The translations under genes were made by a program, and so were the position numbers. This document shows, in pieces, positions 1-64,000 of a stretch of 64,000 nucleotides of DNA; positions within the stretch are counted from its first letter, which is position 1; each line of letters starts with the position of its first letter. Source of the DNA: Acetivibrio thermocellus ATCC 27405 (lineage in GTDB: Bacteria; Bacillota; Clostridia; Acetivibrionales; Acetivibrionaceae); contig NC_009012.1 of NCBI RefSeq assembly GCF_000015865.1, forward strand, positions 3,403,081-3,467,080, read 5' to 3'. Under the pieces are notes generated by a model. That model made no database searches, was not told where the DNA came from, and saw nothing but the letters and a program-made list of their open reading frames with translations.

Positions 1-2
1 TG

Positions 3-74
3 AAGGCATATATTGTAGGTACAAGTGAAGATTGTGACATAGAAAAAGACGGATACGAGATAGAGATAAAATAA
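3..74 (+). CDS. C-terminal end of an unidentified protein (cut by the window edge)
   Basis: An open frame runs in from the left edge and ends at TAA after 23 visible codons. The visible tail begins KAYIVGTSEDCD and is rich in Asp, Glu and Lys. It is followed by a hairpin that looks like a terminator, which suits a gene end. Too little is visible to name a family. The base before the window could complete an ATG, so a tiny separate ORF is possible but less likely. Confidence 0.35.
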   Translation, partial: KAYIVGTSEDCDIEKDGYEIEIK

Positions 75-108
75 ATAACATTCAGGTGTTTACAGGATTG
101 ATTAATTT

Positions 109-150
109 AGGCTGTGCCGGGGTTGCTCCCGGTACAGCCTGAATTCATTT
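109..150 (+). terminator. Probable rho-independent terminator
   Basis: A 13-bp stem (AGGCTGTGCCGGG paired with CCCGGTACAGCCT, one G-U pair) has a 6-nt loop and is followed by a short T-containing stretch rather than a long T run. It sits 35 nt after the stop of the left-edge partial gene. Confidence 0.6.
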
Positions 151-243
151 TGGGAAAGAGTATTATTGATATTTTCCGGAGCCAAAAATTTGATATAATA
201 TTTTTAATATAAATATTCAAAAACAATAGAAAGAGGTTTCAAA

Positions 244-1137
244 ATGTATTTTAACCGTGCAATATTTCCGGCTGTAATAATCGGCATTATACTTTTTATT
301 ATAGGGCAAAGAACCTCAAGGGCGGTGAGCGGAAAACCCGTCAGGATTCTTTTGGGTTTTGTGTTCATCCTCCTTTGTATTCCAAACTTTCTGTTTGGGG
401 CATATTACATGCATTTTATAAATGAACCTGTATGGTATATTAAATTTAGGGCGATTGACAATATTGAGTTGTTATCATTCCTGACAGGTCTTTTCTTTGG
501 ATTTGTAACTTTCAAAGATGAAAGCTTTGGGAAAATTAAGTTAAAAGTTTTTAATAAATATATATTCGTTATCTGCATGCTTTTAATTATAGTACCTTTT
601 ATTAAACCGATTATAAGACCTGTAAGCCGGAATTCTCAGTTTCAAGACCGATGGAAAGATGGGGTGTGTTTGCAATCTACAGGTTCAACTTGCGGTCCTG
701 CAGCATTAGCGACAATTTTTAATTATTATGGAATATCAAAAAGTGAAGAAGAGATTGCAAGGGCAGCCTTTTCCAGTTCAAGCGGTACGGAGAATTGGTA
801 TTTAATCAGGTATGCGGAAAAGAACGGACTCGAAACTGAAGTTTCATACAAAAACAGTTTGAACGATGTACCGGTACCGTCAATAATCGGAACTTATATT
901 AACGGCAGGATAGGCCACTTTATAACGATTTTAGGCAAAGAAGGAGACCATTTTGTTGTCGGAGATTCTTTAAAAGGCAGATTACTGTTAACCGAAAAGG
1001 AGTTTAATAAATACTATACTTTTTCAAATTTTGTTTTGCACATAAAAAAGCCGGAGGATTTATATTCTTCAAAGATGAAGCCCGGGAATGGAGAGACAGA
1101 AGGCAACTTCGATACGGAAAATACGGATGATACTTAA
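244..1137 (+). CDS. Membrane protein with C-terminal C39-like cysteine peptidase domain
   Basis: The 297-aa protein has about four hydrophobic segments in its first 125 residues (near 7-25, 32-54, 72-90, 104-122), then a soluble domain. That domain has the layout of peptidase C39 and related papain-fold families: GSTCGPAAL holds the candidate catalytic Cys near residue 147, GHFITI the His, and GDSL the Asp. C39 domains usually remove double-glycine leaders inside bacteriocin ABC exporters. Here no ABC part, leader peptide or immunity gene is adjacent, so the substrate is unknown. The start is ATG with an AAAGAGG site. Which side of the membrane the peptidase faces was not determined. Confidence 0.7.
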   Translation: MYFNRAIFPAVIIGIILFIIGQRTSRAVSGKPVRILLGFVFILLCIPNFLFGAYYMHFINEPVWYIKFRAIDNIELLSFLTGLFFGFVTFKDESFGKIKLKVFNKYIFVICMLLIIVPFIKPIIRPVSRNSQFQDRWKDGVCLQSTGSTCGPAALATIFNYYGISKSEEEIARAAFSSSSGTENWYLIRYAEKNGLETEVSYKNSLNDVPVPSIIGTYINGRIGHFITILGKEGDHFVVGDSLKGRLLLTEKEFNKYYTFSNFVLHIKKPEDLYSSKMKPGNGETEGNFDTENTDDT

Positions 1138-1192
1138 GAAGATGAAGGCTTAGGACTTATTTCCCAATACAAAAAATTGATATTAAAGTAAA

Positions 1193-1240
1193 AGTGAAGC
1201 ATTCGGTGCTACTGTGGAGTGGAATCCGGATATAGATGCA
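1193..1240 (+). pseudogene. Possible short relic of a stalk-type (copper amine oxidase N-terminal-like) domain
   Basis: After an in-frame TAA, a short open stretch reads AFGATVEWNPDIDA. It resembles the GATVEWD-type strand seen in stalk domains of clostridial surface proteins. No start codon or ribosome site precedes it. The similarity stops at the left end of an inverted-repeat element, as if the element truncated or invaded the gene. This is a motif-level resemblance only. Confidence 0.25.
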
Positions 1241-1326
1241 GAGCCTGTTAATACATTGAGACAGGGTGAGGCACTATCCTTATAAGGTGGATTTTGCCCG
1301 GCCTGACAAAGTATTTACAGGCTCTA
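1240..1326. repeat. Short terminal-inverted-repeat element, copy 1
   Basis: The left end AGAGCCTGTTAATAC and the right end GTATTTACAGGCTCT are inverted copies with one mismatch, enclosing about 57 nt of unrelated-looking sequence. A second element with the same ends lies upstream of hisZ. It has no coding capacity, so it is a MITE-like or other small mobile or structured intergenic repeat. Confidence 0.6.
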
Positions 1327-1388
1327 AGTGAAACTACCAAAAATGAATTAATCTGATGCCTTTGTGTTTAAGTTTATTTTATTAATAC

Positions 1389-2924
1389 TTAATTAACGGG
1401 CATTTCAAAAGATACACAGAAATTGGGCTGTGCCACACCGGACCTTCCTATGAAGGGATCTGAGTCGCGCAGCAAACCCCAGCGGTAGGTTCCGTTAGGT
1501 CTTGCTTTTCCGCCGGTAAAGGCATAGCCGACTTTTACACCCCAAGCGGGCAGTTCACTGGCACAGGTTATTATTACCGAATTTCCCGAGATTTCAACCG
1601 AATTTATTGTGACTCTTGAACCGTTGGCAGTAACCTCAAACCCTTTGCCGTTTCTCCATTCGGTCAAGGTGTTCTGGTTTGGTGCCGGAAGCGTATTGTC
1701 CCAAACAAGGGGCGGTACCGGTACATGGAAGTCTACTATGATGGTTCTGCCGTTTTTGGTGGCTTTTATAGGCTGAAGAGGTTTCCAGTCCTTACCGAGG
1801 ATAACCTTTTCATAATATACCTGAGCGTACTTTTCACCCAAATGTTGATATCCGGCAGAAGTCAAATGGACGTTATCTCCTCCGTAAGTTCGCTGATAAT
1901 TTGGACCTATGCAGATTATATCACCGGGATAATCAACACCTGCTTTCCACTGAGCCAAGGTGGAAGCGGAAGTTCCCGTACTTGGATAGGAGTGCTGCTG
2001 CACAACAAACATCGGGATATTTTGGGTTTGTCCGGTTATAGCCTTTATGTCCTTGTTATAATCCGACCACAATTGGCGTAGCTCATTTTCATAATTGGGA
2101 TTACCGCAATCGGTTTCGCCATGGGTTAGGATGATTCCTCCCACCCCGTAGGTTTTTCCCGCGGCTTTTGCCAAGCGGTTAATTGCTGTGACTTCAAATA
2201 TTGATGCCGCATAGGCACGGCCGGTATTTCCAGTATCGGTGGCACCTTTTTTGATTACAGACATACCCTGACCGGATTCACCTACTACCGTATGTACTGA
2301 AATATAGTCGTTTCTGCCTGCAGCTTTTACCATTGCAGTTATTTGGTTCGCCATTGCACTATGGGGGGTCTCACCATATAGGTTCCTTGGGTAGGCAGAC
2401 GGGAAACCTGTTGCAAGGCTGCGAATAGGTTCGGTAAGGGGAACCAGTTTCAGTTCACTGCTGTTGGCATCGTAGGGAGGAACCCTCAGGTTGCCCAAAT
2501 CCAGCTTAAGATTGTTGTAAGGCTGGGTTGTAGATAAAATTGGAGTAGTTCCTACGGAGAGACTTTGTCCCGTTCCTATGATTCCGACCCAATCCCAGGG
2601 TATGTTAAGATTATTTGACGTTTCGCCCGGAAAAGAAGATATAAGGCGCAATACATATCTTTTCAAATAGCTTAAGTCGATGGAGGTTATTTTTCCGTCT
2701 CCGTCGGTATCAGCATTGGAGTATGCCGTCCCTGTAAGTATGTTTTCTCTGAGAAGATGTCTTTTTAATAAAGTCACATCGGTGGAATTGATGGATCCGT
2801 CGCTGTTTATGTCTCCCAATTTTCCGCCATTGGCAGCGGTTGCTGAAATTGTGATACATGAGATGAACAATGAAAAAGACACTAAAAACAAGATAACCTT
2901 CTGCCCAACTTTCGATGCCTTCAT
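1389..2924 (-). CDS. Secreted dockerin-bearing SGNH-type carbohydrate esterase
   Basis: The 511-aa protein has a signal peptide (about 1-31). A type I dockerin follows at 35-97, with two Ca-binding F-hand repeats (DINSDGSINSTD and DTDGDGKITSID), each followed by a Lys-Arg pair. The catalytic domain follows at about 110-370. Its features fit sialate O-acetylesterase/CE6-like SGNH hydrolases: GQS with candidate nucleophile Ser121, HGETD at 268-272, and DNVH with Asp350/His353 as the acid-base pair. The last ~110 residues look like a beta-rich accessory domain. It probably deacetylates plant polysaccharide while docked on a scaffoldin, but the substrate is inferred. The dockerin is N-terminal, whereas most are C-terminal. 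The ribosome site is AGGGGGAT. Confidence 0.82.
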   Translation of the reverse strand: MKASKVGQKVILFLVSFSLFISCITISATAANGGKLGDINSDGSINSTDVTLLKRHLLRENILTGTAYSNADTDGDGKITSIDLSYLKRYVLRLISSFPGETSNNLNIPWDWVGIIGTGQSLSVGTTPILSTTQPYNNLKLDLGNLRVPPYDANSSELKLVPLTEPIRSLATGFPSAYPRNLYGETPHSAMANQITAMVKAAGRNDYISVHTVVGESGQGMSVIKKGATDTGNTGRAYAASIFEVTAINRLAKAAGKTYGVGGIILTHGETDCGNPNYENELRQLWSDYNKDIKAITGQTQNIPMFVVQQHSYPSTGTSASTLAQWKAGVDYPGDIICIGPNYQRTYGGDNVHLTSAGYQHLGEKYAQVYYEKVILGKDWKPLQPIKATKNGRTIIVDFHVPVPPLVWDNTLPAPNQNTLTEWRNGKGFEVTANGSRVTINSVEISGNSVIITCASELPAWGVKVGYAFTGGKARPNGTYRWGLLRDSDPFIGRSGVAQPNFCVSFEMPVN

Positions 2925-3205
2925 AATTTATCCCCCTTTTTTTATAAATTATAAATATACTGCTTTTATTAACTGTGTTATAAAAAAGTCATAAGTATTA
3001 AACTATACCGTACCATATAAATCTGATGATATATAGATTCGATGACATGTTCTTTTTTCGATTGGGGAAATTACTTCCAGGCATTTAATAAATACACTTT
3101 ATTTATGTGAAAAATATAAAACATATATCTTCTTTGTATCATTTATAACCCCTCAGTTTTTTCATGTAAAGAAAAATATGAAAGAAACATTGTGAAGCAA
3201 GTCGT
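2925..3205. other. Intergenic region upstream of the dockerin esterase
   Basis: AT-rich non-coding DNA between the divergently arranged esterase and his operon. It must hold the minus-strand esterase promoter, but several TATA-like hexamers occur and I cannot choose one. No convincing ORF or hairpin was seen. Confidence 0.5.
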
Positions 3206-3293
3206 AGAGCCTGTTAATACGACGAGGAAAGGGAGAGCATTGTTTGAGCGAAGCGAGTTTTGCAAAGGCCCCGAGGAGTATTTACAGGCTCTA
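3206..3293. repeat. Short terminal-inverted-repeat element, copy 2
   Basis: It has the same ends as copy 1 (AGAGCCTGTTAATAC and GTATTTACAGGCTCT) around a different core. The core contains the small palindromic GAGCGAAGCGAG and a GGCCCCGAGG tract. It is 88 bp long and stops 50 nt before the -35 of the his promoter. The pair of elements brackets the esterase gene in the same orientation. Confidence 0.65.
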
Positions 3294-3345
3294 GACTTGC
3301 GAAACTTAAGTTTCTCAAATATTTTTCTTTACCTCATTTTTCTCA

Positions 3346-3374
3346 TTGACAAATTAATCCACATGAATTATAAT
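3346..3374 (+). promoter_or_regulatory. Histidine operon promoter
   Basis: A perfect sigma-A-type promoter: TTGACA, 17-nt spacer, TATAAT. Transcription would start near 3381, giving a leader of about 60 nt. The leader contains three head-to-tail 8-bp units (GATAAAGT, GATAAAGT, AATAAAGT) and a three-codon ATG-ATA-AAG-TGA mini-ORF just before the hisZ ribosome site. No T-box or His-codon-rich leader peptide was seen. Confidence 0.8.
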
Positions 3375-3442
3375 AACCTTAGTTCATCAATTTATAACTT
3401 TAACATGATAAAGTGATAAAGTAATAAAGTGAGGTGCTTAAA

Positions 3443-4699
3443 TTGGCAGAGTGGAAGATATATACTCCTGAAGGTGTTCAAGATATACTGCAAAATGAAT
3501 GTTTCTTTAAGAAAAACCTGGAGGATCGGATCAGAAAAGTATTTCGGGCCAGCGGTTACTATGAGGTGGAGACTCCGATTGTAGAGTTTTATGACGTTTT
3601 TTCCACCGAAGAGAATATAATTCCTCAGGAAACCATGTTTAAGTTTTTTGACCAGCAAGGAAGAATTCTGGTTTTAAGACCGGATCTAACAATACCTATT
3701 GCCAGGGTTGCGGCTACTAAGCTAAAGGATGCGGCTTATCCCTTGAGAATCTCCTATATCGGCAATGCCTTTAAATATAACGAGCTTGGCGGAGGAAAGC
3801 AAAAGGAGTTCACCCAGGCCGGTGTTGAAATAATAGGAGTAAACACTCCGGAAGCGGATGCCGAGGTTATAGCTACGGCAATTGATGCTGTAAAGGCTAC
3901 AGGACTTGAAAATTTCCAGATTGATATCGGTCAGGTGGAATTTTTCAAAGGGCTGATGGAAGAGACCGGTCTTTCGGAAGAAGAGACCGAGAAGATGAGG
4001 GTGCTTATAGACCGAAAAGACTTTTTGGGAATTGAGGAATTGGTTGAGGAGCACAATATCAGGGATGACCTTAAAGAGCTGATATTGGACTTTCCTAAAT
4101 TATTCGGTTCAACAGATGTTATTGACAGGGTGGAAAAGTATCCTATAAATGAGCGTTCAATTAAAGCCTTGAACAATTTAAGGAGCATTATTAATATATT
4201 GGACGATTATGGCCTTTCAAAATATGTTTCGGTGGACCTGGGCATGGTACAAAGTCTCAATTACTATTCCGGTACTATTTTCAGAGGTTTTACCTACGGA
4301 GTCGGGTTCCCGATATTAAGCGGCGGAAGGTATGACCGGTTGGTGGAGAAATTCGGAAAGAGCAGCCCCGCAACAGGCTTTTCCATGGGAATCAATATGG
4401 TAATGATGGCCCTCGACAGGCAGAAAGTTGAATTTGAAAAACCCAGGGTTGATACTCTTGTCTGCTATAGGGAAGAAGGAAGGAAAACAGCTTTTCAAAT
4501 ATGTGAAACCTTGAGAAAACAAGGACTTGCCGTGGAGGTGGATATAAACGGTGGAGACTTTGAAACAGCCAGAAATTATGCGGCTTTAAAGGGCATAGGA
4601 GGCATATTGAAGGTTCTTGATGATGAAAACATAGAGATTCATAACCTTGAAAAGGGAGAAGTCTCAAAAGTGACCATAAGTGAGCTTTTGAAGGCATGA
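3443..4699 (+). CDS. hisZ: ATP phosphoribosyltransferase regulatory subunit HisZ
   Basis: The 418-aa protein is a class II aminoacyl-tRNA synthetase paralog related to HisRS. It assembles with short-form HisG into the hetero-octameric first enzyme of histidine synthesis and confers histidine feedback control. The class II core is visible: YTPEGVQDIL at the N-terminus, LRPDLTIPIARV (motif 2 region), LGMVQSLNYYSG, and GGRYDRL toward motif 3. The next gene is the short HisG that requires this partner. TTG was chosen as start because GAGGTG lies 6 nt upstream; a GTG nine bases earlier lacks a ribosome site. Confidence 0.93.
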   Translation: MAEWKIYTPEGVQDILQNECFFKKNLEDRIRKVFRASGYYEVETPIVEFYDVFSTEENIIPQETMFKFFDQQGRILVLRPDLTIPIARVAATKLKDAAYPLRISYIGNAFKYNELGGGKQKEFTQAGVEIIGVNTPEADAEVIATAIDAVKATGLENFQIDIGQVEFFKGLMEETGLSEEETEKMRVLIDRKDFLGIEELVEEHNIRDDLKELILDFPKLFGSTDVIDRVEKYPINERSIKALNNLRSIINILDDYGLSKYVSVDLGMVQSLNYYSGTIFRGFTYGVGFPILSGGRYDRLVEKFGKSSPATGFSMGINMVMMALDRQKVEFEKPRVDTLVCYREEGRKTAFQICETLRKQGLAVEVDINGGDFETARNYAALKGIGGILKVLDDENIEIHNLEKGEVSKVTISELLKA

Positions 4700-4716
4700 G
4701 CTAAGGAGGGGAAGAA

Positions 4717-5358
4717 ATGAGGTATCTGACAATAGCACTTTCAAAGGGAAGGCTTACCGATATGTCGGTGGAGCTGTTTGAAGCCATAGGAATAGATTGC
4801 ACGGAGCTTAAAAATTCATCCAGAAAGCTTATTCTGACTGATGAAAAAAACAAAATCAAATTCTTTCTTGCGAAACCCAGTGATGTGCCTACATATGTGG
4901 AGTATGGAGCAGCAGACATAGGTATCGTGGGAAAAGATACGCTGATGGAAGAGGGAAGACACCTTTATGAAGTGTTAAACCTTGGATTTGCCGCCTGCAA
5001 AATGGTGGTGGCAGGCCCGGCGGAGCTAATGGGAAAGCTTGACCGGCTCACCAACAAAAGAGTGGCTACAAAGTATCCCAGGATAGCAAGGGAGTATTTT
5101 GAGCACAAAAGAAAAGAGTCCATTGAGGTTATAAAGCTGAACGGATCTGTCGAGCTTGCTCCTTTGGTGGGGCTTTCCGAGGTGATAGTGGACCTTGTGG
5201 AGAGCGGCAGAACCTTAAAGGAAAACGGACTTGTGGTGCTGGACACAATTGCGGATATAAGTGCGAGACTTGTGGTAAACAGGGTAAGTATGAAAATGAA
5301 AAGCGAAAGAATCAATCCGATAATTGACGCAATACGAAAAGAATTGGAAAAGAGGTGA
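4717..5358 (+). CDS. hisG: ATP phosphoribosyltransferase catalytic subunit, short form
   Basis: HisG joins ATP and PRPP to make phosphoribosyl-ATP, committing flux to histidine. At 213 aa it is the short form, without the C-terminal ACT-like regulatory domain, which fits the hisZ gene directly upstream. It begins [15 protein letters not shown] and contains [13 protein letters not shown] and the PRPP-site segment [19 protein letters not shown]. The ribosome site is AAGGAGGGG. Its stop codon lies a few bases before the hisD ATG, indicating translational coupling. Confidence 0.95.
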
Positions 5359-5363
5359 AATAC

Positions 5364-6671
5364 ATGATAAAAATTATTGATTTAAGATGCGGCAAAGACA
5401 GCGACATATTTGAAAACCTTGCATCAAGAAGTCAGCTGGAGTATAGGGATGTTTTGGACCGGGTGGAGGAGATAGTGGCAAATGTTCGGCGAAACGGAGA
5501 CAAAGCCGTGCTGGAATATACAGCCATGTTTGACAAGGTTCAGCTCACTTTAGGAAAATTAAGGGTTACGGAGAAAGAAATAAAAGAGGCGTACACAAAG
5601 GTTGACCCCAAACTTGTTGAAGTGATAAAAAGGTCAAGGGACAATATTTGGAATTTTCATGAAAAGCAGAAGGAGAAATCCTGGTTTTCCACCGAAAAGG
5701 AAGGGGTAATTGTCGGACAGCTTTACAGACCTTTGGAGGTTGTCGGCGTGTATGTTCCCGGCGGGACAGCGGCCTACCCTTCATCGGTTCTCATGTGCGC
5801 AGTGCCTGCAAAGGTGGCCGGTGTAAGCAAAATAGTAATGACCACGCCTCCCGGAAAGGATGAAAAGATAAATCCTGCAATACTGGTGGCAGCCAATGAA
5901 GCCGGGGTTGATGAAATATACAAAGTGGGTGGGGCGCAGGCCGTAGCCGCCCAGGCCTTTGGAACGGAGACAATCCCGAAAGTGGACAAAATTGTGGGGC
6001 CGGGGAACATATATGTGGCAATGGCAAAGAGGACGGTATACGGCTATTGCGATATTGACATGATAGCCGGACCCAGCGAGATAATGGTGGTTGCCGATGA
6101 GACCGCAAATCCTGTGTTTGTGGCGGCGGATCTTTTATCCCAGGCAGAGCATGATATACTTGCTTCATCAATTTTGGTTACAACTTCTGAGGATATTGCC
6201 AAAGAGGTTCAAAGGGAGCTTGAGGCTCAGCTCGCGGTTTTGGAAAGAAAAGAAATAGCCGGAAAATCGATAGCTGACTATGGAGCGATAATTATTGTGG
6301 AAAGCCTCAAGGATGCCGCGACGGTGGTTAACAGAATTGCGCCGGAGCATCTGGAACTTTGCGTAAAAGATCCCTTTGCCGCACTGGGGGATATAAAGAA
6401 TGCGGGTGCGATATTCCTTGGCAACTATTCCACAGAGCCTTTGGGAGACTATTTTGCAGGACCCAACCATGTGCTCCCCACAAGCGGTACGGCAAGATTC
6501 TTCTCACCTTTAAATCTTTCGGATTTTATGAAGAAAAGCAGCATTATTTCATATACAAGAGATGCCCTTCAAAAGGTTAAAGACGATGTCATACTCTTTG
6601 CAGAGTCCGAAGGATTGGGAGCCCATGCAAATGCCATTAGAGTGAGGTTTCAGGACGGACAGGACAAATAA
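5364..6671 (+). CDS. hisD: Histidinol dehydrogenase
   Basis: HisD performs the last two NAD-dependent oxidations, histidinol to histidinal to histidine, using Zn. The 435-aa protein has family signatures GVYVPGGTAAYPSSVLM (NAD region), GPGNIYVAMAKR, QAEHD (zinc Gln/His) and GPNHVLPTSGTARF. ATG was preferred over a GTG nine bases upstream because GAGGTG, overlapping the hisG stop, is correctly spaced from it. The gene is followed by an unusually A-rich spacer before hisC. Confidence 0.95.
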   Translation: MIKIIDLRCGKDSDIFENLASRSQLEYRDVLDRVEEIVANVRRNGDKAVLEYTAMFDKVQLTLGKLRVTEKEIKEAYTKVDPKLVEVIKRSRDNIWNFHEKQKEKSWFSTEKEGVIVGQLYRPLEVVGVYVPGGTAAYPSSVLMCAVPAKVAGVSKIVMTTPPGKDEKINPAILVAANEAGVDEIYKVGGAQAVAAQAFGTETIPKVDKIVGPGNIYVAMAKRTVYGYCDIDMIAGPSEIMVVADETANPVFVAADLLSQAEHDILASSILVTTSEDIAKEVQRELEAQLAVLERKEIAGKSIADYGAIIIVESLKDAATVVNRIAPEHLELCVKDPFAALGDIKNAGAIFLGNYSTEPLGDYFAGPNHVLPTSGTARFFSPLNLSDFMKKSSIISYTRDALQKVKDDVILFAESEGLGAHANAIRVRFQDGQDK

Positions 6672-6904
6672 AAAGAGAGCATAAAAGGAAAGAGAATAAA
6701 GAAAGGAAATTAAAAAAGGATAATATAGAAAAAGGAACAAAAAGGTAAAAACAAATCGAAAAAGAAATAAATTAAATAAAAATCATACAACGGCAAAAAA
6801 CGTAACAGCAGCAAAAAAATATTATCAAAAAATATATTTAGAAATATATTCGGCAAATAAATAATTAATTGGCTGCAAATAAAAAAGGGGGGTGTAATGT
6901 ACGA
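6672..6904 (+). other. A/purine-rich spacer inside the his operon
   Basis: About 230 nt between hisD and hisC with the plus strand dominated by A and G and very few C, unlike the tight junctions elsewhere in the operon. No terminator, consensus promoter or long ORF was seen. An ATG-TAC-GAA-TGA mini-ORF overlaps the hisC ribosome site region. Confidence 0.5.
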
Positions 6905-7981
6905 ATGATTAAGGATTTGGTAAGACCTGAGCTGCAAAAATTAGTACCGTATGTTTCCCATCAGGTCCCGTACAGAATAAAGCTTGACGCAAATGAAAGT
7001 CCCTTCGAGCTTCCTGAAAGTATCAGGAAGAAACTGGCGGACTACTTTTTAAAAGGGCCGGGTTTAAACATTTATCCAGATAATGAGTCTGTGGAGCTTA
7101 GAAAGACCATCGCAAAATACTGGAATGTTGATGCGGATGAGGTTATCGTGGGTACCGGTTCCAACCAGCTTATTCAGCTGATAATAACAGTGTTTGTGGG
7201 GAAAGGGGAGAAGGTGCTGTATCCCTGGCCCACGTTTTCGATGTATAAAATAAACACTCTGATAGCGGGCGGTGAACCGGTGGCATTTCCCCTTGACAAG
7301 GAAAAAGACTTTGTTTTGGATACCGACAAGTTTATTGAGGCTGTAAAAACGGAAAATGCCAAGGTGGTATTCCTTTGCAATCCCAACAATCCGACAGGAG
7401 GGCTTGTTCCTCTGGAGCATATTGAAAAAATAGTGAAAGAGTGCAAAAGTTCAATTATTGTTGTTGATGAAGCGTATGCCGAATTTTGCCCGCAGAGTGT
7501 GATACCTCTTGTAAAGAAGTATGAAAACCTTGTGGTGCTGCGCACTTTCTCCAAAGCGTATCTTCTTGCCGGAGCAAGGTGCGGATATTCCATAAGCGGA
7601 ATTGAGATTGCAAATGAGATAAACAAAGTAAGACCGACATACAATGTAAGTTCATTGACCCAGCTTATAGCAAAAATGGTGTTTGAGGAACAGGAAGAGA
7701 TGCAGAAAATGATACGGTATTTGATTGAGCAAAGAGGAGAGCTGGAGAAATCTTTGAAAAAGATAAAGGATGTCTGCATTTATCCTTCCCATGCAAATTA
7801 TATACTTGTCAAAGTGCCTGAAGCTGAGATGATAAGCAAGGAACTTCAAAAGCGGGGAATACTCATCCGAAGCTTTCCCAATGATCCGGTGCTTTACGAC
7901 TGTATCAGGATAACTGTAGGAACCAAAGAACAAAATGATATTTTCTTAGAGGAGTTTTCCGACATAATTAATAATTTTTAA
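6905..7981 (+). CDS. hisC: Histidinol-phosphate aminotransferase
   Basis: A PLP fold-type I transaminase converting imidazole-acetol phosphate and glutamate to histidinol phosphate. In the 358-aa protein, KLDANESPF (substrate entry), CNPNNPTGGLVP, VVDEAYAEF and TFSKAYLLAGARCGY (PLP Lys) are all present. ATG follows a GGGGGGTG ribosome site by about 10 nt; an upstream in-frame TTG has no site of its own. Confidence 0.93.
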   Translation: MIKDLVRPELQKLVPYVSHQVPYRIKLDANESPFELPESIRKKLADYFLKGPGLNIYPDNESVELRKTIAKYWNVDADEVIVGTGSNQLIQLIITVFVGKGEKVLYPWPTFSMYKINTLIAGGEPVAFPLDKEKDFVLDTDKFIEAVKTENAKVVFLCNPNNPTGGLVPLEHIEKIVKECKSSIIVVDEAYAEFCPQSVIPLVKKYENLVVLRTFSKAYLLAGARCGYSISGIEIANEINKVRPTYNVSSLTQLIAKMVFEEQEEMQKMIRYLIEQRGELEKSLKKIKDVCIYPSHANYILVKVPEAEMISKELQKRGILIRSFPNDPVLYDCIRITVGTKEQNDIFLEEFSDIINNF

Positions 7982-8093
7982 GGAACATTATAGTTGCGAT
8001 TTTCTATAGAAATGATAGAATTAAAATAGTTTATCTGGTGAATACCGATAGGAATTGATTACAATTGATTACGTATTTTTCGGAGGCACATTA

Positions 8094-8681
8094 ATGGATA
8101 GAAAGTTTGAAGTAAGCAGAAAAACCGGAGAAACCGATATTACTTTAAGCATAAATATTGACGGTTCCGGCAAAAGTAACATCTCCACGGGAGTAGGGTT
8201 TTTTGACCATATGCTTAATTTGTTTGCAAAACACGGTCTTTTCGACCTGGATGTAAAAGCAAAGGGTGATTTGGAAATTGATGCCCATCATACCGTGGAG
8301 GACGTGGGAATTGTACTTGGCCAGGCGATAAAGCAGGCTCTGGGTGAAAAGAAATCCATCAGAAGGTATGGTTCTTCTTTTGTTCCCATGGATGAAGCGC
8401 TGGTGCTGGTTGCCCTTGATTTAAGCGGAAGACCTTACTTGGTTTTTGATGCGGAGCTTAAATGTGAAAAGCTGGGCAATATGGAGACGGAGCTTGTTGA
8501 AGAGTTTTTCCGGGCGGTTGCCTTCAATGCCGGCATAACTTTGCATGTCAAGGCATTATACGGCAGCAATACCCACCATATAATTGAGGCTATGTTCAAA
8601 GCCTTTGGAAGAGCTCTGGACGATGCCACCAGAAAAGATGACAGAATTGAAGGGGTTATGTCAACTAAAGGAATGTTGTAA
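8094..8681 (+). CDS. hisB: Imidazoleglycerol-phosphate dehydratase
   Basis: A manganese enzyme that dehydrates imidazole glycerol phosphate to imidazole-acetol phosphate. At 195 aa it is the monofunctional form, without the phosphatase domain fused in enterobacteria. No histidinol-phosphate phosphatase gene is seen in the operon. Metal-binding His-rich motifs are clear: [25 protein letters not shown] and [13 protein letters not shown]. The start is ATG seven bases after GGAGG; the frame is open upstream but lacks a site. Confidence 0.95.
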
Positions 8682-8783
8682 GCAAATTTTATTAAAATTA
8701 AAATTATTGATGAGCATTTTATAAAATTATTACAGATAAATAAAAATTAAAAATCTACATATTTAATAAGAGGGGTTTTGAAA

Positions 8784-9668
8784 ATGCTGTTAGGAGACAC
8801 AAATTTTATAGACCTTCCTTTATATATTAAAGGTAAGGTAAGAAATGTTTATGATTTGGGAGACAAACTGTTAATTGTAGTTACTGACAGGATATCTGCT
8901 TTTGATGTGGTATTTCCGAACCTTATACCCAATAAGGGAAAGGTTTTGAACGGTATTTCCAAGTTCTGGTTTGATTACACCAGGGATATCGTGGACAACC
9001 ATGTTATAACCACTGATGTCAGTGAATATCCTGAAGGACTTTCGAAATTTAAGGAAGAACTTGAAGGCCGTTCCATGCTGGTAAAGAAGATAAAGATGAT
9101 TCCGGCCGAGTGCATAGTCAGAGGATATCTTGAGGGTTCCGGACTTAAAGATTACAAGGCCACCGGAAGCATATGCGGAATAAAACTTCCGGAGGGTTTA
9201 AGACAGGCTGACAAACTTCCTGAGCCGATATTTACGCCTTCCACAAAGGAAACGGAGGGCCACGATCAGAATGTGTCCTTTGAAGGGCTCTGCAATGCCA
9301 TAGGCACGGAGCTTGCTACCAAACTTAGGGACATAAGCCTGGCATTATACGAAAAAGCAAGCAAGTATGCGGAGAGCAGAGGCATTATTCTGGCGGATAC
9401 AAAGTTTGAATTCGGTATTCTGGACGGAAAGATTGTACTGGGTGACGAATTGTTTACACCCGATTCCTCAAGATTCTGGGATATGAATGAATATGAACCC
9501 GGAAGGGCTCAGAAGAGTTTTGACAAGCAGTTTGTAAGGGAATACCTTGAAAGCATCGGCTGGGACAAGAAACCGCCGGCTCCGACTCTTCCTGATGATG
9601 TGGTTAAGAATACGGAGCTTAAGTACATTGAAGCTTATGAACGAATTACAGGCAACAAGTTTGCGTAA
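8784..9668 (+). CDS. purC: SAICAR synthetase (phosphoribosylaminoimidazole-succinocarboxamide synthase)
   Basis: PurC ligates aspartate to CAIR with ATP to give SAICAR in purine synthesis. The 294-aa length is that of the longer PurC type. Signatures are KGKVRNVYDLGDKL at the ATP site, TDRISAFDVV, IPAECIVRGYLEGSG, and LADTKFEFG near the C-terminus. It sits between hisB and hisH rather than in a pur operon. AICAR, two steps downstream, is also a by-product of HisF/HisH, giving a metabolic reason for the placement. AGGGGT lies 7 nt before the ATG. A hairpin follows the gene. Confidence 0.95.
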   Translation: MLLGDTNFIDLPLYIKGKVRNVYDLGDKLLIVVTDRISAFDVVFPNLIPNKGKVLNGISKFWFDYTRDIVDNHVITTDVSEYPEGLSKFKEELEGRSMLVKKIKMIPAECIVRGYLEGSGLKDYKATGSICGIKLPEGLRQADKLPEPIFTPSTKETEGHDQNVSFEGLCNAIGTELATKLRDISLALYEKASKYAESRGIILADTKFEFGILDGKIVLGDELFTPDSSRFWDMNEYEPGRAQKSFDKQFVREYLESIGWDKKPPAPTLPDDVVKNTELKYIEAYERITGNKFA

Positions 9669-9673
9669 CTTAA

Positions 9674-9710
9674 AACACTCCCCTTTTACTTGTTTTAGAA
9701 GGGGAGTGTT
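9674..9710 (+). terminator. Perfect hairpin after purC (weak terminator or processing site)
   Basis: A 12-bp perfect stem AACACTCCCCTT/AAGGGGAGTGTT encloses a 13-nt loop. No T run follows directly (GGGTGTATAT), so full termination is doubtful. It could lower expression of hisH and later genes or stabilise the upstream RNA end. Confidence 0.55.
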
Positions 9711-9749
9711 GGGTGTATATACTTAATTTTTTGTGTGGAGTGAACAAAT

Positions 9750-10364
9750 TTGATAGCGGTAATAGATTATGGAGTAGGTAATTTAAAAAGCGTGGAAAAA
9801 GCATTTCAATTTATTGGTTATGATGCAAGGACAACTTCTGATAAAGAACTTATTTTAAATGCGGATTCTGTGGTTCTTCCGGGAGTGGGAGCCTTTGCGG
9901 ATGCCATGGACAGTCTTTCAAAAAGCGGAATGATTGAAGTAATACAAAAGGTTATTGACAGCGGAAAACCGTTTTTGGGCATTTGCCTTGGCATGCAGCT
10001 TTTGTTTGAGTACAGTGAAGAAGGTGGACAGAATAAGAAGGGACTTGGGATCTTAAAAGGTGCAATCAAACAGCTTCCCTTTGGCATGAATCTTAAGGTG
10101 CCTCATATGGGATGGAATAGTCTGGAGCTTAAAAACAAGTCTTTGTTGTTTGACGGGCTTCCCCAAAAACCGTATGTTTATTTTGTTCACTCTTATTACC
10201 TCGACACTGATGATGAAGACATTGTCATTGCAAAAACCAACTATGGTATCAACTTCTCTGTTGCGGTGCAAAAGCAAAATGTTTTTGCTACCCAGTTCCA
10301 TCCTGAGAAAAGCGGTGAAGTTGGACTTAAAATATTAAAAAATTTTGCGGGAATCATATTCTAA
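9750..10364 (+). CDS. hisH: Imidazole glycerol phosphate synthase, glutaminase subunit
   Basis: A class I glutamine amidotransferase that feeds ammonia to HisF. The 204-aa protein carries the nucleophile elbow FLGICLGMQLLF with catalytic Cys and the His-Glu pair in QFHPEKSG; IDYGVGNL opens the protein as in other HisH. The start is TTG, preceded by TGGAGTG. HisA and HisF follow, as in most bacterial his operons. Confidence 0.95.
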   Translation: MIAVIDYGVGNLKSVEKAFQFIGYDARTTSDKELILNADSVVLPGVGAFADAMDSLSKSGMIEVIQKVIDSGKPFLGICLGMQLLFEYSEEGGQNKKGLGILKGAIKQLPFGMNLKVPHMGWNSLELKNKSLLFDGLPQKPYVYFVHSYYLDTDDEDIVIAKTNYGINFSVAVQKQNVFATQFHPEKSGEVGLKILKNFAGIIF

Positions 10365-10438
10365 TAAATAAAAATTCTTTGAATAATAAAAACCTTTTTA
10401 AAAGGCGCTTAATTTAGCTTGGGAGGTTGTTGCAAATC

Positions 10439-11152
10439 ATGATTATTTATCCGGCCGTTGACATTAAGGATGGAAGGTGCGTAAGACTTGTACAGGGAGA
10501 ATTTGACAAGGTTACCGTTTATTCCGACAATCCTGTGGAGATGGGATTGAAGTGGGAAAGAATGGGCGCACAGTATTTGCATGTGGTTGACCTGGACGGG
10601 GCAAGAACCGGGCAGATTCAGAACACTCCGATTATAAGTGAAATGGCTGTAAAGCTTGGTATTCCTGTACAGCTGGGCGGAGGAATAAGGACTGTTGAAA
10701 CGATAGAAACTCTCCTGTGCAAGGGAATTCACCGCGTAATATTGGGGACTTCGGCAGTAAAAAATCCGGAACTGGTAAAACAGGCTTTAAAAACTTTTGA
10801 GGACAGCGTTGTAATTGGAATTGACGCAAAAGACGGCATGGTGGCTATAGAAGGCTGGGCAAAAACCAGTGAATTTACTGCAATAGGCTTTGCAAAGAAG
10901 ATGGAAGAGCTGGGTGCAAAAACCATAATATATACGGACATATCCAGAGACGGAATGTTGGCGGGTCCGAATCTAAAAGCCATGGAGGAAATGGTGAAAG
11001 CCGTAAATATTGAAGTAATCGCTTCCGGTGGAGTCAGAAACATAGATGACATCAGAAATCTCAAAAACGTGGGCGTTTCCGGCGTTATTGTCGGGAAGGC
11101 ATTGTATACAGGGGATTTGGATTTGAAAGAAGCCATAGAAGTGGCGAAATAA
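10439..11152 (+). CDS. hisA: ProFAR isomerase HisA
   Basis: A (beta/alpha)8 barrel enzyme opening the ribosyl ring of ProFAR to PRFAR (Amadori rearrangement). Of 237 aa, IYPAVDIKDGRCVRL holds the catalytic Asp on strand 1. The second phosphate/catalytic half is YTDISRDGMLAGPN, and ASGGV and GVIVGKALY mark the phosphate loops. I chose the ATG that gives the usual MIIYPA start; GGGAGG is 12 nt away, and in-frame TTG codons lie closer, so a start a few residues earlier is possible. Confidence 0.94.
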   Translation: MIIYPAVDIKDGRCVRLVQGEFDKVTVYSDNPVEMGLKWERMGAQYLHVVDLDGARTGQIQNTPIISEMAVKLGIPVQLGGGIRTVETIETLLCKGIHRVILGTSAVKNPELVKQALKTFEDSVVIGIDAKDGMVAIEGWAKTSEFTAIGFAKKMEELGAKTIIYTDISRDGMLAGPNLKAMEEMVKAVNIEVIASGGVRNIDDIRNLKNVGVSGVIVGKALYTGDLDLKEAIEVAK

Positions 11153-11164
11153 GGGGTGAATTAA

Positions 11165-11926
11165 ATGGTCACAAAAAGAATAATTCCCTGCCTGGACGTT
11201 CACAACGGCAGGGTGGTAAAGGGAGTCAATTTTGTGAATATAAGAGATGCCGGAGATCCGGTTGAGATTGCGTCCTATTATGACAAAGCCGGCGCTGACG
11301 AACTTACTTTTCTTGACATAACTGCTTCGGCGGAAGCCAGAAACATCATGATTGATGTGGTAAGAAGGGTTGCAGAGCAGGTTTTTATTCCCTTCACTGT
11401 GGGGGGTGGAATAAGAACCGTTGAGGATTTCAGGGAGATTTTAAAAGCCGGTGCGGACAAAGTATCCATTAATTCCGCTGCGGTAAAAAGGCCTGAGCTG
11501 ATATCGGAAGCCGCATCCCGTTTTGGAAGTCAGTGCGTGGTGGTTGCGATTGATGCGAAAAGGCGCGACGACAATTCCGGTTGGGATGTGTATATTAACG
11601 GAGGAAGAATCAATACCGGAAAAGATGCCGTGGAATGGGCTGTGGAGGTTGAAAAACTCGGTGCCGGGGAGATTCTTCTTACGAGCATGGACTGTGACGG
11701 TACGAAAAAAGGATATGACATTGAGCTTACCAGAAAGGTGTCGGAAAGTGTAAGGATTCCTGTTATTGCATCGGGCGGTGCCGGTACCATGGAGCATTTC
11801 CGTGAAGCATTAGTTGAGGGAAAGGCCGACGCTGTGCTGGCTGCATCTCTGTTTCACTACAGAGAGATAGAAATAATGGAACTAAAAAAATATTTGAAGG
11901 AGAACGGAATAGAAATAAGAATGTAG
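11165..11926 (+). CDS. hisF: Imidazole glycerol phosphate synthase, cyclase subunit
   Basis: A (beta/alpha)8 barrel cyclase that uses HisH-derived ammonia to form imidazole glycerol phosphate plus AICAR. In 253 aa, [17 protein letters not shown] carries catalytic Asp11 and [14 protein letters not shown] the second catalytic Asp. FTVGGGIRT and [11 protein letters not shown] are phosphate loops. The start is ATG after AGGGGTG, 12 nt beyond the hisA stop. Confidence 0.96.
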
Positions 11927-11947
11927 ATTGGATACGGAGGCAGTAAA

Positions 11948-12610
11948 ATGGAAAATATCTTAAAAGAGTTGAAATTTGATGACAGGGGTCTGATTCCGGT
12001 AATTACCCAGGACTATAAGACAAATGAAGTCCTGATGATGGCATATATGAATGAAGAGGCCCTGAAGAAGTCTTTGGAAACAGGCAAGGTTCATTATTTT
12101 AGCAGAAGCAGAAACAAATTGTGGCTAAAAGGGGAGACTTCGGGTCATTTTCAGCTCATTAAATCCATAAGCATAGATTGTGACGCAGATACGCTTCTTA
12201 TTAAAGTTGAACAGGTTGAAGCCGCCTGCCACACAGGGCATTACTCCTGTTTTTACAGGGAAATTTCAGGGAATGAACTAAAAGAAACTTCTGACAAGGT
12301 TTTTGACGAGCAAAAGGTGTATGAGGCAGAAAATGCAAAGATACTTCAGGAAATATATGATGTCATAGTTGACAGAACAATACATCCTAAAGAGGGCTCA
12401 TATACAAATTATTTATTTGAAAAGGGTCTGGACAAAATATTAAAGAAAGTCGGAGAAGAAGCGGCGGAGGTTATTATCGGAGCAAAGAACAGGGATAAAG
12501 GTGAAATTGTGTATGAAATATCCGATTTGATTTATCATCTCCTTGTTTTGATGGTGGAAAGAGGAATCAAGCTGGAAGACATTTATGAGGAGCTTAGAAA
12601 AAGGAGATAG
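11948..12610 (+). CDS. hisIE: Bifunctional phosphoribosyl-AMP cyclohydrolase / phosphoribosyl-ATP pyrophosphatase
   Basis: A two-domain enzyme for steps two and three. The HisI domain (about 1-115) shows the metal-binding CDADTLLIK and [13 protein letters not shown] motifs. The HisE domain (about 125-220) is helical with [13 protein letters not shown] and [13 protein letters not shown], as in MazG-like pyrophosphatases. It is the last biosynthetic gene of the operon; ribosome site GGAGG. Confidence 0.95.
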
Positions 12611-12633
12611 GAAGGCGTCACGGAGGTCTGGGA

Positions 12634-13803
12634 ATGGATTGCCATAAGCTGAGGCGGCTGCTTAAAAAGGAAGAGGGTCCAAAGCTTGACTTTAAGGCAG
12701 AATATGATTTATCCACTGAAAGCGGGAAAAAAGAGCTCACCAAAGACGTTATTGCCATAGCCAATTCCAGGGGCGGGCGAGGTTACATTATCCTGGGCAT
12801 TGAAGACAAAACCAAAAGAGTGCTGGGAATTGAGCCTAAAAGATATACTGAGGAGCAGATTCAGCAGATAATTTACAACCGCTGTGACCCACCTGTGCCG
12901 ATATCAGTGGACTTTGTCGGGCTGGATGGAAAAACGGTCGGGGTTATCACTGTCTACAGAAGCAGTCATAAGCCCCATCAGATGATACAAAACGGTGCGT
13001 TTTACATAAGAAGAGGTTCAACCACCGACATAGCAAGGCGCAGTGAAATTGCAAATCTTTTTCAGGAAAACGGTCTTATGACCTATGAGACGGTGATATT
13101 AAAAAATGTCGGTATGGAGGAACTGGACTTCGGGCTTATTAAGGATTACTTCAAAACTCTGAATGTTTTTAGCGACAATCCCAGTGAGTTGATTCTTGAG
13201 GCTTTGGGCATAATCGGACAAAAGTCCGATACGGAGGAATACCATCCAACCATAGGGGGGCTTTTGCTGTTTGGGAAAAATCCTTCTTTGTACCTTCCCC
13301 ATGTTTATGTAAAAGTCGTTTACAATGGAGAGGCCCGGCTGTTTTTCGGGAATATTTTAAAGATGCTCGATGATGTATCCGACTATATGAGAAGCATAAT
13401 AAAGGTGGAAGGATATCCTTTTAATGCTTTGGAAGAGGTAATTGCCAATGCTCTTGTTCACAGGGACTATTTGGATGTTTCAAAAGGAATTGTAATAACG
13501 GTTACGGATAAAAATATTGAAATTAGCAATCCCGGAGCTCTTATTGCCGGCAACAGTGTCTACAGTTTTTCAAGAGAGATCAATCCCGACAGGCGAAATC
13601 CATGGCTGTATCAAAGACTTCTGACCTTGGATCCCAAAAAAAGGTTTATGAAATCGGGAGTTGGATTAAAAAGGGTGAAAAAATCTTTTACCGGCATTGG
13701 ACCTGTGAAATTTATAAATATTGGTTCCCAGAATTTGTTTAAGGTGCTCCTGCCTATTGGAAAAAAACAAGAGTCAACCTCTGATACAAGCGGTTTATTT
13801 TAA
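12634..13803 (+). CDS. AlbA_2 (Schlafen-like) domain protein with HATPase_c_4 region
   Basis: The 389-aa protein starts with a Schlafen AlbA_2/divergent AAA-4 type domain (about 10-130: LDFKAEYDL, IANSRGGRGYIILGIED, FYIRRGSTTD). A region matching HATPase_c_4 proteins follows at about 265-335 (EEVIANALVHRDY, IEISNPGAL). Such proteins are often called predicted transcriptional regulators, but their biochemistry is poorly known and some act in defence contexts. It begins 23 nt after hisIE with its own GGAGG, so it may be cotranscribed with the his genes. No C-terminal winged helix was obvious. Confidence 0.75.
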   Translation: MDCHKLRRLLKKEEGPKLDFKAEYDLSTESGKKELTKDVIAIANSRGGRGYIILGIEDKTKRVLGIEPKRYTEEQIQQIIYNRCDPPVPISVDFVGLDGKTVGVITVYRSSHKPHQMIQNGAFYIRRGSTTDIARRSEIANLFQENGLMTYETVILKNVGMEELDFGLIKDYFKTLNVFSDNPSELILEALGIIGQKSDTEEYHPTIGGLLLFGKNPSLYLPHVYVKVVYNGEARLFFGNILKMLDDVSDYMRSIIKVEGYPFNALEEVIANALVHRDYLDVSKGIVITVTDKNIEISNPGALIAGNSVYSFSREINPDRRNPWLYQRLLTLDPKKRFMKSGVGLKRVKKSFTGIGPVKFINIGSQNLFKVLLPIGKKQESTSDTSGLF

Positions 13804-13897
13804 TCGAAAAATTGAGTAAATTAATGAATTTGAAATGTATTTACTTACAATCGGCGCCTATCTCCGTAAAACGATAAAATTTAGGAAAAATGCATGT

Positions 13898-13930
13898 TTG
13901 ATAACGAAAAGGGTAATATAATAATATTAT
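13898..13930 (+). promoter_or_regulatory. Likely groESL promoter region
   Basis: TTGATA is followed by an AT-rich -10 region (TATAAT and overlapping TAATAT). The best pairing is TTGATA with TAATAT at an 18-nt spacing; the perfect TATAAT would be only 13 nt away. It lies directly upstream of the CIRCE operator. Confidence 0.5.
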
Positions 13931-13938
13931 ATTTGTGA

Positions 13939-13965
13939 TTAGCACTCACCTTAGGTGAGTGCTAA
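13939..13965 (+). promoter_or_regulatory. CIRCE operator (HrcA binding site)
   Basis: An exact match to the CIRCE consensus: TTAGCACTC, 9-nt spacer, GAGTGCTAA. HrcA represses chaperone operons by binding this inverted repeat, so groES-groEL here should be heat-induced through HrcA. hrcA itself is not in the window. Confidence 0.97.
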
Positions 13966-13995
13966 CAAATGAATACATAAGCCAAAGCAGGTTGA

Positions 13996-15984
<1,989 letters not shown>

Positions 15985-16013
15985 TCTGAACCGTGCCATA
16001 AATGTGGATAAAC

Positions 16014-16050
16014 AAAGAGAGATCCTTGTTGTCAAGGGTCTCTCTTTTAT
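16014..16050 (+). terminator. groESL terminator
   Basis: A 15-bp stem AAAGAGAGATCCTTG/CAAGGGTCTCTCTTT (one G-U pair) with a 4-nt loop, continuing into T residues. Confidence 0.85.
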
Positions 16051-16234
16051 TTATGTGTTATTATGTGTCCCGCGTTATTATTTATTCCTTTCAAAAAACT
16101 TGAAATAACGGCTGATATTTATAAGGTATTGAACTTATTTTACAAAAGTTATAAAATATATAATATAGGCAATTCAGTTCATGTCTTGTTCAGTATTCTG
16201 CACTCAAATCATTTTCTGTAAAAGGAGATTAAAC

Positions 16235-17290
16235 ATGAGTGTTATTTCCGTAAGCAAGGAAGAATTGTTTAATGTCATGCAATATACCAATCTTGTGCGT
16301 GTAAGATTTGAAAACGATGATGTATGGACGGTACTTCCCATATTATATGCCGGTGAAGACCAGGTGGATATTTTGGTTGACGCTTCAAAGATTACTTTGC
16401 CTGGTGATGTGTGCGGCAAAGCTGTCATAAAATTCCAGCGCAAAGGGTATGAGTACATAATAAACGGGCATATTGACAATAAAAGCGAAGATGCTCCGGC
16501 AACCGTGACCATAAAATACATTGATGCAAAAAAATATTACAATTTAAGAAAGCATATAAGATTTGACGTTAATATTAATTCCCGAATAAAAGAAAAGGAT
16601 GCGGGCCAAAAGTGTGAAAGTTCGTGGAAAGAAGCCACTGTCAGGAACATAAGCAAAGGCGGAGCCATGTTTGTTTCCAATGTGAAGCTCGATTTTAACA
16701 GCATGATAGATATGAAGCTTTATTTTGATTCATCAAAAGAATTTGTTACGTCTGCAAAAATATTAAGAGTATCAGAGCTGGGAAACGGTGAATTCGGCTA
16801 TGGAGTGCAGTTTGCCGGGATGAGTAAAGAGAACTGGGACATTTTAAATACCGAGCTTTTAAAATTTGAAGAAAAATATTTTAAATCTTTGAGCATTTTC
16901 AGAGAATATAAAAGAACTTCCGACATGAGGTTTGACACCAAAATTGTTATTTTCAGTTCCGATATTGACGAAAGCTATGATATCAGGGAATCGCTCATAA
17001 AACTTGGAGCTGAAAATTTTGATGTAATAAACAACTTTAAGTTCTATTTTGACTATCTGACAGAAGAGAAGCCTAAACTGGTAATAATTGATACAAATAC
17101 ATTGAATGATGAAGTTGTGGATACGGTAAGAAATATAAAAACAGATTTTCCGGACATGCATGTTCAGATCATTTTGCCCATAGAACTTATGGAAGAGGAT
17201 ATACTCGGCACACTTGCCACAGAAGATGAAATTTTGTTTAAGCCATTGATTTATAATGAATTCGAAGATAGAATTATAAAGTATCTTTGA
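16235..17290 (+). CDS. PilZ-domain protein with degenerate receiver-like C-terminal domain
   Basis: The 351-aa protein has three parts. The N-terminal ~100 residues are YcgR-N-like, a beta-rich flagellar-brake type region. The PilZ domain (about 104-215) has both c-di-GMP signatures, RKHIR (R105, R109) and NISKGG (N138, S140, G143). A C-terminal ~120-residue alpha/beta domain is laid out like a response-regulator receiver: VIFSSD, KLVIIDTN at the phospho-acceptor strand, and a final Lys in LFKPL. c-di-GMP binding is likely; phosphorylation is uncertain. I chose the ATG after AAAGGAG rather than an upstream in-frame ATG. Confidence 0.75.
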   Translation: MSVISVSKEELFNVMQYTNLVRVRFENDDVWTVLPILYAGEDQVDILVDASKITLPGDVCGKAVIKFQRKGYEYIINGHIDNKSEDAPATVTIKYIDAKKYYNLRKHIRFDVNINSRIKEKDAGQKCESSWKEATVRNISKGGAMFVSNVKLDFNSMIDMKLYFDSSKEFVTSAKILRVSELGNGEFGYGVQFAGMSKENWDILNTELLKFEEKYFKSLSIFREYKRTSDMRFDTKIVIFSSDIDESYDIRESLIKLGAENFDVINNFKFYFDYLTEEKPKLVIIDTNTLNDEVVDTVRNIKTDFPDMHVQIILPIELMEEDILGTLATEDEILFKPLIYNEFEDRIIKYL

Positions 17291-17323
17291 ATTATTATTT
17301 TATGTTCACTGGGGAGGATAAAA

Positions 17324-17854
17324 GTGGATATATTTGTGGAAAAATTAGTAAAGAAGAAGTTGGACGGCAATGATATGCTGATAATCGGTGGTTCAATAGC
17401 TTTGGCTGTTGTTGTTATTAGTGCAATAATACTTTTTTTGGGTCCTTACGGTGCTTCTCTGATATTGTGTCTGGCAGTAGTGTATTTGACTTATATGGTA
17501 ATTTCATCAAGAAGAATTGAGTATGAATATGCCTTTACCAACGGAGAGCTTGATATTGACAAAATAGTCAACAAGAGAAAGAGAGAGAACCTCATAAGTG
17601 CAAATTGCAGGGAATTCGAAATTTTCGCCAAAGCAGATTCCGACAAGATAAGCAAATACCTTGAGGAAATAGAAGACAGGATAATGGCCGTAAGTTCTTT
17701 GGATTCCGAGGACATCTATGTTTTTGTTGCCAAAAAAAAGATTGACGAGGATGAGGATAGGACAAAGTCCAAAAGGGTTTTGGTTTTTTTTGAACCCAAC
17801 GAAAAAATGTTAAAATCCATCAGGCTGATGATACCGGGAAAAGTATTTGAATAG
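17324..17854 (+). CDS. Small membrane protein of unknown function (DUF6106-like)
   Basis: The 176-aa protein has two closely spaced hydrophobic segments (about 20-37 and 41-56), then a soluble domain of alternating beta and charged helical stretches ending IRLMIPGKVFE. It recalls conserved clostridial membrane proteins labelled DUF6106; that match is from memory and tentative. GTG start with GGGGAGG. It lies 33 nt after the PilZ gene and is probably cotranscribed, hinting at a shared envelope-signalling role. Confidence 0.6.
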   Translation: MDIFVEKLVKKKLDGNDMLIIGGSIALAVVVISAIILFLGPYGASLILCLAVVYLTYMVISSRRIEYEYAFTNGELDIDKIVNKRKRENLISANCREFEIFAKADSDKISKYLEEIEDRIMAVSSLDSEDIYVFVAKKKIDEDEDRTKSKRVLVFFEPNEKMLKSIRLMIPGKVFE

Positions 17855-17883
17855 CGTGGGATATTGGCGAAAAACAGGAGGTC

Positions 17884-17906
17884 AAGGAGGGCTTCCTTTT
17901 TTTATT
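17884..17906 (+). terminator. Weak terminator-like hairpin
   Basis: A short stem AAGGA/TCCTT is followed by a run of seven T. It falls between the small membrane protein and the GH18 gene. The T run is convincing; the stem is marginal. Confidence 0.4.
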
Positions 17907-17976
17907 TAGTGTCGAATTAATAATTTTATTGTATAATGTTAGACAAATGATTATTTTGTAATTATGGGGGAACAAA

Positions 17977-19728
17977 ATGAAAAAGAAAATTTTAGGTTGT
18001 TTTGTGATTGTTGTTTTACTGGCAGTACTGGCGGCAATTCCGCTGGCAGGGTATTACCTTTATTTTAAGCCCAATGACGAAGTAGTTCCTGCTTTTGCCG
18101 AAGGGGAATTGGTTTTGGTTGTCGAAGGGGAAAAGGTACTTTCAAAGAACAGCCCAAAGATTTTGGAAGGTGAGGTGCTTCTTCCTTTCGACATTGTAAA
18201 AGAATATTTTGACCCTCATATTTTCTGGGACGAAGCTTTGGGCAAAGTCACCATAACCACGAAAGACAGAGTAATAAGAATGAAGACGGACAAGCTTGAC
18301 GCAATTGTCAACAACCAGCCTATAACTCTTAATATCCCTGTAACGGTGGAAAATGACGTGGTGTATATTCCTATTGAGTTTTTGGCCGAATTTTACGGTA
18401 TTGAAGTGTCATACGTTGAAAAGAGCAATGTCGTTATTATTGACTATAAAAACAGCATAAAACAGATAGCTGAGCCTATTGATCCGGAGGCGGTTGTAAG
18501 AAAAGGCCGTTCGATACGCGAGCCTATTATAAGAAAGTTTGATTTATCCTCCGGTGATACGGCGGAAAACACACTCAGGATATTTGAAGAGTATGACAAA
18601 TGGTACAAAGTCAGAACTTGGGACGGTGCCATCGGATATATTGAAAAACGTTTTGTGGTTGTGAAAAAATTGATGGTGGAGAAGATTTCTGATGACAAAA
18701 CTCCAAAACCGGCGTGGACACCTCCAAAGGGTAAGATAAATCTTGCGTGGGACATGATATATACAAGAAGAGAAGACCATTCATCTTTGGGAGAAATGAA
18801 GGGGCTTGACGTCATTTCTCCCACGTGGTTTCAGGTGAAAAATGCAAAAGGAGAGTTAATCAACAGGGCATATTCAAAATATGTTGATTGGGCCCATAGC
18901 AGAGGTTATCAGGTATGGGCCCTTTTAAGTAATGACTTTACCGACAGCGAAATGACCAGCAAATTTTTAAACAATACCGACGCAAGGGACAACCTTATCA
19001 GGGAAATACTTGCTTATGCGGCACTGTATAATCTTGACGGCATTAATATTGATTTTGAAAACATGTATATTTCGGACAGAGATGTTTTTACACAATTCGT
19101 AAGAGAAATTGCCCCTTTGCTGAGGGAACAGGGACTTGTGGTATCGGTGGATGTCAACGATATACAATGTTATGACAAAAAGGCATTGAGCGAGGCTGTT
19201 GATTATATAATGTATATGTCCTACGACCAGCACTGGAGTACAAGTCCTGTGGCAGGCTCAGTGGCACAGGTGAGCTGGCAGGAGAAAATAGTAAAAAGAG
19301 TCCTTGAACAGGAAGGAGTACCAAGGGAAAAACTGCTTTTGGGAATTCCTTTTTATACCCGGCTGTGGAAAGAGACGGTTGATGAATCCGGTAAAAAGAA
19401 GCTGACCAGCAGCGCTCTTACAATGAAGCAGGCAAAAAACCTGATTATAGAAAACAATGCAAAGGTAGAATGGGATGAGGAAAGCGGACAGTTCTACGCA
19501 GAATACACCAAGGACAATACAAATTACAGACTTTGGCTTGAGGATGCCAACTCAATCAATTTAAGGACTTCTCTGGTGCATAAATACAGACTTGCGGGTA
19601 CATGTGCATGGAGCATTTATTTTGTGTCCGAGGATATATGGGATGTGTTGAACAAAAATCTCAAGGAAATAGAAAGCTATCAGGAATGGCTTGAACAAAA
19701 CCGGAACAATCAGTATAAATTTCCCTGA
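17977..19728 (+). CDS. Exported GH18-family protein with stalk and SH3 domains
   Basis: The 583-aa protein opens with a membrane anchor or signal segment (about 5-28). A copper-amine-oxidase-N-type stalk domain follows (about 45-155), then a bacterial SH3-like domain (about 165-228) and a GH18 barrel (about 243-560). The barrel carries DGINIDFE, with Glu361 as the expected catalytic acid, and MSYDQHWSTSP near the substrate Tyr. The architecture matches YaaH/SleL-like clostridial enzymes that cleave peptidoglycan or spore cortex glycan rather than bulk chitin; the substrate is inferred. ATG start with GGGGG upstream. Confidence 0.85.
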   Translation: MKKKILGCFVIVVLLAVLAAIPLAGYYLYFKPNDEVVPAFAEGELVLVVEGEKVLSKNSPKILEGEVLLPFDIVKEYFDPHIFWDEALGKVTITTKDRVIRMKTDKLDAIVNNQPITLNIPVTVENDVVYIPIEFLAEFYGIEVSYVEKSNVVIIDYKNSIKQIAEPIDPEAVVRKGRSIREPIIRKFDLSSGDTAENTLRIFEEYDKWYKVRTWDGAIGYIEKRFVVVKKLMVEKISDDKTPKPAWTPPKGKINLAWDMIYTRREDHSSLGEMKGLDVISPTWFQVKNAKGELINRAYSKYVDWAHSRGYQVWALLSNDFTDSEMTSKFLNNTDARDNLIREILAYAALYNLDGINIDFENMYISDRDVFTQFVREIAPLLREQGLVVSVDVNDIQCYDKKALSEAVDYIMYMSYDQHWSTSPVAGSVAQVSWQEKIVKRVLEQEGVPREKLLLGIPFYTRLWKETVDESGKKKLTSSALTMKQAKNLIIENNAKVEWDEESGQFYAEYTKDNTNYRLWLEDANSINLRTSLVHKYRLAGTCAWSIYFVSEDIWDVLNKNLKEIESYQEWLEQNRNNQYKFP

Positions 19729-19803
19729 TTAACATGAATATTTGTCTTCCCTCTCAAATAGGATGGTATTAAAACCTGCAAAAAAGAAAGCAAGTGGTGT
19801 TAA

Positions 19804-20757
19804 ATGACCAATATAGGATTGATACTGTTCTATGACGGGAAGGAAGGCAAAAAAGGGGATCTGATTAAAAGAATATTGAATGTGTTAAGAAGTTTTTTTA
19901 GTACAAAGCTTTCCGATGATGCGGTAAAGAAAGCGGAGCTTTATGACGGATTTAATGTTTTTACAGTGAGATTACCGTATAAGGCGTCGGAACTTGAAAG
20001 ACCGGGACGTTTTAAAATAAGAAGGCTGAAGAAAATTATAAAAAGACTGTGCCTGGATTATTCTATTGAAAAATGCTATTTTCCTCACTGTGCCCCTGAC
20101 AAGTTGGATATTGACTTTTGTGTTAAAGATCCTTTTTTTGGACGTTTTCTCTATAAAGCACTACTGGTAAATATTTTAAAGTTGATTTCAGAAAAAAAGG
20201 GTAAAGATATAAGGGAACTTGATGTAGCAATCATTCATGGAAACGACTATACTTTTTTGCATTCATACATCAAGATTTTATCAAGTATTTTAAAATTTTT
20301 GACGATAATAACTCACGAGAAAGAGTCAATTGAAAATATGACCGATAATATTTTCGAAGAAACAGGCCTGGCGGTGCGGGTAACGGACAATCTGGCGGGC
20401 GGCATGAAAGATGCCGAAGCGGTCATAAATCTTGCGGATTTAGGTGATTTTGATATTCCTGGTAAAATGAAATTCAATGAGCCTGTTGTAAATTATGGAA
20501 GTATTAATACGGACAAAATAAAATTTACCGATATTATAAACAGTGTTGATGTAATTTTGCCGGGAAAATTTGAAGAAAAGTTGGGAAAAGACGTTTATAA
20601 ATTTTATAAGAGAATTGAACTTGCCGAGATTATTTTATTAAACAGGCTTGAAATTGGAACATGCACCATAAACAATAATCTTGATTATGCTGTATTAGAA
20701 AAGCTTGCAAGGCAGTTTGAGAGGGACGGATTTGGCTTTATTCCGGTTATTTCCTGA
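19804..20757 (+). CDS. Conserved-looking protein of unknown function
   Basis: I do not recognise this 317-aa protein. It has no signal peptide and no clear membrane segment. An N-terminal ~120-residue basic part contains a Cys/His stretch (CYFPHCAP). A middle region alternates strand and helix in a Rossmann-like way (LDVAIIHGND, LKFLTIITHE, AVRVTDNL, AEAVINLADLG). The C-terminal part is helical with AEIILLNRLEIG. It could be a nucleotide-binding fold without the usual Gly-rich loop. It lies between the GH18 gene and greA. The ATG lacks a strong ribosome site (AAGTGGTG). Confidence 0.5.
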   Translation: MTNIGLILFYDGKEGKKGDLIKRILNVLRSFFSTKLSDDAVKKAELYDGFNVFTVRLPYKASELERPGRFKIRRLKKIIKRLCLDYSIEKCYFPHCAPDKLDIDFCVKDPFFGRFLYKALLVNILKLISEKKGKDIRELDVAIIHGNDYTFLHSYIKILSSILKFLTIITHEKESIENMTDNIFEETGLAVRVTDNLAGGMKDAEAVINLADLGDFDIPGKMKFNEPVVNYGSINTDKIKFTDIINSVDVILPGKFEEKLGKDVYKFYKRIELAEIILLNRLEIGTCTINNNLDYAVLEKLARQFERDGFGFIPVIS

Positions 20758-20792
20758 TTTGTGTTATGAAAAACTTTTTTGCCTGCAGGTTA

Positions 20793-20821
20793 TTGACAAT
20801 ATTATATTAGTGGTCTATAAT
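20793..20821 (+). promoter_or_regulatory. greA promoter
   Basis: TTGACA, 17-nt spacer, TATAAT, a perfect vegetative promoter. It would start RNA near 20828, leaving a leader of roughly 258 nt before the greA ATG. Confidence 0.8.
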
Positions 20822-20827
20822 GAATAA

Positions 20828-21085
20828 AAATTGATATAGAATATTTCGTGTTTGTAAATTTATTGCCGGTACGGATTTGTAATATCAGACGACTCTGATT
20901 GCTAGGTTCCATTTCATTTGTACCAGTGGGTGAAGAAATTTTTATGTTCGTGGTTCCATGGCATAGCCTAAGGCGTGGTTATACCATTTCGGTGCCGTTT
21001 ATTTCAAAGACTTCAACTTTAGAATAAATAAGAAGGAAATGCATATATTATCAACACGAAATTCTAAGTAAAGGAGAGACCTCGA
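20828..21085 (+). promoter_or_regulatory. Long untranslated leader of greA (unassigned)
   Basis: The region between a consensus promoter and greA is non-coding by length. It holds several short self-complementary stretches and one 27-codon ATG ORF (20944-21027) without a good ribosome site. No terminator is seen before greA, so a regulatory leader or a separate small RNA are both open. I match it to no known riboswitch class. Confidence 0.45.
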
Positions 21086-21565
21086 ATGGCAACAAATAAA
21101 GAAGTTGTTCTGACATATGAAGGATTGCAAAAGTTGGAACAAGAACTTGAGAATTTAAAGACTGTGAAGAGAAGAGAGGTAGCTGAGAGAATCAAGCAAG
21201 CTCTTTCATTTGGTGATATATCTGAAAATTCCGAATATGATGAAGCTAAGAATGAACAAGCTTATATCGAAGGAAGAATATTTCAACTTGAAAATATGTT
21301 AAAAAATGCCAAAGTAATAGATGAAGAAGATATACAGACGGATGTAGTAAGCATAGGTTCAAAAGTTAAAGTTCTTGACATGGAGTTTGACGAAGAGGTG
21401 GAATATTATATAGTTGGTTCTACCGAAGCAGACCCGTCGCAGTACAAAATTTCCAATGAGTCTCCTGTGGGAAAGGCTCTTATCGGTGGTAAGATAGGAG
21501 ATATTGTTGAAGTTACGGTACCTGACGGCGTTATTAAGTTTAAGATTTTAGAAATCCGTAAGTAA
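21086..21565 (+). CDS. greA: Transcription elongation factor GreA
   Basis: GreA rescues backtracked RNA polymerase by stimulating transcript cleavage. Of 159 aa, the N-terminal coiled coil (about 1-78) carries the acidic tip [17 protein letters not shown]. The C-terminal FKBP-like domain shows [14 protein letters not shown]. The length is typical. AAAGGAGAG precedes the ATG, and a strong terminator follows. Confidence 0.97.
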
Positions 21566-21634
21566 TTTAATGTGTCTTGTAATATTAATTAATTTAAGTT
21601 AATATATAATTTATAAAAATATTATAAATATGTT

Positions 21635-21675
21635 AAAATAACAGTTTACATTAAATGTAAGCTGTTATTTTATTT
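21635..21675 (+). terminator. greA terminator
   Basis: A long AT-rich stem of 18 nt per arm (AAAATAACAGTTTACATT against its near-perfect complement, one G-U pair) is followed by T-rich sequence. Confidence 0.8.
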
Positions 21676-21797
21676 AATATTTTATTTTTATTTTCATTTA
21701 ATATTTATTTTGTTTAATTTTAAATATTGGACTTGTAAATTTAGCTTTCACTTATATTTTATATTTGGTGCTTTTGTTGGGAAAAAATCCTATAAAG

Positions 21798-21827
21798 TTG
21801 CTATATATATGATACAAAGTGTATAAT
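21798..21827 (+). promoter_or_regulatory. Promoter of the sigma-factor module
   Basis: TTGCTA, 18-nt spacer, TATAAT, about 80 nt before the STAS gene. It is of the vegetative class; I saw no clear GTTT-N14-GGG motif for the operon itself. Confidence 0.6.
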
Positions 21828-21913
21828 ATTATATAAATTTAAATAAGCTGAGGCTTGAAAAACCGGCCGGTGTCATTGTTGTTAAAAGGTCAGTAAGGAA
21901 GGAGGAATTTTTT

Positions 21914-22228
21914 ATGTCAGAGGGTTTAAGGTTTGTAGAAGAAAAAGTAGATGATTCCGTTAAATTGAGTTTGTTCGGAGAGGTGGACATTTACACTTCC
22001 CAGGAGCTTAAAGAGAAACTTTACAGTATAGTTGACAATAATCAGACTGATTTGATAATAGATTGCAAGGAGCTGAATTATATTGACAGTACAGGGCTTG
22101 GCATTTTTGTCGGTGCTCTCAAAAAAACCAAGCAATATGGGAAAAAAATTATTATAACCAGCCTCAAGGACAATATTAAAAAGCTGTTTATTATAACCGG
22201 CCTGGATAAGGTTTTTGTTATTGAATAG
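21914..22228 (+). CDS. Anti-sigma factor antagonist (STAS domain, RsbV/SpoIIAA-like)
   Basis: A single-domain STAS protein of 104 aa. In partner-switching systems, the dephosphorylated antagonist binds the anti-sigma factor and frees sigma. The phospho-acceptor motif YIDSTGLGIFVGALK is intact, with Ser near residue 59. Ribosome site GGAGGAAT. It is the first gene of an antagonist/anti-sigma/sigma operon with spacers of 12 and 2 nt. RsbV and SpoIIAA cannot be distinguished by sequence alone; placement by greA and rrn favours a general-stress rather than forespore role. Confidence 0.88.
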   Translation: MSEGLRFVEEKVDDSVKLSLFGEVDIYTSQELKEKLYSIVDNNQTDLIIDCKELNYIDSTGLGIFVGALKKTKQYGKKIIITSLKDNIKKLFIITGLDKVFVIE

Positions 22229-22240
22229 TGAGGTGGAAAA

Positions 22241-22633
22241 ATGAATTCTGTTTGTGACAAGATTGAGCTCACTCTGCCGTTTAAAGCTGAATATGTCAGT
22301 GTTGCAAGACTGGTTGCTTCAGGTGTGTGTAATCGAATAGGATTTGACATTGAAACCATTGAGGACATAAAAGTTGCTATATCTGAAGTTTGCAGTAAAA
22401 TAGTAAGTATGGGCAGTAAAATTACGGACAACTACACTATTATATATGGTGTTTCGGAAAATACTTTAAATGTGGAGTTTGTTTGTGACGATCCTTCTAT
22501 AAAATGTATATTTGACGAGGAGAAAGACGGTCTGGCAATAAGCATAATAACTGCATTGATGGACAATGTGGTATTGTGTGACAAATCAAACAGGATAATA
22601 TCCATGTCAAAAGTGCTTGAGGGGAATAGATAG
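22241..22633 (+). CDS. Anti-sigma factor, RsbW-like, with degenerate kinase motifs
   Basis: A 130-aa GHKL-type protein in the position of RsbW/SpoIIAB. The helix around the N-box reads DIKVAISEVCSKIV. The general-base Glu (E49) is kept, but the Mg-binding Asn is Lys53 (compare SEAVTNAI in SpoIIAB). The usual DxGxG ATP-lid motif is also missing (VCDDPSIKCIF). It should still fold and bind sigma, but ATP-dependent phosphorylation of the antagonist looks doubtful. Ribosome site GAGGTG. It is cotranscribed with its likely partners. Confidence 0.78.
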   Translation: MNSVCDKIELTLPFKAEYVSVARLVASGVCNRIGFDIETIEDIKVAISEVCSKIVSMGSKITDNYTIIYGVSENTLNVEFVCDDPSIKCIFDEEKDGLAISIITALMDNVVLCDKSNRIISMSKVLEGNR

Positions 22634-22635
22634 TC

Positions 22636-23394
22636 ATGATGGACGATGCAGTAAACAATAACAATGTTGTAAATGACAGCGATGAGTTGTTTAGAGAATA
22701 TAAAGAGACAAAAAGTGTTGAGGTAAGAAACAAAATTGTAAGCAAATATCTTTATCTTTCGGACATACTTGCCAAAAAATTTTTAAACAGAGGCATTGAT
22801 TATGAAGACATTTATCAGGTGGCTTCCATTGCCTTGATTAAAGCGGTGGAGAGATTTGATCCCGACAAGGGTGTTAAATTTATAAGTTTTGCAACACCCA
22901 CTATTATCGGCGAAATAAAAAGATATTTCAGGGACAAGGGTTCCGTTATCAGAATTCCCAGAAGAATATATGAGGTTTATCAGAAGATTAACCATGCCAG
23001 GGAGTCATTGACTCAGGAATTAAAAAGGCCTCCGAGGATAGATGAGCTTGCCCGGCATTTAAATATCAGTGAAGAAAGCGTTGTTGAAATTATTGAATCC
23101 TACAACGCTTATAATATCCAGTCCTTCAGTCAGAATGTGTATGCCAACGATGAGTTGGAGCTCCATGAAGTTATCGGTGATCAGGATTCCACTTTCGAAA
23201 GAATTGAGAACAGGGATTTTCTTGAAAAGAGTCTTGATAAATTCAGCGATGTTGAGAAAGAATTTATCAGCATGAGGTATTTTGACAACAAGACTCAGAA
23301 AGACATTGCCCAAAAGATGGGCGTATCGCAGATGTATATTTCCAGGCTTGAAAGAAAGGTACTGGAAAAATTCAGGAGAATGCTGGCAAAATAG
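22636..23394 (+). CDS. RNA polymerase sigma factor, SigB/SigF/SigG family
   Basis: A 252-aa group 3 sigma factor. Region 2 has DYEDIYQVASIALIKAVERF and FISFATPTIIGEIKRYFRDK (core binding and -10 recognition). Region 3 follows (RPPRIDELARHL). Region 4 has TQKDIAQKMGVSQMYISRLE as the -35-reading helix-turn-helix. The family recognises GTTT-N14-GGG promoters, and one lies 98 nt after this gene. The start is ATG, 2 nt beyond the anti-sigma stop, so translation is coupled. Assignment to sigma-B rather than F or G is by context only. Confidence 0.9.
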   Translation: MMDDAVNNNNVVNDSDELFREYKETKSVEVRNKIVSKYLYLSDILAKKFLNRGIDYEDIYQVASIALIKAVERFDPDKGVKFISFATPTIIGEIKRYFRDKGSVIRIPRRIYEVYQKINHARESLTQELKRPPRIDELARHLNISEESVVEIIESYNAYNIQSFSQNVYANDELELHEVIGDQDSTFERIENRDFLEKSLDKFSDVEKEFISMRYFDNKTQKDIAQKMGVSQMYISRLERKVLEKFRRMLAK

Positions 23395-23491
23395 ATCCGT
23401 CAAAGCTGATTTATAAACAAAGCAACTTTTTGCATGAAGTTTGTTTGATGCGTAACATGAGGGTTTCAGCATAGGGGAAGTTTAAGGCAAT

Positions 23492-23517
23492 GTTTACGAC
23501 AATAGTATGATGGGTAA
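23492..23517 (+). promoter_or_regulatory. Candidate sigma-B-type promoter
   Basis: GTTTAC, 14-nt spacer, GGGTAA matches the sigma-B/F class consensus GTTTAA-N13-15-GGGTAT at most key positions. RNA would begin about 37 nt upstream of the following ATPase gene. The module's own sigma factor is encoded immediately upstream. Confidence 0.6.
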
Positions 23518-23560
23518 TATTATAATTGGAGTAGATATTATTTTAGGGGAGATAAGTTAA

Positions 23561-23995
23561 GTGAAAGTATTGAAAACTTATAACTCGAAAGTGTCAAGTC
23601 AAAAGGAAAATATTTGTTTTTTGGTCAAAGATATAATGAAATTCTTATCCGACTCAAGTGATGTAAGTGAAGATGTCCTGTTTGAAATCAAAGTTATATT
23701 GAATGAACTTCTGCAAAATGCAATAAAACACGGTAATAAAGAAGATGCGTCAAAGTCGGTTGAAGTCAGTGTGGGTATAACGGCTGATAATCATGTCTAT
23801 CTTATAGTGGAGGACGAAGGTGAGGGCTACGACTTGGATTGCGTATGCGCAAAGGAAGAAGTCCCCGAGGAGGTTACGGATGTATGCGATCTTAAAGAAA
23901 ACGGGCGGGGAATCCTGATTGTGAAAAATTTGTGCGACAGGATAAGACTTAATAAGAAAGGAAACAAGGTAATAGTATTTAAAAGCCTTAAATAA
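23561..23995 (+). CDS. RsbW-like anti-sigma ATPase/kinase with intact ATP site
   Basis: A 144-aa GHKL ATPase. N-box FEIKVILNELLQNAIKHGN has Glu49 and Asn53. The G1 box is EDEGEGYD (D85-G89) and the lid is NGRGILIVKNLCD, so all ATP-binding motifs missing from the upstream anti-sigma are here. It is a plausible serine kinase for the STAS antagonist or a second sigma-binding protein. It stands alone behind a sigma-B-like promoter, 166 nt after sigma. GTG start, AGGGGAG site. Confidence 0.82.
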   Translation: MKVLKTYNSKVSSQKENICFLVKDIMKFLSDSSDVSEDVLFEIKVILNELLQNAIKHGNKEDASKSVEVSVGITADNHVYLIVEDEGEGYDLDCVCAKEEVPEEVTDVCDLKENGRGILIVKNLCDRIRLNKKGNKVIVFKSLK

Positions 23996-24322
23996 TATTA
24001 TGTAAATTGTAAGGATATTTGATTTTGATATAAAAGGTTGGCTTTGGAGTTGTATAAAATATTCGGTTTCGACAACAATAATAATGTATAATTGTACAAT
24101 GTGGTTGTAAAATCAGAAAGATACATCGAGAAAACAGCCGATATTGTTTAAAATTTTATAGAATAATCAAGAATTTAACTAATAAATTGATATAATTATG
24201 TTAAATAACTGTCCCGGGAGTTGAAACAATTTGCTTAAGGTGTTATATTATTAGAGCCGTCGCCGATGAGCGACGCCAAATTAAAGGGATTTAAAATTTA
24301 GATAAAAAATTTTAAAAAAGTG
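23996..24322 (+). other. AT-rich region upstream of the rRNA operon
   Basis: No credible gene. Several TATAAT-like hexamers and a small hairpin (GTCGC/GCGAC) occur; additional upstream rrn promoters are possible but none has a good -35. The main promoter lies just downstream. Confidence 0.5.
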
Positions 24323-24351
24323 TTGACAAATTGATAATATCGTGATAACAT
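24323..24351 (+). promoter_or_regulatory. rRNA operon promoter
   Basis: TTGACA, 17-nt spacer, TAACAT, followed by a GC-rich transcribed spacer containing the GCGC-flanked hairpin typical of rrn leaders. It is about 155 nt before mature 16S. Confidence 0.75.
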
Positions 24352-24505
24352 ATAAAAGTCGCGCTGAGGGAACGAAGCGCGAAAGTTATGAAAGAAGCGA
24401 TATGGACTTTGAAAAGTGAACAGTGTAAGAAGCGATTGAACTCGTCAAAGAATTTGAGATAAGAGATTAGAGCCGGAAGAGGCTATCTAATAAAAGTTTG
24501 AACTT

Positions 24506-26039
<1,534 letters not shown>

Positions 26040-26141
26040 AGTATAATGATACTACGGTGGGTATCATATATTCCAGGTCGGTCGGGTTCAATCTCTTACA
26101 CTGTTTAGTTTTCAAAGCCTATGTCGGCTTTGAGAAATCGT

Positions 26142-26218
<77 letters not shown>

Positions 26219-26419
26219 TTTTGCAAATCAGAAAGCAAGGTTTCTTGCTTTCTGAAGATTGCACCTTGAAAAATATATAATGCTGTAAAGCAAGATGAGA
26301 AAAGGGTAACAGGCATGACCGGAAGCTTAAAGAGGCGACCGGGATGCAAGTGACTCTTAGGATCTCATTAAGATGGTGAAAAGACATCACTTTAAGGAGG
26401 ACCAAAGGAAAGGACCTGA

Positions 26420-29327
<2,908 letters not shown>

Positions 29328-29416
29328 GGAAGAGGTCTTTTGGAAGTCTTAATGGGATAGAAGGAAAGTCTTGCTTTAAGCATTATATATCTTTGAAGGT
29401 GTGAAGATAACAATAT

Positions 29417-29533
29417 TCTGGTGGCAATAACGAGAAGGAAACACCCGTTCCCATTCCGAACACGGTAGTTAAGCTTCTCAGTGCCGATGATACTAGGATG
29501 GAGACGTCCTGGGAAAGTAGGTCGCTGCCAGAT
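29417..29533 (+). rRNA. rrf: 5S ribosomal RNA
   Basis: A 5S-type RNA of about 117 nt: TCTGGTGGCAATAACG at the 5' side pairs with GTCGCTGCCAGA at the 3' end. The internal CCCATTCCGAACACGG and GGGAAAGTAGGTCGCTG are conserved. Third gene of the rrn operon. Confidence 0.95.
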
Positions 29534-29540
29534 TTAATAT

Positions 29541-29575
29541 CAAAGCCTTACGGTTGTTCCGTAGGGCTTTGTTTT
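29541..29575 (+). terminator. rRNA operon terminator
   Basis: A 13-bp stem CAAAGCCTTACGG/CCGTAGGGCTTTG with a 5-nt loop and trailing T residues, 8 nt after 5S. Confidence 0.9.
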
Positions 29576-29714
29576 ATGTGCAAGTAGATTTGCCGTTATC
29601 AAAATTGACAAAAAAGGAAAACCTATAATTGTAATGAACAATACAATTTTATGTTGCGTTTAATTTTACAAAAAAAACTGCAATTTGGAGAAGAAAATAA
29701 AATTAAAAAAATAC

Positions 29715-29743
29715 TTGAAAAATTGATTATCATGTAGTAGAAT
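29715..29743 (+). promoter_or_regulatory. S10 operon promoter
   Basis: TTGAAA, 17-nt spacer, TAGAAT. RNA start near 29750 would give a 265-nt leader before rpsJ. Confidence 0.7.
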
Positions 29744-29749
29744 ATTGGA

Positions 29750-29945
29750 TGTTGTGACATGGCATACGATGATACAGGAGATTGCTACTATTTGGGTAGG
29801 GAACTTCTGTGGAGAATGTCCGATTCGAGAAACCGGGCGACAAGTCACTGTACATTTTGCTATGCATATTACTATGCATATGATTTGGATATGTTCAGCC
29901 CAGGTAAATATATATAAATATATTCCTGGGCTTTAATATAGTCAA
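29750..29945 (+). promoter_or_regulatory. Structured leader RNA upstream of rpsJ (uncharacterised)
   Basis: Between promoter and rpsJ lies a GC-richer, highly structured stretch. GTGAC near the start can close with GTCAC about 100 nt on. Inside are CTAC/GTAG and other small stems. Then comes an 8-bp palindromic hairpin TATGCATA-TTAC-TATGCATA, and finally an AGCCCAGG/CCTGGGCT hairpin followed by TTTAAT. This resembles an attenuation leader controlling the ribosomal protein operon. I match it to no known leader family. Confidence 0.5.
29897..29936 (+). terminator. Terminator-like hairpin in the S10 leader
   Basis: AGCCCAGG/CCTGGGCT arms enclose an AT-rich extension of the stem, followed by a weak T-rich tail. 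Its position before rpsJ suggests conditional termination (attenuation). Confidence 0.5.
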
Positions 29946-30014
29946 AGAGGAAACACCCGGCATAGTGTACAGAAGTCTGCTTGTTGTACGTAATAATGAG
30001 AAGGAGGATTATGT

Positions 30015-30326
30015 ATGGCAAACAAACAGAAAATCAGGATTAGATTGAAAGCGTTTGATCATCAAGTTCTTGACCAATCGGCAGAGAAGATAGTTGAGAC
30101 AGCTAAGAGGACAGGGGCTAAAGTGTCGGGACCGGTGCCGTTGCCTACAGAAAGAGAAGTTATAACAATACTCAGGGCACCACACAAGTACAAAGATTCG
30201 CGTGAACAGTTTGAGATGAGGACCCACAAGAGACTTATTGACATTCTGCTTCCTACACCAAAGACGGTAGACGCACTGATGAGATTGGATTTGCCAGCAG
30301 GTGTGGATATTGAAATAAAGCTGTGA
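30015..30326 (+). CDS. rpsJ: Ribosomal protein S10
   Basis: A 30S head protein, and in other bacteria also NusE in antitermination complexes. Its 103 aa begin with [19 protein letters not shown] and include [10 protein letters not shown] and the loop [10 protein letters not shown], all standard. GAAGGAGG upstream of the ATG. First gene of the S10-spc-alpha cluster. Confidence 0.98.
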
Positions 30327-30355
30327 TGGCTTGGTAACTGTAGAAAAAAGGTCAT

Positions 30356-30404
30356 GTTCACATGCATGAAAAAGCTCTTGTGAGAGCTGTTTCATGAAGT
30401 GAAC
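30356..30404 (+). promoter_or_regulatory. Long intercistronic hairpin between rpsJ and rplC
   Basis: Three stacked perfect helices: GTTCAC/GTGAAC (6 bp), CATGAAA/TTTCATG (7 bp), AGCTCT/AGAGCT (6 bp) with a TGTG tetraloop, separated by small bulges. No T run follows, so it is not a normal terminator. It ends 24 nt before the rplC start and could be a ribosomal-protein binding or RNase site. Confidence 0.65.
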
Positions 30405-30428
30405 CAATAACCAGAGGAGGGATAGTGT

Positions 30429-31067
30429 ATGGAAAAATTTATGCTTGGTAGAAAAATAGGAATGACACAGGTTTTTGATGAAGATGGATTGCTGATTCCC
30501 GTTACTGTTATAGAAGCCGGTCCGATAACGGTTGTTCAAAAGAAGAAGCCGGAAACGGACGGATATAATTCAGTAAGGGTTGCGTTCGGTGATGTTCAGG
30601 AGAAAAGACTGAACAAGCCGGAAAAAGGTTTGTTTGCAAAATTGGGGATAGCACCTAAGAAGTATATCAGGGAATTTAGAGTTGATGATCCTGATAAATA
30701 TGAATTAAAGCAGGAAATTAAAGTTGAGGAAATGTTCCAGCCCGGTGACAGGGTGGATGTGACAGGAATTTCAAAAGGTAAAGGATTTGCCGGTGTAATT
30801 AAAAGGTTTGGAAACAGAAGAGGTAAGGAAACACATGGCTCGATGTATCATAGAAGAGTAGGATCCATGGGAGCAAACACAAATCCGGCAAGAGTATTTA
30901 AAGGTAAAAAACTTCCGGGTCACATGGGTGTGGAAAGAGTAACTGTTCAAAATCTTGATGTTGTAAAAGTAGATGCCGAAAGAAACCTTATGCTTGTAAA
31001 AGGAGCAGTGCCGGGAGCCAAAGGTGGATTATTGATGATTAAAGACACGGTCAAGGCTCGTAAATAA
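30429..31067 (+). CDS. rplC: Ribosomal protein L3
   Basis: A large-subunit protein reaching toward the peptidyl-transferase centre. 212 aa; [39 protein letters not shown] and HRRVGSMG are typical of L3, and its central Gln/Arg loop is preserved. ATG with GAGGAGGG. Preceded by the long hairpin described above. Confidence 0.98.
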
Positions 31068-31090
31068 AGAGAGTGAAAGGAGGATTTAAG

Positions 31091-31717
31091 ATGCCGAAAG
31101 TTGATGTATATGATATAAACGGTAAAGTAGTCGGTGAGATAAATTTAAGGGATGACATTTTTGGAATTGAAGTCAACAAACACGCCATTCACCAGGTTAT
31201 TGTAAACCAGCTGGCAAACAGAAGACAGGGCACTCAGTCAACAAAGACAAAAAGTGAAGTGCGCGGAGGCGGCAGAAAACCCTGGAGACAGAAGGGTACC
31301 GGAAGAGCAAGACACGGTAGCATCCGTTCGGCACAGTGGGTAAAAGGCGGAATAGCACTTGGACCGAAGCCGAGAAGCTACAAATATGCAGTTCCTAAGA
31401 AACTTAGAAGACTTGCGCTAAAGTCGGCATTATCATCAAAGGTCAATGAAAATGAATTGCTTGTACTTGACAGTTTGAATTTCGATGAAATAAAGACAAA
31501 GCAAATGGCAAATGTTTTGAAAAATCTGAAGGTTAATGATACTACTGCTGTATTGGTTTTGGCTGACAAGAACAGAAATGTGGAATTGTCGGCGAGAAAC
31601 ATTCCGGGGTTGAAGACTTTGTTTGTTAATACAATGAATGTGTATGACATAATAAGACATGACAAGTTTATAATCACCAAGGATGCCGTAGCAAAGGTTG
31701 AGGAGGTGTACGCATAA
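31091..31717 (+). CDS. rplD: Ribosomal protein L4
   Basis: L4 lines the exit tunnel and in some bacteria autoregulates the S10 operon. 208 aa; [19 protein letters not shown] is the tunnel loop and [15 protein letters not shown] follows. ATG was chosen because AAAGGAGG is 7 nt away; an in-frame GTG 18 nt earlier overlaps that site. Its stop overlaps the rplW start by one base. Confidence 0.97.
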
Positions 31718-32070
31718 TGAGACCTGCTGAGGATATAATTAAAAGGCCGTATATTACTGAAAAGAGCAATGCCGAGATTGCAAACGGCAAGTACACCTTT
31801 ATTGTGGACGCAAAGGCTACAAAAACTGAAATAAGACAAGCAGTTGAAAAGCTGTTTCAGGTAAAGGTTCTCAAAGTGAATACGGTAAACTATAAGGGAA
31901 AAAGAAAGAGACTTGGAGTACATGAAGGCTTCAGACCGGATTGGAAAAAGGCAATTGTCAAGATTGATACGGAGCCAAAACCGGTAACATATTTGACTGA
32001 AGGCGGTAAAACAGCCACTACAACCAAGAAGTATAAAACAAGTATTGAAGAATTTGGTGCTGCACAATAA
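31717..32070 (+). CDS. rplW: Ribosomal protein L23
   Basis: A protein at the tunnel exit, docking site for trigger factor and SRP. 117 aa, slightly long; DIIKRPYITEKSNAEI, FIVDAKATKTEIRQAVEKLF and KVNTVNYKGKRKR are conserved. TAATG overlap with rplD couples translation. The last ~20 residues form a Thr/Lys-rich extension. Confidence 0.97.
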   Translation: MRPAEDIIKRPYITEKSNAEIANGKYTFIVDAKATKTEIRQAVEKLFQVKVLKVNTVNYKGKRKRLGVHEGFRPDWKKAIVKIDTEPKPVTYLTEGGKTATTTKKYKTSIEEFGAAQ

Positions 32071-32113
32071 GAAGATCCTACCAGTAGTAAGATAGATTAA
32101 GGAGTGAAAAGAA

Positions 32114-32941
32114 ATGCCAGTTAAAAAGTATAATCCAACATCTCCGGGAACAAGGTTTATGACTGTATCCACTTTTGAGGAGATAACAAAGAAAGAACCT
32201 GAAAAATCATTGTTGGCACCCCTCAAAAAGACTGGCGGCAGAAACTCGTACGGAAGAATTACGGTTCGCCACCACGGAGGGGGAGCAAAAAGAAAATATA
32301 GAATAATTGACTTTAAGAGGGACAAAGACGGAATAAAAGCAAAGGTTGCGGCTATAGAATATGACCCGAACAGAACAGCTTATATAGCACTTCTTCATTA
32401 TGTTGACGGTGAAAAGAGATATATTATTGCTCCACACGGATTGAAAGTCGGAGATATAGTAGAATCAGGTGAAAATGCTGATATTAAGCCGGGAAATGCA
32501 TTACCGCTTGAAAATATTCCGGTAGGTACGGAAATCCATAATATTGAGTTGAAGCCGGGTAAAGGCGGACAATTGGTTAGATCGGCAGGAAATGTTGCAC
32601 AGCTGATGGCCAAAGAAGGTAATTATGCGCAGATAAGATTGCCTTCCGGCGAGGTAAGAATGGTTAGTTTGAAATGCAAGGCTACCATAGGGCAAGTAGG
32701 CAACATTGACCATGAAAATGTCTCAATCGGTAAGGCAGGAAGAAAGAGATGGATGGGAATAAGACCCACTGTTCGCGGTGTTGTAATGAACCCGGTTGAT
32801 CACCCGCACGGCGGTGGTGAAGGTAAGTCACCGATTGGTAGACCAAGTCCGGTAACTCCATGGGGTAAACCGACATTGGGCTATAAGACAAGAAAGAAGA
32901 ACAAGGCAAGTGACAAGTTCATTATTAAGAGAAGAAAATAA
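32114..32941 (+). CDS. rplB: Ribosomal protein L2
   Basis: L2 is essential for subunit association and peptidyl-transferase activity. 275 aa; [30 protein letters not shown] and the C-terminal [17 protein letters not shown] with the functionally important His are present. Ribosome site AAGGAGTG. Confidence 0.98.
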
Positions 32942-32997
32942 TTCAATCGCTATGTGATAGGGTTTTCAGCGGCAAATGAAAGGAGGATATGGTAAGG

Positions 32998-33282
32998 ATG
33001 AGTAGATCGGTAAAAAAAGGACCATATGTTGATCCGAAACTTCTTAAGAAAATAGAAGAAATGAATGCCAAAAACGAAAAGAAAGTTATAAAAACATGGT
33101 CCAGAGCTTCTACGATATTTCCTCAGATGGTAGGGCATACGATTGCAGTACATGACGGAAGAAAACATGTACCGATTTATATATCTGAAGAAATGGTTGG
33201 TCACAAGTTGGGAGAATTTGCTCCTACGAGGACGTTCAAAGGGCATGGTGCACATACTGAAAAATCCACGGCATTGAAGTAA
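32998..33282 (+). CDS. rpsS: Ribosomal protein S19
   Basis: A 30S head protein next to S13. 94 aa; [33 protein letters not shown] and [16 protein letters not shown] are standard. I took the second ATG, which gives the family N-terminus; the first ATG would sit only 2 nt from AGGAGG. Confidence 0.97.
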
Positions 33283-33312
33283 GGTTGAGTTTACTGAAAG
33301 GAGGAGATCCGG

Positions 33313-33789
33313 GTGGCAAAAGAAGCAAAGGTAAAACAGGAGAATCTTGAAGAAAAAGAAAAAGCTTTGGAAGCTATTAATGCCAAACATAGAAAGTCAA
33401 GAAAACCGGCTTTGCTTACCAAAAGGGAAAAGAAAGAGCTGGGAATAGGAAAAGACCAGGGTAAGGCTATTTTGAGATATGCAAGAATATCTCCAAGAAA
33501 AGTAAGAATTGTGTTGGATCTTATAAAAGGCAAGGACATTGATGAAGCATATGCTATATTGAGATATACGCCGAAGGCTGCATCAAGTATATTGTTCAAG
33601 CTTTTAAAATCAGCCGAGGCAAATGCAACCAACAATAACGGATTAAACAGGGATAATTTGTATGTTGCGGAGGCATATGCGGATCAGGGACCTACTTTGA
33701 AGAGAATACTGCCCAGAGCTAGAGGTAGTGCTGACAGAATCAGAAAAAGAACCAGCCATATTACTTTGGTAGTCAAGGAAAGAAGCTAA
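33313..33789 (+). CDS. rplV: Ribosomal protein L22 with N-terminal extension
   Basis: L22 stabilises all 23S domains and forms part of the tunnel constriction. At 158 aa it is about 45 residues longer than usual. The canonical protein begins near residue 50 ([13 protein letters not shown]), and the tunnel hairpin region [18 protein letters not shown] is intact. The extra N-terminus is Lys/Glu-rich, helical-looking and partly coiled-coil-like. GTG start supported by GGAGGAG; no good internal start site was seen near residue 50. Confidence 0.95.
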
Positions 33790-33808
33790 TGGAAAAGGAG
33801 GGTGGATA

Positions 33809-34489
33809 ATGGGCCAGAAAGTTAATCCCCATGGACTGAGAATAGGAATTATAAAAGACTGGGATACAAAATGGTATGCCAATGACAAAAATTTCAGTGA
33901 GTATTTGGTAGAGGACTTCAAGATAAGAAAATTTATCAAGAATAAACTTTATTCCGCAGGTATTTCAAGGATTGAAATAGAGAGAGCTGCAAATAAAGTT
34001 AAAATTAACGTTCATGCTGCGAAACCCGGACTTATAATAGGCAAGGGTGGAGCCGGTATAGAAGAATTAAGAAAGCAGCTTGAAAAGATGACTCAAAAGA
34101 ACATATTGATAAACATAACGGAAATAAAGGTTCCGGAATTGGACGCACAGATTGTTGCAGAGAACATTGCTTCGCAGCTTGAGAAGAGAATATCCTTCAG
34201 AAGGGCAATGAAACAGGCAATGGCAAGGGCTATGAGGCTCGGAGCTAAAGGTATAAAGACAGCTGTATCAGGACGTATTGCCGGTGCTGAAATAGCCAGA
34301 ACAGAGCATTATCATGAAGGAACAATTCCTCTCCAGACTTTAAGAGCCGATATTGACTATGGCTTTGCTGAAGCCAATACAACTTACGGCAAATTGGGTG
34401 TCAAGGTTTGGATATATAAAGGAGAAGTTCTTCCGGCTGTTAAGAAGGACAAGGGCAGGAAGGAGGAAATAAGCAATGTTAATGCCTAA
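33809..34489 (+). CDS. rpsC: Ribosomal protein S3
   Basis: S3 lies at the mRNA entry tunnel and has helicase-assisting Arg residues. 226 aa; [13 protein letters not shown], the KH domain with [14 protein letters not shown], and [18 protein letters not shown] are present. AGGAGGG before the ATG. The end overlaps rplP by 14 nt. Confidence 0.98.
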
Positions 34490-34913
34490 GAGGGTAAAGC
34501 ACAGAAAAGTTCAAAGAGGACGAATGAAAGGTGTGGCAACCAGAGGAAACAAGGTTGTTCACGGTGATTACGGACTTCAGGCTCTTGAGCCGGCATGGAT
34601 AACAAGTAATCAGATAGAAGCGGCGAGAATAGCCATGACCCGTTTTATAAAAAGAGGAGGAAAGGTTTGGATAAAAATATTCCCAGACAAACCTGTAACC
34701 AAGAAGCCTGCTGAAACCCGTATGGGAAGCGGTAAGGGTTCTCCGGAATATTGGGTAGCTGTTGTTAAACCAGGAAGAGTGTTGTTCGAAATTGCCGGGG
34801 TGTCGGAAGAAGTTGCAAGGGAAGCCCTGAGGCTTGCTATGCATAAGCTTCCCATTAAGTGTAAATTTGTAGCTCGTGAAGATGAAATGGGTGGTGAAGC
34901 AAATGAAAGCTAA
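34476..34913 (+). CDS. rplP: Ribosomal protein L16
   Basis: L16 helps position A-site tRNA. 145 aa; [36 protein letters not shown] and [19 protein letters not shown] are typical. The ribosome site AGGAGG lies within rpsC. It overlaps its neighbours on both sides, showing tight coupling. Confidence 0.97.
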
Positions 34914-35106
34914 AGATATAAGAAAGAAATCACAGGAAGAATTGCAAAAGGAGCTCGTGGAGTTGAAGGCGGAGCTTTTTAAGCTTAGGTTTCAGCATGC
35001 TACCAATCAGCTTGAAAATCCAATGAAATTAAGAGATGTCAAGAAATCCATTGCTCGTATAAAAACTGTGTTAAGAGAAAGAGAACTTAAGGGTATAGAG
35101 GTTTGA
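34903..35106 (+). CDS. rpmC: Ribosomal protein L29
   Basis: A small tunnel-exit protein of two helices, 67 aa; [18 protein letters not shown] and [20 protein letters not shown] are family hallmarks. It starts inside the end of rplP (11-nt overlap). An in-frame ATG 27 nt earlier would add an unusual N-terminus, so the internal ATG was preferred. Confidence 0.95.
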
Positions 35107-35132
35107 TATCCTTTGAAAGGAGGTAGTTTTAG

Positions 35133-35390
35133 TTGGCTGAGAGAGGATTGAGAAAAGTCAGGGTTGGTAAAGTTACCAGCGACAAAATGGATAAAACTGT
35201 GGTTGTATCTATTGAAACCTCAGAAAAGCACCCATTGTATAAAAAATTCGTTAAGAGAACTTATAAACTCAAGGCTCATGATGAAAATAATGAATGCAAA
35301 ATTGGTGATATAGTCAAGGTCATGGAAACACGTCCACTTAGCAAGGAAAAAAGGTGGAGAGTTGTTGAGATTATTGAAAGAGCCCGTTAA
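35133..35390 (+). CDS. rpsQ: Ribosomal protein S17
   Basis: A primary 16S-binding OB-fold protein. 85 aa; [20 protein letters not shown] and [19 protein letters not shown] are conserved. TTG start with AAAGGAGG nine bases upstream. Confidence 0.97.
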
Positions 35391-35414
35391 TAACAGCTGA
35401 AAGGAGGTTCTATT

Positions 35415-35783
35415 ATGATTCAGGTACAAACAATGCTTAAAGTTGCCGACAATACCGGGGCAAAAAAGGTTATGTGCATAAAGGTTCTTGGAGGTTCCAA
35501 GAGAAAGTATGCAAACATTGGTGACGTGATAGTAGCTTCCGTTAAAGATGCAACACCCGGTGGCGTTGTTAAAAAAGGTGACGTGGTCAGATGCGTAATT
35601 GTACGTTCCAAAAGAGGTATCAGAAGACCGGATGGTTCATATATAAGGTTTGACGAAAATGCGGCGGTTTTGATCAGAGAGGATAAAAACCCAAGAGGAA
35701 CCCGTATTTTTGGGCCTGTTGCAAGAGAATTAAGGGATAAGGAATATATGAAAATTTTGTCCCTCGCACCAGAAGTTCTATAA
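35415..35783 (+). CDS. rplN: Ribosomal protein L14
   Basis: A subunit-interface protein (bridge B8). 122 aa; [26 protein letters not shown]-like [16 protein letters not shown] and [14 protein letters not shown] are present. AAAGGAGG upstream of ATG. Confidence 0.98.
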
Positions 35784-35801
35784 GGGAGGAGGCGGCTTAA
35801 G

Positions 35802-36152
35802 TTGAGTAACAAGGTTCATGTAAAAAAAGGAGATACAGTTGTACTTCTAACCGGCGAAGGGAAAGAAGCAGGAAAGAAGGGCAAAGTTTTAGAGGTAAAT
35901 ACCAAGGACGGAACTGTTATTGTTGAAGGAATGAATATTGTAAAGAAGCATCAAAAACCCAGATCACAATATCAGCAGGGCGGTATAATTAATAAGGAAG
36001 CGCCCATACATGCTTCAAATGTTATGTTGGTTTGCCCGAAATGCGGAAAGCCCACGAAGGTTAGAAGGCGTATTTTGGAAAACGGAGAAAAAATAAGAGA
36101 GTGCAAGAAGTGCAACGGTACAATAGATGTAATACGTGAAGCGAAAAAATAA
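35802..36152 (+). CDS. rplX: Ribosomal protein L24
   Basis: An assembly-initiating KOW-domain protein. 116 aa; [17 protein letters not shown] (KOW), [20 protein letters not shown] and a zinc-ribbon-like [15 protein letters not shown]...CKKC stretch. Those four Cys are retained, as in Cys-plus L24 variants. TTG start after GGGAGGAGG. Confidence 0.96.
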
Positions 36153-36183
36153 CGAGCTACTCTGGGAAAGGAGGTAAATGTTG

Positions 36184-36726
36184 ATGCCAAGACTAAAAGA
36201 CAAATATTTTAATGAAGTTGTACCGGCTTTACAGGCAAAATTCAAATATAAAAGTCCAATGCAGGTACCAAAGCTTGAAAAGATTGTATTGAACATGGGA
36301 GTCGGGGATGTAAAGGATAATCCCAAAGCCATAGAAGCAGCGGTTAATGACATGGCTCTGATAAGTGGTCAGAAGCCCGTTGTAACCAAAGCAAAAAAAT
36401 CAGTTGCCGGATTTAAGATAAGACAAGGAATGAGCATCGGTTGCAAAGTAACACTGAGAGGAAACAAGATGTATGAATTTGCCGACAAGCTCATAAATGT
36501 TTCCCTGCCAAGAGTAAGGGACTTTAGAGGTGTTCCTGTAAATTCTTTTGACGGAAGAGGAAATTATTCCTTGGGTGTAAAAGAACAGCTTATATTCCCT
36601 GAAATTGACTATGACAAGATTGATAAAATAAGAGGAATGGATATAACGTTTGTTACAACGGCAAAGACCGATGAAGAGGCAAGGGAACTCCTCAAATTAT
36701 TGGGAATGCCGTTTAGCCAAAGCTAA
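36184..36726 (+). CDS. rplE: Ribosomal protein L5
   Basis: A 5S rRNA-binding central protuberance protein. 180 aa; [29 protein letters not shown] and [20 protein letters not shown] are diagnostic. The second ATG is used because AAAGGAGG lies 9 nt upstream; the first would be only 3 nt away. Confidence 0.97.
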
Positions 36727-36741
36727 AGGAGGGATTTTTGC

Positions 36742-36927
36742 GTGGCAAAAAAATCGTTGATTGTGAAACAGCAAAGAAAGCCTAAATATAGGACAAGAGC
36801 ATATAACAGATGCAAACTTTGTGGAAGGCCACATGCTTATATGAGAAAGTTCGGAATTTGTCGTCTGTGCTTCAGAGACTTGGCTTATAAAGGTCAGATA
36901 CCCGGTGTTCGCAAAGCAAGCTGGTAG
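36742..36927 (+). CDS. rpsZ: Ribosomal protein S14, zinc-binding type Z
   Basis: The short 61-aa S14 with both zinc Cys pairs in [20 protein letters not shown]. This type depends on zinc; Zur-regulated non-zinc paralogs exist in some Firmicutes but none is seen here. GTG start, AAAGGAGGG. Confidence 0.97.
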
Positions 36928-36953
36928 TTATCTTGTGAAAGGAGGTAAAACAC

Positions 36954-37352
36954 ATGCAGGCAACTGACGTAATCGCAGATATGTTGACCAGAATAAGAAA
37001 TGCTTGTTCTGCAAAACATGAAACGGTTGACATACCTGCTTCCAATATTAAAAGAGCAATAGCAAACATTTTGCTGGAAGAAGGTTATATAAAGGGCATT
37101 GAGGAAATAGATGACGGCAAGCAGGGAGTGTTAAGGTTAAAATTAAAATACACGGCCAACAAGCAAAATGTCATTTCCGGATTAAAGAGAATCAGTAAAC
37201 CAGGACTTAGAGTATATGCCGGAAAGAGTGAAATACCCAAAGTTCTGGGTGGCCTTGGAATTGCTATAATTTCCACTTCAAAGGGAATTATGACGGATAA
37301 AAAGGCAAGAGCAGAGGGTGTTGGCGGAGAAGTTTTAGCATTCGTTTGGTAA
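36954..37352 (+). CDS. rpsH: Ribosomal protein S8
   Basis: A central 16S-binding protein and, in E. coli, translational repressor of the spc operon. 132 aa; [13 protein letters not shown] at the start, [11 protein letters not shown], and the C-terminal [28 protein letters not shown] upstream of ATG. Confidence 0.98.
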
Positions 37353-37425
37353 TCCAAAAAGTTTCTGAAAAGGGTTTAAGGTAAAATATCTTAAACTCAC
37401 AATGTTAAGAACTGGAGGTGCAAAA

Positions 37426-37977
37426 ATGTCAAGAATAGGTAGGATACCGGTAGCAATTCCAAAGGGTGTTGATGTTAAGCTGGGTGACAACAATACTCTT
37501 ACCGTTAAAGGACAAAAAGGAACTTTGACGAAACAGTTCCACAAAGATATGATTATCAAGGTTGAAGGAGATAAAATTATTGTTCAGAGGCCTTCTGATG
37601 AAAAGAAACACAAAGCATTGCACGGTTTAACGAGGACTCTCATAAACAATATGGTTATAGGAGTTACTCAAGGATACGAGAAAGCCTTGGAGATAAACGG
37701 TGTGGGTTACAGAGCACAGAAGCAGGGTAAAAAGCTGATTCTGACTCTGGGATATTCCCATCCTGTTGAGATGGAGGAACCTCAGGGTATAACTGTTGAA
37801 GTGCCCGCTCCGAACAAAATAGTTGTAAAAGGGGCCGACAAACAGGCTGTGGGTGAATTTGCGGCAAAGATAAGAAGCAAGAGAGAACCTGAGGTTTACA
37901 AAGGCAAAGGAATTAAGTATGAGGATGAAGTAATCAGACGCAAAGAAGGTAAAGCAGGCGGCAAAGGTAAGAAATAG
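37426..37977 (+). CDS. rplF: Ribosomal protein L6
   Basis: A protein near the sarcin-ricin loop. 183 aa; [26 protein letters not shown] and the C-terminal signature [21 protein letters not shown] after TGGAGGTG; an upstream ATG in the same frame lacks this support. Confidence 0.97.
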
Positions 37978-37992
37978 GAGGGAGTGAAATAG

Positions 37993-38361
37993 ATGATAAA
38001 AAAACCTACTTCGAATGTTGCCAGATTAAGAAAGCATAAAAGGGTTAGAAAAAAGGTTTTTGGCACGCCGGAACGCCCACGTTTGAATGTATACAGGAGC
38101 TTGACAAACATTTATGCTCAGGTAATTGATGATACGGTTGGTAGAACTCTTGTTTCTGCTTCGTCGCTTGAAAAGGAAATAAAAAGCAAGTTGGGCTATT
38201 GCGGAAACAAACAAGCTGCCAGGGAAGTAGGCAAGCTGGTTGCACAGAGGGCATTGGCCAACGGTATAAAACGTGTTGTTTTTGACAGAGGCGGATATAT
38301 ATATCACGGTCGAGTAAAAGAACTTGCAGAAGGTGCAAGAGAAGCAGGACTTGAGTTTTAA
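37993..38361 (+). CDS. rplR: Ribosomal protein L18
   Basis: It binds 5S rRNA with L5. 122 aa; [37 protein letters not shown] and [18 protein letters not shown] are standard. GGAGGGAG before the ATG. Confidence 0.98.
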
Positions 38362-38380
38362 TAAAAGGAGGGAGAAAAAT

Positions 38381-38881
38381 TTGCAACGCATAGATGCAAG
38401 TGTATTGGATCTTAAAGAAAAAGTTGTAAATATCGGACGTGTGACCAAGGTTGTTAAGGGTGGTAGGAATTTTAGGTTTAGCGCCCTTGTTGTTGTAGGA
38501 GACGAAAACGGTCATGTGGGCAGCGGTATGGGTAAAGCCGCTGAAATACCCGATGCAATAAGAAAAGGTATAGAGGATGCCAAGAAGAATCTTATAAAAG
38601 TTCCGATAGTTAATACCACAATTCCTCATGAGGTAATTGGAGAATTCGGAGCAGGAAAAGTACTTTTAAAACCGGCACAGCCCGGTACGGGAGTTATAGC
38701 CGGAGGTCCTGTCAGAGCGGTTTTGGAATTGGCAGGTATAAAAGATATCAGAACAAAATCTTTGGGTTCAAACAACCCGATAAACATGGTTCATGCAACT
38801 ATAGAAGGGCTCTCTCGACTGAAGACTGCAGAAGAAGTGGCAAAGCTTCGCAATAAGACCGTGGAAGAAATATTAGGTTAG
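38381..38881 (+). CDS. rpsE: Ribosomal protein S5
   Basis: A decoding-fidelity protein at the mRNA entry site. 166 aa; [20 protein letters not shown] (dsRBD-like), [20 protein letters not shown] and [15 protein letters not shown] are present. TTG start 8 nt after AAAGGAGGG. The frame is open upstream into rplR but without a site. Confidence 0.96.
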
Positions 38882-38893
38882 GAGGGAACTCTG

Positions 38894-39073
38894 GTGGCAA
38901 AGCTGAAAATAACTTTGGTCAGGAGTATCAGCAAATTAAATGAGTCACAGACAGCAACAGTCAGAGCTTTAGGACTCAGAAAAAGGGGTTCCTGTGTAGA
39001 ACAGCAGGATACTCCTCAGATAAGAGGTATGATTAAGAAAGTTGAACATGTTTTATCAGTAGAAGAGATATAA
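38894..39073 (+). CDS. rpmD: Ribosomal protein L30
   Basis: A 59-aa small large-subunit protein, GTG start behind TAGGAGGGAACTCTG. It reads MAKLKITLVRS at the start, with TVRALGLRKRGS and TPQIRGMIKKVEHVLSVEE following. Its position between rpsE and rplO is the conserved spc-operon order. Confidence 0.96.
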   Translation: MAKLKITLVRSISKLNESQTATVRALGLRKRGSCVEQQDTPQIRGMIKKVEHVLSVEEI

Positions 39074-39087
39074 AGGAGGTGTGATCC

Positions 39088-39528
39088 ATGAAGTTGTTTG
39101 AATTACAACCTGCTCCAGGCTCGAAGAAGCTACCGAAAAGAAAAGGAAGAGGGCACGGGACCGGTAACGGAAAAACTGCCGGAAGAGGACACAAAGGTCA
39201 AAATGCCCGTTCCGGAGGCGGGGTAAGACCCGGATTTGAAGGTGGACAAATGCCTCTCTACAGAAGAGTTCCAAAGAGAGGTTTCACTAATATATTCTCC
39301 AAAGTGTATACAGAAGTTAATGTATCGGCTTTAAATGCGTTTGATGATGGTACGGTTGTAACACAGGAGCTTTTGAAGGAAAAGGGCATTATCAAGAAGA
39401 TTAACGACGGTGTTGTAATTCTTGGTAATGGGGAGCTCAAAAAGAAGCTTACTGTAAAAGCTGCAAGATTTAGTAAGACTGCTGCAGAGAAGATTGAGGC
39501 TGCAGGAGGAAAGGTCGAGGTGATATAA
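39088..39528 (+). CDS. rplO: Ribosomal protein L15
   Basis: A 23S-binding protein with a long basic N-terminal arm. 146 aa; [40 protein letters not shown] and the C-terminal [29 protein letters not shown] upstream; secY starts 2 nt after its stop. Confidence 0.98.
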
Positions 39529-39529
39529 A

Positions 39530-40813
39530 ATGGGGTTGTTTACAACTATAAGAAATGCCTGGAAAATAGCTGATTTGAGAAAAAAGATGTTTTTTACATT
39601 ACTGATGATATTCATATTCAGACTGGGTTCTTTTATACCGGTTCCGGGTTTGAATCCTGATGCATTAAAAAGCATGGTGGATCAAGGAACAATTTTTGGA
39701 TTCTTTAACATATTATCCGGTGGAGCGTTTGAAAATGCAACGATCTTTGCCATGAGTATAACCCCTTATATCAACGCTTCGATCATAATACAGCTTTTAA
39801 CAGTGGCAATCCCCAAACTTGAAGCTCTTGCAAAAGAAGGAGAAGAAGGTAGAAAAGCTATTGCAGAATATACGAGATATGGAGCAGTTGTTCTTGGATT
39901 CCTCCAGGCAACAGCATTTTACTTCGGATTGGCCCAGGCGGTTAATGAAAGAAATGTATTGTCATTTATTACAATAACTCTTACATTTACAGCGGGTACC
40001 GCCTTCCTCATGTGGCTGGGCGAACAAATTACGGAATATGGAATAGGAAACGGAATATCCTTGCTTATCTTTGCAGGTATTGTATCAAGAGGACCCAGGG
40101 GAATACTTTATCTGTGGGATCTGTACAGGTTGGAAAGACTGGGTAAAGGTATCCTTGGAATTTTTGGAGTACTGGGCGTATTGCTTCTCTTCGTAGTAAT
40201 TATTGCTTCAGTTGTATGGGTTGATCAGGCTGAGCGCCGTATACCCGTACAATATGCAAAACGTGTTGTCGGCAGAAAAATGTATGGCGGGCAGAGCACT
40301 CATATTCCGATTAAGGTTAATATGGCCGGAGTTTTGCCTATCATATTTGCCACATCATTTGTTGCACTGCCTGCAACAATAGTGGGATTCTTCTTCCCAA
40401 ACTCAACTCATCCTGTAGCCGAGTACTTTAGAAGTTTTCAGAGCAGGATTGAAGTAGCAATATTGACCGGTCTTTTGATTATCTTCTTTACGTTTTTCTA
40501 TACATTTATCCAGTTCAATCCTGTTGAGGTTGCAAACAATCTTAAGAAAAACGGCGGGTTCATACCTGGAATAAGACCGGGGAAACCAACGTCTGACTAT
40601 ATTTACAAGGTGGTTAGCAGAATAAGTTGGTTTTCAGCCCTGTTCCTCGCCATAATCCAAATATTGCCTTCATTATTGCAGGCAATAACCGGAATCAGAG
40701 GAATATGGTTTGCAGGAACCAGCGTGCTTATCCTTGTCGGCGTTGCCCTCGAAACAGTTAAGCAGATTGAGTCACAGATGATTATGAGACACTACAGAGG
40801 ATTTCTGGAGTAA
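39530..40813 (+). CDS. secY: Protein translocase subunit SecY
   Basis: The pore of the Sec translocon in the cytoplasmic membrane. 427 aa with about ten membrane segments; RLGSFIPVPGLNPDAL, MSITPYINASIIIQLL and AERRIPVQYAKRVVGRKMYG (cytosolic loop) are hallmarks. Start 2 nt after rplO, so coupled. It serves export of the secreted proteins seen here, such as the dockerin esterase. Confidence 0.98.
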   Translation: MGLFTTIRNAWKIADLRKKMFFTLLMIFIFRLGSFIPVPGLNPDALKSMVDQGTIFGFFNILSGGAFENATIFAMSITPYINASIIIQLLTVAIPKLEALAKEGEEGRKAIAEYTRYGAVVLGFLQATAFYFGLAQAVNERNVLSFITITLTFTAGTAFLMWLGEQITEYGIGNGISLLIFAGIVSRGPRGILYLWDLYRLERLGKGILGIFGVLGVLLLFVVIIASVVWVDQAERRIPVQYAKRVVGRKMYGGQSTHIPIKVNMAGVLPIIFATSFVALPATIVGFFFPNSTHPVAEYFRSFQSRIEVAILTGLLIIFFTFFYTFIQFNPVEVANNLKKNGGFIPGIRPGKPTSDYIYKVVSRISWFSALFLAIIQILPSLLQAITGIRGIWFAGTSVLILVGVALETVKQIESQMIMRHYRGFLE

Positions 40814-40876
40814 TGCATGATGCATTAAGATAAGTTTTGTATCGGCAATTTTGGTAACTGGTGAGGAGGATGGACT

Positions 40877-41530
40877 ATGAGACTTGTTCTGCTTGGAGCA
40901 CCTGGTGCGGGAAAAGGAACGCAGGCGGTGGTTATATCACAAAAGTACAATGTGCCTCACATATCGACGGGAGACATATTCCGCTCTAATATAAAAAACG
41001 GCACCGAACTTGGCAGGAAAGCAAAAGAGTATATTGACAAAGGATTACTGGTGCCGGATGAATTGACGGTGGATATCGTAAAAGACAGAATTTCTCAGCC
41101 TGATTGCAAAGCGGGATTCATTCTCGACGGTTTCCCCAGAACGATATATCAGGCGGAAAGACTGGACGAGATTTTAAAAGAATTGAATGTTGAATTGGAC
41201 TGCGCTTTAAACATATATGTTCCTGACGAGGAAATAATTAAAAGAATGTCAGGACGAAGAGTCTGCTCAAAATGTGGTATGAGCTATCATATAGTATATA
41301 ATCAGCCAAAGGTGGAAAACATTTGTGACAGCTGCAACGGTGAATTGATTCAGAGAGACGATGACAAAGAGGAAACAGTCATCCAAAGGCTAAACACATA
41401 TCACAAGCAGACAGAACCTCTCATTGAATATTATGAAAAGAAGGGAAAACTTTTAACCGTACACGGACAGGAAGGCGTGGACGACACGACTAAAGAGGTT
41501 TTGAATGCTTTGAGTGGAGTTAAACTATGA
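40877..41530 (+). CDS. adk: Adenylate kinase
   Basis: It interconverts ATP + AMP and 2 ADP. 217 aa; the P-loop [11 protein letters not shown], the AMP site [11 protein letters not shown], and [13 protein letters not shown] are present. The long LID carries four Cys (CSKCGMSYH and CDSCNGE), the zinc-binding Gram-positive form. GAGGAGGA before ATG. Its stop overlaps the map ATG. Confidence 0.98.
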
Positions 41531-42297
41531 TATCGATTAAGACTAAGAAAGAAATTGAATTAATGAAGAAAGCCGGAGAAATAGTAGCATTAGCCCTTAA
41601 AAAAGTTGAGGAAGCCATTAAACCCGGTGTTTCCACGATGGAACTTGACAGAATTGCTGAAGAAACCATCAGGAAGTGTGGAGCAATACCATCCTTTAAG
41701 GGCTATAAGGCGGCTTTTAAGAATGTTCCAGACTTTCCGGGAAGTATATGTGCTTCAGTAAATGATGAAGTGGTTCACGGGATACCGGGTTTAAGAGTGC
41801 TTAAAGATGGCGATATTATTAGTGTTGATATTGGTGCTTATATAGACGGTTTTCATGGTGACGCCGCCAGGACTTTTGCCGTAGGCAAAATTTCCGGCGA
41901 AGCCCAAAGGCTCATTGATGTTACGAGGGAAAGCTTTTTTAAAGGTTTGGAGAAAGCGGTGAAGGGCAACAGAATAATCGATATTTCCGGCGCCATAGAG
42001 GATTATGTGGTTGCGAACGGTTTTTCTGTTGTCCGGGATTTTGTAGGTCACGGTATAGGAAAAGAGATGCATGAGGAACCGCAGGTGCCAAACTATAGAT
42101 GCAGCGGACAAAGAACCAGGCTGGAAGCCGGTATGACGCTGGCTATAGAACCCATGGTGAATCAGGGAACACATATGGTGAAAATTCTACGAAACGGATG
42201 GACGGTCGTAACAGCAGACGGTAAGCTTTCAGCCCATTACGAAAATACAATTGCTATAACGGAAGACGAACCGATAATTTTAACCATGCTGGCTTAA
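41527..42297 (+). CDS. map: Methionine aminopeptidase, type I
   Basis: It removes N-terminal Met from nascent proteins. 256 aa; metal ligands appear in [18 protein letters not shown] (two Asp), [14 protein letters not shown] (His), LAIEPM and HYENTIAI (two Glu). ATGA overlap with adk. Confidence 0.97.
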
Positions 42298-42328
42298 AAA
42301 GCATGAAAGTAAACAGAGGTGTAAGTTG

Positions 42329-42601
42329 ATGGAAATCAGCATTGGGCAGGTAGTTTACTCGAGAGCCGGGCGGGATTCCGGACGCAAACTTGTAGTTGTC
42401 GGCATAGTGGATGACAAAAATGTGTTGGTGGCGGACGGCGATTTAAGAAGAATCGAAAAACCAAAGAGAAAAAAAATAAAGCACCTTAGAGTAACCAAAA
42501 AAGTTATACTACCTTTAACTGATAAATTGAAAAGCGGAGCGAAAGTTTCAAATTCGGAAATTAGAAAAGCATTGGCCGAAATCGGCGATGCGGAAGAATA
42601 A
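42329..42601 (+). CDS. KOW-domain RNA-binding protein, L14e-like
   Basis: A 90-aa protein; the N-terminal ~60 residues form a KOW/SH3-like barrel (IGQVVYSRAGRDSGRKLVV, VADGDLRRIEKPKRKK) similar to eukaryotic/archaeal L14e. Such genes are common between map and infA in clostridia. RNA or ribosome binding is inferred. ATG after AGAGGTG; an in-frame TTG lies just upstream. Confidence 0.8.
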   Translation: MEISIGQVVYSRAGRDSGRKLVVVGIVDDKNVLVADGDLRRIEKPKRKKIKHLRVTKKVILPLTDKLKSGAKVSNSEIRKALAEIGDAEE

Positions 42602-42642
42602 ATGCGAAGGGTTTGGTATCAGAGTAGTAAGGAGGAGTTGGC

Positions 42643-42861
42643 TTGTCTAAGGAAGATGTTATTGAAGTAGAAGGTAAGGTTGTTGAAGCATTGCCAAATG
42701 CAATGTTTGAAGTGGAATTGGAGAACGGCCACAAAGTTTTGGCCCACATATCCGGTAAACTCAGGATGAATTTTATCAGGATTTTACCAGGGGATAAGGT
42801 TACGGTTGAACTATCTCCTTATGATCTGACCCGAGGTAGGATAACATGGAGGGCTAAGTAG
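42643..42861 (+). CDS. infA: Translation initiation factor IF-1
   Basis: An OB-fold factor binding the 30S A site. 72 aa; [38 protein letters not shown] and [11 protein letters not shown] match the family end to end. TTG start 7 nt from AAGGAGG. Confidence 0.97.
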
Positions 42862-42880
42862 TTTAAGGAGGGAAGAAGAG

Positions 42881-42994
42881 ATGAAGGTAAGACCATCTGT
42901 AAAGGTTATTTGCGAAAAATGCAAGATAATCAGAAGAAAAGGAAGAGTAATGGTAATTTGCCAGAATCCCAAACATAAACAAAGACAGGGTTAA
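42881..42994 (+). CDS. rpmJ: Ribosomal protein L36
   Basis: A 37-aa zinc protein, [20 protein letters not shown]... with the zinc ligands in CEKC, the third Cys in [13 protein letters not shown] and its His. AAGGAGGG upstream. It directly precedes the inverted-repeat element. Confidence 0.97.
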
Positions 42995-43001
42995 AAATTT
43001 T

Positions 43002-43162
43002 CAGGATGACAGTTGACAATGGACAGTAGTTTGCCTATTATTAAATAGTTACAGTTGTTTTTACAAGGTGACGGGATTCTATTGTACAAGGCTGATATAT
43101 AAAGGAAAACCTATTTAAAAAGTGAATTCGATGGCAGCTGTCTATTGTCAACTGTCATCCGA
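43002..43162. mobile_element. MITE-like element with 23-bp terminal inverted repeats
   Basis: The left arm GGATGACAGTTGACAATGG(ACAG) and the right arm (CTGT)CTATTGTCAACTGTCATCC are inverted copies with one mismatch over 23 bp, about 160 bp end to end. It has no coding capacity. It interrupts the otherwise tight infA-rpmJ-rpsM order. The arm carries TTGACA, which forms a promoter with an internal TATTAT. Confidence 0.7.
43013..43041 (+). promoter_or_regulatory. Promoter carried by the inverted-repeat element
   Basis: TTGACA within the left arm, 17-nt spacer, TATTAT. It reads toward rpsM-rpsK-rpsD-rpoA-rplQ. Confidence 0.55.
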
Positions 43163-43205
43163 GGAAATCTCTCAATAAGAAAGAACATACAGGGCGCGGC
43201 TGGAT

Positions 43206-43238
43206 GGTTGTAAGTGCATTCACTTGCAATCATAACCT
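43206..43238 (+). promoter_or_regulatory. Hairpin in the rpsM leader
   Basis: TTGTAAGTG/CACTTGCAA with a CATT loop (one G-U) lies about 70 nt before rpsM. In E. coli the alpha operon leader binds S4; whether this hairpin has such a role is unknown. Confidence 0.4.
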
Positions 43239-43307
43239 GGTGTGTTTATTTATATATGAAAAAACTAGGGAAGAATCTATAGTAATATGTCGGAGGTGTA
43301 AAAAAAG

Positions 43308-43679
43308 ATGGCACGTATTGCCGGAGTCGATTTGCCCAGGGAGAAAAGGGTGGAAATCGGGTTAACCTACATCTTTGGAATTGGCAGAACTTTGTCCAAT
43401 GAGATTTTGCGCAAAACAGGTATAAACCCGGATACAAGAGTTAAGGATCTGACGGATGAAGAAATCAGCAAACTCAGAGAAGTAATAGATAAAGAATACA
43501 AGGTTGAAGGAGATTTAAGAAGGGAAATTGCTCTTAACATTAAAAGACTGATGGAAATTGGATGTTACAGAGGCAGAAGACACAGAGCGGGTCTGCCGGT
43601 TCGCGGTCAAAGAACCAAGACTAATGCAAGGACAAGAAAGGGTCCGAAGAAAACTGTCGGAGTGCAGAGGAAGAAATAG
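43308..43679 (+). CDS. rpsM: Ribosomal protein S13
   Basis: A head protein contacting P-site tRNA and the 50S. 123 aa; [40 protein letters not shown] and [25 protein letters not shown] before ATG. First gene of the alpha segment. Confidence 0.98.
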
Positions 43680-43700
43680 TAAAAGGAGGTATGGGATTAA

Positions 43701-44105
43701 ATGGCTACTAAAATGGCTGGTGTCAAAAGGGCTGGTAGAAAAAGAAAAGAGCGCAAAAATATTGAACGTGGAGCGGCACACATACGTTCAACATTTAATA
43801 ATACAATAGTTACAATAACTGACGTAGAAGGGAACACCATTTCCTGGTCAAGTGCCGGAACTTTGGGATTCAGAGGTTCGAGAAAGAGTACACCTTTTGC
43901 GGCTCAGATGGCAGCCGAAGCTGCAGCTAAAGCGGCAATGGAACATGGACTTAAGACTGTTGAAGTTTATGTTAAAGGTCCGGGTTCAGGAAGAGAAGCA
44001 GCAATAAGAGCACTGCAGGCTGCAGGACTTGAAGTGAGCCTTATTAAAGATGTGACTCCAATTCCTCACAACGGCTGCAGACCGCCAAAGAGAAGAAGAG
44101 TATAA
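43701..44105 (+). CDS. rpsK: Ribosomal protein S11
   Basis: A platform protein near the E site. 134 aa; [36 protein letters not shown] and [15 protein letters not shown] are conserved. AAAGGAGG upstream. Confidence 0.98.
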
Positions 44106-44156
44106 TATCGTGGTTGTTTATAAATCTTAATATTTTTGTCGGAGGTGTAAAATTAA

Positions 44157-44783
44157 ATGGCAAGATATACCGGAGCATCTTGCAGACTCTGCCGCAGGGA
44201 GGGTGAAAAGCTCTACCTCAAGGGTGAAAGATGCACTACAAATAAATGTGCGATTGCCAGGAGAGGATATGCTCCTGGACAGCACGGACAAAACAAAAAG
44301 AAATTGTCGGAGTACGGACTTCAGCTTCGTGAAAAACAGAAAGCAAGAAGATACTATGGAATTCTTGAAGGCCAGTTCAGAAGGTACTTTGAAATGGCTG
44401 TTAAAAAGAAAGGAATCACAGGTGAAAACCTTCTCCAAATCTTGGAATCCAGGCTGGATAATGTAGTTTACAGAATGGGTCTTGCGGTTTCAAGACGTGA
44501 GGCAAGACAGCTGGTAAGACACGGTCATTTTACTGTTAACGGCAAAAGAGTGGACATTCCGTCGTATCTTGTCAAAGTCGGAGACGTAATAGCAGTAAAA
44601 GAAAAGAGCAAGAGCTCACCGAAGATGCAAAGCAATAAAGAATATGCGGCCGGAAGGCCAAGACCGAAATGGTTGGAGTATGACGCTGAAGAGATGTCGG
44701 GAAAGGTAGTTGCTTTACCGGCAAGAGAGGATATTGACCTGCCAATTAGAGAAAACCTCATAGTTGAGTTGTACTCCAAGTAA
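44157..44783 (+). CDS. rpsD: Ribosomal protein S4, zinc-binding form
   Basis: A 16S assembly nucleator and fidelity protein. 208 aa; the N-terminus has [11 protein letters not shown] and CTTNKC, four Cys as in zinc-type S4. The S4 RNA-binding domain [20 protein letters not shown] follows. GGAGGTG before ATG. It sits in the alpha operon, unlike the separate rpsD of B. subtilis. Confidence 0.97.
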
Positions 44784-44924
44784 TAAAACGGTGTCGGGTG
44801 TGTTTCCGGTTCAGCAACTGAGAATTAAAATAAAAAAATGAAGTTTTGTATTGCTTGATTGTGAGATAAAAGAGTTTGAATCAGTTGCCCTCAAAAAATA
44901 CAACAGCTTAAAGGAGGGTTTTTG

Positions 44925-45872
44925 ATGATAGAAATTGAAAAGCCGAAGATAGAATGTGTAGTATGTAGTGAAGACAACAGATATGGAAAATTTGTAGTTG
45001 AACCGTTGGAGCGAGGATACGGCATTACTCTTGGCAATTCTCTGCGAAGAATATTGCTTTCATCTTTGCCCGGTGTCGCTGTGACATCAATCAAAATAGA
45101 CGGCATACTGCACGAGTTTTCAACAATACCCGGTGTAATTGAAGATGTGACCGAAATAATCCTTAATATAAAAGAGCTGTCATTGAATTTCCACGGAGAA
45201 GGACCGAAAGTTATATATATTGATGCCGAGGGAGAAGGAGAAGTTAAGGCAAAAGATATTAAGGCGGATGCCGATGTTGAAATTCTCAACCCGGAACACA
45301 AAATTGCGACATTGAGCGGTGACCACAGACTTTATATGGAAATGACCATTGACAAGGGAAGAGGATATGTATCTGCCGAAAAGAACAAACATCCCGGCCA
45401 GCCGATAGGGGTTATACCTGTTGATTCAATTTTCACACCGGTACACAAGGTTAACTATACGGTGGAAAACACACGTGTCGGACAGGTTACCGACTATGAC
45501 AAGCTGACTTTGGAAGTTTGGACAAACGGAAGCATCAAGCCTGATGAAGCAATCAGTCTGGGTGCGAAAATATTAAGTGAGCATCTCAACTTGTTTATCG
45601 ATTTGTCTGATAATGCGAAGAATGCTGAAATAATGGTTGAAAAAGAAGAAACCAAGAAAGAAAAAGTTCTTGAAATGACTATTGAAGAACTTGATCTGTC
45701 GGTAAGATCTTACAACTGCTTGAAGAGAGCGGGTATAAACACGGTTGAGGATCTTATAAGCAGAACCGAGGAAGATATGATGAAGGTCAGAAACCTTGGC
45801 AGAAAGTCTCTTGAAGAAGTCGTAAACAAGTTGAAAGCTTTGGGATTGTCATTGGCACCAAGTGAAGACTAA
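44925..45872 (+). CDS. rpoA: RNA polymerase subunit alpha
   Basis: The scaffold for RNA polymerase assembly plus UP-element contact. 315 aa; the N-terminal domain has [20 protein letters not shown] and [13 protein letters not shown]. The C-terminal domain (about 245-305) has [20 protein letters not shown] and [14 protein letters not shown] follows AAGGAGGG; a TTG one codon earlier is less likely. Confidence 0.98.
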
Positions 45873-45957
45873 CCGGGAAAAGATTAAATGACAAGTATGT
45901 CTATGACTATTAAGTTTATGTCCAATCATAGCAGATTTAAGCAAAGGAGGTATAAGA

Positions 45958-46482
45958 ATGCCAGCGCAAAGGAAACTCGGACGTCCAACCGACCAGAGAA
46001 AAGCGGTTTTAAAGAGTCTTGTTACGGCTTTGTTTCAAAACGGCAAGATAGAAACTACTGAAGCGAAAGCGAAGGAAGTTAAAAATATAGCTGAAAAGCT
46101 TATTGCAATAGCAGTAAAGGAATGTGACAACTTCACATCCAAGCAGGTAAAAGTAAGTGCTGCAAAGCTGGATTCAAAGGGTAACAAGATTACTAACACG
46201 AAAAAGTCCAAGAATGGAAATGAGTATCTGGTTGTAGAAAGAGAAATCAAGACAGACATGCAAAGAGTTGACAACCCTTCAAGACTCCATGCAAGAAGGA
46301 AAGTAATGAGCTGGTTGTATAGAGTCAAAGACAGTGAAGGGAATACAATCAACCTTGCAAACAAGCTGTTTGACGAAATTGCGCCTAAGTACAGGGATGT
46401 GCAGGGCGGATATACAAGAATGTACAGAATCGGCCCAAGAAAAGGCGACGCTGCAGAAATGGTAATTCTGCAATTGGTTTAG
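45958..46482 (+). CDS. rplQ: Ribosomal protein L17 with central insertion
   Basis: A tunnel-exit region protein. At 174 aa it is about 55 residues longer than standard. The N-terminal part ([34 protein letters not shown]) and C-terminal part ([31 protein letters not shown]) are canonical. Residues about 53-107 form a Lys-rich insertion. AAAGGAGGT upstream. Last gene of the r-protein cluster. Confidence 0.95.
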
Positions 46483-46565
46483 TAGTAAATGAAGGCTGTA
46501 CGGCATACGGGGATTTGGGTGTTATGGGAATTCACCTTAATCCCTGTTTTGTTAGGAGAGTAAAA

Positions 46566-47423
46566 ATGAAGGATATAATAGTAAAAGCCAATGATGTGGA
46601 ATACGCGTATAAAAAAAACAGCGACGAAACGCCCAAAGTTTTGGTGCTTAAGGAACTCAACACTGAAATATGCGAAGGGGAATTTGTGGCTGTTATCGGG
46701 CGCAACGGGTCCGGAAAATCGACTTTTGCAAGACTTCTCAATGCTATTTTGATTCCCACCCGGGGCGTACTCTACATAGGTGGAAAAGAAACCTACACTG
46801 AAGCGAATTTGTGGGAAATAAGGCGAACGGTGGGCATGGTGTTTCAAAATCCGGACAATCAAATAATTGCAACCTCGGTTGAAGAGGATGTGGCTTTTGG
46901 CCCGGAGAACATTGGCATACCTTCGGACGAGATTGTAAAAAGGGTGGAAGAGGCCCTAAGAAGTGTGGGGCTTGAGGAGTATAAAAAAGCATTGCCCCAC
47001 CATCTGTCAGGCGGTCAAAAACAAAGGGTGGCCATAGCAGGCATTTTAGCCATGAAGCCAAAATGCATTGTTCTTGATGAGGCAACTTCAATGCTTGACC
47101 CGTCAGGAAGAAAAGAAGTGCTGAAAGTCCTTAGAGATTTGAATGAAAAGGAAAACATAACAATCATCCATATTACCCATTATATGGAAGAGGCAATACT
47201 TGCAAAAAGGATTTTGGTGATGGATGAAGGTAAGATCGTTATGGACGGAAACCCCCGCCAAATTTTTTCAAAAGTGGAAGAAATTAAGGCTTTAGGGCTT
47301 GATGTGCCGCAGGTGGCAGAACTATTCCATGAACTGAAAAAAGACGGCTATAATGTGCCGGATAATATACTTACCGTGGAAGAAGCGGTCCAATGTCTAG
47401 CAGAGATGATTGCAAAAGCATGA
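46566..47423 (+). CDS. ecfA1: ECF transporter ATPase A1
   Basis: An ABC ATPase of the shared energy-coupling module that powers vitamin/metal uptake with interchangeable S components. 285 aa; Walker [11 protein letters not shown]-loop VFQNPDNQI, signature [13 protein letters not shown], Walker [12 protein letters not shown] after TAGGAGAG; the frame is open upstream but lacks support. ecfA2 lies 1.1 kb further on, not adjacent as usual. Confidence 0.95.
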
Positions 47424-47433
47424 TATCGAAAGC

Positions 47434-47475
47434 GTGATATATTAAGTGATATATTAAAATGCAAGTGATATATTA
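47434..47475. repeat. Three short direct repeats
   Basis: GTGATATATTA occurs three times within 42 nt between ecfA1 and the convergent methyltransferase gene. It could be slippage DNA or a protein-binding cluster; nothing else distinguishes it. Confidence 0.5.
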
Positions 47476-47514
47476 GAACATAATATATTAGTGTATTACG
47501 AACGTATTATTTTA

Positions 47515-48105
47515 TTATTCTTTGGTGCTTTTCATTATCCAATATCCAGCTTTTTTATTAATAACTTCACAATTCCCATAAACCGATTTTAAAAACTCAA
47601 TTGCGGAATTTGCTCCCTGTTTCTTTTGAATCACAAGATAAATTGACCCACCGGGATTTAAGTGGTTTATGCTGTCTGCAAAAATGGGATAGATTACTTT
47701 CTTTCCGGCTCGAATCGGAGGATTGCTAACAATCGCATCGAATTTATCCGAAACATTGGAAAAACCATCGCTTGTCAAAGCAGTGGCATTGGTAACACCG
47801 TTTAGATGAATATTTTGCGAAGCCAAATCAACCGCCCGTTCATTAATATCAATCATGGTTACAAAGGAAGAAGGATTTAAAAGCGCAAGGGAAATGCCAA
47901 TGACACCGTAACCGCATCCAATATCGAGAATACTCCCGTCAAGCGGAGGAACGGAACGAATAAGCAAATCACTTCCGAAATCAACCCTTCTTTTTGAGAA
48001 AACTCCCGCATCGGTGTTAAATTTTATAACACGGTCTTTGACAGTATAGCTGATTGTGCTTACATCATGGGGAGTGTCAGGATTCTGAGTGTAATAATGA
48101 TTCAT
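47515..48105 (-). CDS. Class I SAM-dependent methyltransferase, RsmC-like
   Basis: A 196-aa protein. SAM site ILDIGCGYGVIGISLA (motif I), VTMIDINERAVDLA (motif II) and VSNPPIRAGK (motif IV, the NPPI/F type of N-methyltransferases acting on RNA, DNA or glutamine). It matches the single-domain RsmC family, which methylates guanine-N2 in 16S rRNA in E. coli; the target here is inferred. It lies on the opposite strand, splitting the ECF operon. AAAGGTGGC precedes the ATG. Confidence 0.85.
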   Translation of the reverse strand: MNHYYTQNPDTPHDVSTISYTVKDRVIKFNTDAGVFSKRRVDFGSDLLIRSVPPLDGSILDIGCGYGVIGISLALLNPSSFVTMIDINERAVDLASQNIHLNGVTNATALTSDGFSNVSDKFDAIVSNPPIRAGKKVIYPIFADSINHLNPGGSIYLVIQKKQGANSAIEFLKSVYGNCEVINKKAGYWIMKSTKE

Positions 48106-48537
48106 ATAAAGCCACCTTTCGAAAGAATATTGAAAATGAATATTAAAAACAAAAGAAAATTAAATAAAAGATTTTAAAATATATATAATTTTAAATATAT
48201 ATTTTTAAATATATATAAAATATTATAAAAGTATATTTATCCCGGTTATATATTTATCTTTAGTTATTACAATCACAATTATACCATAGAACAGAAAAGT
48301 CAATTCATTAATATGATTTAATTTTCGGAAAACTTCACTTGAAGTTGCAAGTTAAAAAGTGATATAAATATAAAAGCGGAGTAGAATATGGCAATAGCAT
48401 AAGCATAAATGAGTAATGTAAAAAATGAGTAATATAAAACATAAATAAAGTAAACCAATTAAACTAAACATAAATTCATAAACAAAATATGAATTTTTAA
48501 ACTAAATATAAATTGTGAATCTCACTGAGGAGGAAAA
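48106..48537. other. Very AT-rich intergenic region
   Basis: Contains ATATAT-palindromic tracts and near-repeats of AAATGAGTAATRTAAAA. It must hold the divergent promoters of the methyltransferase and ecfA2, but hexamers are too many to choose. No ORF or RNA gene was seen. Confidence 0.5.
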
Positions 48538-49383
48538 ATGTCCATAAAAGTAACCGGCCTTACATATGTTTATATGAAAGGCACTCCATATGAAAAAAAA
48601 GCGTTGGACAATATAAATTTGAGCATAGAAACAGGGGAATTTGTCGGGATTATCGGACACACAGGCTCGGGCAAATCCACACTTGTCCAGCATTTTAACG
48701 GCCTTTTGAAACCTACATCCGGCAGTGTGTATATAAATGGTGAAGAATTGACAGGCCAAAGGGCAAAGGAGCTGAAAAAACAGGTAGGAATTGTATTTCA
48801 ATATCCCGAGCATCAACTTTTTGAGGAAACAGTGTACAAGGATATAGCTTTTGGCCTTGTCAGGCGTGGTGAAGAAAAGGATGAAATTTACAGAAAAGTA
48901 AGAAAAACAATACGCCTTGTGGGACTTTCGGAAGACATATTGGACAAGTCGCCCTTTGAACTGTCCGGAGGACAGAAAAGGCGGGTTGCCATGGCAGGAA
49001 TACTGGTATTGGAGCCGTCCATACTTGTTCTTGACGAGCCTGCCGCAGGCCTGGATCCAAAAGGACGGGAAGAAATATTTGAATTGGTTTCAAACTTGCA
49101 CAAAAACAATAAAATGACGGTGATACTGGTATCCCACAGCATGGAGGATGTGGCAAAATACGTTCAGCGAGTGATAGTGATGAATCAGGGCAGGATAGAA
49201 ATGTGCGGTCCGGTGCGTAGTGTTTTTAAAAACACTGAAACTTTGGAGGAAATAGGACTTGCCGCTCCCCAGATTACTTATTTGATGAAAAAATTGAAAG
49301 AAAAAATTCCTCAGATAAATGACGACATTCTGACCATCGCTGAAGCAAAAGAAGAATTGGCAAAATATATAAGAAAGGCGTAG
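48538..49383 (+). CDS. ecfA2: ECF transporter ATPase A2
   Basis: The second ATPase of the ECF heterodimer. 281 aa; Walker A GHTGSGKST, Q-loop VFQYPEHQLFEETVYKDIA, signature LSGGQKRRVAMAG, Walker B ILVLDEPAAGLDP. YPEHQLFEETV is typical of EcfA2. GAGGAGG before ATG. ecfT follows after 7 nt. Confidence 0.95.
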   Translation: MSIKVTGLTYVYMKGTPYEKKALDNINLSIETGEFVGIIGHTGSGKSTLVQHFNGLLKPTSGSVYINGEELTGQRAKELKKQVGIVFQYPEHQLFEETVYKDIAFGLVRRGEEKDEIYRKVRKTIRLVGLSEDILDKSPFELSGGQKRRVAMAGILVLEPSILVLDEPAAGLDPKGREEIFELVSNLHKNNKMTVILVSHSMEDVAKYVQRVIVMNQGRIEMCGPVRSVFKNTETLEEIGLAAPQITYLMKKLKEKIPQINDDILTIAEAKEELAKYIRKA

Positions 49384-49390
49384 TGGACTT

Positions 49391-50200
49391 ATGGTCAAAG
49401 ATATAACATTAGGACAGTATTTTCCCGGAGAATCATTGATACACAGAGCCGACCCGAGAGTAAAAATCATTCTTACACTGGTGATTATGGCCAACATATT
49501 TTTCATAGATTCATATCTTGCCTTTGCCGTGTTTACATGTTTTGTTGTCATGACGGTTCTTGCCGCCAAAGTGCCTTTTATTTACACATTGAAAGGATTA
49601 AAGCCGATAATGCCTGTAATTGTGTTTACGGCTCTGGTTAATATTTTTACCACTCCGGGTACTGTAATTTTGGGATACGGAGCGATTCACATTACCTGTG
49701 AAGGGATTGATACGGCGGTAAAAATGAGCCTGAGAATTGCGCTTTTAATTATCAGTTCCTCCATTATGACTCTCACAACCACCCCTATATCCCTTACGGA
49801 CGGGTTGGAAAGGCTGCTTAGCCCTCTGAAGCATCTGAAAGTTCCGGTGCATGAGTTTTCCATGATGATGACTGTTGCATTAAGGTTCATACCAACACTG
49901 CTTGAAGAGACAGATAAAATAATGAAAGCGCAGGCCTCCCGGGGGGCCGACTTTGAAACGGGAAACGTATTTGAACGGGCAAAGAGTTTCATACCTGTAC
50001 TGGTTCCGTTGTTTGTAAGCGCATTCAGAAGGGCCGACGATCTCGCAATGGCAATGGAAGCCCGCTGCTACAGAGGCGGAGAGGGAAGGACGAGGATGAA
50101 ACAGATGAAACTGTCAAAGGTTGATTTGAAAATAACATTATCGTTTTTAATTTTTGAATCTGTTTTGGTATATGTACAATATTTTAAAATGTATGTATAA
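49391..50200 (+). CDS. ecfT: ECF transporter transmembrane protein T
   Basis: The membrane coupling component joining EcfA1/A2 to S components. 269 aa with about five or six membrane segments. An N-terminal motif HRADPRVKIILTLV and the two C-terminal coupling motifs around QASRGADFETG and MEARCYRGG face the ATPases. Confidence 0.94.
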   Translation: MVKDITLGQYFPGESLIHRADPRVKIILTLVIMANIFFIDSYLAFAVFTCFVVMTVLAAKVPFIYTLKGLKPIMPVIVFTALVNIFTTPGTVILGYGAIHITCEGIDTAVKMSLRIALLIISSSIMTLTTTPISLTDGLERLLSPLKHLKVPVHEFSMMMTVALRFIPTLLEETDKIMKAQASRGADFETGNVFERAKSFIPVLVPLFVSAFRRADDLAMAMEARCYRGGEGRTRMKQMKLSKVDLKITLSFLIFESVLVYVQYFKMYV

Positions 50201-50270
50201 TATATATGTTATATATGTTGAACAAAAAAGTATAATATAAAATCTGTTGATATTTTCAGGAGGAAATAAA

Positions 50271-51224
50271 ATGTATTACATAGGGATTGATCTTGGCGGT
50301 ACGAATATCGCCGTGGGTTTGGTAAATGAGGAAGGAAAAATACTTCACAAGGACAGCGTTCCCACGCTGAGGGAAAGACCGTATCAGGAAATAATCAAAG
50401 ACATGGCAATGCTTACCTTAAAAGTAATAAAGGATGCAGATGTCAGCATTGACCAGGTTAAAAGCATTGGGGTCGGAAGTCCCGGAACCCCGAACTGCAA
50501 GGATGGAATTCTTATCTATAACAATAACTTGAATTTCAGAAATGTTCCGATAAGGTCTGAAATACAAAAATATATTGATTTGCCCGTATACCTTGACAAT
50601 GACGCAAACTGTGCGGCACTTGCCGAAAGTGTGGCAGGGGCGGCAAAAGGCGCAAACACATCCGTAACCATAACCTTGGGTACGGGAATAGGCGGAGGAG
50701 TCGTAATAGACGGCAAAATATACAGCGGTTTCAACTATGCGGGAGGAGAACTGGGGCATACTGTTTTGATGATGGACGGTGAGCCTTGCACCTGCGGAAG
50801 AAAAGGCTGCTGGGAAGCATATGCGTCGGCAACGGCTCTTATAAGGCAGGCCAGAAAGGCGGCCGAGGCAAATCCCGATTCACTTATAAACAAGCTTGTG
50901 GGAGGGGATTTGTCAAAAATTGATGCAAAAATTCCTTTTGATGCGGCAAAGCAGGGAGACAAAACCGGCGAGATGGTGGTGCAGCAATATATAAGATATA
51001 TTGCCGAAGGCCTTATCAACATGATAAATATATTTATGCCTGAGGTACTGGTGATAGGTGGAGGAGTATGCAAAGAAGGAGAATACCTTTTAAAGCCTCT
51101 GAGGGAACTTATAAAACAGGGAGTTTACAGTAAAGAGGATATACCTCAAACTGAGCTGAGAACGGCCCAAATGGGCAATGACGCCGGAATAATCGGTGCC
51201 GCAATGCTGGGGAAAGAATGTTAG
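50271..51224 (+). CDS. ROK-family glucokinase
   Basis: Phosphorylates glucose with ATP, feeding glycolysis. 317 aa; N-terminal phosphate motif GIDLGGTNIAVGLV, the sugar-site DNDANCAALAE, and the ROK zinc motif CTCGRKGCWEAYAS are present. No HTH, so it is an enzyme rather than a ROK repressor. CAGGAGGA before ATG. It stands between ecfT and truA, which are usually neighbours. In a cellobiose-using clostridium it would handle free glucose. Confidence 0.9.
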   Translation: MYYIGIDLGGTNIAVGLVNEEGKILHKDSVPTLRERPYQEIIKDMAMLTLKVIKDADVSIDQVKSIGVGSPGTPNCKDGILIYNNNLNFRNVPIRSEIQKYIDLPVYLDNDANCAALAESVAGAAKGANTSVTITLGTGIGGGVVIDGKIYSGFNYAGGELGHTVLMMDGEPCTCGRKGCWEAYASATALIRQARKAAEANPDSLINKLVGGDLSKIDAKIPFDAAKQGDKTGEMVVQQYIRYIAEGLINMINIFMPEVLVIGGGVCKEGEYLLKPLRELIKQGVYSKEDIPQTELRTAQMGNDAGIIGAAMLGKEC

Positions 51225-51307
51225 AAAAAAGACTGCCAAGGGGGCAAAGGCGATGAGGCTTTTGCCCTTGAATTATTTTAACAACAAAAAAGTGTAAGGA
51301 AGATGTT

Positions 51308-52042
51308 ATGAGGAACGTGAAGCTTATTATTGAATATGACGGTACCAATTATCATGGCTGGCAAAAGCAGAAGAATGCAAAAACGGTGCAGGATACAATT
51401 GAAAGGGCGATAAAGGGACTCACCGGGGAGAAGGTTGATCTTATAGGTGCGAGCAGAACTGACTTTGGAGTGCACGCATTGGGGCAGGTGGCAAATTTCA
51501 TAACCAACTCCGGCATACCGGGTGACAGGTTCTCTTATGCCTTAAACAGAATGCTTCCTGATGACATAGTAATAAAAGAATCACAGGAAGTGGACATGGA
51601 TTTTCATGCAAGATACAAAGCAAAGGGAAAAAGATACAGGTATTTGATTTACAACTCACAGTTTCCGTCTGCGCTTTTAAGACACAGGACCTATCATGTG
51701 TCTCACAAACTGGATTTTGAAAGTATGCAAAGGGCAGCATCGTATTTTTTGGGGACCCATGATTTTTCCGCCTTCAGATCAAGCGGCAGCAGTGCAAAAA
51801 CGTCTGTGAGGACAATTACGGATGTTTCGCTTGAAAGGGAGGACAAAATAGTAAAGTTTGAGATAGCCGGGGACGGATTTTTGTACAACATGGTGAGAAT
51901 AATAGTCGGAACTTTGATGGAAGTAGGCATTGGAAAGATAAGAGCCGATGAGATACCACAGATAATCGAAAGCCGTAAAAGAAAAAGAGCGGGAAGGACG
52001 GCCCCGGCGGAAGGGTTGTATCTGGTGGAGGTTTATTATTGA
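51308..52042 (+). CDS. truA: tRNA pseudouridine(38-40) synthase
   Basis: Converts uridines 38-40 of tRNA to pseudouridine. 244 aa; [12 protein letters not shown], the catalytic [17 protein letters not shown] (Asp) and [16 protein letters not shown] are characteristic, ending with [21 protein letters not shown] upstream of ATG. Confidence 0.97.
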
Positions 52043-52203
52043 AGTATGTGCTGAGCTTATGTTGGATTTAATTTGGTTTATGTTGGGTTTGTATTGGATT
52101 TATATTGCCTTGTGCCGGGTTTGGATTGAGCCTGCATAGAACGCCGGTGGTATACACCCTCCATTACGTCTTGCGTATTTTACTTTGTGGCAAAAAAATG
52201 TTG
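52043..52203 (+). other. T/G-rich spacer after truA
   Basis: The first ~65 nt are T/G-rich and nearly C-free, with repeated TTGGATTT/TTGGGTTT units. No gene, and no clear terminator for truA. Confidence 0.45.
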
Positions 52204-52232
52204 TTGACACAAATACCATACCATGCTACAAT
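52204..52232 (+). promoter_or_regulatory. carD promoter P1
   Basis: TTGACA, 17-nt spacer, TACAAT. It is the upstream member of a tandem pair. Confidence 0.7.
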
Positions 52233-52240
52233 AAAATATT

Positions 52241-52269
52241 TTGACAACAAAATGGCGTTGTAGTATACT
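52241..52269 (+). promoter_or_regulatory. carD promoter P2
   Basis: TTGACA, 17-nt spacer, TATACT, eight bases after P1. Both read to the carD-ispD genes with leaders of about 160-195 nt. Confidence 0.75.
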
Positions 52270-52434
52270 AAATATAGACGGATATGCCGTCGTGAACAGT
52301 TTCATCACTCTTAGTTTATATTAAAACATCACAAAAGAAGACAAAGTAAATAGATATGCAAAATAAAGAGACAAGCAGATATATTGGAAATTCCGATACT
52401 ATTTTGTTTTTTTTCTTTTAATGGAGGAGTGTAT

Positions 52435-52911
52435 ATGTACAATATAGGGGATAAAATTGTGTACCCGATGCATGGAGCGGGAGTGATAGAATCTATTGAA
52501 GAGAGAGAAATTTTAGGAAAGAAACAGAGCTACTACGTCGTAAAAATTCCCATCGGAGAAATGAAAGTATTGATACCGATTAAAAACGTCGACGGAATTG
52601 GTATAAGGGAAGTTATAAGTGAAGAGGATGCGGACAAAGTTTTTTTAATACTTAAAAATAAGGCTCTTCCTTCAAATACAAACTGGAACAAGCGATACAG
52701 GGAAAACATGAGTAAGATTAAAAGCGGTAATATCTTTGAAGTTGCCGATGTTGTTCGCTGCCTGATGCTGAGGGATAAGCTGAAAGGACTTTCCACCGGT
52801 GAGAAGAAAATGCTGAACAGTGCAAAGCAGATTCTCATTAGTGAATTGGTACTGGCTAAAAATATGAATCCAATGGAGATTGAAGGCATGATAGACAAGT
52901 ACATATCTTGA
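52435..52911 (+). CDS. CarD/CdnL-family transcriptional regulator
   Basis: CarD-family proteins bind the RNA polymerase beta lobe and stabilise open complexes. 158 aa; the N-terminal Tudor-like RNAP-interaction domain (MYNIGDKIVYPMHGAGVIESI) covers about 1-60. A helical C-terminal domain follows, with LPSNTNWNKRYRENMSKI and LSTGEKKMLNSAKQIL. ATG after GGAGGAG; the longer open frame has no site. Placement before ispD is common in Firmicutes. Confidence 0.92.
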   Translation: MYNIGDKIVYPMHGAGVIESIEEREILGKKQSYYVVKIPIGEMKVLIPIKNVDGIGIREVISEEDADKVFLILKNKALPSNTNWNKRYRENMSKIKSGNIFEVADVVRCLMLRDKLKGLSTGEKKMLNSAKQILISELVLAKNMNPMEIEGMIDKYIS

Positions 52912-52948
52912 TTAAAGAATAAAAAAAGAGATTCTTCTAACTCTTGAT

Positions 52949-52977
52949 AAAGCTGCATGGCACAGCTTTATTTTTTA
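52949..52977 (+). terminator. carD terminator
   Basis: AAAGCTG/CAGCTTT stem with a 7-nt loop followed by ATTTTTTAT. Confidence 0.75.
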
Positions 52978-53133
52978 TGGAAAAATAACCTTTCTGCATA
53001 ATAAAACTTGCCATATTAACATGTAATCATTTAATGCATTTTTGCAGTGATTTTTTTCATAGTTATTATAATCGAAAAAATAATATGATATAATTTAAAA
53101 ACACTAAGAAACATTTGGCAGGAGAGTTTGACA

Positions 53134-53847
53134 ATGAAAAAAAGTAAAAAGGTTTGGACAAGTGCGGTGGTTGTGGCGGCCGGAAAAGGGACGCGTATGA
53201 ATATGGATATAAACAAGCAGTATATAGATATAGACGGGATACCATTGCTTGCAAGGACTCTCAAAGTGTTTGAAGACTGCTCTTTGATTGACGAAGTGGT
53301 TTTGGTGGTTAACAACAATGACATGTTTTATTGTAAAGAAAATGTTGTAGAGGCATATGACCTAAAGAAGGTAAAGTTTTTGGTGGCAGGAGGGGCGCAA
53401 AGGCAGGATTCCGTGTACAACGGCCTCTGCCAGGTAAATAATGAGGCTGAAATTGTTGTTATCCATGACGGTGCAAGGCCCTTTATAACAGAGGAAATCA
53501 TAGAAGAGTGCATTGAAGCGGCACAGGAATATGGAGCATCCACGGCGGCGGTGCCTGTCAAGGACACCATAAAGTCGGCGGATGAAGACGGGTTTGTAAA
53601 GAAAACGCTGGAAAGAAGCACTCTTTGGGCCGTTCAGACACCCCAAGCGTTTTTAAAGGATATCATAATGAAAGCTCATAAAAAAGCTGCCGAGGACGGG
53701 TTTTACGGCACAGACGACACCGTTTTGGTGGAAAGAATGGGAATGCCTGTCCGGGTGGTTATGGGAAGCTACAACAACATAAAAATTACCACGAGGGAAG
53801 ATTTGATATTTGCCGAAGTGTTGGCAACAAGACGGGATAAACAATAA
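53134..53847 (+). CDS. ispD: 2-C-methyl-D-erythritol 4-phosphate cytidylyltransferase
   Basis: MEP-pathway step adding CMP to MEP for isoprenoid synthesis. 237 aa; the CTP loop SAVVVAAGKGTRMN, GGAQRQDSVYNGL, VVIHDGARPF and DTIKSADEDG are all present. ATG 7 nt after GGCAGGAGAG. The partner ispF lies 6 kb downstream on the other strand, not adjacent. Confidence 0.96.
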   Translation: MKKSKKVWTSAVVVAAGKGTRMNMDINKQYIDIDGIPLLARTLKVFEDCSLIDEVVLVVNNNDMFYCKENVVEAYDLKKVKFLVAGGAQRQDSVYNGLCQVNNEAEIVVIHDGARPFITEEIIEECIEAAQEYGASTAAVPVKDTIKSADEDGFVKKTLERSTLWAVQTPQAFLKDIIMKAHKKAAEDGFYGTDDTVLVERMGMPVRVVMGSYNNIKITTREDLIFAEVLATRRDKQ

Positions 53848-53895
53848 AAAATACCAACTTTATCAAAACATCAAAGAAAGGCAAGGGTTGTCGGC

Positions 53896-54651
53896 ATGAT
53901 AAATGTGCAATCTCTGTCCAAGAAGTTTGGCGATATTGCCGCAGTAAGCGGTATCAGCTTTGAAGTAAAAGAAGGCGAAGTATTCGGGCTGCTGGGGGAA
54001 AACGGAGCGGGGAAAACTACGACCCTGAGAATGCTTGCGACTATGCTTAAGCCCACTTCCGGCACTGCAACAATGGCGGGCTGGGACATTGTAAAAGAAC
54101 CCGAAAAAGTAAGAAGCAGCATAGGAATACTTTTCGGCGGAGAAACCGGACTTTATGACAGGCTGACATGCGAAGAGAACATTGCATATTTCGGAGAACT
54201 CAATGACATGAGCAAAACTCAAATAAAAGAAAGGATTAAAGAACTTGCAAAAGTTTTCAACATGGAAGAGTATTTGAAGAGAAGAGCCGGAAAGCTCTCA
54301 AAGGGAATGAAACAGAAGGTGGCGTTTGCGAGGGCCATAGTGCATGACCCGAAAATAATGCTTTTGGATGAGCCCACGTCCGGACTTGATGTCAGCGCAA
54401 CAAGAGACGTGCATGAATTTATTGTAACTTGCAAAAAACAAGGCAAAACCGTGATTTTTTCCAGCCACAGCATGAGCGAGGTTGAAAAACTCTGCGATCG
54501 TGTTGCCATAATTCACAAGGGAAGGCTGGTTGAAGTGGGCACTCTTGATGAGATTAAGTCCAGGCACGGCAAAAATGACCTTGAGAATATATTTATCGAA
54601 TTGGTGGGTGACAGAAGTGAAAGCTGGCAGGCACGTATGGATTGTATTTAA
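53896..54651 (+). CDS. ABC transporter ATP-binding protein, NatA-like
   Basis: A 251-aa ATPase; Walker A GENGAGKTT, signature LSKGMKQKVAFARA, Walker B KIMLLDEPTSGLDVSA, H-loop FSSHSMSEVEKLC. It pairs with the ABC-2 permease that overlaps its end by 35 nt. NatAB exports sodium in Bacillus, but related pairs move other substrates, so the cargo is open. Confidence 0.88.
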   Translation: MINVQSLSKKFGDIAAVSGISFEVKEGEVFGLLGENGAGKTTTLRMLATMLKPTSGTATMAGWDIVKEPEKVRSSIGILFGGETGLYDRLTCEENIAYFGELNDMSKTQIKERIKELAKVFNMEEYLKRRAGKLSKGMKQKVAFARAIVHDPKIMLLDEPTSGLDVSATRDVHEFIVTCKKQGKTVIFSSHSMSEVEKLCDRVAIIHKGRLVEVGTLDEIKSRHGKNDLENIFIELVGDRSESWQARMDCI

Positions 54652-55834
54652 AAAAGAGGTAAAGGATATTGTAAGGGACAAAAAGACCCTTCTTACCAGT
54701 ATATTTGTTCCAATGCTGTTAATTCCCGTTTTAAGCATGCTTGTCGGAGGAAGTATAGAAAAGCTCAACAGGGATATAAGTGAAAACGTTACCATAGCAT
54801 TGACCAAAGAATCCGATACCGATGAGATTAGTAATATAGTGGAAAATCAAATAATCAGGGACTATCCCAACATAAAACTGATTGAAGTGGATGACCCCAT
54901 AAAAGCTATTAATGAATCAAAAGTGAGGTTGGTATTGGATTTTGAGAAGGATTATGCGTCCAAATTGAAAGAGGGCAAACCTTTTGTGATAAAGCTTATA
55001 TATGACAAGTCCCAGACCAAATCGGGAGGAAGTCTTGGCATATTATGGGATGCAATTGAAAGTTTTAATGAGAGAATCGTGAAAGAAAGACTTAATTCTT
55101 TGGGAATAAGCCCGGAAGTATTGACACCCGTTGTGATTGAAGAAACCAATATTGCCGATGAGGAAAAAACCAGTGCAAGTATCCTTGCCATGTCACTTCC
55201 CATGATGCTTGTGATTTTGATAGCATCCGGGGGTGTTGCTGCGGCTACGGACCTTGTGGCAGGGGAAAAAGAAAGAAATACTTTTGAACCTTTGCTTACC
55301 ACCAAACCCAGCAGATTTTCCCTTCTTTTCGGCAAATATCTGGCAGTGACTTTGTTTTCTTTTGTGTCGGTTGTTGCAACAATGATAGGAGCAGCTGCGG
55401 GATTTATGATAGACCCGTCCACCATGGTTATGGGAGTCGGTACGGATATTACAGGTTTTAGCATACCGCCGTTGGCAGTTTTTTTGGCCGTCATAATTTC
55501 AATAACCTTTGGAATGACTTTTTCAGGCCTAGAGATAGCCCTCAGCACCTATGCAAAATCCTTTAAAGAGGCCCAGACATACATGTCTTTTCTGTTGATA
55601 ATAGTTATGATTCCCGCTTTTTCCACAATGCTTATGCAGCCCAATGACATTCCGGCATATATGTTTCTTGTACCTGTTATGAATACGCTGGCAGCTTTCA
55701 AGATAGTGCTGGGTGGCAGTATCAACTATTTTTATTTACTTATGGCTCTGGGGTCGTCGTTGGTGTATGTCGGCATTACCCTGTGGCTTGCGGCCACACT
55801 GTTTAAAAAAGAAAAAGTGCTGTTTAGAAGCTAA
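54617..55834 (+). CDS. ABC-2 type permease, NatB-like
   Basis: 405 aa; first helix after the basic FKKEVKDIVRDKKTLLTSIF motif, a large external domain (about 50-175), then five or so helices from VILIASGGVAAATDLVAGEKERNTFEPLLTTKPSRF region onward. GEKERNTFEPLLTTK is the NatB/YhaP coupling motif. GTG after GGTGGGTG was chosen because its product starts at the usual place. Confidence 0.85.
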   Translation: MKAGRHVWIVFKKEVKDIVRDKKTLLTSIFVPMLLIPVLSMLVGGSIEKLNRDISENVTIALTKESDTDEISNIVENQIIRDYPNIKLIEVDDPIKAINESKVRLVLDFEKDYASKLKEGKPFVIKLIYDKSQTKSGGSLGILWDAIESFNERIVKERLNSLGISPEVLTPVVIEETNIADEEKTSASILAMSLPMMLVILIASGGVAAATDLVAGEKERNTFEPLLTTKPSRFSLLFGKYLAVTLFSFVSVVATMIGAAAGFMIDPSTMVMGVGTDITGFSIPPLAVFLAVIISITFGMTFSGLEIALSTYAKSFKEAQTYMSFLLIIVMIPAFSTMLMQPNDIPAYMFLVPVMNTLAAFKIVLGGSINYFYLLMALGSSLVYVGITLWLAATLFKKEKVLFRS

Positions 55835-56102
55835 AGAAGCTTACTCCATGCATATAAAATTTTCAGGCAAAATAAGAGCAATAAAAAAGGAAAAATCCCT
55901 TTTAATGTAGAATTATAACGGAGTAACAGATGTCCTTTACTTGGGTTTTCCACAGCCGCATAAAATGACAGTCATTGAAAGCCACTGATAATCCGATTAA
56001 TATCATGTGATTGTTTACTTGCAAGTCAATTTTCATTAAATGAGGCAACGTCTGATATTTCTGCGCTCCGGAGTTTATAATTCTGCATAGGGGGATTATT
56101 CT
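55835..56102 (+). other. Intergenic region before the sensor kinases
   Basis: No gene seen. A short AAAAGG/CCTTTT-type hairpin follows natB and a TATAAT at 56076 precedes the kinase, without a clear -35. Confidence 0.4.
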
Positions 56103-57917
56103 ATGCTTTTTGGACGCAAAAAGGGAATGCCCGAAGTGATAAAGGGACTTGAAGAGGAAAAAATCAGCACGTCATGGAAATTAAACCTTGAATTTGCGCT
56201 AATAGTTATGTTTTCCATATTTGTGGTAGGTGCAGCCTCGTTTGGTATGATTTCGAACTTTATATTAAATCATGCAAAGGTCAGTTCCAGCGAGCTTATC
56301 AAGCAAACATCCAAAAACATTGAAGCTATTCTGACAGGTTTTGATGAACTGGCGATGACTGTGTCAAGGGATAACACACTGGCAGAGTATATAAGTGTGC
56401 ACGACAGTATAGAGGATGTTAATCTTAAGGCTCAAAATGAAAGAAAAATCAAGGAAATCCTGAATAATTACGCAAAAAAAAGAAAAGACATAACCAATAT
56501 TGCAGTGGTATCAAACGGGGGAACTTACATAACACCAGATGAGACAAAACCGGGCATTGATAAAAATATAGATGACATTTATGCGGTAAAAGCGTTTAAA
56601 GAAAGCCACAGGCAGTCATTATGGCTCAACACGTATACATTGGACACTTCACCCTCCGAAAATGTACAGGTCTTTTCAATAATAAAGGGGATATATTCTT
56701 TAAGCAGTCTGAAAAGCCAGGGAATCTTGATTATAAACATTACGGAAGACTATCTTTTCAGACTTATATCGGATATTAAGCCCATTGACGACGGAAGAAT
56801 CTATATAATCGGCAGTGACGGGAATTACGTTTTAAACCCCTATGACAGAAGCAAGAACGGTAAAAAGGCGGATCTTGAGTTTGTGGAGGACATGCTGCGC
56901 AAGGGCGAGAATGTGGACATAAAGGAAATAAATGGTGAGGAGTATCTTGTGACTTACAATACCATTCAGGAGATAAAAGGTACCGGGCTGGGATGGATGA
57001 TAGTCGAGATTACTCCGGTTTCGGTGATCAGAACCAGTGTTACCGAAGCGGGAATGCGCCTGTTTTTCATAGGTTTTGGGTGTGTTGTCCTGGGATTGAT
57101 TCTTGTAGGGATGGCAACCGCTTTTTACAACCGATATCTCAATAAAAGCTATTGGGAAAGGCATTCCGTTGCATTGGAAAGGGAGAGACTTGCTTCCTTG
57201 GGACAACTGATAGGGGGAATTGCACACAATTTCAAAACTCCAATTATGTCAATAGCCGGAGGACTGGAGGCATTAAAAGATCTTGTGGATGAGTACGACA
57301 TTTCCATCGGAGATCCGCAGGTAACCGGTGAGGATCATCATGAAATTGCTGCTGAAATGAGAGATTGGATAAGCAAAATAAAGCCTTACTGCGGGTATAT
57401 GTCGGAGATTATATCCACGGTAAAAGGGCAGGCCGACAATATGAATGGATCAGAGAATTCAAGCTTTACGGTGGGAGAACTTTTAAAAAGAGTTGAAATT
57501 TTAATGAGCCACGAGCTTAAAAAATTTTCCTGCGAGCTGAGATTGGATATAAAAGTGGATGAGGATACAACTATAAAAGGAGAAATAAACAACCTTGTAC
57601 AGGTATTGAACAACCTTATATCCAATTCTATCGAGTCTTACAACGGAAAGGAAGGAAAAATAGACCTGTCAGTAAGCAAAAATGGCCAGGAATTGGAAAT
57701 AGTTGTAAAAGACTATGGATGCGGCATACCGGAAAATGTAAAGAGGAAACTTCTGAAAGAAATGATAACGACCAAGGGAAAAAACGGAACAGGACTTGGC
57801 CTTTATATGTCTCACTCCACGATTAAGGGCAAATTTGGCGGAACAATGAAAGTCAAGAGTGAGGAAGGAAAAGGGACGGAAATATGCATTTTGATTCCTT
57901 TTGCTGCCAAAACTTAA
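56103..57917 (+). CDS. Membrane sensor histidine kinase with extracellular Cache-like domain
   Basis: 604 aa: helix 1 (about 29-53), extracellular Cache-like sensor (about 60-315, with IYIIGSDGNYVLNPYD), helix 2 (about 322-345), then HisKA-type core. The phospho-acceptor is His375 in GGIAHNFKTPIMS. ATPase motifs: N-box VLNNLISNSIES, G1 KDYGCGIP, G2 GKNGTGLGLYMSHS. No response regulator is adjacent. A paralog follows after 20 nt, and natAB lies upstream. The ligand is unknown. ATG start, weak GGGGG upstream. Confidence 0.88.
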   Translation: MLFGRKKGMPEVIKGLEEEKISTSWKLNLEFALIVMFSIFVVGAASFGMISNFILNHAKVSSSELIKQTSKNIEAILTGFDELAMTVSRDNTLAEYISVHDSIEDVNLKAQNERKIKEILNNYAKKRKDITNIAVVSNGGTYITPDETKPGIDKNIDDIYAVKAFKESHRQSLWLNTYTLDTSPSENVQVFSIIKGIYSLSSLKSQGILIINITEDYLFRLISDIKPIDDGRIYIIGSDGNYVLNPYDRSKNGKKADLEFVEDMLRKGENVDIKEINGEEYLVTYNTIQEIKGTGLGWMIVEITPVSVIRTSVTEAGMRLFFIGFGCVVLGLILVGMATAFYNRYLNKSYWERHSVALERERLASLGQLIGGIAHNFKTPIMSIAGGLEALKDLVDEYDISIGDPQVTGEDHHEIAAEMRDWISKIKPYCGYMSEIISTVKGQADNMNGSENSSFTVGELLKRVEILMSHELKKFSCELRLDIKVDEDTTIKGEINNLVQVLNNLISNSIESYNGKEGKIDLSVSKNGQELEIVVKDYGCGIPENVKRKLLKEMITTKGKNGTGLGLYMSHSTIKGKFGGTMKVKSEEGKGTEICILIPFAAKT

Positions 57918-57937
57918 GAGACGGGTGGGAGTGTAAA

Positions 57938-59788
57938 ATGTCAAAAGAGATGAAAGCGCCGGAAAAAATAAAAAGTGTTTTTAAAAGATTTAATATAAAA
58001 ACAATAAACAAGCAAATAAGGCTCAATATCGTTTTTGGTTTGATTGTATTAATTTCCACCATGTTGTTGGGATATCTGTCCTTTGACATGATATCGGATG
58101 CCATGATAAGGCATGCCGGTGCGGACAACCTGGAGCTTGTAAAACAAATAACCAAAAATATTGAGACAGTAATGACCGGATTTGACGATATTTCAAACGA
58201 AATTCTTACCAATGAAAACTTTGACAGGCTTGTAAAAATGCATGTTACATTGGATGATGAACATAAAAAGGCAGCAAACAGAAGAAGCATAGAGAGTATA
58301 CTAAACGGTTATACCAACACGAGAACGGACATAGCGGACATAGCAGTGGTTACAAATACCGGAGAATACATTACCTCGGGAGAAACAAGACCTTTGGTTA
58401 CGGACAATGCGCTTTCATACTATGTAGTAAAAAGATTCAAGCAAAGCGGAAGAGACTCATTGTGGCTTGACACGTATCAGACTGAGGTTGCATCCACGGG
58501 AACACATACAGGGAACCAGCTGGTCATATCCAACATAAAAAGCATTAAAGGAGAAAACAATGAAGAAATTGGCATGCTTATCCTTAATGTAAAAGAATCC
58601 TACATATACAGTCTTATATCGGAAATAAAGCTTCCCGATGAAGGGCAGCTGTATATTGTCGGAAAAGACGGCAATTATGTAATGAATCCATTTAACAGGC
58701 TTCAAAATGGGAAAGTGGATTATGTAAAATATGAGTTGTATATTGAAGAAATATTAAAGAAAAAAAACGGAACATTTATAAAAAAAATAGATGGAAGGGA
58801 TTACTTGCTGGCCTTCCAGACGATTGACAGCATAAACGGTATTGAACTGGGATGGACGGTATTCGGGATGACACCGGTTGATATCATAACGTCGGGTATT
58901 GAAAGTACCCAAGATATTTTGTATGAGATTGGGTTGATATGCGTTATCGCAGGATTTGTGATTTCTCTGCTGATTACAAGGCTTTACAATGCTCATCTGG
59001 AAAAGAGATATGAAAGAAAGCACTCCATTATTATGGAAAGGGAGAGGCTTGCATCTTTGGGACAGCTTATGGGCGGAATAGCACAGAGTTTTAAAGCTCC
59101 AATTATGTCAATATCGGATGGACTTGATGAATTAAACAGTCTTGTGGATGAATATGAAAAATCCATAGAAAACGAAAATGTGTCGGATGAGACAAGGCAT
59201 GAGATTGCTTCCAGGATGAGAGAGTGCCTGGACAAGATAAAACCGCATTGTTCGTATATTTCCGATGAAATATCTGCCGTAAAGGGGCAGGCTGTCAATT
59301 TCAACGATTCGACAGACGGAATTTTTACTGTTGATGAATTGATTAAAAATGTAAAACTGCTCATGAGCCATGAGATTAAATTCTGGAATTGTGAAATGAA
59401 CGTGGAACTTAAAGTAAGCGGAGACACCTCGATAAGAGGAGAAATAAACAATATGACTCAGGTAATGAATAATATAATTACCAATGCCATTGAAGCCTAT
59501 AACGGCAAAGGAGGAAAAATTGATTTAATATTCAGCAAAAAAGGACATAATTTGGAGATAACCGTAAGAGATTATGGATGCGGAATCCCCGAAAGCGTAA
59601 AAAGCAAACTGTTTAAAGAAATGGTGACGACCAAGGGTTCAAAAGGTACGGGTATAGGCGTGTATATGGCCTATTCCACCATAAAAGGAAAATTCGGAGG
59701 AACCATGACCATTGACAGCAAGGAAGGGAAGGGAACCTCCGTAAATATCACCATACCCTTAAAGGATAAAGATTTTACTCCACCGTAA
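57938..59788 (+). CDS. Paralogous sensor kinase-like protein lacking the phospho-acceptor His
   Basis: 616 aa, same layout and strong similarity to the preceding kinase. The dimerisation helix reads GGIAQSFKAPIMS: the His is Gln383 (CAG). ATP-binding motifs are intact (MNNIITNAIEAYNG, RDYGCGIP, GSKGTGIGVYM). It may bind ATP and phosphorylate its partner in a heterodimer, or act as a sensor-only pseudokinase. ATG after GGGTGGGAG; the upstream open frame overlaps the previous gene without a site. Confidence 0.85.
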   Translation: MSKEMKAPEKIKSVFKRFNIKTINKQIRLNIVFGLIVLISTMLLGYLSFDMISDAMIRHAGADNLELVKQITKNIETVMTGFDDISNEILTNENFDRLVKMHVTLDDEHKKAANRRSIESILNGYTNTRTDIADIAVVTNTGEYITSGETRPLVTDNALSYYVVKRFKQSGRDSLWLDTYQTEVASTGTHTGNQLVISNIKSIKGENNEEIGMLILNVKESYIYSLISEIKLPDEGQLYIVGKDGNYVMNPFNRLQNGKVDYVKYELYIEEILKKKNGTFIKKIDGRDYLLAFQTIDSINGIELGWTVFGMTPVDIITSGIESTQDILYEIGLICVIAGFVISLLITRLYNAHLEKRYERKHSIIMERERLASLGQLMGGIAQSFKAPIMSISDGLDELNSLVDEYEKSIENENVSDETRHEIASRMRECLDKIKPHCSYISDEISAVKGQAVNFNDSTDGIFTVDELIKNVKLLMSHEIKFWNCEMNVELKVSGDTSIRGEINNMTQVMNNIITNAIEAYNGKGGKIDLIFSKKGHNLEITVRDYGCGIPESVKSKLFKEMVTTKGSKGTGIGVYMAYSTIKGKFGGTMTIDSKEGKGTSVNITIPLKDKDFTPP

Positions 59789-60245
59789 TACAGCTAAATA
59801 CCTGGATACCCTGGCCCTGACCGAATTGAGTAAGGCCTTCGCCGGTGGTGGCGGTTATGCCTATGGAGTTTTCCGGTATGTCCAAAAGCTTCGCGAGACT
59901 GCTTCTGATTGCAGGAATATGGGGAGTGATTTTTGGAGTAAGGCATTCTATGGATATTGACACATGAATTATTTTTTGCCCGTTTAAATATTTAAGTGCT
60001 TCTTTCAGATAAACTTTACTGTCGGTTATGCCTTTTTCAAGGCAAAGCTCATCGCTGATTTTGCCAAGGATGTTTACGCAGGTGACTCCGGAAATTGCAT
60101 TTGTAAGAGAGTGGAGTATAACATCTGCATCGCTGTTTCCTTTGAGCGGCGGGTAGCCTTCCAATACCACTCCTCCAAGCACGAGCTTTTTATCCTTGTT
60201 ATCAAAATCAAACCTGTGGCTGTCCTGTCCTATTCCAACTTTCAT
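59775..60245 (-). CDS. ispF: 2-C-methyl-D-erythritol 2,4-cyclodiphosphate synthase, divergent
   Basis: MEP-pathway enzyme forming MEcPP with release of CMP. 156 aa, normal length. Metal ligands are kept: Asp8 and His10 in GIGQDSHRF, His45 in NSDADVILH. Some usual residues differ: the His of (A/G)HSDxDV is Asn37, and the following GDIGxxFPD segment is replaced by NILGKISDE. The end reads ATTGEGLTQFGQGQGI. Its 3' end overlaps the kinase gene by 14 nt, convergently. ispF is the best call; reduced activity or an altered role is possible. Confidence 0.82.
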   Translation of the reverse strand: MKVGIGQDSHRFDFDNKDKKLVLGGVVLEGYPPLKGNSDADVILHSLTNAISGVTCVNILGKISDELCLEKGITDSKVYLKEALKYLNGQKIIHVSISIECLTPKITPHIPAIRSSLAKLLDIPENSIGITATTGEGLTQFGQGQGIQVFSCITVE

Positions 60246-60430
60246 CCGTAATCATTCCTTTGTTTTTATGTTTTTTATATTATAATTATTTTATTCTTAA
60301 TTGACGTAATTTTAATTTATGATTACTGTTATTTTGTTTACTGATTGGATTTCAGTATTCTTTCACGATTATATCCTACTAATTGATAACAGGCAAGACA
60401 GCCCAAAGTTTTTTGTGATTTTTATGTATA
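60246..60430. other. AT-rich divergent intergenic region
   Basis: Lies between ispF (minus strand) and the proS promoter. It must include the ispF promoter; nothing specific could be assigned. Confidence 0.45.
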
Positions 60431-60459
60431 TTGACATAGTATGGCAGGTATATTAATAT
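60431..60459 (+). promoter_or_regulatory. proS promoter
   Basis: TTGACA, 17-nt spacer, TAATAT, feeding the T-box leader. Confidence 0.7.
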
Positions 60460-60465
60460 ATAAAA

Positions 60466-60786
60466 TATAGTAATTTGAATGTGTATAAACATCCCGTAAG
60501 GTAACGGTTAATTAAATACAGGGTTAAATGGTCTGTGAAGGGGCTGCGAAAGGGCAGGCTTTCAGAGAGGGAGCTTCATGGGTAAATAAACGGCTTGAAA
60601 AGAGGCTTCTTATTTATCCATGGCTGCGAGAGCTTCCAGGCACTAAACTTTCTTCCCACCCCGGAGATGCAGTTTGAAAGACTGCCGGTTATACTCCGTT
60701 ATAGGTATGTAGAGCAGGGTTCTTACCAATTTGGGTGGTACCGCGGAAAACAACACTCCGTCCCATAGCAGTGGACGGATTTTTTA
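60466..60786 (+). promoter_or_regulatory. T-box leader of proS
   Basis: Uncharged tRNA binds T-box leaders and favours the antiterminator. Here the core T-box GGGTGGTACCGCGG lies at 60733-60746, preceded by a long stem I region with AGAGA and GCTGCGAGAG elements, and followed by a terminator. Position before proS implies tRNA-Pro sensing; I could not pin the specifier codon by eye. Confidence 0.92.
60757..60785 (+). terminator. T-box regulated terminator
   Basis: TCCGTCC/GGACGGA stem with a 9-nt loop and six T. The antiterminator pairing with the T-box sequence would disrupt it. Confidence 0.85.
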
Positions 60787-60878
60787 ATGTAAACCGAATT
60801 TATGATGGTTTAATATTTCAGGTTTTATGGGATTTTATATAAAGTTTCATAAAGTTTTGTAAAGGAGGTTTTTAGTAT

Positions 60879-62597
60879 ATGAGAGTTTCCAATATGTTTT
60901 TTCAAACACTGAGGGAAGTTCCGGCGGAAGCTGAAATAGCAAGTCATCAGCTTATGCTGAGAGCCGGACTTATGAGAAAGCTGGCATCGGGAATTTATTC
61001 CTTCTTACCTTTGGGTTACAGGGTTTTTAGAAAGATTGAGCAGATTGTAAGGGAAGAGATGGACAGGGCTGGCGCCCAGGAATTGATAATGTCGGCGCTT
61101 CTTCCCGCCGAATCGTACCAGGCATCGGGACGATGGGAAGTATTCGGGGCGGAAATGTTCAGGCTCAAAGACAGAAACGGAAGGGATTTTTGTCTTGGAC
61201 CAACCCATGAAGAAATATTTACCGAAACGGTAAAAAGTGTTACAAGGTCGTACAGGTCTCTTCCCCTTATTCTCTACCAGATTCAGACAAAGTACAGGGA
61301 TGAGAGAAGGCCAAGATTTGGTGTTATGAGATCGAGAGAGTTCGTGATGAAGGACGCATACAGTTTTGACAGGGACGAGGCGGGCCTTGATATATCCTAC
61401 AAGAAGATGTACGATGCATACTGCAGGATATTTGACCGTTTGGGACTGGACTACATCATTGTGGATGCGGATACCGGAGCAATGGGAGGTTCAGACTCAC
61501 AGGAGTTTATGGTGAAATCGGCAGTAGGTGAATCACGCATTGCATATTGTGAAGCCTGCGGTTATGCGGCAAATGATGAAAAAGCCGAGTGTGTACCTGA
61601 AAAATGCTGCGATGACAAAGAATGCTGTGGGGAACTTGGACTGGAAAAAGTTGCAACTCCGGACGTGCGGACCATTGAGGAGCTTATGCAGTTCTTCGGC
61701 TGCTCTGCAAAGGAATTTGCAAAGACCCTTATATATAAAGCGGATGATAAAGTCGTTGCGGCCATGGTAAGAGGAGACAGAGAGCTGAATGAGACAAAGC
61801 TTCAGAATCTCCTGGGCTGCATAGAGCTTGAAATGGCGGATGCTGAAACGGTGGAGAAGGTGACAGGTGCGGCTGTAGGCTTTGCAGGTCCCATAGGCCT
61901 TGATATTGATATTGTGGTTGACCTTGAAGTTGCAGAAATGAAGAACTTTGTGGTGGGAGCAAATGAGACGGGTTTCCACTACAAGAATGTCAATATAAAC
62001 AGGGATTTTAAACCCAAATACGTGAAAGACATAAGGACTATCAAAGAAGGGGATGCATGCCCCAAATGCGGAGCTCCTGTAAAGGTTGAATTCGGAATTG
62101 AAGTTGGGCACATATTCAAGCTTGGAACCAAGTATTCGGAAGCTTTAGACTGCATATATCTTGATGAAACCGGCAAAGAAAGACCTATGATTATGGGATG
62201 CTACGGTATAGGAATAAACAGGAGCATGGCCGCCGTAATTGAACAGAACAACGACGAAAACGGAATAATCTGGCCTATATCCATTGCACCATATCATGTA
62301 ATTGTAATACCGGTAAATACCACCGACAGTGTTCAGATGGAGCTGGCCGAAAAGATATATACCCAGCTGGGAGAAATGGGCATTGAGGTACTGCTGGATG
62401 ACAGGGACGAACGGCCGGGAGTCAAGTTCAAGGATGCCGACCTTATTGGTATTCCGATAAGGATAACTGTAGGAAAAAGAGCAGGAGAAGGCATTGTTGA
62501 ATATAAGCTGAGGCGTGAAAAGGATTTTGCTGCAATTCCTTATGAGGAAGCAATTGCAAAAGCTAAAAAGGAAGTGGCCGAAGGCCTTAAAAAATAA
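60879..62597 (+). CDS. proS: Prolyl-tRNA synthetase, bacterial type with editing domain
   Basis: Charges tRNA-Pro; the INS domain edits Ala-tRNA-Pro. 572 aa: class II core with [20 protein letters not shown], motif 2 [16 protein letters not shown], and motif 3 [12 protein letters not shown]. The INS domain runs from about 224 to 407, and the anticodon-binding domain ends the protein. Near the INS start is an unusual Cys cluster (224, 227, 238, 243, 244, 249, 250). AAAGGAGG before the ATG. Confidence 0.96.
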
Positions 62598-62644
62598 TAG
62601 AGAAATTTTGGGACCGAAAGTTTAATTTGCAGGGCTTAAGCAAG

Positions 62645-62681
62645 GAGTATCGCATGTTTGACATGTGGTACTCTTTTTTTT
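62645..62681 (+). terminator. proS terminator
   Basis: GAGTATCGCATG pairs with CATGTGGTACTC (two G-U pairs), followed by eight T. Confidence 0.85.
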
Positions 62682-62732
62682 ATATAAAGTTTTTTATTTT
62701 ATAGCTTGCTTATGTAAATAATTCATTTAAAT

Positions 62733-62762
62733 TTGTCAATACTATAATCAACACTGTATAAA
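62733..62762 (+). promoter_or_regulatory. Likely promoter of the CAP-domain gene
   Basis: TTGTCA, 18-nt spacer, TATAAA, about 57 nt before the start codon. It is a moderate match. Confidence 0.45.
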
Positions 62763-62819
62763 CAACTATAATTTCATTTTAATTGTATGTTTAATTTGAT
62801 GACTTGGAGGGATTTTTTC

Positions 62820-63662
62820 ATGAAAAGGAAGATGGTCTTACTAATTGTTCTTGCCCTTGTTCTGGCAGGGAGCACGGGTCTTTTGGGGCTTAGCTTCCAG
62901 AATGCTTCGGCGGCCACTTCTTTCCAAAGGGTAAATTTTGTAACCGGAGTGGTGACTGCTGACAGTTTAAATGTAAGACAGGGTCCGTCTACCAAATTTC
63001 CTGTTGTATGTGTACTTAAGAAAGGACAGACTGTTAATGTATTTGGGAAACTGGGGGATTGGTACGCAATTTATGAACCTGCTACCGGATGTGTGGGAGC
63101 GGTATCTTCAAAGTATATCAAGCAGCAGGGTACTACCACAACTCAAACAACCAAAAAACCAGCGAAGACTTCCGCGCCAAAAGCACCGGCACCAACACCG
63201 GCAAAAGCTTCACCTGCACCGACTGCCGCAGTTAAGACAAGTCCGGCTGCCCAAGTAACTTCGACACCGGTTACAGGTCTGAATGCAGATGAGCAGTTGA
63301 CGCTGGAACTTATTAACAAGGAAAGAACGAAAGCGGGCCTTGAGCCACTCAAAATTGATGCAGAGCTGCAGAAAGTGGCAAGGCTCAAAGCGAAGGATAT
63401 GGTTGAAAAGAACTATTTCTCCCACCAGTCCCCGACATATGGTTCGCCTTTTGACATGATGAGACAGTTTAACATAAGCTTTAGGACAGCAGGGGAAAAT
63501 ATTGCAGGAAATCGTACGGTAGAAGGAGCCGTTCAGTCCTGGATGAACTCGGAAGGACACAGGAAGAATATATTAAACGCCAATTTCAATTATACCGGAA
63601 TCGGTGTTGTCGAAAGTCCTCAATACGGTAAGATGTTTGTACAAATGTTTATCGGCAAATAA
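62820..63662 (+). CDS. Secreted SH3 plus CAP (SCP/PR-1-like) domain protein
   Basis: 280 aa: signal peptide (about 1-32, ending ASA), bacterial SH3 domain (about 38-100: LNVRQGPSTKFPVV, VSSKYIK), and a Pro/Ala/Thr/Lys-rich linker (about 103-155). The C-terminal CAP domain (about 160-280) has HxxxP-region FSHQSPTYGSPFDMM, GENIAGNRT and SEGHRKNILN. Related to YkwD/SafA-type wall proteins; the role in envelope or spore coat is inferred. ATG is 9 nt after TTGGAGG; an upstream ATG lacks a site. Confidence 0.88.
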   Translation: MKRKMVLLIVLALVLAGSTGLLGLSFQNASAATSFQRVNFVTGVVTADSLNVRQGPSTKFPVVCVLKKGQTVNVFGKLGDWYAIYEPATGCVGAVSSKYIKQQGTTTTQTTKKPAKTSAPKAPAPTPAKASPAPTAAVKTSPAAQVTSTPVTGLNADEQLTLELINKERTKAGLEPLKIDAELQKVARLKAKDMVEKNYFSHQSPTYGSPFDMMRQFNISFRTAGENIAGNRTVEGAVQSWMNSEGHRKNILNANFNYTGIGVVESPQYGKMFVQMFIGK

Positions 63663-63678
63663 GCTAAGAAAAATTTAG

Positions 63679-63712
63679 AATCTGCAGGAAAAAAACTCCT
63701 GCAGATTTTTTA
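63679..63712. terminator. Bidirectional terminator
   Basis: A perfect 11-bp stem AATCTGCAGGA/TCCTGCAGATT with an A-rich loop and T run on the plus strand. It lies between convergent genes and can serve both. Confidence 0.85.
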
Positions 63713-63714
63713 TT

Positions 63715-64000
63715 TTATACAGGCAATTGTGTAATTGTTTTCAACAAAAATCTCTTTAATATGGAATAATCCACTGAGTCAACGGAGCCGTTTCTATTCA
63801 GGTCTGCCGCCTTAAGTTTTTCCTCCGTCAAATCTATTTGTTTAAGTATGTATCTTTTTAATAATGAATAGTCGCTTGAGTTTACCAGTCCGTCTCCGTT
63901 CAAATCACCATATACTATATTTTGATTGTTTTGTTTAACTATGACAATATAATTCACAGCCCCGCTTGAAGCCCCATTAGGACCAAGGGTTACAACGGAG
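63715..64000 (-). CDS. C-terminal end of a dockerin-bearing cellulosomal protein (cut by window edge)
   Basis: The minus-strand frame stays open to the right edge, so this is only the 3' end of a larger gene. The visible ~94 residues are a short beta-like stretch (GAVNYIVIVK) and a C-terminal type I dockerin. Its two F-hands are DLNGDGLVNSSDYSLLKRYIL and DLNRNGSVDSVDYSILKRF, each with the Ser-x plus Lys-Arg pattern. The catalytic domain is outside the window, so its enzyme activity cannot be told. Confidence 0.88.
   Translation of the reverse strand, partial: SVVTLGPNGASSGAVNYIVIVKQNNQNIVYGDLNGDGLVNSSDYSLLKRYILKQIDLTEEKLKAADLNRNGSVDSVDYSILKRFLLKTITQLPV

Follow-up and report, generated by a model that had tools for sequence, protein, structure and literature searches.

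The stretch analysed here, a window of 64,000 nucleotides spanning positions 3,403,081-3,467,080 of a single 3,843,301-bp Acetivibrio thermocellus contig, carries two tandem paralogous sensor-kinase genes, the first encoding a complete histidine kinase (HK1) and the second a protein (HK2) in which Gln stands in place of the phospho-acceptor His and the ATP-binding site is intact. We propose, at a probability of about one half, that HK2 is a pseudo-kinase subunit that partners HK1, by our inference in a mixed dimer, and that the putative target of the pair is a response regulator (RR) of the HD-GYP type. The features concerned are the following.

53896..54651, + strand: ABC transporter ATPase upstream of the pair (Pfam; synteny).
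54530..55834, + strand: ABC-2 permease upstream of the pair (Pfam; synteny); its true start probably lies inside this open reading frame.
56103..57917, + strand: HK1, membrane sensor kinase (dCache, DHp, HATPase_c), 604 aa (ORF, Pfam).
56262..57005, + strand: HK1 extracellular sensor domain dCache_1, residues 54-301 (PF02743, E 1.3e-24).
57225..57227, + strand: HK1 His375 codon CAC, phospho-acceptor (His in 9/9 HK1 orthologues).
57585..57905, + strand: HK1 ATP-binding domain, residues 495-601 (PF02518, E 2.4e-21).
57938..59788, + strand: HK2, paralogous sensor kinase without the phospho-acceptor His, 616 aa (ORF, Pfam, tree).
58100..58867, + strand: HK2 sensor domain dCache_1, residues 55-310 (PF02743, E 4.3e-33).
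59084..59086, + strand: HK2 Gln383 codon CAG, replacing His (alignment, structure model).
59117..59131, + strand: HK2 changes in the docking patch, D394 (H+11) to E398 (H+15) (HK853 positions, entry 4jas).
59447..59764, + strand: HK2 ATP-binding domain, residues 504-609, boxes intact (PF02518, E 2.5e-21).
59775..60245, - strand: IspF, convergent with HK2, with which it shares 14 bp (ORF; synteny).

Both kinase ORFs are intact and lie on the same strand with a gap of 20 nt, the start of HK2 being taken as the ATG at 57938, which yields 616 aa and the Q383 numbering (the ORF list also offers an upstream ATG at 57884). The two products share one layout, consisting of an N-terminal membrane helix, a dCache_1 domain, a second membrane helix, a DHp region and HATPase_c, with the membrane helices predicted from the sequence and the model. 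Their dCache_1 sensors are 42% identical, and the fold matches of the HK2 sensor are tandem Cache domains (Z about 20-22). Inspection by eye revealed no clear amino-acid motif that would indicate a ligand, and the folds match many amino-acid and other chemoreceptor domains. A scan for promoters and terminators returned matches no more numerous than in shuffled sequence.

Alignment places H375 of HK1 opposite Q383 of HK2. The earlier note on this DNA had reported this swap in the tandem kinases together with an intact ATP site in the second protein; its numbering is exact, with codons CAC and CAG, respectively, and the residues that make up the N, G1 and G2 boxes (N512, N516, D545, G549, G570, G572, G574) are indeed unchanged in HK2, as they are in the other His-less proteins. 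In a structure model of HK2 (pLDDT 78.6), residue 382 superposes on residue 259 of HK853, which puts Q383 at the place of the HK853 acceptor, H260. Since the same CAG codon occupies the acceptor position in HK2 of A. straminisolvens (G004) and A. mesophilus (G005), and since the acceptor His is missing from none of about 105 other distinct members of the family, Gln383 is not attributable to chance or to sequencing error. HK1 possesses both the DHp acceptor His and an HATPase_c domain with N, G1 and G2 boxes, its HisKA match in Pfam lying under the cut-off (21.4 vs 26.9 bits); HK2 has no HisKA match in Pfam and, judged by its sequence, lacks the feature by which an acceptor kinase is defined.

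The history of this substitution can be followed among 14 genomes of the bacterial family, comprising Acetivibrio (six genomes, g1) and two further genera, g2 (five) and g3 (three). The HK1/HK2 pair is syntenic in nine of the 14, namely those of Acetivibrio and g3, and the gene order IspD, ABC ATPase, ABC-2 permease, HK1, HK2 and convergent IspF is kept as far as the contigs reach. In a tree of the kinase core, all HK1 proteins fall in a single clade and all HK2 proteins in another, both clades spanning Acetivibrio and g3; the pair, whose locus is conserved, thus arose by a single duplication before the split of Acetivibrio from g3. Whereas the acceptor residue is His in all nine HK1 proteins, HK2 retains it only in the three g3 genomes and in one Acetivibrio (G001), and shows Gln (CAG) in A. 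thermocellus, G004 and G005, Tyr (TAC) in G003 and Val (GTT) in G002. By the fewest changes on the tree, His is ancestral and was lost from HK2 in at least three independent events.

Phosphorylation of HK2 on some other acceptor would offer a way around this loss, and further His residues are available in the protein (e.g. H362, H421, H437, H478). None of these, and no other His, is common to all of the His-less HK2 proteins, and H478, which is shared with HK1, lies in or beside the ATP domain and is Tyr in G002. A substitute acceptor is therefore most improbable, the least credible of the readings considered here, and the use of a different His by the second protein, which the earlier note had set against its own model, found no conserved candidate in these alignments.

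A related concern is that HK2 may simply be decaying after the duplication, the loss of its His and of its docking residues marking a drift toward a pseudogene. Repeated loss of the His would fit relaxed constraint on that residue, and estimates of dN/dS (simple Nei-Gojobori values for pairs of Acetivibrio species at high dS, and thus meaningful to an order of magnitude only) are higher in the DHp domain of HK2 (0.10-0.17) than in that of HK1 (0.04-0.11). On the same scale, however, the HK2 ATP domain (0.09-0.11 vs 0.04-0.09 in HK1) and sensor (0.11-0.19 vs 0.18-0.19) are constrained about as in HK1, the HK2 ORF is intact in all nine genomes, and the ATP-box residues are invariant across every His-less HK2. 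The ATP domain of HK2 is under purifying selection like that of HK1, and relaxed constraint is found mainly in the DHp domain, which bears the His and docks the RR. We regard decay as very unlikely; HK2 is not a pseudogene. Retaining a homologous kinase fold under selection and without the acceptor residue, it has the sequence hallmarks of a pseudo-histidine kinase.

The changes that set HK2 apart are themselves concentrated in the DHp domain. A screen for alignment columns in which each of the six Acetivibrio HK2 proteins bears a residue seen in <5% of 105 other family members identified nine columns, of which seven fall within the DHp domain (hypergeometric P about 0.002); an identical screen on HK1 yielded three, with none in the DHp stretch. 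Neutral changes may be included among the nine HK2 columns, which fall on a single branch. Two of the seven DHp positions warrant particular attention. Eleven residues beyond the acceptor (H+11), Gly is found in 101 of 105 family members, and the Acetivibrio HK2 proteins carry D, N, E, Q, Q and R; at H+15, most members of the family have Gly or Ala, and these HK2 proteins have E or D. The two positions correspond to A271 and T275 of HK853, which, according to the title of PDB entry 4jas, are among five residues changed to rewire partner choice. The HK2 of G001, which retains its His, is altered as well (Q at +11, D at +15), and this sharing of the patch changes by a His-bearing protein argues that RR docking by HK2 was probably lost in the Acetivibrio ancestor, before the His. 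The simplest reading of this order, taken from one tree, is that loss of docking would have rendered the HK2 His dispensable, after which it was repeatedly lost.

The next question is which regulator HK1 may serve. The earlier note had remarked that none is nearby and had advised a search for orphan regulators. The 64-kb window indeed contains no receiver domain, the nearest in the genome being >100 kb from the pair, and the search proved productive. Relatives of the kinase core, most of them about 50-63% identical to the HK1/HK2 core, usually adjoin genes for regulators that combine a receiver with HD-GYP and frequently also DUF3369; there are 65 distinct gene pairs of this kind, and the regulator lies downstream of the kinase in 75 of 77 raw cases, nearly always directly. 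When the genome of the window was queried with one REC/HD-GYP regulator of this type, only two matches covered the receiver region: RR-A (genome positions 880,415-881,905; 69% identical to the query) and RR-B (1,681,576-1,683,051; 60%). Both are REC-DUF3369-HD-GYP proteins with receiver and HD-GYP motifs intact, and both are orphans, having no kinase gene beside them. RR-A is represented in each of the three genera. RR-B, a clade of its own, has exactly the distribution of the HK1/HK2 pair, occurring in the nine of 14 genomes that hold it and missing from all five g2 genomes, a co-occurrence that amounts to one evolutionary split between genera and includes one g2 genome only 55% complete. In the regulator tree, RR-A and RR-B each constitute a well-supported orphan clade, and the tree alone assigns no partner. 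Compared with the consensus of the regulators encoded beside kinases, the alpha-1 docking helix matches at 10 of 14 positions in RR-B and at 8 of 14 in RR-A. In G001 and G003, HK1 and HK2 are the sole kinases of the family (E <= 1e-30) and both regulators are present, so that the pair may serve both. HK1 probably acts on one of these two HD-GYP proteins, which resemble enzymes of cyclic-di-GMP breakdown. A search of the accessible literature for HD-GYP or c-di-GMP in A. thermocellus found nothing relevant.

A different target is suggested by the literature on sporulation. HK1 and HK2 correspond in exact length (604 and 616 aa) and architecture to Clo1313_0495 and Clo1313_0496 of strain DSM 1313, which a review includes among candidate A. 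thermocellus sporulation kinases (PMC11210211). The pair could accordingly act directly on Spo0A, in the manner of other clostridial orphan kinases, with HK2 in an accessory or phosphatase-like role such as has been proposed for PtpB. The review further relates that no knockout of Clo1313_0495 could be made, that loss of Clo1313_1973 leads to more sporulation, and that PtpB of Clostridioides difficile has a dispensable His and is proposed to form hetero-oligomers with PtpA (PMC11210211). Within the genome, the paralogue nearest to the pair in its kinase core (about 313,876-316,014; 712 aa, with a LacI-type sensor) matches Clo1313_1973 in length and domains. In the same text, the phenotypes of Clo1313_0495/0496 are marked 'not determined' in a table, and a HisKA domain is assigned to Clo1313_0496 with no mention in its available portions of the missing His (PMC11210211). 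On the other hand, the gene neighbors of the kinase family are HD-GYP regulators and not Spo0A, and the alpha-1 helices of the two Spo0A proteins fit the partner-regulator consensus poorly (3/14 and 1/14). Co-occurrence with Spo0A was set aside as evidence of partnership, two Spo0A paralogues being present in all 14 genomes and hence not discriminating. Direct action on Spo0A appears unlikely, though less so than the other rivals weighed here, and on grounds of homology an HD-GYP regulator seems the better candidate target.

In the mechanism that we favor, HK1 and HK2 would form a mixed dimer in which only His375 of HK1 would be phosphorylated, either by the ATP domain of HK1 or by that of HK2 in trans. 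Only the HK1 side of the dimer would dock the regulator, and the HK2 sensor would provide a second input, raising or lowering HK1 output. By homology, the target would be RR-B (favored) and/or RR-A, through which the pair would control the breakdown of cyclic-di-GMP. Against this explanation, RR-A stands no further from the family than RR-B does, and the two receivers match the consensus equally well. The earlier note had envisaged a heterodimer tuned by two ligands, one subunit supplying catalysis and the other the His. A His-less HK2 with a conserved ATP site beside a complete kinase is the pattern of a dependent subunit, and to that extent the idea stands; its strict division of labor is not required, however, since HK1 is complete on its own, and HK2 would at most add catalysis or regulation. 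We entertain more tentatively, at clearly less than even odds, an obligate mixed dimer with one acceptor and one docking surface, in which HK2 would contribute a sensor and an ATP domain, cyclic-di-GMP breakdown would be governed via unlinked HD-GYP regulators, and docking would have been lost first and the His three times.

As an alternative to mixed dimers, HK1 could operate as a homodimer with HK2 as a separate protein. In the rival reading weighed here, HK2 would be a free-standing homodimer, an ATP-binding, sensing pseudo-kinase that signals by contact as DivL of Caulobacter does, and would form no mixed dimers with HK1. In DivL, Tyr replaces the acceptor His, and one HK2 (G003) shows exactly the change from His to Tyr. 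The DivL structure 4q20 is a structural match, and two reports provide the precedent of DivL as a pseudo-histidine kinase (PMC4211667, PMC9430884). This scheme nevertheless leaves unaccounted for the constant adjacency of HK2 to a complete paralogous kinase in nine of nine genomes, and we consider it distinctly unlikely, more so than direct action on Spo0A.

What is new in the HK1/HK2 system is the combination of a natural His-less partner, altered in its docking patch, in tandem with its paralogue, and with intermediates alive in sister species. To our knowledge, naturally evolved sensor-kinase heterodimers have rarely been documented. Across nine species, the pair passes from two His residues (in g3 and one Acetivibrio) to one, making the putative order, docking patch and then His, both readable and testable. 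Two candidate regulators can now be named for a pair regarded as orphan sporulation kinases, and their HD-GYP domains would connect the pair with cyclic-di-GMP in a cellulose-degrading bacterium of industrial use.

Comparison with described systems brings out both affinities and contrasts. Clostridial pairs of a 7TM-PAS kinase and a REC-HD-GYP regulator (L064, L053, L061 and others), presumed to represent the ancestral arrangement, have a kinase core about 50-63% identical to that of HK1/HK2, but comprise one His-bearing kinase directly beside its regulator and carry different sensors. FasB/FasC of group A Streptococcus are, like HK1/HK2, the products of adjacent paralogous kinase genes; they associate specifically in two-hybrid assays and have split roles, one ATP domain being dispensable and the key His (H246) residing in one partner (PMC12675982). 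Their regulator, however, is encoded within the same operon, whereas that of HK1/HK2 would be unlinked, and the Fas partner proposed as a pseudokinase needs its His and not its ATP domain, whereas HK2 has lost the His and kept the ATP domain. PtpA and PtpB are likewise orphan kinases that act together, the conserved His of PtpB not being needed, but they have PAS sensors, PtpB still possesses its His, and they act on sporulation (PMC11210211); by their locus numbers they also lie far apart, in contrast to the tandem HK1 and HK2. DivL resembles HK2 as a pseudo-histidine kinase with a retained kinase fold, but it reads the phosphorylation state of an RR and controls CckA, and, unlike HK2, it does not form a tandem of paralogues with its partner (PMC4211667, PMC9430884). 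ChrS and HrrS of Corynebacterium glutamicum are paralogous kinases whose native forms heterodimerize in two-hybrid assays, but the ChrS pseudokinase was evolved in the laboratory and combines a broken ATP domain with an intact His, the reverse of HK2 (PMC9491836). Taken with FasB/FasC, PtpB, DivL and ChrS, these parallels suggest that HK2 works like a known kind of protein.

The gene neighbourhood of the tandem kinases HK1 (phospho-acceptor His375) and HK2 (Gln383 in its place) includes an exporter gene set.

Window 53896-55834: ABC-2 exporter (ATPase and permease), directly upstream of the HK1/HK2 pair

Gene-order comparison places this exporter directly upstream of HK1/HK2 in both genera that carry the pair, and it may be functionally tied to these sensors. 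Elsewhere in the kinase family, NRPS-like genes directly adjoin a 7TM-PAS kinase and its REC-DUF3369-HD-GYP regulator in three genomes (loci L064, L053 and L061), an adjacency which suggests that the kinase/regulator pair there controls a secondary metabolite. In the draft assembly of A. straminisolvens (loci L045 / L062), a broken HK1 is made up of three frames; because the neighbouring ABC ATPase and ProS are likewise broken, assembly errors are a more likely cause than gene decay.

The same kinase core is also joined to a different sensor, a LacI-type periplasmic-binding-protein domain, in a paralogue encoded elsewhere in the genome.

Genome about 313,876-316,014 (locus L060, 1377-3515): 712-aa kinase of the HK1/HK2 core family

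Clo1313_1973 has the same length and domains, and according to PMC11210211 its loss increases sporulation. Two Spo0A paralogues lie outside the window.

Genome 980,982-981,773 (locus L142): Spo0A paralogue 1, TIGR02875 score above cut-off
Genome 3,642,323-3,643,108 (locus L143): Spo0A paralogue 2, TIGR02875 score above cut-off

All 14 family genomes searched carry two such paralogues each, as does that of A. thermocellus; of the two, the second could act as a distinct regulator.

Two further ORFs of the window were recorded.

Window 23561-23995: ORF of 144 aa, matched by HATPase_c at genome 3,426,767-3,427,051
Window 63715-63957, minus strand: ORF with a C-terminal dockerin-like repeat, seen by eye at the end of the window

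The former is similar in size to an anti-sigma-factor kinase, e.g. SpoIIAB or RsbW, and the latter fits expectation for a cellulosome-forming species.

Directly after the phospho-His, the residue usual in histidine kinases is Glu or Asp, the base for phosphorylation; in the whole HK1/HK2 kinase family this column, H+1, is Asn in 98% of members, as exemplified by N376 of HK1.
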